The position numbers and the translations under genes are program-made. From IMG/VR virus record IMGVR_UViG_3300013120_000241, positions 1 to 26,383 of that record: a stretch of DNA of 26,383 nucleotides; one strand, written 5' to 3'. This stretch comes from a virus. The number at the start of each line of letters is the position of its first letter. The first letter of the stretch is position 1. Of the stretch, positions 1 to 26,383 are shown piece by piece. The notes under the pieces are model-generated. The model had not been told where the DNA came from. It did no database searches and worked only from the letters and a program-made list of their open reading frames with translations.

Positions 1-941
1 TCAGTACTACACTTGCGTTTGTAACCTTCATCGTAATAGTCGGGCATGTTTCCGCTTTTAGGGTCTTGTTTCTTTTGAATATCCTCTTTTGTCTTGTTCC
101 ATATCGAATAAGGTAAAGCACTTTCTTTTAGAATATCTTTGTCAATCCATTGTATCAACTTTCTTTCGTAATTGAAGAACTGACTTTCAAAACTTCCCTT
201 ATCAATATGATGACCGCAAAAGTCCTTTATCTGGAGTTCTAGTATTTCCCATCTTTTAGGGTAATTCTTATCTAACCAATTCTTAGAAGTTGCATAATCC
301 CAAATTGTGTTTCTTAATTCAATCCATAGTTCCTTTTTAGATTCAGCATCTAAGTTAGTGTACTTGTTTTTAATGTCTGCTGTTAACGCTGAATCAGGAT
401 GATCCATTGGCTCGAATCCTACTGACTTTTGAACTTCTGAAAGAGAATTTGTGGGTGTGTGCTCTACACTCTCTTTATTAATCTTATTATAATCTATTAT
501 AGTATTATTAATAGTGTGTACACTTTGTACACTACTGTCTGTACGATCTGTACGTTCTTGAGTGTACGTTTCGTTCACACTAGAGTGCTCACTTTGTACA
601 TTCTTGAGTGTACGGCCCTCTATGATATCATTAAGGCACTTTTGATTGATTTTATAGTACAATTTCTTAGGAACTCCTTTTTGCTTCTCTTCCAGGATAT
701 TTAAATCTCTCAAGACCTTTCTTGCGTTCTCTTGATTACGTCTTGTCATGCCTGTTTCTTGGAACAATTGATCTTGCGTTCTATAGATCCAACCGTCTTT
801 ACAAGACTCTTGTTTAGTCCAATAAAGCAATTGAGAAATAAATAAACCTGCATTTACAGACTTACATAAAATCGCTAAATCAACATGATAAGCCACTATT
901 TTAGAGCTAAATCCGATTAAGGCAGGGTATTGAATATTCAT
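1..941 (-). CDS. phage DNA replication initiation protein, winged-helix N-terminus (partial, cut by left edge)
   Basis: The frame is open from an ATG at 941-939 to the window edge, about 313 codons with no stop. The N-terminal 80 residues (NAGLFISQLLYWTKQ, then GWIYRTQDQLFQETGMTRRNQENARKVL) resemble the winged-helix DNA-binding domain of phage replication proteins of the DnaD/O type. The middle is a Thr/Ser/Asn-rich linker (about residues 115-165). After it comes a Trp- and Lys-rich C-terminal region (WIELRNTIWDYATSKNWL and on). The family probably binds the phage origin and recruits helicase; that role is inferred. The start overlaps the antirepressor stop as TAATG, so the two are translationally coupled. 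The DNA coding the linker is rich in short GTAC/GTACA-type repeats (about 520-615), which could serve as origin iterons. Confidence 0.72.
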   Translation of the reverse strand, partial: MNIQYPALIGFSSKIVAYHVDLAILCKSVNAGLFISQLLYWTKQESCKDGWIYRTQDQLFQETGMTRRNQENARKVLRDLNILEEKQKGVPKKLYYKINQKCLNDIIEGRTLKNVQSEHSSVNETYTQERTDRTDSSVQSVHTINNTIIDYNKINKESVEHTPTNSLSEVQKSVGFEPMDHPDSALTADIKNKYTNLDAESKKELWIELRNTIWDYATSKNWLDKNYPKRWEILELQIKDFCGHHIDKGSFESQFFNYERKLIQWIDKDILKESALPYSIWNKTKEDIQKKQDPKSGNMPDYYDEGYKRKCST

Positions 942-1696
942 TATACTATTGGCTCAATGCCGTTTTTAGTTAAATACTCATGTATTTTTAATCTGCCCTT
1001 TTGCGTCCACATTGTAGATAACCTTGCTTTTCCTGTAGAATCAATATGAGTACTTGATTTATGTAGACCCATATTTGAATATCTAGCATTTAAAACCCAT
1101 TGGTTATTGACTTTCCTCTGAACTTTTGCTGCATGAAGCATTTTATTTAGCTTATTAGCTGTTAATCCGTAGTCTTGTGCTATTTGTGAAGTTCTTAAAG
1201 CATCAGAAGTGGAAAGTATTACATCGTAATATGAAGCTTTTGGAAGAAGTTCTTTTATTTCTTCTTCTCTGGCATTCAAAAGTAATTCTTTTTCCTTATT
1301 ATTTACTTCAAGTGCCTTCTTTTCTTCTTGCTCCTTAATCCAATGTTTAGCCCTTTCAATAGGATCTTCAATCTGATATGATGGAGTAGTGATTGATTTT
1401 ACTTGTTTCTCGCATTCGATGAAATATTTTCTTATTTCTTCGCCTTTTTCAGATCTTGCCATCATTGATATTCTTTTAGATGTATCAATAGTTAAAGAAA
1501 AATCAAAAGATTCATTACCGTTCACCATTGTGGAGAACGTCTCATAGTCAATATTCTCAATCAAAAAGTCATTATCTGTAATGTTTTTCTTGTACCATCT
1601 AGCCCAATGCTTTTTGTCGTAGCCTAAAAATAAATACAACTCCTTTGCACTTACTAGTTTTTTACCTTCTTTTTCGTGGATTTTAATTAACTGCAT
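941..1696 (-). CDS. phage antirepressor (AntA/AntB N-terminal domain, KilAC C-terminal domain)
   Basis: This 251-aa protein has two recognisable halves. Residues about 10-95 (LVSAKELYLFLGYDKKHWARW, then NIDYETFSTM and SKRISMMARSEKGEEIRKYFIECE) form an AntA/AntB antirepressor domain. Residues about 140-251 (TSQIAQDYGLTANKLNKML, ending WTQKGRLKIHEYL) form a KilAC/ANT domain. A Lys/Glu-rich helix joins them. Antirepressors of this type bind or displace a phage repressor to permit lytic growth. The frame runs upstream to a TTG at 1705, but the ATG at 1696 is preferred because it overlaps the upstream stop as TAATG, the junction style of this operon. It lies between an unknown protein and the replication gene, so it is expressed with replication functions. 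Confidence 0.88.
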   Translation of the reverse strand: MQLIKIHEKEGKKLVSAKELYLFLGYDKKHWARWYKKNITDNDFLIENIDYETFSTMVNGNESFDFSLTIDTSKRISMMARSEKGEEIRKYFIECEKQVKSITTPSYQIEDPIERAKHWIKEQEEKKALEVNNKEKELLLNAREEEIKELLPKASYYDVILSTSDALRTSQIAQDYGLTANKLNKMLHAAKVQRKVNNQWVLNARYSNMGLHKSSTHIDSTGKARLSTMWTQKGRLKIHEYLTKNGIEPIV

Positions 1697-2004
1697 TATT
1701 TCCAATCTTTTAAAAATTCTTCAAACGTATAAACTTCATTTTTCGGACGATCTGCAAATACTTCTGTTTGTCCAACTGCTTCTAAATCATCTATAGCACT
1801 ACATATATCAATAAAACTATTTACATCTAAATGAAGCATTGAATTAACTATAATATTATCAAATTCATAAGCAGATTTTGTATTTAAAAAATCTCTAGGA
1901 TCACTAAAACCAATACTTTCTAGTTTTCTAAGTAACTCTATGTAAATGTTTTGCTTTGCTTTTAGAAGGTTTATTAAATCTTCTGAATCAATTTGTATTT
2001 TCAT
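1696..2004 (-). CDS. hypothetical protein, acidic, early leftward operon
   Basis: A 102-aa, mostly helical and acidic protein that I do not recognise. It starts MKIQIDSEDLINLLKAKQ and ends TFEEFLKDWK. No transmembrane segment, metal motif or catalytic signature is visible. Its start overlaps the stop of the ribbon-helix-helix gene as TAATG and its stop overlaps the antirepressor start the same way, so it is the second gene of a tightly coupled four-gene operon. The context suggests an accessory role in early regulation, but nothing in the sequence proves this. Confidence 0.7.
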   Translation of the reverse strand: MKIQIDSEDLINLLKAKQNIYIELLRKLESIGFSDPRDFLNTKSAYEFDNIIVNSMLHLDVNSFIDICSAIDDLEAVGQTEVFADRPKNEVYTFEEFLKDWK

Positions 2005-2153
2005 TATTTACTTTGTTTACGTTTTTTAAACTTGATATACATTTTCATTGCTTCGCTTACTTCTGCTGTGAATGACATATGTTCATCTACTATTAACTCG
2101 AAATCCCTTACTACATCTTCAGGAAGATCTAATGTTTTGCGTTTCCTTGCCAT
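2004..2153 (-). CDS. small ribbon-helix-helix DNA-binding protein
   Basis: A 49-aa gene. The protein begins MARKRKTLDLPEDVV, giving a short beta strand (KTLDLP) followed by two helices (EDVVRDFELIVDEH and SFTAEVSEAMKMYIKF) and a basic tail (KKRKQSK). This is the Arc/CopG/MetJ-like ribbon-helix-helix pattern, which binds DNA as a dimer through the strand. It is the first gene of the leftward early operon and sits next to a palindrome at 2192-2216, so it may autoregulate the divergent promoters; this is inferred. Its ATG lies only 4 nt after a -7 promoter box, implying a nearly leaderless mRNA. Its stop overlaps the next start as TAATG. Confidence 0.8.
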   Translation of the reverse strand: MARKRKTLDLPEDVVRDFELIVDEHMSFTAEVSEAMKMYIKFKKRKQSK

Positions 2154-2157
2154 GACA

Positions 2158-2189
2158 CAAATATGAAACAATAATTTTTATTAAACAAA
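2158..2189 (-). promoter_or_regulatory. Bacteroidota-type promoter for the leftward early operon
   Basis: On the minus strand a TTTG -33 box (2189-2186) is followed by a 20-nt spacer and CATATTTG (2165-2158), one mismatch from the -7 consensus TAnnTTTG. The ATG of the ribbon-helix-helix gene begins at 2153, 4 nt beyond the box. Confidence 0.65.
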
Positions 2190-2191
2190 TA

Positions 2192-2216
2192 TTTTACACA
2201 TAAATTTTATGTAAAA
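2192..2216. promoter_or_regulatory. palindromic operator candidate between divergent promoters
   Basis: The core ACATAAA-T-TTTATGT (2198-2212) is a perfect 7-bp inverted repeat with a 1-nt centre. It lies inside a longer imperfect palindrome bounded by TTTTAC and GTAAAA. It sits between the -33 boxes of the two divergent promoters, where a bound dimer could act on both. The likely binders are the ribbon-helix-helix protein or the HTH protein at 3267; this is inference. Confidence 0.5.
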
Positions 2217-2231
2217 AATATGTGCTTTTTA

Positions 2232-2263
2232 TTTGCATATTAAAAACCAATCCCCCATCTTTG
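2232..2263 (+). promoter_or_regulatory. Bacteroidota-type promoter for the rightward early operon
   Basis: TTTG (2232-2235), a 20-nt spacer and CATCTTTG (2256-2263) mirror the layout and the C-for-T variant of the leftward promoter at 2158-2189. A start near 2267 would leave an untranslated leader of about 30 nt before the ATG at 2299. Confidence 0.55.
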
Positions 2264-2298
2264 TAAGGCAATATCGCAAGAACGTAAACAGTAAGACA

Positions 2299-2523
2299 AT
2301 GGAAAACGTATCAAAATATTCGACAATAAGAAATTCGTACTTTATTAACAGAAGTAAAAAAGATGCTGAGGTATTAATGAGTAAGTATAAATACAAAGGT
2401 TTAGCTTTAGAAATGTTGAAATCTATTGCTAAAAAAGGTTACTATGTAGACTTGAATGCAAAGCAGGTGTTAATGGTAACTTTTAGAGGAAATAAAAAAA
2501 ATAGTACTTTTTGGGCTATATAA
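2299..2523 (+). CDS. hypothetical protein, first gene of the rightward early operon
   Basis: A 74-aa basic protein of unknown function. It begins MENVSKYSTIRNSYFI and ends VTFRGNKKNSTFWAI. A helical middle (DAEVLMSKYKYKGLALEMLKSIAKKGY) is followed by short strands. The frame extends back to a TTG at 2233, but that codon lies inside the -33 box, so the ATG at 2299 is chosen. This ATG is also preceded by a 17-nt sequence (TAAACAGTAAGACAATG, 2285-2301) that recurs exactly at the start of the gene at 6086, which supports the choice. A hairpin follows the stop codon. Confidence 0.65.
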   Translation: MENVSKYSTIRNSYFINRSKKDAEVLMSKYKYKGLALEMLKSIAKKGYYVDLNAKQVLMVTFRGNKKNSTFWAI

Positions 2524-2536
2524 AAACTAAAGGTTT

Positions 2537-2554
2537 GCGGTCATCCTAAACCGC
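2537..2554 (+). terminator. intergenic hairpin, possible weak terminator
   Basis: GCGGT (2537-2541) pairs with ACCGC (2550-2554) around an 8-nt loop and is followed by TTTTGTT just before the next ATG. The stem is short, so read-through or attenuation is more likely than full termination. Confidence 0.45.
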
Positions 2555-2561
2555 TTTTGTT

Positions 2562-2918
2562 ATGGAGAAACTATTAAGTAAATACAGAAAGCAAAGACAA
2601 AAATCTTTAGACGCAATACATTCTATTAATATACAAATAGGCTATAATAGAAATAATAATGTAAGCAATTCTGAATTACATTTAGAGCAAAGAATTTACC
2701 AATCGCAAGTAAATATATTAGATAAAGTAATATGTGATTTTATTAATGAATTTGAAAGTCTATTAGAGTCTAAAAGATACGGTGAACTAATTTCACATGA
2801 TACCGATGAAAGAATACATAAGTCAATTAATAACAGTTTGATTGATGAGTTAATAGCTGAAATTAAAAACGAGCCCTTAAAAAATAAAAGTAATGGAAAT
2901 CAAGATAACATATTTTAA
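2562..2918 (+). CDS. hypothetical protein, helical and charged
   Basis: A 118-aa protein of unknown function. It opens with a basic helix (MEKLLSKYRKQRQKSLDAI), has long amphipathic helices in the middle (ELHLEQRIYQSQVNILDKVICDFINEFESLLES), and ends in a polar Asn/Lys-rich tail. No known domain is apparent. Its last 26 nt overlap the start of the next small gene at 2893, which uses another frame. It sits in the early operon between a hairpin and two further very small genes. Confidence 0.65.
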   Translation: MEKLLSKYRKQRQKSLDAIHSINIQIGYNRNNNVSNSELHLEQRIYQSQVNILDKVICDFINEFESLLESKRYGELISHDTDERIHKSINNSLIDELIAEIKNEPLKNKSNGNQDNIF

Positions 2919-3042
2919 CTACGGTGATTACGACACGATATTAATTCAAGGGCGTAATTTACTAGACTGCTTGCAGCATTTTTGGGAGCTTAAAGGGATT
3001 GATACGTTTATTAAAAATATTGAAAATACAGAGGAGGTATGA
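2893..3042 (+). CDS. hypothetical small protein (49 aa)
   Basis: A 49-codon ORF that begins inside the 3' end of the preceding gene and ends in an ATGA overlap with the next gene. The peptide begins MEIKITYFNYGDYDTILIQG, a strand-rich start, and continues with a helix (NLLDCLQHFWELKGIDTFI) and an acidic end. The overlaps on both sides and the protein-like composition support it as a real gene. The function is not recognised. Confidence 0.55.
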   Translation: MEIKITYFNYGDYDTILIQGRNLLDCLQHFWELKGIDTFIKNIENTEEV

Positions 3043-3200
3043 AGCATTTAAGAAAACAAAATCCCCGTTTATGGAATTACCTTGAAAGCATAATTTCATT
3101 TAAGGGTGTAAGGCCATTAGACCAATACAGCAAAGAGGAGTTACAAAAGTTACTCGCTGAGTATATGAAAAAGGATTTTGAACAGTTTAAAAATAGTTAG
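3039..3200 (+). CDS. hypothetical small basic protein (53 aa)
   Basis: A 53-aa ORF beginning MKHLRKQNPRLWNYLESI, with a second helix EELQKLLAEYMKKDFEQF. The start overlaps the previous stop as ATGA, so translation is probably coupled. A GGAGG sequence lies immediately before the ATG (3031-3037). It looks like a Shine-Dalgarno sequence but is too close for normal spacing and may be chance, as such sites are rare here. It is the last gene before a new promoter at 3233. The function is unknown. Confidence 0.55.
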   Translation: MKHLRKQNPRLWNYLESIISFKGVRPLDQYSKEELQKLLAEYMKKDFEQFKNS

Positions 3201-3222
3201 TAGAAATTAATTTAAAATAACA

Positions 3223-3240
3223 GTTGCATTTTTTTGCAAC
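3223..3240. promoter_or_regulatory. inverted repeat overlapping the -33 box of the HTH gene promoter
   Basis: GTTGCA (3223-3228) and TGCAAC (3235-3240) form a perfect 6-bp inverted repeat around a T6 spacer. The repeat covers the TTTG -33 box at 3233-3236, so a bound protein would block RNA polymerase. Autoregulation by the HTH protein encoded just downstream is the simplest reading; this is inferred. Confidence 0.5.
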
Positions 3241-3263
3241 ATTAAAATATTTTTGTAGATTTG
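3233..3263 (+). promoter_or_regulatory. Bacteroidota-type promoter for the HTH gene
   Basis: TTTG (3233-3236), a 19-nt spacer and TAGATTTG (3256-3263), an exact match to TAnnTTTG, make this the best promoter match in the window. The start codon at 3267 is 3 nt past the -7 box, so the transcript should start at or next to the ATG. Confidence 0.75.
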
Positions 3264-3266
3264 AAT

Positions 3267-3488
3267 ATGAAATCAAACGAATGGAAAAGAAAAACAATAA
3301 AGGATTACCGTAATAAATTAAGGTTATCACAAAAAGATGCTAGTAAGCAGATAGGTATAGATAACACTCACCTATCTAAATACGAATCAGGTAAACTTAA
3401 ACTATCCCCAAAGATGTTTTTCCGCATCATGAAGGCTTATAAAGCTGACATTGGGGATATGAAAGTTAAGGATGTATTTGATTTATAA
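3267..3488 (+). CDS. Cro/CI-like helix-turn-helix (XRE family) regulator
   Basis: A 73-aa single-domain protein. Residues about 10-66 form an HTH_3 fold: IKDYRNKLRLSQKDASKQIG is the first helix and turn, and IDNTHLSKYESGKLKLSPK holds the recognition helix with the typical LS.YE.G.L.LS pattern. There is no C-terminal dimerisation or cleavage domain, so it is Cro-sized rather than a CI/LexA-type repressor. The frame continues back to a TTG at 3261, but that codon is part of the -7 promoter box, so the ATG at 3267 is chosen. An inverted repeat over its own promoter suggests negative autoregulation. Confidence 0.88.
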   Translation: MKSNEWKRKTIKDYRNKLRLSQKDASKQIGIDNTHLSKYESGKLKLSPKMFFRIMKAYKADIGDMKVKDVFDL

Positions 3489-3496
3489 CGTGTTAA

Positions 3497-3519
3497 ATAT
3501 GGAGCATTTTGCTCTATAT
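3497..3519 (+). terminator. hairpin after the HTH gene
   Basis: ATATGGAGC (3497-3505) pairs with GCTCTATAT (3511-3519) around a 5-nt loop, 9 pairs with one G-U. It is followed by TATTTGTT, a poor T tract, so partial termination or mRNA protection is as likely as termination. Confidence 0.5.
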
Positions 3520-3552
3520 TATTTGTTATGATTTTTAAACTAAAATAAGATT

Positions 3553-3897
3553 ATGAAAGATTTACTGTTAAAATGGTTTATTAATGGAAATGTAGGTATT
3601 TCATCCCAAACAATGGCTTCAGCTTTTATTGGGGAGAGGATAATTAACTATCATTCAGTACCTTATGATAATTCGGATTTCAATAGATGTTTTGATATGG
3701 TTACTCAAGTAGGAGCAACTAATGAAGATTTGAAAAAAGTTTCAGACATGTACCCTTATTGGAGTCCTTTTATTGAAAATTGGGGTGAATTATGTTCATT
3801 GAAATTTTCTAGTGATAAGAATAAATTATATGAACGGATAAAAGAATTAGTAAAAGAGTCTAATTCAATAATGAAAACTAATGATATCGGTTTTTAA
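3553..3897 (+). CDS. small phage protein of a widespread uncharacterised type
   Basis: A 114-aa protein. The order of motifs, an N-terminal WFINGNVGISSQTMAS, a central YDNSDFNRCFDMV and a later SDMYPYWSPFIENW, matches a small accessory protein I recall from many phages and prophages (pattern P.D..DF.RC followed by S..W..L). That match is from memory and unverified, and the family's function is unknown to me. It has no signal peptide or TM segment. It lies between hairpins in the early operon, like a self-contained cassette. Confidence 0.7.
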   Translation: MKDLLLKWFINGNVGISSQTMASAFIGERIINYHSVPYDNSDFNRCFDMVTQVGATNEDLKKVSDMYPYWSPFIENWGELCSLKFSSDKNKLYERIKELVKESNSIMKTNDIGF

Positions 3898-3949
3898 TCA
3901 TAACACTATGTATGTCGTTATTTTCCTTTATGATATAAATAACTAAGAT

Positions 3950-4189
3950 ATGACAACAGAAGAACTAAAAAAGAAATACGACCACTTATGGAGTGGTGAT
4001 GTTATTCAAGGCGGTGATTGGATAGAGTATGTAGAATTTGACGACATCCACGAAATAATAGAAACTGAAATAAAGGAAAATAACGACATACATAGTGTTA
4101 TGCGGAGCAATAAACTAAAACCTAATGAGGTAATAGTTGATAAAGAATATTTGAAGAAGTTAGAGAACTTTTATAATAGTTACGCATAA
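3950..4189 (+). CDS. hypothetical acidic protein
   Basis: A 79-aa acidic protein that begins MTTEELKKKYDHLWSGD and ends KEYLKKLENFYNSYA. A central IEYVEFDDIHEIIETEIKE stretch is strongly negative. No domain is recognised. It sits alone between two intergenic gaps of about 50-60 nt in the rightward operon; the upstream gap can pair ATCATAA (3897-3903) with TTATGAT (3928-3934). Confidence 0.6.
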   Translation: MTTEELKKKYDHLWSGDVIQGGDWIEYVEFDDIHEIIETEIKENNDIHSVMRSNKLKPNEVIVDKEYLKKLENFYNSYA

Positions 4190-4251
4190 CACCGAAATAA
4201 AATGCGTTTTAATGCTTTTTATGAAGTGTTATCAATTTTAAAAGTAAGAAA

Positions 4252-4617
4252 ATGAACAGAATATTAGGAGGTCGATACACCAGTTTAGGCCGTAAAAACA
4301 AAGTAAAAGAAAAAAGGCTTGAAGAAAAGTTTGCAAAAACATCTGTAGACAATCAAGTATGGGATGAATCCAAAAAACCTACATACGATTACTGTATCCG
4401 TGAAAAAATACGTTTGCAGGGTGATTATACACAATTACAAATCAAGCTCCATAATGAACTCGTGAGGCTTAAATATGAGCAAATGAGAGAGGATAATGAA
4501 GAGCTTATTTCACTTACTAAAGAAATCATTCAGGATTATTTTGACAAACTTGAAATGATGAAAATAGAATTTATTCACAAATTTAAAGAAGAACCGAATG
4601 ACATTGCAAGAAATTAG
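4252..4617 (+). CDS. hypothetical protein, charged, probable coiled coil
   Basis: A 121-aa protein. The N-terminus is basic and glycine-containing (MNRILGGRYTSLGRKNK), followed by charged helices (KEKRLEEKFAKT and later LHNELVRLKYEQMREDNEELISLTKEIIQDYF) that look like a coiled coil. No family is recognised. Its last 20 nt overlap the start of the next gene in another frame, so the two are probably translated together. Confidence 0.65.
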   Translation: MNRILGGRYTSLGRKNKVKEKRLEEKFAKTSVDNQVWDESKKPTYDYCIREKIRLQGDYTQLQIKLHNELVRLKYEQMREDNEELISLTKEIIQDYFDKLEMMKIEFIHKFKEEPNDIARN

Positions 4618-4978
4618 AAGTAAAAACTTTAAAAGAAAAGAAGAAAACCCTTATAATTTTCCGCCTTATGATAGGTCTATAAGTAAAGTAGTGAATGAAT
4701 GTACTCATAAACATAACCCTATTAAAGGTAAACCAATTGCTTATGGTGGCCGTATTGACCATGATACTAGATGTAAAAAAGGATCTCCAGCCAAAGCAAA
4801 AATATACTTTGTAAAAGGAATTGGAGAAGTAAGAGGATTAAAAGGTCTTAGCAAAGTAATTAGAATGCAATACAAGACAGTCGAGTATTATGCTCAAAGA
4901 ATACAAGAAAAAAAAGGAAAGTATTATAAATTTGAAAATAGTTTAGGCCATAAACTTCAAATAAAATTAATAAAATAG
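4598..4978 (+). CDS. hypothetical basic protein with a possible DNA-binding helix pair
   Basis: A 126-aa, strongly basic protein. The middle contains NECTHKHNPIKGKPIAYGG and HDTRCKKGSPAKAK, with several Cys and His residues that could hold a metal, though no standard finger spacing is clear. The C-terminal part (GLKGLSKVIRMQYKTVEYYAQRIQ) resembles a helix-turn-helix, as in small DNA-binding modules. Nucleic-acid binding is therefore a reasonable guess and no more. It overlaps the preceding gene by 20 nt and is followed 3 nt later by a very small ORF. Confidence 0.6.
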   Translation: MTLQEIRSKNFKRKEENPYNFPPYDRSISKVVNECTHKHNPIKGKPIAYGGRIDHDTRCKKGSPAKAKIYFVKGIGEVRGLKGLSKVIRMQYKTVEYYAQRIQEKKGKYYKFENSLGHKLQIKLIK

Positions 4979-4981
4979 CTT

Positions 4982-5044
4982 ATGAGAGTTTTAAGTTTAA
5001 TCATAGTAAAATTGATAGGGAAAATTTTTAAAAGAAAGAAGTAA
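4982..5044 (+). CDS. possible 20-aa hydrophobic/basic peptide
   Basis: The peptide MRVLSLIIVKLIGKIFKRKK is a hydrophobic run followed by a basic end, the shape of a small membrane-binding peptide. It is retained because its stop overlaps the next start as TAATG and it starts 3 nt after the previous stop, fitting the junctions of this operon. At this length chance cannot be excluded. Confidence 0.35.
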   Translation: MRVLSLIIVKLIGKIFKRKK

Positions 5045-5205
5045 TGAAATGGTTATTGTTATTTTTATTTAAAAAAAGTATAGATAAATATTTAAAGCAT
5101 AATGAAAGAGGTGCTAACATATATTATATATCTGAAAAAAATAATTGGACTTTAGATTATACTTTGGCGGTTAAAAGATTAGTAGAATATTTAAATTTAA
5201 AGTAA
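5044..5205 (+). CDS. hypothetical small protein (53 aa)
   Basis: A 53-aa ORF beginning MKWLLLFLFKKSIDKYLK and ending LAVKRLVEYLNLK. The first 10 residues are hydrophobic but too few for a full TM helix. Most of the protein (ANIYYISEKNNWTLDYTLAVKRLVEYL) looks like a compact helix-rich domain similar in shape to a winged helix. It is joined by TAATG overlaps to the genes on both sides, which is the main support for it. The function is unknown. Confidence 0.5.
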   Translation: MKWLLLFLFKKSIDKYLKHNERGANIYYISEKNNWTLDYTLAVKRLVEYLNLK

Positions 5206-5720
5206 TGACAACTAGTATTATACTTACAGATCTAGCACGTAAATGCAGTGCTATAACGAAAGAAAAAGGCTTCTTTGATGTCTGGCAGGGTGACGAAATT
5301 GGACTGCTTAAACACAATGTACTGCAACAATACGGAGAGCTTGCGGAAGCTTATGAAGCAAAAAGGAAAGGAAGGTTTTATTCTGGAACATTTGAAAAAG
5401 ATACCTTTGAAGATGAACTTGCAGACGTGTGTATTTTTGGATTAAGTTGTTTAGGGTATTTTGAATATGATATACTTTTTGAAAGCTTCAAACCTGATAA
5501 TGTGATTTATGAATGTTCTTATGAATCTTTTTATATCCATATGATGCAACCTACATATAATTTAGAATACAAAAAATATAATATGTTAGGTCATATTAAT
5601 TTTATAATTGTATCTCTTATATGTTTTTGTGAATATAAAGGTATTGACATCTTCATGCACATTGAACAGAAAATGCAATACAATGCAGGTAGGGAGAAGT
5701 TACACGGTAAAAAGTTTTAA
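5205..5720 (+). CDS. MazG-like nucleotide pyrophosphohydrolase
   Basis: A 171-aa protein with the all-alpha NTP pyrophosphohydrolase pattern: an EXXE-type first motif in LQQYGELAEAYEAKRKG (residues about 40-56) and a second acidic motif in FEDELADVCIFGL (about 67-79), together the Mg-binding E..E and E..D set. The end, NAGREKLHGKKF, matches the usual conserved C-terminus of phage MazG-like proteins. The family hydrolyses (d)NTPs to monophosphate and pyrophosphate, which for a phage could adjust nucleotide pools or alarmone levels. The Phe/Tyr-rich insert between residues 85 and 150 is longer than in minimal family members. Its start overlaps the previous stop as TAATG. Confidence 0.8.
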   Translation: MTTSIILTDLARKCSAITKEKGFFDVWQGDEIGLLKHNVLQQYGELAEAYEAKRKGRFYSGTFEKDTFEDELADVCIFGLSCLGYFEYDILFESFKPDNVIYECSYESFYIHMMQPTYNLEYKKYNMLGHINFIIVSLICFCEYKGIDIFMHIEQKMQYNAGREKLHGKKF

Positions 5721-5734
5721 TCTATAACACACAA

Positions 5735-5784
5735 AATCTAATAGATATTATCAATTTGACTATCAAGTTAGTATCTATTAGATT
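5735..5784 (+). repeat. 13-bp perfect inverted repeat between early genes
   Basis: AATCTAATAGATA (5735-5747) and TATCTATTAGATT (5772-5784) are perfect complements separated by 24 nt. The loop carries its own TTGA/TCAA mini-stem (5756-5766). No T tract follows, so this is not a classic terminator. It may protect or process mRNA, or bind protein as DNA. Confidence 0.6.
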
Positions 5785-5809
5785 GCGGTATACTTAAAAC
5801 AGTAAAGTA

Positions 5810-6067
5810 ATGGATAGTAATACAGCTTTTGATTTCAAATGGAGATCAAATCAACTATTAGAATTAATTAGTGAAGTAGATTTATTAAAAAGAGCGATTG
5901 ATAAAAATTGCCCTGAAAAACCAAAATGCTACATAAAATTTGGTTATAATCAAGAGGTTAATTTTGAAGTGCCTCAAGAAGCTATTATTGATTACGCAAC
6001 AAAAACAATTGCAATCAAAACAAAAGAGATTGAAGAATTAGAAAAAGAGATTAAAGAAATGTTATAA
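5810..6067 (+). CDS. hypothetical protein with C-terminal coiled coil
   Basis: An 85-aa protein. An N-terminal helix (FDFKWRSNQLLELISEVDLLKRAI) is followed by a short beta part (CYIKFGYNQEVNFEVP) and a Lys/Glu-rich coiled coil (TKEIEELEKEIKEML). No domain is recognised. The sequence before its ATG (AAAACAGTAAAGTAATG) is a variant of the 17-nt initiation context shared by the genes at 2299 and 6086. Confidence 0.65.
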   Translation: MDSNTAFDFKWRSNQLLELISEVDLLKRAIDKNCPEKPKCYIKFGYNQEVNFEVPQEAIIDYATKTIAIKTKEIEELEKEIKEML

Positions 6068-6085
6068 CCGTTAAACAGTAAGACA

Positions 6086-6340
6086 ATGACACAAGAAGAA
6101 AAAGATCAGTTAAAAACAATTGAAGAACTTTACACGGTTGGTATTGGAAACCGTATGCACATTGGAGAAATGAGAGGAGAACGTGAAACATTGAACGATA
6201 TTCACTTTATGCTTAAAGAATATGTACCCCGTTTCAGTTCAAGAATCATCGCTCACAAGATTTATAATACTTGCTTGAGTAATATTGAAGCTCAACAAGT
6301 TTCAAGCGATTACAGAGGATTTAATAAAGTACCATTTTAA
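6086..6340 (+). CDS. hypothetical protein, early region
   Basis: An 84-aa helical protein (MTQEEKDQLKTIEELYTVG, then GEMRGERETLNDIHFMLKEY) of unknown function. Its start lies in the sequence TAAACAGTAAGACAATG (6072-6088), identical over 17 nt to the start of the gene at 2299, although the two proteins are unrelated. This points to a conserved translation-initiation context or a recombination joint rather than gene duplication. A strong hairpin follows it. Confidence 0.65.
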   Translation: MTQEEKDQLKTIEELYTVGIGNRMHIGEMRGERETLNDIHFMLKEYVPRFSSRIIAHKIYNTCLSNIEAQQVSSDYRGFNKVPF

Positions 6341-6348
6341 ATAAAATC

Positions 6349-6379
6349 GCCCGTTGCATGTGACGAGTATGCAACGGGC
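6349..6379 (+). terminator. strong 11-bp intergenic hairpin
   Basis: GCCCGTTGCAT (6349-6359) and ATGCAACGGGC (6369-6379) pair perfectly around a 9-nt loop. It is GC-rich in an AT-rich region. The downstream sequence (TAGAACTTAAACACTC) has no T tract, so it is a structural or attenuating hairpin rather than a standard intrinsic terminator. Confidence 0.55.
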
Positions 6380-6400
6380 TAGAACTTAAACACTCTTGTT

Positions 6401-6595
6401 ATGACAAAGTTAAGAAAAAAAACAGAATTGCAAAGCCCTATCACGTTCTTTGCGTCATCAGAAAGTAACAACCTTTCTAAAAAAGATTATGAAATTATTG
6501 TTTTTCACGAGTTAATGAAAAAGCATGGTTTTAATAATTGTAATAGTGTTCACCGTGATTTGTGTCATAAGTGGGCGAAAGAAATTTGTGGGTAA
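6401..6595 (+). CDS. hypothetical small protein
   Basis: A 64-aa protein (MTKLRKKTELQSPITFF, then DYEIIVFHELMKKHGF and SVHRDLCHKWAKEICG). It carries two Cys and three His residues in the C-terminal half, but no defined metal motif. It is preceded by CTCTTGTTATG, close to the CTTTTGTTATG before the gene at 2562, each following a hairpin. The function is unknown. Confidence 0.6.
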   Translation: MTKLRKKTELQSPITFFASSESNNLSKKDYEIIVFHELMKKHGFNNCNSVHRDLCHKWAKEICG

Positions 6596-6597
6596 TT

Positions 6598-6876
6598 ATG
6601 AAACAAAAATTTAGAAAACTAACATTTGTAAAAGTTAGTGATGAGATGCCATTTCAAATGCAACATTTTCCAAAAGGTTTTATTGCAATAGTTGATGGTA
6701 CTTACAGTCAAATATATGGCGGCGATAAAACAAGTCAATACAGCCTTTATATAGTTGAAGGTGATAAAGTTAAAGGTCGTTTGTCTTGGTATTATGAAGA
6801 TCAATTAACAGCTTTAGAAAATCAAGATAGAGAAAAAGCCGAACAAATGATTGAAGATTATAATTTCAGTAGTTAA
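6598..6876 (+). CDS. small phage protein, uncharacterised, last gene of the early operon
   Basis: A 92-aa protein with a beta-rich centre: FVKVSDEMPFQMQHFPKGF, IVDGTYSQIYGG, YSLYIVEGDKV and LSWYYEDQLTAL, then a helical end (DREKAEQMIEDYNF). From memory, similar small proteins with a DGTYSQ.YGG core occur in other Bacteroidota phages; the function is unknown and the recollection unchecked. The frame extends back to a GTG at 6571 inside the previous gene, but the ATG at 6598, 2 nt after the previous stop, is preferred. A strong terminator follows. Confidence 0.65.
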   Translation: MKQKFRKLTFVKVSDEMPFQMQHFPKGFIAIVDGTYSQIYGGDKTSQYSLYIVEGDKVKGRLSWYYEDQLTALENQDREKAEQMIEDYNFSS

Positions 6877-6894
6877 TGTGTGATATTGTGTAAG

Positions 6895-6924
6895 GGAGTA
6901 GTTTAAAAGCTACTCCTTTTTTTT
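6895..6924 (+). terminator. intrinsic terminator of the rightward early operon
   Basis: GGAGTAG (6895-6901) pairs with CTACTCC (6910-6916) around an 8-nt loop and is followed by eight T (6917-6924). It lies between the convergent early and late operons. The T run ends on the stop codon of the endolysin gene on the other strand. Confidence 0.88.
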
Positions 6925-7360
6925 ATGGATTGAATGTGTCAAACTTATCTGTCATAACATCAAGATGAACCCAATTGACTTTATTCTCATACCTAAATGG
7001 ATATGGTGCGTTATCCTTTTTATCCTTTAACCAATCCCTAACCTCTTGAGCTGTCATTCCTTTTACATCAAAATCAACTGCCATGCCTAACACATGTGCT
7101 GATAAGTAAGTTTGATTGTTAAGTACTTTTGACTTTACAATATTACATGTGTTTTCTCTTAACCCACGCTGAGAAAAAGCACCACCAAAAGACCAATTAT
7201 TTACCGTTATAGGTTTGTTTAATGTCACCCTTACCCATAACAATAACTCTAACAGTCTAGGATCAAAAAAAAGCCAAGATCTTTCTTCTCCATACTTCCA
7301 AAGGACTTGTTTACTTACAAGCTCCTCTATTTTAAAATATTCTTTTAATTTGTCTCTCAT
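6923..7360 (-). CDS. endolysin, peptidase M15 family
   Basis: A 145-aa single-domain protein. The zinc site of M15 peptidases is visible: H89 and D96 in YLSAHVLGMAVDFDV, and H132 in NWVHLDV. N-terminal segments FFDPRLLELLLWVRVTLNKPITVNNW and GGAFSQRGLR also fit the family. Such enzymes cut peptide stems or cross-links in peptidoglycan, releasing phage at the end of infection. There is no signal peptide, so export would depend on a holin. Its ATG overlaps the stop of the upstream small gene as ATGA. It is the last gene of the leftward late region, near candidate holin and spanin genes. Confidence 0.9.
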   Translation of the reverse strand: MRDKLKEYFKIEELVSKQVLWKYGEERSWLFFDPRLLELLLWVRVTLNKPITVNNWSFGGAFSQRGLRENTCNIVKSKVLNNQTYLSAHVLGMAVDFDVKGMTAQEVRDWLKDKKDNAPYPFRYENKVNWVHLDVMTDKFDTFNP

Positions 7361-7576
7361 ATTTTTATAATGTCTACTTTTTCAATTTTATCATTTGGTT
7401 GAAATATTACAAAATCATATTGACCTGATTCTAATTTTTTACTTTTATGCTTTAACTCAATAATTACAATTCTATTCAAAATGTCATAATCATCTATCTT
7501 AAATGTATAACCTTGGTCAAAAATAAAATCTAGTAATTCTACACTGTTCGCTAACTTTTACAAATGATTTGTTCAT
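7357..7576 (-). pseudogene. small gene with a single-base frame break, upstream of the endolysin
   Basis: An ATG at 7576 opens a frame (MNKSFVK...) that stops after 19 codons. The next frame, starting within the first 10 codons, stays open and protein-like to a stop that overlaps the endolysin ATG as ATGA. It encodes LANSVELLDFIFDQ, GYTFKIDDYDILNRIVIIEL and on to FQPNDKIEKVDIIKI. It has no start codon of its own near its beginning. Removing one A from the AAAA run at 7556-7559 joins the two into an intact protein of about 72 aa. It may be a recent frameshift mutation, a sequencing error or a +1 recoding site. The function is unknown. Confidence 0.6.
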
Positions 7577-7580
7577 ACCA

Positions 7581-7588
7581 CAAATATA
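7581..7588 (-). promoter_or_regulatory. -7 promoter box upstream of the endolysin gene pair
   Basis: TATATTTG on the minus strand (7588-7581) matches TAnnTTTG exactly and lies 4 nt before the ATG at 7576. No TTTG is visible at the -33 distance. It directly follows the T run of the preceding terminator. Confidence 0.5.
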
Positions 7589-7593
7589 AGCAT

Positions 7594-7619
7594 AAAAAAA
7601 AGGAAGATTTTACTCTTCC
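7594..7619 (-). terminator. intrinsic terminator after the spanin-like lipoprotein gene
   Basis: On the minus strand GGAAGA (7619-7614) pairs with TCTTCC (7607-7602) around a 6-nt loop, followed by eight T (7601-7594). The stop codon of the lipoprotein gene lies in the loop. It separates the upstream late genes from the endolysin pair. Confidence 0.8.
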
Positions 7620-7774
7620 TCTGGATCATATATTAATTCTATTTCTTGTTTTCTTCTTTTACCTCTTCTTCTTCGTGCTTTTCGTTCGTGCTCTTCTAAT
7701 AAAACAAGTTGACAAGTAGTTAGCATTAGGAAAAATAGTGCAATAATAATTTTAAAGGTTCTGTTTTTTATCAT
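7610..7774 (-). CDS. small lipoprotein, candidate outer-membrane spanin
   Basis: A 54-aa ORF. The first 20 residues are a lipoprotein signal (KNRTFKIIIALFFLMLTTC), giving a lipidated Cys21. The lipobox LTTC has Thr at -1, which is atypical but tolerable. The mature 34 residues are highly charged, with RRRRGKRRK followed by an acidic end. It overlaps the 3' end of the TM/coiled-coil gene by 23 nt in another frame, as Rz1 overlaps Rz. An o-spanin role, fusing the outer membrane with the partner at lysis, is inferred from size, lipidation, overlap and the nearby endolysin. It lacks the Pro-rich character of lambda Rz1. Confidence 0.6.
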   Translation of the reverse strand: MIKNRTFKIIIALFFLMLTTCQLVLLEEHERKARRRRGKRRKQEIELIYDPEEE

Positions 7775-8090
7775 CTTTTAGCATTTGGTTATTTTCTTCT
7801 ACATAGTTAATTATTTTTTCTTGATTATCTATTATTTCGTTGTGCCTTTCTTTATTCTTATTTTCTATACTAATATAAAGTTCATTAGTATTTTTTATAA
7901 GTATGTTTTGCTCAATTGTAGCTTGTTTTTGTTGCACTGTAACTTCTATCAATTCAGATACAAGTGATATGAATAAAAAGCTACCTTTAAAAAGTGCTGC
8001 TATGAAGAAAATAACACAAAAAGATAGAAGTATCTCATAAGTACTTCTGCCTTTAAATAAGTCTACACATTTATTTATTAACTGGTTCAT
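7752..8090 (-). CDS. TM plus coiled-coil protein, candidate inner-membrane spanin
   Basis: A 112-aa protein. After a short N-terminus (MNQLINKCVDLFKGRSTYE) comes one long hydrophobic stretch (about residues 20-45, ILLSFCVIFFIAALF and on), then a polar helical tail (QQKQATIEQNILIKNTNEL, ENKNKERHNEIIDNQEKI) typical of a coiled coil. This is the layout of an Rz-type i-spanin. The frame continues to a TTG at 8117, but that codon lies in a -7 promoter box, so the ATG at 8090 is used. Its neighbours are a putative holin upstream and the overlapping lipoprotein gene downstream. A holin or another membrane protein remains possible. Confidence 0.6.
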   Translation of the reverse strand: MNQLINKCVDLFKGRSTYEILLSFCVIFFIAALFKGSFLFISLVSELIEVTVQQKQATIEQNILIKNTNELYISIENKNKERHNEIIDNQEKIINYVEENNQMLKDDKKQNL

Positions 8091-8114
8091 TTTTTTTAAT
8101 CGGTTCGTTATATG

Positions 8115-8122
8115 CAAATATA
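8115..8122 (-). promoter_or_regulatory. -7 promoter box upstream of the spanin-like pair
   Basis: TATATTTG (8122-8115, minus) matches TAnnTTTG exactly and is identical to the box at 7588-7581. A start near 8111 would leave a leader of about 20 nt. No clear -33 TTTG is present. Confidence 0.45.
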
Positions 8123-8131
8123 CAAATTACG

Positions 8132-8605
8132 TCACTCTTTTTGTTTATCTTTTTCAGCCGCACTTCCATGTGTAAAGTTAATTACTGTACTTCTTTCATT
8201 AGCTAATTGAGTACTTACCATAGTAGTCATTTGTACTATTAAAGCCAATGTAGCTGATTCAAGATACATAGAAGCCCCTACATTTACGCCAGTAAGTAAC
8301 AGCATGCCTAAATGATTATAATTGATTATACGCATTGTAACGGTATCAACTAAATCTTTCATTGATTTGTATCTTAACCTGGCATTAGATGTATTTTTTA
8401 AATCATACTCTAACTCCTTAAAATACGTTTCTTGTATAATCTTATCTGCTTCCTCTTTTTGTTCCTCAGTTAATGTGTCATCATTCTTAACCAATAACTT
8501 TAAAACATTTGCAGGAGGGTAAACAGATCCTACAGCATCTATAATTGCAGGTGCAGACTTTGAAAGGAACGAACCTATTTTAGTTTCTTTAAATGGTTTT
8601 TTCAT
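8132..8605 (-). CDS. putative holin
   Basis: A 157-aa protein. The N-terminal third (FKETKIGSFLSKSAPAIIDAV, then YPPANVLKLLV) is amphipathic. The centre is charged (TEEQKEEADKIIQETYFKELEYDL). Two C-terminal hydrophobic segments (about residues 98-116, NHLGMLLLTGVNVGASMYL, and 119-134, ATLALIVQMTTMVSTQL) precede a polar tail (GSAAEKDKQKE). This layout recalls the 3-TM holins of phages and gene transfer agents. Its place just before the spanin-like pair and endolysin supports a role in permeabilising the inner membrane. The start overlaps the previous stop as ATGA. Confidence 0.6.
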   Translation of the reverse strand: MKKPFKETKIGSFLSKSAPAIIDAVGSVYPPANVLKLLVKNDDTLTEEQKEEADKIIQETYFKELEYDLKNTSNARLRYKSMKDLVDTVTMRIINYNHLGMLLLTGVNVGASMYLESATLALIVQMTTMVSTQLANERSTVINFTHGSAAEKDKQKE

Positions 8606-8919
8606 AATGTACTTCCTTGTGTTTCAATATCATTTTGCATTATAGCTACATCATTTTGTACGCATTGGCCTATGATATCACCTATCGGACTATAAGAAAA
8701 TTTAATATCATCTAAGCCGTTAAACTTCACTTCAATTATTAAAGTGTCTTGCTGAACATTCAAACCAAGATTATAATAGCTAACCTTATCACCGTTTGTA
8801 ATACGGTTATCTATTTCAGTTAGATATTCCTGTGCTGCTTTTAATGTTTCAGCTTTTAAAATTCGTTCTGCTTCTGCAATGTTTGAAGGCTTTAAATCTA
8901 TTATACTTTGTAAACTCAT
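8602..8919 (-). CDS. hypothetical protein between adhesin and lysis genes
   Basis: A 105-aa protein of unknown function. The N-terminus is helical (IAEAERILKAETLKAAQEYLTEID) and the remainder is strand-rich (YYNLGLNVQQDTLIIEVKF, IKFSYSPIGDIIGQC). It could be a small tail or chaperone protein for the neighbouring adhesin, but nothing specific shows this. It starts 11 nt after the adhesin stop and overlaps the putative holin as ATGA. Confidence 0.65.
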   Translation of the reverse strand: MSLQSIIDLKPSNIAEAERILKAETLKAAQEYLTEIDNRITNGDKVSYYNLGLNVQQDTLIIEVKFNGLDDIKFSYSPIGDIIGQCVQNDVAIMQNDIETQGSTL

Positions 8920-8930
8920 AATTTATTATG

Positions 8931-11159
8931 TTAAGGTACTTGTAAAATTATTGTTCCATCTTGCTTTCTAACTGTCAATGTAGTTTGATCATAATCAATA
9001 TCACCTGCAACCAAAGTAGAAGTATTGCTAACTATTATTTCGGTTAGATTTGGATTGCCTCGTATATCAAAATCATTCACATTAACGTTTATATTTGTCA
9101 TATCCAATGTCCCAGTTATATCACAATTATTTATTGAAATTTCATTTGTAATTGTTCCTGAATCAAATATTATATTTGTAAGATTTCCATTGTTAAACGC
9201 TCTTAACAATGAAATATTCAAAGTTAAACTTGATAAATCTAATACCCCAGTTAGGTTACAGTTACCTAAAGATAAATTGCCTGTTAATGACCCACCTCCA
9301 AAAATTACATTTGTTAATCCGCTATTCGTAGCAATAAATGATGATGTATTCAAAATTAAATTAGATAGATCTAAAACACCTTGATAACCACAATTTTGAA
9401 ATTCAAATCTATTATTTTCAACGCCACTTAATCCGGTTATTTGATTAATAGATACATTATTTTGAAATCTGAAACCTTGAGTATTTAATGTAATATCGCT
9501 GAAGTCTAAGTTATTTGTTATTCCACATGATATAAATTGTATACGTTCATAAGTACCATTTTTTAACACTACATCATTTACTTGTGTATTTGATGAACCT
9601 GTTATTTTATGACCTCTGAAACCTTGATAAGTACCTTTGATTTGTTGGCTGGTAAAAATTATATCATTATCTTTAGATTCTATCACAAAATTACCTTCTT
9701 GTTCATAATTTGTAATAGTACTACTATTAAACAATTCAACTTTCATAAAGTAACAAAGTAATCTATCACTATTTTGATAGTTCATTATTTGACTTATATA
9801 ATCTGCCTCAGTGTAAAGATTTCCAGCTTGAAGCGAGTTTATATTTACCGTCACATTTGATGTATAAGGATCACTATTGTTAGTATCAAAATCAAGATAA
9901 GATTTTAAAATATTAATTGAATTTTGGGTATAAACATTTCTCTTAGCATTTAATATTTTATCACTTGAATTGAAAAATTCATCAAAAATAAACGATTCAA
10001 TATTACAATCATTACATTCTATAGAGTCAAGTGTTGATATATCATTAGTATTGTTGCTAAAATAACATACAAGTAAATCATTAGAATTAACACTAAAAGT
10101 ATTTGCGTTTGAATCTGTGTTTGATACATTACTCACAGTATTACCATTTAAAGTATAAACCACACTGCCGACACCGTTAAAAATAGCTGTTGGTGTTATA
10201 TTACCATTTGCCCCAATAGTAGCAGTAAATAACCTATTAGCCGTTACGTTAACGCTCCAACTCTTACTTATTAATGATTGTATAGCTGCATAAGTCCCTG
10301 TTGTATCACCTGGGTCTAATAACAAAGGATCATCAATTGTACCTACTTGTAAACTTGAGCTTCTAGGTGTACTCATATCGGTATCAAATTGAATAATGAA
10401 ATCAGTAAACCTTTCACCTTGAACAAAGCTGTTAATAATATTTAAAGTACCGGTGTTAAACTGAACATCTGTAAATTTTGCACTATTAAAAGCATTACCC
10501 TCTAAGTTAGCATTTTGCAATGTTGTCCATGCTGTGAAATCATAGTCACCTATTAGTTGACAATTTACAGCTGTTAAATCTGTAAGTGAAGCTAAAGGCG
10601 AACCATACATATTAATGAACTCAGAATCTCCCTCTTGCCTTGTATAAGGCATTGTGATAACATTACCATTGCCGTCACGGAAATCATTAGTACCACTTGT
10701 AGTTATATTAATCTCACCTATCTTTTGTGTTTGAAATGTGAATAATGGAATAGGTAATACAAAGCCATCTACAATTTCACCAGTTGAAGTTATCGTTGCT
10801 GTAAAGTTTTGCAAATCAGTATCAGACGAATTAAAGCTCTCTATGAATCCATTGAATACTATATTCTTAGCTCCAATTTCATCTTTATATCTAATCTCTA
10901 CCTTACGAGTAGATTTTGATTTCAACCAGTCAGTTAGGTTAATGTCATTAGAGTAATTTTCTAATATCAGACCGCTTATATTCAATGTCAATGTCTGTTC
11001 ATCTATTTGATCCCTTCTAATACCTTTAATGGTATCATTAAATCTTTCTTTTACTCTATATTCATTAATAGTTTGATCCCTTGTGTAATCACTTTCCTGA
11101 ACACATGAGATAAATACATCATCAATGTATATATACCTTTCAAATCCTAGTAGTGCCAT
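8931..11159 (-). CDS. large tail protein/adhesin: N-terminal tail-tube-like domain and C-terminal ~45-aa repeats
   Basis: A 742-aa protein. Residues about 55-130 (LTLNISGLILEN, LTDWLKSKSTRKVEIRY, NFTATITSTGEI) resemble the core of the major tail protein of this phage, so it is probably built onto the tail tube end. The middle (about 140-530) is Asn/Thr/Ser-rich beta-type sequence. Residues about 540-725 hold four repeats of 44-45 aa, each with a Cys in an N-C-x-x-x-G-x-LD pattern (C545, C590, C634, C679) and conserved LDLS, like a leucine-rich-repeat or beta-solenoid adhesin. It lies after the tail-tip gene and before lysis, where receptor-binding proteins are usual. Confidence 0.75.
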   Translation of the reverse strand: MALLGFERYIYIDDVFISCVQESDYTRDQTINEYRVKERFNDTIKGIRRDQIDEQTLTLNISGLILENYSNDINLTDWLKSKSTRKVEIRYKDEIGAKNIVFNGFIESFNSSDTDLQNFTATITSTGEIVDGFVLPIPLFTFQTQKIGEINITTSGTNDFRDGNGNVITMPYTRQEGDSEFINMYGSPLASLTDLTAVNCQLIGDYDFTAWTTLQNANLEGNAFNSAKFTDVQFNTGTLNIINSFVQGERFTDFIIQFDTDMSTPRSSSLQVGTIDDPLLLDPGDTTGTYAAIQSLISKSWSVNVTANRLFTATIGANGNITPTAIFNGVGSVVYTLNGNTVSNVSNTDSNANTFSVNSNDLLVCYFSNNTNDISTLDSIECNDCNIESFIFDEFFNSSDKILNAKRNVYTQNSINILKSYLDFDTNNSDPYTSNVTVNINSLQAGNLYTEADYISQIMNYQNSDRLLCYFMKVELFNSSTITNYEQEGNFVIESKDNDIIFTSQQIKGTYQGFRGHKITGSSNTQVNDVVLKNGTYERIQFISCGITNNLDFSDITLNTQGFRFQNNVSINQITGLSGVENNRFEFQNCGYQGVLDLSNLILNTSSFIATNSGLTNVIFGGGSLTGNLSLGNCNLTGVLDLSSLTLNISLLRAFNNGNLTNIIFDSGTITNEISINNCDITGTLDMTNINVNVNDFDIRGNPNLTEIIVSNTSTLVAGDIDYDQTTLTVRKQDGTIILQVP

Positions 11160-11162
11160 ATT

Positions 11163-11582
11163 TTAACTCCAAATTGGTGTGCCATTTCCTTTAAATTCTG
11201 CTGAATAAGTAGCGTAACCAGTGCTATCACCATTCAGTACGAATGAGGTGATCAAAACAGGTATTTCTATCTTTTCGCCCGTTTGAGTAATTTCATATCT
11301 TATAAAAAAATCTTCATTAACATTTCTTGTAATTACATCAAATAAAGATTTTATAGAATAATCTACTTCAAATAATTCAGGATTGATTAACAATAAACCA
11401 CTTAATGATATTGTAGCATCTTTTTTACCAGTTGTATATCTTCTAAATCCATCAGAATTAGCAGCTAACTCAATAAGCTCATTATTTATGTTAAATGTCG
11501 CTGAATCTTGTGCAGCAATATCACCATTTATTGACGACCATAAAATAATATTTTTTCCTATATGTATATTTTGACTACTCAT
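11163..11582 (-). CDS. tail-tube-like protein (second copy), tail tip region
   Basis: A 139-aa protein. The core ATISLSGLLLINPEL (residues 56-70), FFIRYEITQTGEKIEIPVLI and GYATYSAEFKGNGTP (122-136) matches, in order, the same elements of the major tail protein encoded at 15614-16045. It is probably a tail-tube-fold protein at the tail tip or a baseplate hub ring, not the main tube, because it lies after the tape measure and tip genes. It overlaps the tail-tip gene by 8 nt and is followed 3 nt later by the large adhesin. Confidence 0.65.
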   Translation of the reverse strand: MSSQNIHIGKNIILWSSINGDIAAQDSATFNINNELIELAANSDGFRRYTTGKKDATISLSGLLLINPELFEVDYSIKSLFDVITRNVNEDFFIRYEITQTGEKIEIPVLITSFVLNGDSTGYATYSAEFKGNGTPIWS

Positions 11583-13332
11583 TACATTCTTTTATCGTTA
11601 ATGTACAAATACCATTAGATAGATCATAATCCATTTTTTGAACAAAATAATTTTTTCCTTCATATACTATTCTAGAAATAGGAGTTATTTTTTCACTTGT
11701 AACTATTTGTATTTCTATATAATCTACTTTATCATAAGAATTTATATAGTCTAATAGATATACTTCATTTAATACAACTCCATTTAGTAATATGATTCCA
11801 TTTGTTGTATAAATATCATCTCCATACGCCTTGCCTTCTGTTATACCTGCTTCCCTTTGATACGATCTTAAAGCAACATCGCTAAAAGTATCATATTGAA
11901 ATTTTCGCCTTGTTGCTCTGAAAGGTCTTAAAACATTTAAAGAAGCATTTGTAAAAGATACAGTCTCCATACCTGCTGTACCTCCTGAGAAATCTCTCAA
12001 TAGCATAGCGAATTGTAAACTATAAGAACCTTTGTTTTGCGGCGTAGGCGTACCAGTAATTTGATTAGAATCTATATCAAAAGAGTAACTTAATGTTCTA
12101 CCTCCAGTTTCTTTATTAAAACTTGTGTTATTTACATCAAAGTTAAAAATATTAGTGTAAGGAAGAGTGTCATTAGAATTGCTAATTGGAGATGTTGTAG
12201 GAAATGTATTACCAACATAAAACCAATTTCCATCACTTTGAAGATACCAAAAATTATAATTGTTAGTACTTTCATTAAAATCAGTATATACTAATCTTAC
12301 TTTTAAATCAAAGCTTCTTGTTTCATCAAATGTTAAATCAAACTCCGCGTTTATATTAAATGTTTGTTGCTGTGCAAAAAAACCACTAGGATAGCCATCG
12401 TTAGAAATACAACCATACGGATCGGTAGCATATCTTACCTCTTTGTCAGAAGGGTCTATATTAAAAGAACTTTGATATAAATTGTCATCATCAGGAAAAG
12501 AGTAAAAACCAAATATATCAGAACCATCAGCATTGCCTAAAACAAATTCTTTGTTAAATATTACATTATCTAAATCAGAATCTATATTATATTCAATAGT
12601 TTTATCTAAATTTTGAGTTTTGTAAACATTTGAGTTAGGCGTATAGTTATCAATATTTATCACATTATATAAATTAACTGATTTTGTTACATCTACATAT
12701 TTCAATTCATCAGCTACAGCGTTTGCCCTTGATCCATATGTAAACGCTATTTGCCCTAACAAATCTCTAGTATTTAAATCTTGTTGAAATAAAGATCTTG
12801 CATCGAATTGAGTATTTGATAATGTCAATATAGTACCATTAGAATCAACGTTGCTATCTAAAGTTATATTTTCATTGAATCCAGTTGCTATTTGTGAAAT
12901 TAATTCACCATCAAAAAAACGAAATGCAATATTTTTTCTTTGAAAGGGGTAATTTATACTATTAGCATATTCAAAATATCTTTTATTAAAACTTCTATCT
13001 TGCGAGTCGCTTAAAACATCACTAAATTTTATAGTTCTAAAATATTTGTAAGTTTCTAAACTTTCCCTTTCTTCATCAGTTTTGAATATTCCTTTGAACC
13101 AAATTTCAGAACCATAAAAAAGAGTGCAATTAGTTATATTACTAAATAATACATTTGAAATAATATTAACAGTATAAACACCACCTATTGTATAATTAAA
13201 AGGGTTATCCTCTTCTTGAACTTCATAGTTAAGATTAGAATTAATAACATCAAAATCAATAGTAGAATCACTTTCAATTTGCAAAGTCAATGCTTGACCT
13301 CTTACATAATATGTTTTTGTACTTATCGCCAT
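11575..13332 (-). CDS. tail-tip/minor tail structural protein
   Basis: A 585-aa protein directly downstream of the tape measure, where siphophage distal tail or tip proteins are encoded. It is beta-rich with Asn/Asp-Thr/Ser composition. Recognisable stretches are the N-terminal TYYVRGQALTLQIESD, a KYFRTIKFSDVLSDSQDRSFNKR segment and a C-terminal domain (LNEVYLLDYINSYDKVDYIEI, ISRIVYEGKNYFVQKMDYDL, CTLTIKECNE). No catalytic motif is seen. Assignment rests on position, size and composition, not on a named family. It overlaps the tape measure stop by 10 nt and the next gene by 8 nt. Confidence 0.65.
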   Translation of the reverse strand: MAISTKTYYVRGQALTLQIESDSTIDFDVINSNLNYEVQEEDNPFNYTIGGVYTVNIISNVLFSNITNCTLFYGSEIWFKGIFKTDEERESLETYKYFRTIKFSDVLSDSQDRSFNKRYFEYANSINYPFQRKNIAFRFFDGELISQIATGFNENITLDSNVDSNGTILTLSNTQFDARSLFQQDLNTRDLLGQIAFTYGSRANAVADELKYVDVTKSVNLYNVINIDNYTPNSNVYKTQNLDKTIEYNIDSDLDNVIFNKEFVLGNADGSDIFGFYSFPDDDNLYQSSFNIDPSDKEVRYATDPYGCISNDGYPSGFFAQQQTFNINAEFDLTFDETRSFDLKVRLVYTDFNESTNNYNFWYLQSDGNWFYVGNTFPTTSPISNSNDTLPYTNIFNFDVNNTSFNKETGGRTLSYSFDIDSNQITGTPTPQNKGSYSLQFAMLLRDFSGGTAGMETVSFTNASLNVLRPFRATRRKFQYDTFSDVALRSYQREAGITEGKAYGDDIYTTNGIILLNGVVLNEVYLLDYINSYDKVDYIEIQIVTSEKITPISRIVYEGKNYFVQKMDYDLSNGICTLTIKECNE

Positions 13333-14846
13333 TGTGTGCTATTTCCTTGTGTTCTAAAATCACTTTGGGACTGTCTAACCATCTCAGTTAACAAAGCTTT
13401 ACCATTTACAGATACTACAATAGGTCTGTCATTTTGTTGTCCAAACCCTGCCATTACCTCAGGCATTCTGTTTGTAGGTATAATGTTTTCACTTTGGCCT
13501 GCCTCAGAATGTCTATATGTACCACCCGAAGCAAATGAAGGTATTGAAGCAAATGCAGATATAACCGCACCTGTCATACTTGCTATTGTTGCAGGAAGTA
13601 CTGCGGGTGCAAATGGCCCTGCTGCCGCTGCCGCACCTGTAGCACCTGTAATGGCATTAGCTATTGATGCACCAAATTGTTGTGCAATTAAATCAATTAC
13701 AATACCACCCATTTGTTGTGCAAATTGCTCTGCTGCTGTTGTTGCTTGTCCAAAAGCACTTTTAGCAATCTCACCAATACCACTAAAAGCTTGAGCATAT
13801 GCTTGAGTTTGATTTTTTATAATAGCTTGTTCAGATTCATAGTTTTTTAATGCTTGCTCTGCACTTGCTGTAAATACTTTTACTCTTTCATCATCTCTTT
13901 TCTTTTCCTCTGCTGCAAGTTTATTAATTCTTGCTTGCTCTGAATTGTAAGCCTCATTTTGTCGGTTTTGAATCTCCTTTAACGCTTGAATCTGTGCTTT
14001 GTTCTTGCGTTCAATCTGTGCTTCTAAATCCTTTTCAAGCTGCAAATCTTGCCTTAATGACTCAGTATTATTATTCTGTGCTTGAACTACTTCTAATTGA
14101 TTTTGCAATAATTGTCGTTCAATAGCAAACTGTTGCTGAATCAATCTTCCTGCCTCATCTAAAGCTTCTTTTCTTTCCTCATATGGCCTATTAAGTTCTC
14201 TAGTTTTGAAAATTTGGTTTGCAATTTCAGTTTCTAACTTAGCAACCTTAACAGTATTATTAAGCCTAAACTCTTCAGCTTCCTTTGTTGCTCTTGTTAA
14301 CTCATCCGCACGAGTAATAATATCCTGTGGTAAGATATCCTCTAAATCAAATGTAGGAATAGCATTAGCAATAGCACGGCCAAGGTTCTGAAAGCCCGTT
14401 TGAACAGCACCTAATGCAAAGTCAACTCGATTCATTGTTTTTGCTAATGAATCTGCACCGTCTTGAGTGCCTGTAAAATAAGAAACAAGAGATACACCCG
14501 TTAAAGCAACAGCAGCAGCGCCAACACCCGCAACAGCACCACCCAACAAGCCCATTGCAGACGTTAAACCTGCTGTAGAGCCTGTAAGTGTAGTTGTTGC
14601 GGTTGAAATTCCTGAAACAGCTTGTCCAACTAAAGGAATTTCTTGTAAAAGTCCTCCAATTGATTGCTTTCCTGCACTAGCAATTTGATTAAAGCCTTGT
14701 TTAAATGACTGACTTGTTTTAGCAGTAGTTTTTTTTGCTGACTTCTCAAAGCTATTTAAACTCTTTTCAGAAGTTTTTAAACCCTTTGCGAAATCGCTTT
14801 CATTTAGCTCTAATACTACCTCTATGCTTCCAATTTCATTAGCCAT
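13323..14846 (-). CDS. tail tape measure protein
   Basis: A 507-aa protein that sets tail length and threads the tail tube. It has an N-terminal VVLELNESDFAKGLKTSEKS segment typical of tape measure proteins, an Ala/Gly-rich hydrophobic stretch (about 75-125), a long coiled coil (about 185-345, with IERQLLQNQLEVVQAQNNN and LEKDLEAQIERKNKAQ), then a second Ala/Gly-rich hydrophobic region (about 375-445) and SFASGGTYRHSEAGQSENI near the end. By the usual 0.15 nm per residue it predicts a tail of about 75 nm. It follows the tail chaperones with an 8-nt overlap. Confidence 0.88.
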   Translation of the reverse strand: MANEIGSIEVVLELNESDFAKGLKTSEKSLNSFEKSAKKTTAKTSQSFKQGFNQIASAGKQSIGGLLQEIPLVGQAVSGISTATTTLTGSTAGLTSAMGLLGGAVAGVGAAAVALTGVSLVSYFTGTQDGADSLAKTMNRVDFALGAVQTGFQNLGRAIANAIPTFDLEDILPQDIITRADELTRATKEAEEFRLNNTVKVAKLETEIANQIFKTRELNRPYEERKEALDEAGRLIQQQFAIERQLLQNQLEVVQAQNNNTESLRQDLQLEKDLEAQIERKNKAQIQALKEIQNRQNEAYNSEQARINKLAAEEKKRDDERVKVFTASAEQALKNYESEQAIIKNQTQAYAQAFSGIGEIAKSAFGQATTAAEQFAQQMGGIVIDLIAQQFGASIANAITGATGAAAAAGPFAPAVLPATIASMTGAVISAFASIPSFASGGTYRHSEAGQSENIIPTNRMPEVMAGFGQQNDRPIVVSVNGKALLTEMVRQSQSDFRTQGNSTQWR

Positions 14847-15497
14847 TTATAAATCCTTTTTCTTTTAAACTTTCTACGAATTTAGGATAATTTTTTAAAC
14901 AAGACTCTTTATATTTACCTCCTTTATTCCACATGAACAAGGCTGTTTTTTCTCCACTTGTTAAATCTATATTTGCCCTTTCTTCCGTGCTTAATTTTGA
15001 TTTCAATATATCCAATGGAAAATAATCAAATGGAGTGAAGCGTTTAGGTTGCTTCTTATTATCCTTGAAAATGTTTACCAACTCACTAACAATTAGACCT
15101 GTTCTATAACTTAACATTTCTTGCTCTTCATTGTAACCTTCTATTATAATCTTTATTTCCTCATAGGTTAACTCATTATACTCATGAGGTTTTATTCGCC
15201 CTGTTTTAATTGCGGTTGCATATAATGAGTTATGAGCTTTCCCAACTCGTTCTGCATTCTTGATGCAAATGTTGTAAGGTTGCTATACTCTTCATTATTT
15301 AATGTAAACATCCACTCTTCAAACTCCTCAAAAGTGATTTGCTCTTTTAGAAGATGAAACGCCCAAAGTTCACCAGTCTTGTAAAATCCTTCTTCCTCAA
15401 TTTTCAATTCATCATTTACTTTTAACCTTGCACGTTCAATGTGTTTTGCAGTGTTATAAAACTCTTTCCCCGCAATTTCAAATGTTATTTTTCTCAT
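14839..15497 (-). CDS. tail assembly chaperone, -1 frameshift fusion product (lambda gpGT-like)
   Basis: The second chaperone frame has an internal ATG at 15117 (92 aa), but it is open far upstream of that codon. It runs back through TYEEIKIIIEGYNEEQE and TGRIKPHEYNEL to the slippery heptamer GGGAAAG at 15243-15237 inside the first chaperone gene. A -1 shift there gives a fusion of 87 residues from the first frame and 132 from the second, 219 aa in all. This is how lambda makes gpGT, which loads the tape measure during tail assembly. Independent translation from 15117 would lose about 40 residues of conserved-looking sequence. Its end overlaps the tape measure start by 8 nt. Confidence 0.8.
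15192..15497 (-). CDS. tail assembly chaperone, unshifted product (lambda gpG-like)
   Basis: A 101-aa protein made by ribosomes that do not shift. It begins MRKITFEIAGKEFYNTAKHI, contains a helical acidic middle (EEEGFYKTGELWAFHLLKEQ, TFEEFEEWMFTLNNEEYSNL), and ends 14 codons past the slippery site. Position between major tail protein and tape measure, length and the frameshift arrangement identify it as the gpG analogue. It would coat the tape measure together with a minority of the fusion form. Confidence 0.78.
   Translation of the reverse strand: MRKITFEIAGKEFYNTAKHIERARLKVNDELKIEEEGFYKTGELWAFHLLKEQITFEEFEEWMFTLNNEEYSNLTTFASRMQNELGKLITHYMQPQLKQGE
15237..15243 (-). promoter_or_regulatory. 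programmed -1 ribosomal frameshift site GGGAAAG
   Basis: Read in the first chaperone frame the site is G GGA AAG, a perfect X-XXY-YYZ heptamer and the same sequence used at the lambda G-T junction. The 0 frame stops 45 nt later at 15192-15194. The -1 frame is open for 132 codons after the site. Confidence 0.85.
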
Positions 15498-15500
15498 AAA

Positions 15501-15573
15501 TGAAATCTATTAAATTTTAAATAATATAAAAATACCCTATAACGTAAATATACGAAATAGGGATTAGATTTCA
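15501..15573 (-). terminator. nested hairpin between major tail protein and chaperone genes
   Basis: An outer 9-bp inverted repeat TGAAATCTA (15501-15509)/TAGATTTCA (15565-15573) encloses an inner stem CCCTAT (15535-15540)/ATAGGG (15557-15562), itself capped by CGTA/TACG (15543-15554). On the minus strand the inner stem is followed by TATTTTTATATT. It probably causes partial termination or stops decay downstream of the abundant major tail protein mRNA. Confidence 0.6.
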
Positions 15574-15613
15574 ATTATAAAAATTGAGTAGGGCAGTACT
15601 TACCCTATATTGT

Positions 15614-16045
15614 TTAAGGATTAGGTGTTTTTGTCCACCCCTTTTTAACATTCAATGTACATGTCCATGAAGCTGTCTCTTCATTGGGTGCTGTATCTGC
15701 AAGATCACTAATCTGACATTTACCAGTATAGTTTATTTCCCCTGTACCGTCTTTGCCATATTTAAAATCAAGAATCGCTCTTGCTTGCATCCAATCATCT
15801 AATTGGTGATTATTCCAAACAAATGTTGTGTCGTCAATTAATAACAACCCTTCCATTGTAAGAGTCGCACCAATTTTAATGACTTCTGGATCATTATACA
15901 CTCCATCTTCTTTACATGATGAGTCTGATGTAGTAGATGTTCTTTCAAATCCGTTACTTGTGGCACATCCAAACTTAATAAACGTTGTGCCATCCTCAGA
16001 AAGCTCAAGAAATATTAAATCGCCTTGTGTTTTTACTTCTGCCAT
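15614..16045 (-). CDS. major tail protein (tail tube subunit)
   Basis: A 143-aa protein of the TP901-1-like major tail protein type. Typical parts are the N-terminal GDLIFLELSEDGTTFIKFGCAT, the Cys/Ser-rich TSTTSDSSCKEDG segment, ATLTMEGLLLIDDT (residues 60-73), LDDWMQARAILDFKYG and a C-terminal ASWTCTLNVKKGW. Subunits stack as hexamer rings to form the tail tube. It comes after the tail terminator and before the chaperones, the standard order. A structured region follows it, as expected for a highly expressed gene. Two more proteins here (11163-11582 and the N-terminus of 8931-11159) share its core. Confidence 0.85.
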   Translation of the reverse strand: MAEVKTQGDLIFLELSEDGTTFIKFGCATSNGFERTSTTSDSSCKEDGVYNDPEVIKIGATLTMEGLLLIDDTTFVWNNHQLDDWMQARAILDFKYGKDGTGEINYTGKCQISDLADTAPNEETASWTCTLNVKKGWTKTPNP

Positions 16046-16051
16046 GATAAT

Positions 16052-16456
16052 TTATTTTTGTTGCAACAATATTCTAAAATTCATTATTCTTCTGTACCTA
16101 AGTTTACCGTTTGATAAATCTTCCTCTAATTGATTAGAATTGATTAATCTAACAATAATACTGTAGTTATCGTTCAAGCTTAAAGGCTGTGTTGTTAGCT
16201 GTTCACAAGCATCAGAAGCATTATTGTCTACATCCTGCCAAGATCCGTTAGTTCCGTCAAAATCAATTACTGATTCTACTATAATATCGTTATCACTACC
16301 AAAAATAGTTTTACAATCCTCTTGTAGTGAAATAATATTACCAATATAATAACATGGCGTATCCCATAGTTGTTGAGTACCCGAATTGACCGGTAAACCC
16401 AAAACTAGAAGGCTATTATAAACCGCTTGTCTTATGTCACTACTTGGAAGCTTCAT
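16052..16456 (-). CDS. tail terminator / tail completion protein (DUF3168-like)
   Basis: A 134-aa protein. The N-terminus DIRQAVYNSLLVLGLPVNSG followed by TPCYYIGNIISLQEDCKT is typical of the gp17/DUF3168 tail completion family. The middle has an ESVIDFDGTNGSWQDVDN stretch and the end is basic (GKLRYRRIMNFRILLQQK). It caps the growing tail tube and joins it to the head. Position between the HK97 gp10-like gene (17-nt overlap) and the major tail protein agrees. Confidence 0.75.
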   Translation of the reverse strand: MKLPSSDIRQAVYNSLLVLGLPVNSGTQQLWDTPCYYIGNIISLQEDCKTIFGSDNDIIVESVIDFDGTNGSWQDVDNNASDACEQLTTQPLSLNDNYSIIVRLINSNQLEEDLSNGKLRYRRIMNFRILLQQK

Positions 16457-16772
16457 CTTCTACTATCTTGGTTATTCTTTTGAGTAATCCTTTTGTTTCT
16501 TTCTTGTAGGCAGGGTATAAAAAAGGCTGTGCTCTCTGTTTGGTTGTTCCGAATTCTACAAAACTAGCGTAATTAGCTAAAGCTTGAACCGCGACTTCTT
16601 CTGATCTTTGATCAACTCCTATTGATGTTTGAAGGAATCCAGTTTTAAAAGCCACAGTTCTTTTTGCTTCAGTAGAAATTAACAAAGCAGTTGTAATTAA
16701 CTCCTTGCCTACTTTCTTTAAAACATTCTTTTCAATATCTTTGAAATCGAAATTAACTTTAAAACTACTCAT
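16440..16772 (-). CDS. HK97 gp10-like neck/tail protein
   Basis: A 110-aa protein with the family hallmark NYASFVEFGTTKQRAQPFLYPAY (residues about 67-89) and an N-terminal helix in which Thr/Lys-rich AKRTVAFKTGFLQTSI leads into it. HK97 gp10 homologues sit at the head-tail interface of siphophages. It overlaps the head-tail joining gene by 8 nt and the tail terminator by 17 nt. Confidence 0.85.
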   Translation of the reverse strand: MSSFKVNFDFKDIEKNVLKKVGKELITTALLISTEAKRTVAFKTGFLQTSIGVDQRSEEVAVQALANYASFVEFGTTKQRAQPFLYPAYKKETKGLLKRITKIVEDEASK

Positions 16773-17085
16773 TACTACGAAATGTTAACAGTTGAAATCT
16801 ATTTCTATCCTTATTGTACAAAGTAGCAGATTTTACAACCATGTTTAAACCCTTAAACTCTAATACGTCATTCGTAGCGATTGGAAGATCCTCTCTATAT
16901 CGCAAACGACACTCAAAAGCTCTTGCCTTGATCCATTCTCCATTTTCCAATTGTACACTAGAAAGCGTTTCACTTACATTTGCCCATGTATCGCCTCTAT
17001 ACAATGTCTTTGATTCAATAACACCTCCTGCACCATCTGATGTAGTTGTATAACGGTAAATATTTACTTTGTCTCTGAACATCAT
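16765..17085 (-). CDS. head-tail joining protein (stopper)
   Basis: A 106-aa small beta-barrel protein of the SPP1 gp16-type head-tail joining family. Features are MFRDKVNIYRYTTTSDGAGG, a central GDTWANVSETLSSVQLENGE and a final FKGLNMVVKSATLYNKDRNRF. These close the portal channel and form the tail attachment site. The frame extends to a TTG at 17091, but the ATG at 17085 overlaps the upstream stop as ATGA and is chosen. Confidence 0.82.
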   Translation of the reverse strand: MMFRDKVNIYRYTTTSDGAGGVIESKTLYRGDTWANVSETLSSVQLENGEWIKARAFECRLRYREDLPIATNDVLEFKGLNMVVKSATLYNKDRNRFQLLTFRSNE

Positions 17086-17627
17086 ATCCAACCTCGTATT
17101 TTATCAGCCCTTAACATCTTCATTATCTTGTGTTTTTCTTCGGACTCTTGATTGTCGTAATCAATCCAAATTAAACGCTTAATAACGGTTAATACATTCT
17201 CGCTTATCTGCCCTTTTGCATTGTATGATATTGTAATGTTACCTTGATAGCCTAAGTTATTGCTAAACTGAATACGTCCACTAAATATGTCGTAAAGAGA
17301 TACATCCAAAGCGTCACCGTCAACCTCAATTGAATTAATTGCATCAGCATAAGCAAACGGTAATAGTTCGGACTCGGAAATAGAAGAGTAATTAACAATC
17401 ATGTTATTCTCTCCTAATGTCCTTTGTAAATATTTCTCTACATCATCAAATGCACTTGCACGTAATGAAGTGATCAAAGAATCTACAGCATTGTTATCGT
17501 CATCAACAGCCATATACTCTTTTATAGCCGAAATAGGTAAGATAGTTTCTAAGTCACTAACTCTTATTTTCTCAACACCTACAAGGCATGATTTGTATCT
17601 ATATGGCTGTCGAATTGGATAACGCAT
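17082..17627 (-). CDS. head-tail connector (adaptor) protein, gp6-like
   Basis: A 181-aa protein. ISAIKEYMAVDDDNNAVDSLITSLRASAFDDVEKYLQRTL (residues about 32-71) matches the N-terminal helices of phage connector proteins of the HK97 gp6/SPP1 gp15 group. A beta part (NSIEVDGDALDVSLYDIFSGRIQF) and a final basic helix follow. Rings of this protein bind beneath the portal. It starts immediately after the 61-aa gene and overlaps the joining protein as ATGA. Confidence 0.8.
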   Translation of the reverse strand: MRYPIRQPYRYKSCLVGVEKIRVSDLETILPISAIKEYMAVDDDNNAVDSLITSLRASAFDDVEKYLQRTLGENNMIVNYSSISESELLPFAYADAINSIEVDGDALDVSLYDIFSGRIQFSNNLGYQGNITISYNAKGQISENVLTVIKRLIWIDYDNQESEEKHKIMKMLRADKIRGWI

Positions 17628-17813
17628 TTATTTTTTCTTTGTGTCTTTTACAACTTCTAACAATCCAGCTTTAACAAGTGAAGCAATCGCCTCTTCTGTT
17701 TTTGCTTTTGTTTCAATGTTCGATAATTGAACAGGAATTACCTGCCCTACTTTCAATGTCTTGCCTCCATTCAATCGAAGATCCGAAAAGGATACTAATA
17801 CTTTAACGTTCAT
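17628..17813 (-). CDS. small hypothetical head-region protein
   Basis: A 61-aa protein: an N-terminal strand (MNVKVLVSFSDLRLNGGKTL), a GQVIPVQ segment, then a helix (TEEAIASLVKAGLLEVVKD) with a Lys-rich end. Small proteins of this shape often sit between capsid and connector genes in siphophages. A role such as head accessory protein is possible but not shown. It abuts the connector gene. Confidence 0.6.
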   Translation of the reverse strand: MNVKVLVSFSDLRLNGGKTLKVGQVIPVQLSNIETKAKTEEAIASLVKAGLLEVVKDTKKK

Positions 17814-17830
17814 ATTGTTTTTATTTAAAA

Positions 17831-17855
17831 GGGAGATAGAATTTAACTACCTCCC
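17831..17855 (-). terminator. hairpin downstream of the major capsid gene
   Basis: GGGAGATAG (17831-17839) and CTACCTCCC (17847-17855) pair at 8 of 9 positions around a 7-nt loop. In the minus direction it is followed by TTTTAAATAAAAA. A partial terminator or mRNA-stabilising 3' stem would raise capsid yield over downstream genes. Confidence 0.65.
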
Positions 17856-17870
17856 ATGATTTTTAATTTA

Positions 17871-19052
17871 TTAAGGTGTTGTGATAGCAGTAATAACATT
17901 CGCAAATGTATCAGAGAAAACCATGTCAGGGTAGATTTTCGCTAACGCTGCACGCCCTTCAATACGGAATGTATAGATGTTATCAATAAAGTTTGTACCA
18001 TTTTCATCTGAACGATCAACAGTAACACTCTTACGAATTGCTAATTCCGCAGCTCTTGCATCCATTACGAAAAACTCACCTGCATTTACAGCAGTAGTTT
18101 TAATAATAGTCATGCCTCTCACCATCGCTGTAGCACCCGTAAACACCAATTCATTAGCAATGTAGTGAGCATCTGTACCTTTAGTAACAGTCATAGACTC
18201 ATATTCAGCTGGGTTCAAAAGTACTACACTTGGCTCATACTCTCTACCTGTTAACACTGATCTTGAAGCGATAATTGCATCCCATTTTTGAGGAGCTGTA
18301 ACTGGGTCAAATGACGTAATATCAGCCGCCTTTAATGAAGTGATATTCAATCCCTCCATGTTTGGAGCAACACCCGAACCGTATAAGATTTGAGTATCTT
18401 CAGTGTCCAAATAGTCATCTCTCAATTTAGAAGTTAAGAAAGCTTCGAAGTCATCAGTGTCATCTAATGCCTCCATTGAAACATCTGAATAACCTGCAAT
18501 TTTAATTACTGGTACTTCAACGTTAGCAAGGTTATATTCACGAATAGACTTTGTAGTAGCTTCTAAAACAGGAGCAACAGCACCCGTACTAGATGTATGC
18601 TTTCTAAAGTTGTAAATGTTAGAAGTTGCTACTGTATTTCTCAATACATTACGTAATCTAACACTACGTGAAAGAATCGGTGCAATACCAGGACGTTGGT
18701 CAAAGCGTGTTACTTGTCCAGTAAAGTTACTACCGATAGTAATAACCTTTGAAAGCACTTGCATTTTCTCCCCTGCCAAGAATGCTTTTGCAACTCCTTC
18801 ATGCTTTTTCCCAAAATCTAAAATTGATTTAGCCAACTCTGATACATTGCCCGAATTGGTTTGCTTCAATTGATTCTGCAATGAAACGATTGTCTCCTCT
18901 TGCTTCTTAAAGCCTTTTGAAAGCTTTTCAATTTCCTCAGTGTTCGTTAGTCTTAACTCTTCAACACTTTTTGAAAGATCTTGTTTATCCGCTTCAATAT
19001 TAGCTTTAAGCGTATCCAAAGATTTTTCAATGAACTCTTTTACTTCACTCAT
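17871..19052 (-). CDS. major capsid protein, HK97 fold
   Basis: A 393-aa protein. Residues about 1-85 are a coiled-coil delta/scaffold domain (LKANIEADKQDLSKSVEELR, KLSKGFKKQEETIVSLQNQL). The HK97-type capsid body follows, with the N-arm and E-loop region (SVRLRNVLRNTVATSNIYNF), the P-domain part (VPVIKIAGYSDVSMEALDD, FEAFLTSKLRDDYLDTEDTQ) and A-domain part (YEPSVVLLNPAEYESM, DNIYTFRIEGRAALAKIYPD). The scaffold end would be cut by the protease encoded just upstream; the N-arm then begins near residue 90. It overlaps the protease gene as ATGA. Confidence 0.9.
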   Translation of the reverse strand: MSEVKEFIEKSLDTLKANIEADKQDLSKSVEELRLTNTEEIEKLSKGFKKQEETIVSLQNQLKQTNSGNVSELAKSILDFGKKHEGVAKAFLAGEKMQVLSKVITIGSNFTGQVTRFDQRPGIAPILSRSVRLRNVLRNTVATSNIYNFRKHTSSTGAVAPVLEATTKSIREYNLANVEVPVIKIAGYSDVSMEALDDTDDFEAFLTSKLRDDYLDTEDTQILYGSGVAPNMEGLNITSLKAADITSFDPVTAPQKWDAIIASRSVLTGREYEPSVVLLNPAEYESMTVTKGTDAHYIANELVFTGATAMVRGMTIIKTTAVNAGEFFVMDARAAELAIRKSVTVDRSDENGTNFIDNIYTFRIEGRAALAKIYPDMVFSDTFANVITAITTP

Positions 19053-19726
19053 GATAATTTATTTTTAAATATACTCTGTATTTCTTCGATAGAGATTTCA
19101 TTACTTTCTTGTGGTTCATGAGTGTTAGAAACGGCTCGAATACTTGCTGTAACTTCTCCTATCTGCTTTTCTAAATTCTTTAAATATTCATCCGAGAAAT
19201 CACCATTCTTTATAAGTTGGTTCAACTTCTCTAAATGCATCTTATATGATTGATATGATTTAACTGATATTGTTGGTGTTTGTGGGTTAGCTCCAAGCAT
19301 AACCCCACTTCCTTCAAACATCATGATTTCAGTTAGTACGTTTACAGTTTCATCTTTCCTTAATTGGCTTTTCTGCTTAACTGCATAACCTTGAAATGAA
19401 TGTTGGTCAATAACCCCCTCACGATATTCAATTAACTTATCTTGGCCAAATGTTGATTTAGACAATTGGTTAACTGACCAAAGGCCGTGTGAATCTTCGC
19501 CCATTTCTTTGATAAGTCCCATTGGCTTACTCATATCATGATTCCAAACGTACTTGATCATGTTTTTTGGCACTCTCTCCTTAATGGTTTTAGTGAATGC
19601 ACCTTTTTGAATCACATCTTTTTGCAAATCTACGTTATCAAAAGAGGCAAAATAAACCTTTACAATGCCTTCGTTTTCGTCTATATCTGCAACTCTTAAT
19701 GCTGTATTTTTACAAATTTCAATCAT
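19049..19726 (-). CDS. prohead maturation protease (HK97-type, U35)
   Basis: A 225-aa serine protease. The fold signature is visible: VKVYFASFDNVDLQKDVIQKG near residue 22, KYVWNHDMSKPMGLI with catalytic His63, and VIDQHSFQGYAV with catalytic Ser110. A helical Glu/Gln-rich C-terminal tail (NLEKQIGEVTASIRAVS) is removed or used as scaffold contact in this family. It cleaves the capsid delta domain before DNA packaging. It follows the minor head gene after a 58-nt AT-rich gap that shows no other feature. Confidence 0.88.
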   Translation of the reverse strand: MIEICKNTALRVADIDENEGIVKVYFASFDNVDLQKDVIQKGAFTKTIKERVPKNMIKYVWNHDMSKPMGLIKEMGEDSHGLWSVNQLSKSTFGQDKLIEYREGVIDQHSFQGYAVKQKSQLRKDETVNVLTEIMMFEGSGVMLGANPQTPTISVKSYQSYKMHLEKLNQLIKNGDFSDEYLKNLEKQIGEVTASIRAVSNTHEPQESNEISIEEIQSIFKNKLS

Positions 19727-19784
19727 AATACTGCAATTTAATAAATTTTGTTTATACTTTTTTATTTACTATAAATATTCTTTA

Positions 19785-20498
19785 TCAATCCCCTATTCTT
19801 ACAAACCCCATTTGACACCTGCAATTACAATTTTCTTCAGGTTTGTTTCCTGTTCCTGGACTCATCATTGTATCTCCACCTATAATAAAAGGATCGTTTA
19901 GGGGTATACCTTCCTTATATTGCGACCCTGCCAATCTATGTGTTTGCCTTTCTTTTCCGTCAAGATTAACAATCCAATTTTTCAATACTGAACCACTTAC
20001 AACTTGAGCACCTTCCCATGCTCCACGCCCTGCACTAGCAGTTGTTTCGGTACGTGCAATAGTTAAAGCTCTACTTCTTGAAAAGGTCCTAAATTGGCTC
20101 GTAATTTCCTTGGCCATATCACTAAAACTTGTTCCCTTTTGGAAATTATCGTTTATGATATTGCTTAACTTCTGCTTTATTGTCTTGTTAACAGATTGAA
20201 CCTTATTAGCTCCGTATGTCAAAAGCCAATTCTCTATTCTTTCAGCATAAGTACTTGCAATGTCATCTAACAGATTCTTTTTAACCTCTAGTTCCTTGTA
20301 AGTATCAGTGAAAAAACGCTTTGAAGTATCATAATATAAATCTGTCATTTGCTTAGTGACTAACTCATAATCGTACAAATCAGGATTCATTGTATTATCC
20401 TCTAATACAGGCTGCAATGCCTTCATCATTGTACGTTGCAAAGCTTTTGTGAACTTACGTTCCTTCTGCATTCTTATGCGTTCGTACTTTTTATTCAT
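19785..20498 (-). CDS. minor head protein, Mu F / SPP1 gp7 type
   Basis: A 237-aa protein. The N-terminus is basic and helical (KKYERIRMQKERKFTKALQR). Residues about 125-235 form the Mu F-like domain: GTSFSDMAKEITSQFRTFSRSRALTIARTETTAS, LKNWIVNLDGKERQTHRLA, and the terminal ENCNCRCQMGFV with its NCRC motif. Such proteins enter the capsid with DNA or aid portal assembly. The frame continues to TTG at 20504, but the ATG at 20498 is chosen. It overlaps the portal stop by 8 nt. Confidence 0.88.
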   Translation of the reverse strand: MNKKYERIRMQKERKFTKALQRTMMKALQPVLEDNTMNPDLYDYELVTKQMTDLYYDTSKRFFTDTYKELEVKKNLLDDIASTYAERIENWLLTYGANKVQSVNKTIKQKLSNIINDNFQKGTSFSDMAKEITSQFRTFSRSRALTIARTETTASAGRGAWEGAQVVSGSVLKNWIVNLDGKERQTHRLAGSQYKEGIPLNDPFIIGGDTMMSPGTGNKPEENCNCRCQMGFVRIGD

Positions 20499-21819
20499 CT
20501 TCAAAAGGAATATTTACAAGTGAACGACCTAGAATGTTATCTCTTTCGTATATCGGTAAATCTGCTAATTCGTCATCTAAAGCACCATCACCGGTCAACT
20601 TCTCTCTAATCTCATTAGTAGTATATTCAGTCTTAAATGGCTGTAAACTCTTGGCTTGTTCCATTCTGTATTGTTGGATTTCTGGAATCTCAGAGTAATT
20701 AAGCTTTAAATAAGCACCCTGCCTAACTAAATCTTGATACATCGCTACAAGCTTATTATTTAAGTGCTCTACAAGCTTTTCATAGAAAGGTATACATGAT
20801 GTTAAGTAAAGATCTTGACGGGCTGTACGCATGTTATTGTATGAGCTGTTTTCCTTTTGTCCTAACAATAAAGGATCAATATTCACAATATTACACACAC
20901 TCGTAAGAGTTAGCTTTTCACTGTCAAACAACTGCATATCTACAAGATTCATTCCTACAGCCTGCCATTTAAGAGGAATAGAAGTGAACATAACATCTCC
21001 AACGTTTTCAATACCTTGATATTGCCTATTGAAATCATCCTTTAAATTAGTCAGCATTTCTTTGGGTATTGCAGGTGCATCCTCTTTAACGGTTGCAGGA
21101 TCAGCAGTAAACATGCCGCGCAAACCGCCGCTTTCTAGTAACTTAATTGCTGCTGTTTGTGTTCCGTTATTCAATCTTAACTTACGTGACAAAGGTCGCA
21201 TTGGTGACATTCCCGTATATAAATCAGCGTCCTGTTCATAAGATAATGAAGGTGCTGTAACATGTATCATGTCCTCAACTGAGGCAGGGTAAGTAGTTGT
21301 ATTTAATTCAAGCTCATATCCCTTTAATTCAGGTGTATAGATTGCACCCGAATAGTTATCGGTAAGCACTGATACATATTGAGAAGGAAATACATACAAA
21401 TTAGTTGGCTCACTTGTATTATCAAACCTTTCAGTATACAAGTAGAAATTACCCGTCATGTAGAAATAACCGCAATATTGGTCAATAATATCTGACCATG
21501 TTTGACGTGAATTAGGCTTTTTAAGTAGATCTAATAAAGGATGTGATTCTATCTTATTGCCTTCTCTATCACAAAGTTCCAACTTAATACGGTTTAATGC
21601 ATCTGATTTCTTATTGATCGGTGCGTAAACAGTATCTAAATCATTATACCCATATCGAATAAACTGCCTTGAATCTGTTACATCTTGAATCTTAATGTAT
21701 GCACCATCTACCCAAGTGTAAACCTGTTTATTATTCAATACTAAACCTCCGTCTGATTTTTCAGGGAGTACTATTGACTTTTTTTTATGTCTTGTTATAT
21801 CAAAACCAAATATTTTCAT
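20491..21819 (-). CDS. portal protein
   Basis: A 442-aa HK97-family portal protein, the dodecameric DNA channel at one capsid vertex. Characteristic stretches are DQYCGYFYMTGNFYLYTERF, EDMIHVTAPSLSYEQDADLYTGMSP, RKLRLNNGTQTAAIKLLESGG and a stem/crown region (SVCNIVNIDPLLLGQKENSS, MRTARQDLYLTSCIPFYEKL). The length is normal for the family. The start overlaps the large terminase stop as TAATG. Confidence 0.9.
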   Translation of the reverse strand: MKIFGFDITRHKKKSIVLPEKSDGGLVLNNKQVYTWVDGAYIKIQDVTDSRQFIRYGYNDLDTVYAPINKKSDALNRIKLELCDREGNKIESHPLLDLLKKPNSRQTWSDIIDQYCGYFYMTGNFYLYTERFDNTSEPTNLYVFPSQYVSVLTDNYSGAIYTPELKGYELELNTTTYPASVEDMIHVTAPSLSYEQDADLYTGMSPMRPLSRKLRLNNGTQTAAIKLLESGGLRGMFTADPATVKEDAPAIPKEMLTNLKDDFNRQYQGIENVGDVMFTSIPLKWQAVGMNLVDMQLFDSEKLTLTSVCNIVNIDPLLLGQKENSSYNNMRTARQDLYLTSCIPFYEKLVEHLNNKLVAMYQDLVRQGAYLKLNYSEIPEIQQYRMEQAKSLQPFKTEYTTNEIREKLTGDGALDDELADLPIYERDNILGRSLVNIPFEDE

Positions 21820-23036
21820 TATGCGTATGAATATGTTTTTTTCTTATTTAATAAATCCGTGCAAATGTACCTCAATGCATCTAAAGCGTGATTGTAATCA
21901 TCAATAGGAGTACTTGATTTCTTGTCATGCCAAATGTAATTATTTAACTCTTTACCTATGTCAGTGCTTTCACTATCTACTATAAGCTTATAGTTTCTAA
22001 TTACATCAATACCACCCGTAATACTACCTGCACCCTTTTTACATGCCTTTATATTATGCCCTTTGTTTTTAAGCTCCTTTATTAGTCTTGGCTCTGCACT
22101 ATCAGCAACAATTAACTTATCCTTGCAGATGTTTAACTCAGTGCTTATTTGATCCGTTGTAAGAGAAAGTTTATAAGTATGCAACCTCACATAAATAACT
22201 TTCTTCTTCTTACTTATACTCACCTCAACAAGTGCAGTAGGATCAATGCTAAACCCAAAATCCAAACCAAAGCCATGAAGCGTACTTTCTTCAAATTTAC
22301 CATACTCCCAATTGTTATAAATAACGCCCTCAGCTCTTTCAATCCAACCACCTAATACTTTATGTTTGTACTTACTTGGATTAGTTCTTTTAATCTCTTC
22401 AATGTTTTGTATAAAGCTATTAGAAAGGTTTTTAAAGTTGTCTCTATAATCAGTATGTATGTATGCGACATTTCCAACAATACCATTAAAACCACCTGTT
22501 ATACCTTTGCTCTCAAAGAACCTGGTATATATCCAATGGTCTTTATTCGTTGGATTCAAGACCAATAATATAATATTAATCTTATCCTTGTCCCTGAATG
22601 ACAAATCCAATGTATCAAATTCCTCTTCATTATGACTTTCTTCTGCCTCTTCTAATACAAATATGTTTACACCTTTTAGTGATTTTAGTTTAGCTGTTTG
22701 GTTTCCTGAAGAAGTTTTAATGCCTCTAAACTTAATAACACTATTATTATGTGTAAACTCAATATCATTCTTAGTAATATTTGCAATACTTTCAGCTCCT
22801 AACTTTTCAATCTTATCTTTAAATTCTGGAATGATTGAATCATCTGCTGATTTCAATGTATATCTAGTGAATAAGATACCATGATTTTCACGCAAAAGTA
22901 GATCACATAAAAGAGTGTTAACACCAAATGATTTACCTGAACCCCTGCCACCTGTACATACTACATACCTAACGTTTTCATGTTTACCATGAAGAACCTC
23001 AGCAAGTGTTTGATATGGTGTAGGAATGCTAATCAT
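21819..23036 (-). CDS. terL: terminase large subunit
   Basis: A 405-aa packaging ATPase and nuclease. Walker A is GGRGSGKS (residues 29-36), Walker B and catalytic Glu are in NIFVLEEAEE (124-133), and the coupling motif region is LLVLNPTNKDHW. The RNase H-like nuclease has acidic residues in GLDFGFSIDPTALV (D259), VADSAEP (D312) and IDDYNHALDALRY (D380 or D386). The length is typical. It overlaps the small subunit by 8 nt and couples to the portal by TAATG. Confidence 0.93.
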   Translation of the reverse strand: MISIPTPYQTLAEVLHGKHENVRYVVCTGGRGSGKSFGVNTLLCDLLLRENHGILFTRYTLKSADDSIIPEFKDKIEKLGAESIANITKNDIEFTHNNSVIKFRGIKTSSGNQTAKLKSLKGVNIFVLEEAEESHNEEEFDTLDLSFRDKDKINIILLVLNPTNKDHWIYTRFFESKGITGGFNGIVGNVAYIHTDYRDNFKNLSNSFIQNIEEIKRTNPSKYKHKVLGGWIERAEGVIYNNWEYGKFEESTLHGFGLDFGFSIDPTALVEVSISKKKKVIYVRLHTYKLSLTTDQISTELNICKDKLIVADSAEPRLIKELKNKGHNIKACKKGAGSITGGIDVIRNYKLIVDSESTDIGKELNNYIWHDKKSSTPIDDYNHALDALRYICTDLLNKKKTYSYA

Positions 23037-23415
23037 CTATTTCTTTTGCATTATCATTAAACTGAATAGGAGTAATATTAATCTTTTCCCCCTTGCTTGT
23101 ATGGTCTACATACTGCCCGTTCAATGCTCTCAATTCGTCCTCATTACCTAACAGCTTATAAAGAGCTAATCTTTCAGCAGTAGCACCATTTTTAAACTCT
23201 TTCCTTAATTCTCTTTTAATCCTACTTGCATTTTGTCGTAAAACTTTTTTAAAGTATTTTGATTCTTTTGAATCTACTGGGAAATGTCTATAGAATGTTT
23301 CACTAGATATACCCAATTCATCCATGACCTCATACATGTTTACAACATCATTGTTTATAGGTAGATCTAAAAAGTGTTTTGCTTCCTCATATAGTTTTTC
23401 TTTATCATATGCCAT
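23029..23415 (-). CDS. terS: terminase small subunit
   Basis: A 128-aa protein. The N-terminal part (VVNMYEVMDELGISSETFYRHF, residues about 24-45) is a helix-turn-helix suited to binding packaging-site DNA. A basic central helix (NASRIKRELRKEFKNGATAERLALYKLLGN) provides the oligomerisation region and the C-terminus is polar. Identification rests on position directly before the large terminase, size and HTH. A terminator-like element ends about 20 nt before its start. Confidence 0.75.
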   Translation of the reverse strand: MAYDKEKLYEEAKHFLDLPINNDVVNMYEVMDELGISSETFYRHFPVDSKESKYFKKVLRQNASRIKRELRKEFKNGATAERLALYKLLGNEDELRALNGQYVDHTSKGEKINITPIQFNDNAKEIDD

Positions 23416-23436
23416 AAACTATAAATTTTTATTATG

Positions 23437-23477
23437 CAAGTTACAAAAAAAACACTCGCATTAAAAACACGGGTGTT
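23437..23477 (-). terminator. terminator-like element, copy 1 (shared loop and flank)
   Basis: On the minus strand AACACCCG (23477-23470), an 11-nt loop TGTTTTTAATG and CGAGTGTT (23458-23451) form a stem with one mismatch, followed by a T8 run and GTAACTTG (to 23437). The loop, its closing CG pairs and the T-run/GTAACTTG flank are the same in copy 2 at 25179-25223, while the stems differ. The TTTG at the end of the T run may also serve as a -33 box for the terminase operon. Confidence 0.7.
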
Positions 23478-23524
23478 TACTATTATGTCTCTTAAACTTA
23501 AAATTTTATCTAAGTTCGACAATA

Positions 23525-23550
23525 ACCACTCCTGTTAGGTCAGGAGTGGT
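23525..23550. terminator. 10-bp hairpin after the SPFH lipoprotein gene
   Basis: ACCACTCCTG (23525-23534) and CAGGAGTGGT (23541-23550) pair perfectly around a 6-nt loop, 8 nt past the lipoprotein stop. A T-rich tract follows on the plus side only, so on the minus strand it is a strong stem without a U run, perhaps stabilising the 3' end. Confidence 0.65.
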
Positions 23551-23558
23551 ATTTTGTT

Positions 23559-24431
23559 TTATTTAAGATTCATTATTAACCCTCCATTAGATCCGGAAAC
23601 TTGGGGGAGTTTACCGTCCCATTTTTCAAGCTTTTTATATTCAACTAATGTAGTAGTAAGAGATTTAGAAAGTTTTTTGTTTGCTTCTGCTTGTGCTTCT
23701 GCTTTTGTTGTTACAGTATAAGCGTAAGCGTCGGCCTCAATTCTGCTTTTTTGTGCTTGTGCTTCCGCTTCGACACTATCTTTCTTTTGTTGAGCGATTG
23801 ACATTTGTAATTCGTTTTCCCTTTGTTGTGCTTTTTGTGTTGCTTCAATCTTTGCGTTTAAAGCTTTAGTGATAGATTGAGGTACTGATATTTTACCAAT
23901 TAAATAAATATCAGTTACAGTTATAAATTTCTCATTTGCTTTATTTACAATTAACTCTTTTACTTCTTTAATAAATTGAGTCTTACCAGTTCCATAAATC
24001 TGTTGTACATCTCTAGTTGAGCCTGCTCTATTAAATGCATCTCTCGTTGCGTTTCTTAATACTTTGTTAGTTATTTCATCTACACCTTTTTTGTACATCT
24101 GAAAAACCTTAACTACATTTTCTTCTTTAATCACATATTCAATACCAATAGAAGCTCCTAATTCAAGGCCGTTCATTGATTGAAATGAGAAAGAATCGTC
24201 ACCTTCAGAGCCTTCTCTGTTATCTCTAGTCCATACTTTATTTTGTCTAAAAGTAGGGAAAATATAAAGATACTCATTAGCTCCTACCCAATACCTACCT
24301 GGGCCGACAACTTTCTCTTGTACTCCTTTGTCTGCGTAAAGATTAAACAGCACCCCTACTTCGCCATTTTCTACAGTTGAACAAGAAAATAAAGACAAGG
24401 AAATTAACGACATTAATAATAAATTTTTCAT
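23559..24431 (-). CDS. SPFH/band 7 (prohibitin-like) lipoprotein
   Basis: A 290-aa protein. Residues 1-17 are a lipoprotein signal with lipobox LFSC (Cys17). An SPFH/PHB domain follows (about 22-200): VENGEVGVLFNLYADKGVQ, VGPGRYWVGANEYLYIFPTF, LGASIGIEYVIKEENVVKVF and ITVTDIYLIGKISVP. Then comes a coiled coil (QKAQQRENELQMSIAQQKK, EAEAQAQKSRIEADAYAY) and the prohibitin-type end EKWDGKLPQVSGS. SPFH proteins form large rings or cages on membranes and can bind FtsH-type proteases. Here the lipid would anchor it outside the cytoplasm. Phage roles are not settled; superinfection exclusion or envelope protection is a guess. It is coupled to the two-TM gene by ATGA. Confidence 0.88.
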   Translation of the reverse strand: MKNLLLMSLISLSLFSCSTVENGEVGVLFNLYADKGVQEKVVGPGRYWVGANEYLYIFPTFRQNKVWTRDNREGSEGDDSFSFQSMNGLELGASIGIEYVIKEENVVKVFQMYKKGVDEITNKVLRNATRDAFNRAGSTRDVQQIYGTGKTQFIKEVKELIVNKANEKFITVTDIYLIGKISVPQSITKALNAKIEATQKAQQRENELQMSIAQQKKDSVEAEAQAQKSRIEADAYAYTVTTKAEAQAEANKKLSKSLTTTLVEYKKLEKWDGKLPQVSGSNGGLIMNLK

Positions 24432-24592
24432 TTTAACAGTTTTTTTATTGTATATAATATAATTGAAATTGAAACAAAAACACTTAAAAAGATAAGTGCA
24501 TAATCACCTGAGTTAAAAACAATTGGCATTGCTAAACCAAACACGAAAATATATAAAACTATAATAAGTGATAAGTATATAGATTTTTTCAT
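24428..24592 (-). CDS. two-TM membrane microprotein
   Basis: A 54-aa ORF with two hydrophobic segments: YLSLIIVLYIFVFGLAMPIVF (about residues 6-26, split here only by length) and YALIFLSVFVSISIILYTI (31-49), with a short NSGD turn between and Lys at both ends. Both termini are therefore predicted to be cytoplasmic. Its stop overlaps the SPFH lipoprotein start as ATGA, so the two are likely partners in the membrane. A 21-codon ORF ends 4 nt before its ATG. A small holin-like or exclusion protein is possible; no family is recognised. Confidence 0.65.
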   Translation of the reverse strand: MKKSIYLSLIIVLYIFVFGLAMPIVFNSGDYALIFLSVFVSISIILYTIKKLLK

Positions 24593-24596
24593 ATCC

Positions 24597-24662
24597 TTAT
24601 AAAATGGAGAAACCTTTACTCATATACAGGCTCTCACATCCATATACAAATAAAGGCTTCAT
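24597..24662 (-). CDS. 21-aa ORF, possible leader peptide
   Basis: The peptide starts MKPLFVYGCESL and ends YMSKGFSIL. Its stop lies 4 nt before the ATG of the two-TM gene, close enough for coupled translation. Codons 9-11 (Cys-Glu-Ser) are exactly one arm (TGTGAGAGC) of a 9-bp inverted repeat whose other arm lies just upstream of the ORF. It may be a leader peptide that controls RNA folding, or a true microprotein; chance occurrence is also possible. Confidence 0.4.
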   Translation of the reverse strand: MKPLFVYGCESLYMSKGFSIL

Positions 24663-24697
24663 ATTATTAATTAATCATGTGTGAGAGCGATTAATTA
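24630..24697 (-). promoter_or_regulatory. structured leader with two interlocking 9-bp inverted repeats
   Basis: GCTCTCACA (24630-24638) is complementary to TGTGAGAGC (24680-24688). TAATTAATC (24668-24676) is complementary to GATTAATTA (24689-24697). The second pair forms a hairpin whose loop contains one arm of the first, so the pairings are mutually exclusive or form a pseudoknot. There is also a direct repeat CATATACA at 24621 and 24641. The region precedes the two-TM/SPFH genes and looks like a regulatory switch; no known riboswitch class is recognised. Confidence 0.5.
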
Positions 24698-24715
24698 TAC
24701 TGCAATTTACAAAAC

Positions 24716-24910
24716 TCAATCATCTAAAAAAACTATTTGACTTTTTTCTCGCCCTGCCAATGTTACCCAAATGTCATCTACTTTTATACGTACCTTACCC
24801 ATAGTACCACATGATACTTGGCCACCTTTATACAACCCTTCTATATCTCCTACACGAATACGCTTATCCTTCAAGCTTTGCAGGAATTTAAATGTAAGTG
24901 GTTCAATCAT
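24716..24910 (-). CDS. hypothetical small protein, probably beta-rich
   Basis: A 64-aa protein: a short helix (FKFLQSLKDK) followed by alternating strands and turns (RIRVGDIEGLYKGG, GKVRIKVDDIWVTLAG, SQIVFLDD), suggesting a small SH3-like barrel. No family is recognised. It overlaps the preceding TM/coiled-coil gene by 8 nt and is the last gene before the structured leader. Confidence 0.6.
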   Translation of the reverse strand: MIEPLTFKFLQSLKDKRIRVGDIEGLYKGGQVSCGTMGKVRIKVDDIWVTLAGREKSQIVFLDD

Positions 24911-25160
24911 CTCTCATTTCTTTTAAAAGTTTCAATATCTCCTTTCGTTCCTCTTTTGCTTCGTCACTATCATCTTTCAATTGAGTAAGAAGAATTGTGT
25001 GTTTAGCATCTTCAATCTTATTCTTTTGAATATCCTCTTTATTCTTCTTTATTTCGGCTTTATTCTCCTTCGTGGTATCTTGTACGGAATTAACACTAAA
25101 ACCTCCTAAAAAGGCTATTAAACCCATCCCAGCACTTATACGAGTTGTTTTTATATCCAT
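24903..25160 (-). CDS. membrane-anchored coiled-coil small protein
   Basis: An 85-aa protein. Residues about 9-25 (SAGMGLIAFLGGFSVNSV) are a short hydrophobic helix that would act as anchor or uncleaved signal. The rest is a highly charged coiled coil (KENKAEIKKNKEDIQKNKIE, SDEAKEERKEILKLLKEM). The layout resembles small phage membrane proteins such as hemolysin XhlA-like or spanin-like proteins, but the gene is outside the main lysis cluster. Its ATG lies 18 nt past the shared flank of the terminator-like element at 25179-25223. Confidence 0.6.
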   Translation of the reverse strand: MDIKTTRISAGMGLIAFLGGFSVNSVQDTTKENKAEIKKNKEDIQKNKIEDAKHTILLTQLKDDSDEAKEERKEILKLLKEMRDD

Positions 25161-25178
25161 AATATTTAATCTTTTTCA

Positions 25179-25223
25179 CAAGTTACAAAAAAAAAGGGGA
25201 CGCATTAAAAACACGAACCCTTT
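25179..25223 (-). terminator. terminator-like element, copy 2 (shared loop and flank)
   Basis: On the minus strand AAAGGGTTCG (25223-25214), the loop TGTTTTTAATG and CGTCCCCTTT (25202-25193) form a stem with a 2-nt internal mismatch, followed by a T run of nine in total and GTAACTTG (to 25179). It lies after the LamG gene. Its loop and flank match copy 1 at 23437-23477 while the stem sequence differs, with pairing kept. Confidence 0.75.
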
Positions 25224-25242
25224 AGAACCGTTAAAATTATCT

Positions 25243-26383
25243 TTAAGGCACATCATTAACGATGTTCGCAACTGTCATGTTGAACATTGAGAAATTTGTT
25301 GAGCCTATTGAATCTAGTAATATTGGGTATGTGTCACCGTCACCCATACGCCACCAATTTACTGGTGATGTTGCAAGTGTTGATAAATCAAACGGTACAC
25401 CACCGTTGTAAATGTCTGATACGTTTGCACTTTGGTCTGAATCAAATACGGCTAACTCGTCAATTTTTGCACCGCTTCTCATGTAGTCGTTTGAAGGTGC
25501 CCTACGTCCGATGTAAAATACATCTGAATCAATAGCAGCAGACCAACCGTAATTATTATTACTATCCGCTGTGCCTACTTGAATGCCATTTAGGAATATT
25601 TTAAACCTTGAATAGTAATTGTTAATGTCACCACTACTTGAACCCGTTGTACCTCCGTCATACGTTACGAAAATGTGAGTCCAGGACGTGTTAGACAAAG
25701 TGCTATTATTAGTTTTAAACCTTAAATAGTTGTTTTTTGATCCATATTCTAAATACAACGCCTGTTCATTACCTTTGTAATATAGCCAAATATGACCACC
25801 GTTTGAGTAGTCCCAATCGCCAAAAAAGAACAATGTTTGTTTTTGGCCTCCTGTGTAAGTTCCTCCCTTTTGCCATAATGCAATTGACCACGCATCAGAA
25901 GAACCCGAACCGTTACCCGTTCTACCTAATACAGTACTTAAAGGCGTTGGTAGAGCGTTTAAATAATCGAATGTTTGAAATGATATAGACTTGGTATTAG
26001 CAAAAGGCGGATTAGCTACATTAATAGTTAATGTTTCTGCATCCTCACCGAAATAGTTTACAGCTTTCATTGTTGGCGTATATGTCCCTGCTGTTAAACT
26101 TCCTACTAACTTACGAACATTACCCTCTACTGTTACAAGGCCACTAGGTAGATTTTCCCACTCATACCCTACACCATAATTAGCAATTAATTCATAGTTT
26201 ATTGGCTCACCTTCAACTGCATTTATTGAAGTTGTAGAAATGATTTGAGGAACTTCGCCTGCACTTGAACCCGATGCCTGAAAAATAGTGTTAAGTGCGT
26301 TTACTGTGCTTGGACCGTCTAAGCCGTAATTGAAACCATTTTCATCAATTATCGCAGTATAGTAAATGTATGTTATAATTTCA
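25243..26383 (-). CDS. Ig-like plus LamG-domain tail/receptor-binding protein (partial, cut by right edge)
   Basis: The frame stays open from the window edge to its stop at 25243, at least 380 codons. The ATG at 26070 is internal, because coding continues upstream without a break. The visible start is strand-rich (ITYIYYTAIIDENGFNYGLDG). A putative Ig-like domain of He_PIG type follows (INAVEGEPINYELIANYGVGY, LPSGLVTVEGNVRKLVGSL, GTYTPTMKAVNYFGEDAETL). The last 220 residues form a LamG/concanavalin-like fold (SDAWSIALWQKGG, TSWTHIFVTYDGGTTG, FKIFLNGIQVGTADSN, DVFYIGRRAPSNDYM, KIDELAVFDSDQSA, VNWWRMGDGDTYPILLDSIG). Such modules bind sugars on the host surface. It is followed by a terminator-like element. 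Confidence 0.8.
   Translation of the reverse strand, partial: EIITYIYYTAIIDENGFNYGLDGPSTVNALNTIFQASGSSAGEVPQIISTTSINAVEGEPINYELIANYGVGYEWENLPSGLVTVEGNVRKLVGSLTAGTYTPTMKAVNYFGEDAETLTINVANPPFANTKSISFQTFDYLNALPTPLSTVLGRTGNGSGSSDAWSIALWQKGGTYTGGQKQTLFFFGDWDYSNGGHIWLYYKGNEQALYLEYGSKNNYLRFKTNNSTLSNTSWTHIFVTYDGGTTGSSSGDINNYYSRFKIFLNGIQVGTADSNNNYGWSAAIDSDVFYIGRRAPSNDYMRSGAKIDELAVFDSDQSANVSDIYNGGVPFDLSTLATSPVNWWRMGDGDTYPILLDSIGSTNFSMFNMTVANIVNDVP

Follow-up and report, generated by a model that had tools for sequence, protein, structure and literature searches.

An SPFH lipoprotein gene and a small gene for a protein with two transmembrane (TM) segments, predicted to form a helical hairpin, probably constitute one functional module, and the pair is widespread, occurring in many phages and in some bacterial chromosomes. 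We examined the pair in a record of 26,383 bases that is linear in IMG/VR (the window, meaning the whole stretch of DNA analyzed), where both genes lie on the minus strand. The hairpin gene (24428 to 24592) encodes 54 amino acids (aa). The SPFH/Band_7 gene (23559 to 24431), recognized from its open reading frame (ORF) and profile matches, encodes 290 aa and starts on the hairpin-gene stop codon, with an ATGA overlap at 24428 to 24431. Phage SPFH lipoproteins are already known as PHROG_200; what appears to be new is the pair. The PHROG_200 entry covers the lipoprotein family alone, and the passages and abstracts seen in the open-access literature describe neither a conserved small partner nor the pair. 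Earlier reports of SPFH genes in phages described their role as poorly understood or could give no clear reason for their presence (PMC13239085, PMC7760394). A dedicated, conserved partner provides a handle on why phages carry these genes.

The first-pass annotation had proposed a complete SPFH protein with a lipobox, and profile searches confirmed it. The protein matched Pfam Band_7 (E = 1.1e-16; 61.8 bits versus a gathering cutoff of 23.6) over residues 19 to 208 (23808 to 24377) and PHROG_200, "lipoprotein" (E = 6.6e-67), over residues 5 to 287. The predicted signal peptide and the lipobox LSLFSC occupy 24381 to 24431, with the Cys at residue 17 (codon at 24381 to 24383), and a conserved W-D-G-x-L-P sequence is found toward the C terminus (residues 271 to 276; 23604 to 23621). 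All 70 proteins of our SPFH alignment (A3), the window's included, matched PHROG_200, to which the likewise anchored SPFH protein gp20 of phage N4 belongs. Scanning viral contigs with the window's protein as a single-sequence query found no relative, but a query alignment built from eight phage SPFH proteins succeeded. Among 50,697 phage records, relatives of the window's protein were present in 558, all at less than 60% identity, and N4 gp20 used as the query returned 653 phage records. Deposited phage records often name the SPFH gene transposase, serine protease, ion transporter, or peptidyl-tRNA hydrolase.

Conservation of the gene pair

Loci were fetched with the eight-protein SPFH alignment (the best 80 of 452 viral stretches and 38 genome loci), and annotated phage loci were added. 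This gave 129 loci, from which L007 and L129, without an SPFH ORF by profile, were dropped, leaving 127 SPFH ORFs. Genes were called by ORF heuristics, and the phage collection is rich in enterobacterial and staphylococcal phages. For upstream counts, 4 loci with less than 400 nt upstream were set aside, leaving 123, the window's included. In 94 of these 123 loci, a small ORF (40 to 125 aa, two hydrophobic segments) ended close to the start of the SPFH gene, whereas the same test on 300 control long ORFs from these loci gave 11; the coupling therefore exceeds chance. Co-occurrence elsewhere, on which the first-pass annotation had made its proposal partly depend, was also found in the reverse direction: an SPFH gene lay within about 60 nt in 23 of 23 phage records with a relative of N4 gp19 and in 6 of 6 with a relative of the Cyrano partner. 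The pair is exemplified by gp19-gp20 of N4.

With a partner profile trained without the window, 105 of the 127 loci had an adjacent match scoring 10 bits or more. This count is partly circular, as are all adjacency counts made with this profile, since it was trained on SPFH-adjacent ORFs. Independent checks on the pairing came from cross-validation, the reverse search from partners, and a scan of five loci. That scan found a strong partner in N4, a Salmonella phage, and a P1-like phage, weak matches only in Bacillus phage AR9, and no partner in Caulobacter phage Ccr32. When the loci were made non-redundant (80%), 68 remained, including the window's own. Of these, 52 had the partner directly upstream of the SPFH gene, 6 had it farther upstream, and 2 had it downstream; no partner was found in the other 8. 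Thirty-three of the 52 directly upstream partners overlapped the SPFH gene, 18 of them by exactly 4 nt. The 16 loci in which the partner was not directly upstream, 8 of them without a partner found, count against a single module. Besides the small partner, no neighbor family was kept in more than 6 of the 68 loci. A conserved third gene was considered and rejected, as the top neighbor clusters reached only 6 loci and one of them was an artifact, an opposite-strand frame over the SPFH region; another cluster (at most 6 loci) is presumably a ribonucleotide-reductase-like gene.

Individual loci showed variations on the arrangement. In the P1-like record MH422554 (L134), an unannotated partner ORF at 2718 to 2954 (56.0 bits) overlaps the SPFH gene, and in a Salmonella phage (L131, 2576 to 2927), the partner and SPFH genes are separated by an additional small ORF. 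One of the dropped loci (L129), from a contig titled as an archaeal metagenome-assembled genome (MAG), had a strong partner match (52.5 bits) at 4742 to 5008 beside a partial SPFH match.

The lipobox was recognized by pattern in 116 of the 127 SPFH ORFs, and a Cys occupied the anchor position in 61 of the 68 non-redundant loci. In three relatives (L003, L008, and L078), the N terminus lacks the Cys but contains a hydrophobic segment.

The pair is not confined to one phage life style. It was found near cI and integrase genes in a Pseudomonas phage, and phages of Gram-positive hosts have SPFH members. In satellite phage AH14b, an SPFH gene is reported as p02, adjoining the integrase gene p01, and an abstract on DLP5 mentions morons for membrane modification (PMC5834331). 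Genus searches gave a strong SPFH match (>400 bits) in 16 of 20 Dyella genomes and a strong match in 9 of 40 Chitinophaga genomes, with partners present in 4 of 4 Dyella loci fetched and in 6 of the 9 Chitinophaga loci. In Dyella and neighboring genera, 14 of 21 loci were flanked on one side by a gene that we take, from the ORFs at Dyella-type loci, to encode MecI and on the other by one that we take to encode NrdB. Because of this flanking, the SPFH gene in these bacteria is considered chromosomal and kept by descent. The placement of the pair among housekeeping genes on Dyella chromosomes shows that it is more than a lytic-cycle module.

The hairpin partner family

Judged by sequence, the partners belong to a single family in which the turn joining the two helices is conserved. 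Most of them (40 of 48 aligned partners) matched PHROG_1130, which includes N4 gp19 and is annotated as "membrane protein" (moron, host takeover), and the alignment contains near-invariant Pro, Ser, and Gly columns around the turn. In cross-validation over six splits, each split had 31 to 33 of 33 held-out clusters exceeding the 99th percentile of the scores of 169 two-TM decoy ORFs. Positive charges (K+R), counted in 56 of 60 partners after the 4 without the P motif were left out, averaged 1.5 per partner in the N-terminal tail, 0.45 in the loop, and 3.34 in the C-terminal tail; this distribution suggests that both tails are inside and the turn outside.

SPFH genes with co-encoded membrane partners are known from QmcA-YbbJ and SPFH-NfeD operons, in which, as here, an SPFH cage protein is accompanied by a membrane protein. 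The partner family described here had no NfeD match, and kinship with NfeD was rejected, as the Pfam matches of the 48 partners (E of 0.01) did not include NfeD. The Kayvirus pair MbpV-MbpS resembles the present one in gene order, its SPFH gene being directly preceded by the gene for a small TM protein (PMC7150955). MbpV has one TM segment and scored 8.8 bits against the partner profile, so it is probably another kind of partner. The distant Gram-positive members had other small TM proteins or weak partner matches.

The window's own 54-aa protein is very probably a divergent member of the family. The first-pass annotation had described it as a two-TM protein, and this description held: its hydrophobic segments span residues 9 to 25 and 33 to 49, and AlphaFold2 predicted a helical hairpin (pLDDT of 92). 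It keeps the usual position, size, and ATGA overlap, as well as G19 and P23 before the turn. It was also the best-scoring small ORF of the window and scored above all 169 decoys in five of six splits. An alternative, in which an ORF that is not expressed or has no kinship with the family happens to occupy the partner's position, is improbable, although several results would fit that reading. Two of the three near-invariant residues differ, with N27 where Ser is usual and S37 where Gly is usual. Its score against the family profile (window left out of training) was a weak 12.7 bits, reached by 2 of 1,970 scored shuffles and, in the remaining split, by two decoys. It did not match PHROG_1130 directly (E of 0.001) or any PHROG or Pfam family at the cutoffs used, and no relatives were found by single-sequence scan of viral contigs or by tblastn in phages. 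The family DUF6358 was tried and rejected (E = 0.059, below its cutoff).

A proposed membrane dome and its rivals

AlphaFold2 modeled the window's SPFH protein with high confidence (pLDDT of 90.6) as an SPFH domain followed by a long helix of 73 aa (residues 185 to 257; 23661 to 23879), presumed to form the dome wall (CC1). The best structural matches were prohibitin, erlin, HflC, flotillin, QmcA, HflK, and stomatin, with Z scores of about 12 to 17 (prohibitin 8rrh_B, 16.8; HflC 7vhq_G, 14.5; QmcA 8z5g_A, 12.8), and HflK, HflC, prohibitin, and QmcA were also found by profile. Whole-chain root mean square deviations (rmsd) were large and isolated SPFH domains superposed at about 2 to 3 Å, which we read as a different angle between the domain and the long helix in the model. 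In a published relation between helix length and subunit number (y = 0.1782x + 10.22; PMC12624060), the modeled 73-aa helix suggests about 23 subunits.

We propose that the SPFH protein is exported and held in the outer leaflet of the inner membrane by its lipid anchor, or by the hydrophobic segment in a few relatives. About 22 to 24 copies would form a periplasmic dome like that of HflK/C, with the hairpin protein in the membrane disc beneath and its conserved turn toward the SPFH domains, where it may be a built-in client, a plug, or a nucleus for assembly. Such a dome, shutting membrane proteins in or out, would most likely alter membrane protein quality control during infection or lysogeny. 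We give this account, the best overall explanation, a probability of roughly 40%. Two of its parts appear firmer: the SPFH and hairpin proteins probably sit in one complex, and a location in the inner membrane facing the periplasm is likewise probable. The likeliest target would be the FtsH protease system under HflK/C, with the effect that membrane proteins of the phage or lysogen are spared or those of the host eliminated.

Action on FtsH-type proteolysis is proposed only tentatively. The first-pass annotation had listed control of FtsH-like proteases among its options, and this stays plausible because of the fold kinship with HflK/C and prohibitin. FtsH is preferred because HflK/C controls it and prohibitins bind its mitochondrial counterpart (PMC2636767, PMC12048511). 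HflK/HflC share the fold and, if the lipid anchor is used, the periplasmic side. They differ from the present pair in that two SPFH genes are present rather than one SPFH gene and a hairpin, and in the lipid anchor predicted here. Moreover, scores fell far below the NCBIfam equivalog cutoffs (HflK, 25.5 versus 159.4 bits; HflC, 25.0 versus 134.4), which counts against the dome/FtsH model, and FtsH binding is therefore not to be assumed. Prohibitin, a mitochondrial complex of two paralogues, gave the best fold match and is similar in length, but no hairpin partner is encoded alongside PHB1/PHB2. The QmcA (YbbK)-YbbJ cage protrudes into the cytoplasm (PMC13086221), whereas the lipoprotein described here would be outside. 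A broader, doubtful extension is that the dome and hairpin constitute a widespread, undescribed module with which lytic and temperate phages seize or replace host HflKC control of FtsH and which Dyella-type bacteria have adopted as a resident membrane defense or quality control system.

FtsH control has two close rivals, namely, a membrane scaffold and superinfection exclusion. As a scaffold, the dome and hairpin would stiffen or organize the inner membrane under the load of phage proteins, with no protease target, and so delay leakage, protect lysogens, or tune lysis. SPFH proteins organize membranes, and occurrence in lytic phages, temperate phages, and chromosomes suits such a general role. 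In Bacillus subtilis, the SPFH protein YdjI acts together with two membrane proteins to keep PspA membrane bound (PMC8581546). The Kayvirus SPFH gene lies near endolysin and holin genes, but in the loci read the genomic position is variable and mostly away from lysis genes, and we consider a scaffold rather unlikely. Exclusion, an idea of the first-pass annotation in which an envelope assembly would block DNA entry by a second phage, draws on circumstantial evidence from the next gene upstream of the pair, which is annotated "superinfection exclusion" in N4 and Moo19; for PhiSH19, the next gene listed in a table likewise has that name. Presence in prophages and chromosomal retention in Dyella would fit resident protection. 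However, relatives of that neighbor were present in 313 phage records, P22-like ones included, and in many of these no link with the pair was apparent; we rejected the P22 gp17-like neighbor as proof of exclusion, the adjacency being limited to a few lineages. PADLOC models matched none of the 6 proteins tested, and the lack of any neighbor family in more than 6 of the 68 loci also weighs against exclusion, which we regard as unlikely.

In E. coli, Ser after the lipobox Cys usually leads to sorting to the outer membrane. Ser followed the Cys in 51 of 61 relatives, which would suit an envelope bridge, with the lipoprotein in the outer membrane, the hairpin in the inner membrane, and no single cage. 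Asp followed the Cys in 4 of 61, however. The inner membrane is preferred to the outer because the Cys-less relatives keep a hydrophobic N terminus and Gram-positive phages have members, and a bridge thus seems quite improbable. Because the pair corresponds to gp19-gp20 of N4, which grows on E. coli K-12, the complex, FtsH substrates, and superinfection are directly testable. A minimal cage of an SPFH protein and a hairpin would also provide a simple model for how SPFH domes select their contents.

Genomic surroundings in the window

The SPFH gene had been reported by the first-pass annotation to lie next to the terminase genes, in agreement with the Pfam and PHROG profiles, which place the large terminase at 21819 to 23036. 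The pair is upstream of the terminase genes, with portal and head genes following. The ORF at 23029 to 23415 is at the position of a small terminase and had only a weak helix-turn-helix (HTH)-like match. The large terminase is nearest to that of Nonlabens phage P12024S (51%), so a flavobacterial host is likely. The idea that the pair is a fixed part of the terminase region was rejected, as the 11 kb of P12024S that we examined did not contain an SPFH ORF. A terminase with 44.4% identity to the window's occurs in OQ791282.1, "Shigella phage Henu10"; the terminase of Riemerella phage PT15 has an identical value and record position, and the Henu10 record is possibly mislabeled.

Promoter-like sites were not more common than in shuffles (11 versus 10.6), and the idea of a promoter for the pair was dropped. 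An inverted repeat with 9-nt arms (24630 to 24638 and 24680 to 24688) lies upstream of the hairpin gene, and a perfect 10-bp hairpin (23525 to 23550), terminator-like and with a T-rich tail on the plus strand, lies 8 nt past the SPFH stop. The gene upstream of the pair (25243 to 26382, minus strand), which runs off the window, encodes a Laminin_G_3/ConA-like lectin domain (E = 2.2e-11), perhaps in a receptor-binding or decoration protein. Elsewhere on the minus strand are an endolysin-like gene (6923 to 7360) and an anti-repressor Ant-like gene (941 to 1705), the latter hinting at temperate ancestry.

Follow-up and report, generated by a model that had tools for sequence, protein, structure and literature searches.

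Antisense-RNA transcription attenuators and plasmid copy-control systems act through loop-loop contacts made close to an intrinsic terminator of a 5′ leader, and use orthogonal loop pairs. The phage leader described here resembles them in its kissing loops near a terminator-like element and in its orthogonal pairs; however, the second loop of those systems lies on a separate antisense RNA, whereas the kissing leader would carry both loops in one transcript. The pRNA of phage phi29 is a phage RNA with two complementary loops, which pair between molecules in the packaging motor. Two complementary loops in a phage RNA are found here as well, but in a predicted mRNA leader that is for the most part well away from packaging genes. 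Transcription-attenuating riboswitches and leader-peptide attenuators likewise have a structured 5′ leader in which a terminator-like hairpin precedes the gene, but the kissing leader has neither an Rfam aptamer match nor a conserved leader peptide, and its downstream genes are unrelated. The put RNA of phage HK022 is approximately 70 nt long and consists of two stem-loops, with putL located just behind PL and two copies present per genome (PMC9378689). As with putL and putR, the kissing leader is a phage RNA of two stem-loops, located, like putL behind its early promoter, directly behind a putative promoter; it differs in having no put-like sequence or Rfam match, in its covarying complementary loops and terminator-like second hairpin, and in the phylum of its hosts. 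No description of such a kissing-hairpin leader was found in the open-access literature covered.

Architecture of the leader in the window

The window, that is, the whole stretch of DNA analysed, is a virus record of 26,383 bases. Since all genes around the leader are encoded on the minus strand, the leader was read on that strand; it is located between a 64-aa ORF (24716-24910, minus strand) and a 54-aa two-TM gene. The first-pass annotation had reported two 9-bp inverted repeats here, and both are present exactly as claimed: TAATTAATC/GATTAATTA, pairing 24668-24676 with 24689-24697, and GCTCTCACA/TGTGAGAGC, pairing 24630-24638 with 24680-24688, with the proximal arm of the second repeat inside the loop of the first. 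What it had missed is that the distal arm itself lies in the loop of a longer hairpin (HP2, 24640-24660 with 24609-24629) of approximately 21 bp counting G-U pairs, which are possible only in minus-strand RNA. The arrangement is therefore one of two hairpins with complementary loops, the first of which (HP1) has 9 bp. The HP1 and HP2 loops, GCUCUCACA and UGUGAGAGC, are mutually complementary over 9 nt and able to kiss. Read on the minus strand, a box TAAATTGC (24709-24702) is followed by AGTA, HP1 (TAATTAATC, loop GCTCTCACACAT, GATTAATTA), the linker ATAATAT, HP2 (21 bp, loop AUGUGAGAGC), the tail TCTCCATTTT and the start codon. The features are as follows.

24702-24709, minus strand: candidate promoter −7 box TAAATTGC (TAnnTTGY type), putative, ending 4 nt before HP1
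24689-24697, minus strand: HP1 5′ arm TAATTAATC, from inverted-repeat search and fold
24680-24688, minus strand: loop-1 kissing arm GCTCTCACA, from inverted-repeat search and covariation in relatives
24668-24676, minus strand: HP1 3′ arm GATTAATTA, from inverted-repeat search and fold
24661-24667, minus strand: linker between HP1 and HP2, shorter than that of relatives and lacking their AAAGnnnTTATT
24640-24660, minus strand: HP2 5′ arm, 21 nt, from the fold and the R1/R2 model matches
24630-24638, minus strand: loop-2 kissing arm TGTGAGAGC, from inverted-repeat search, and from pattern scan and covariation in relatives
24609-24629, minus strand: HP2 3′ arm, 21 nt, from the fold
24599-24608, minus strand: U-rich tail TCTCCATTTT, a weaker U-tract than most relatives have
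24597-24662, minus strand: 21-codon ORF MKPLFVYGCESLYMSKGFSIL, not conserved in relatives and probably incidental
24428-24592, minus strand: gene of the 54-aa two-TM protein, first behind the leader, its start codon 37 nt past the second kissing arm
23559-24431, minus strand: SPFH/Band-7 lipoprotein gene, second behind the leader (Pfam Band_7, phrog_200)

The leader region folds at −30.4 kcal/mol (z = −3.0), with 1 of 200 shuffles being equally good, and loops matching over 9 nt and closed by stems of at least 8 and at least 10 bp occurred once in the window and in none of 100 dinucleotide shuffles of it. The earlier statement that no known riboswitch matches was borne out, as no Rfam 15 family reached its gathering threshold by covariance-model score and only chance-level matches were returned; a riboswitch or other Rfam family was thus rejected.

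Relatives of the leader and covariation of the loop pair

IMG/VR was scanned with the pattern GCTCTCACA-N20-50-TGTGAGAGC, which holds only the two 9-mers of the window with a free gap of 20-50 nt. This yielded 36 viral loci, approximately 29 of which have a gap of 41-45 nt and the same two-hairpin architecture, and a second pattern brought the total to 50 instances, 41 of them unique. The sense strand of the relatives was fixed by the T-run and promoter box. In this set, the start codon lies 37-49 nt after the second arm in all loci but one (68 nt), and the downstream proteins are unrelated. BLAST located the leader in Tenacibaculum phage Gundel_1, immediately upstream of an annotated antirepressor gene. 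Dozens of phage contigs in IMG/VR carry the leader, as do cultured phages of Tenacibaculum and Cellulophaga. GC-rich pattern matches (L013, L021, L025, L032, L033, L036 and L043) were set aside as plain hairpins or chance; L021 contains two such hairpins approximately 450 nt apart (4222-4261 and 4677-4718), both with GCTCTCACA/TGTGAGAGC arms, which resemble simple stem-loops of another kind.

A single near copy of this phage exists, IMGVR_UViG_3300009431_000157; it begins at the terminase gene and stops short of the leader, and the SPFH protein provided no usable handle on relatives in IMG/VR. By tblastn, relatives of the SPFH/Band-7 gene were observed in 558 phage records from many hosts, some annotated as transposase. 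Scanning bacterial genomes with the exact loop sequences returned two chance-like matches; because the loops vary, prophages may carry other leaders. The detector found no leader in Riemerella and Flavobacterium elemoA phages in the stretch around the DUF6291 homologue.

Loop conservation in the pattern-found sets proves nothing, because those sets were picked by their loop letters. Leaders were therefore sampled by the protein behind them, the DUF6291 family. Across these leaders the promoter box, HP1, linker, HP2, T-run and ATG are kept, and the loops change completely yet stay complementary, the pairs including GGTCTCAC/GTGAGACC, GGCTGGAC/GTCCAGCC, CCTTCGAC/GTCGAAGG, GCTTCCAC/GTGGAAGC, CGTCTGAC/GTCAGACG and GTCGCAG/CTGCGAC, among others. 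Further pairs were found before DUF7833-type replication genes, a second gene family, and the variety across the whole family is wide, as exemplified by GCTCTCAC, GGCTGGAC, CCTTCGAC and GTCGCAG. When applied to 77 downstream-protein loci, the detector gave 50 matches when the second arm had to be the reverse complement, and none when it had to be the reverse, the complement or an identical copy. A complementary pair of at least 6 nt was present in 39 of 40 unique leaders (38 convincing, L103 doubtful), which had been chosen by downstream protein, promoter and T-run and not by loop sequence.

In an alignment of 23 leaders, the kissing helix is 100% paired, HP1 90% and HP2 94-96%. Double changes were observed in six of the eight pairs of the kissing helix and one-sided changes in none; G-U pairs are absent too, in part by selection, since the detectors that picked the leaders require perfect complementarity. 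The covariation score was 0.759, compared with 0.205 ± 0.017 for shuffled alignments and at most 0.152 when the helix was slid. These data make a two-hairpin kissing structure very likely. At the level of sequence comparison, the following are established: two hairpins, a covarying loop-loop helix, a site directly behind a promoter box, a U-tract in nearly all relatives, and a confined place before unrelated start codons. A loop serving as a protein-binding site common to all leaders was rejected, because the loop sequence is highly variable and not even constant among the leaders of a single genome.

The covariation also bears on the model of the first-pass annotation, in which translation of the 21-codon ORF toggles two competing folds. 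The ORF (start at 24662, stop ending at 24597) does end 4 nt before the ATG of the two-TM gene, and the distal arm does correspond to its codons 9-11 (TGT GAG AGC), so that the second arm falls in frame within the ORF. In the relatives, however, the two hairpins and the kissing helix show joint covariation and are retained side by side, which fits one kissing structure and led us to reject mutually exclusive folds. Nor is the ORF conserved among the 77 leaders: an ATG-initiated ORF of at least 10 codons crosses the second arm in 21, at varying positions and with mostly unrelated peptides, and in the other 56 there is none. A leader peptide was rejected on this ground, and a ribosome acting as the switch is hardly credible. 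The search for conserved structure and peptide in related phages that the annotation had proposed thus recovered the structure and not the peptide.

The family order is a sigma-A −7 box, HP1 at approximately +1, a linker, HP2 with its U-tract, and the start codon of unrelated genes. In the window, the kissing-arm starts are 50 nt apart (46-59 nt in the family) and the start codon is 37 nt past the second arm (mostly 24-46 nt in the family). The −7 box of relatives, TAnnTTTG, most often ends 5 nt before HP1 (42 of 77); that of the window fits TAnnTTGY and not TAnnTTTG. At least four T directly follow HP2 in 76 of the 77 relatives, and in the window this run, TTTCTCCATTTT, is interrupted. The linker AAAGnnnTTATT is frequent in the family without being universal, and the window, whose ATAATAT lacks AAAG, was therefore filed as a diverged member. 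A model built without the window (R1) finds it with 48.5 bits (E = 1.3e-7), a score resting partly on the loop letters by which R1 members were found; a second model (R2), built from diverse loop types and also without the window, gave 36.1 bits, with E = 2.9e-4 in 444 kb and 1.7e-5 in the window's own record. Both matches fall at the expected place and strand. Judged by these features, the window leader is a diverged member that has kept the hairpins, loop pair and start-codon distance and has a weak tail, another linker and a TAnnTTGY-type box. The earlier proposal of a structured 5′ leader for the two-TM/SPFH operon is thereby supported, and such a leader is common to the relatives.

A candidate conditional terminator

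The sigma-A −7 box of Flavobacterium is located at −12 to −5 (PMC9723704). In the relatives the box mostly ends 5 nt before HP1, and transcription is therefore expected to begin at the base of this hairpin. HP1 and HP2 would then be joined by a loop-loop helix of 8-9 bp, and HP2 with its U-tract would resemble an intrinsic terminator placed immediately ahead of the start codon of the first operon gene. By default, many transcripts would end after HP2, releasing a 5′ RNA of approximately 90 nt, and a change in the kissing structure, or in the way RNA polymerase or a phage or host factor recognises it, would bring about read-through into the operon. Because a terminator-like HP2 stands before genes that the phage needs, for example for replication, read-through must occur at some time. 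We infer that termination at HP2 takes place in vivo, that read-through is under control and that this control acts on the kissing contact; a conditional terminator braced or set by this contact appears to be the simplest account. Of the attenuation that the first-pass annotation had proposed, the ribosome-driven form is thus not supported, the 21-codon ORF not being conserved, and attenuation in another form is suggested by the terminator-like T-run of the relatives. A competing antiterminator fold was searched for and none was found; one candidate, pairing linker AAAGG with CCUU at the HP2 base, was dropped as it is not kept in many relatives when read by eye.

The tails set a limit on this account. 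The U-tract is broken in both the window (GGTTTCTCC) and Gundel_1 (GGTTTCTTG), so termination may not be a function shared by all leaders, and in the window the leader may be largely permissive. Both hairpins and the loop pair are retained in these two phages, and HP1 begins at approximately +1, as would be expected if kissing hairpins at the extreme 5′ end protected the operon mRNA from decay and the U-tract were incidental. We consider such a 5′ stabiliser quite unlikely, because a run of at least four T in all relatives but one is hard to call incidental and only one to three operons per phage carry a leader. Overall, a cis-acting phage 5′ leader of an undescribed family in Bacteroidota phages, in which a kissing loop braces a conditional intrinsic terminator, is the reading that we hold to be probable, with considerable reserve.

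Distribution among genomes and downstream genes

The first genes behind the leaders are unrelated and include DUF6291, DUF7833, DNA methylase, BT4734-like, NUMOD4 and antirepressor genes. The leader thus stands before replication, antirepressor, methylase and endonuclease genes and, in the window, before packaging-operon genes. At the other end of the window, an ORF on the minus strand (941-1705) reads like a phage antirepressor, and no kissing leader was detected before it, unlike the antirepressor gene of Gundel_1. Two or three leaders each were found in G015, G022, G027 and Gundel_1, with loop pairs that differ within each genome. Two terminase relatives (54% identity) carry leaders, one in record G026 and three with different pairs in G027; the third of G027 (L163, minus strand near 4257, GTCGTCG/CGACGAC) has no ORF of at least 36 aa starting within 75 nt.

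One to three copies per genome, a site directly behind a promoter, two stem-loops and unrelated downstream genes resemble HK022 put, and the nascent kissing-hairpin RNA could accordingly bind RNA polymerase and cause read-through of terminators along the operon, its own HP2 included. Such a polymerase-modifying leader is possible but unlikely: put RNAs, which are marked by binding to the β′ zinc-binding domain, share sequence similarity, whereas the loops here are free to vary and only the short linker and a few loop positions are conserved in primary sequence, and a U-tract right after the second hairpin is not a put feature. Somewhat more doubtful is a free-standing sRNA acting in trans, for example by loop dimerisation or on targets elsewhere, with the gene behind it a mere neighbour. 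A promoter box and a terminator-like 3′ end approximately 90 nt apart would suit such an RNA, and loop pairs differing between leaders of one genome would suit specificity tags. The operon start codon, however, almost always falls within a narrow range of distances, the tails of the window and Gundel_1 are poor terminators, and neither 8-mer was found a second time in the window or across the 40 kb examined of Gundel_1. A more speculative idea, to which we give little credence, is a self-recognition code, in which terminated leader RNAs would pair via their loops with other copies of the same leader and so sense the number of phage genomes or transcripts, the loop pairs diversifying against cross-talk between leaders and co-infecting phages.

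The leader is a widespread structured RNA of Bacteroidota phages with strong loop-loop covariation and is absent from Rfam 15; it has the look of a switch or timer of phage genes that has not been described before. Should it be a conditional terminator, it would reveal how the timing of gene expression is set in these little-studied phages, and its naturally occurring kissing pairs, each distinct from the others, would offer a ready set of orthogonal RNA parts. This is testable in cultured phages with laboratory hosts, namely Cellulophaga phi13:2, phi19:3, phi46:3 and phi18:3 and Tenacibaculum Gundel_1.

The Cellulophaga phages phi13:2, phi19:3 and phi46:3 have one common leader (97-99% identity), which precedes a DUF6291-type gene in phi13:2 and phi19:3 and an HNH endonuclease gene in phi46:3; phi18:3 shares their promoter flank, and behind it stands another leader whose pair is also different, CTTCTGAC/GTCAGAAG. 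Such swaps, together with the different pairs within genomes, indicate that the loops need each other and not a fixed sequence, and that the leader is not tied to one gene. Between phi18:3 (L195:1490-1700) and phi13:2 (L170:2350-2505), the promoter flank is common and both leader and gene are wholly different, a module swap at the promoter.
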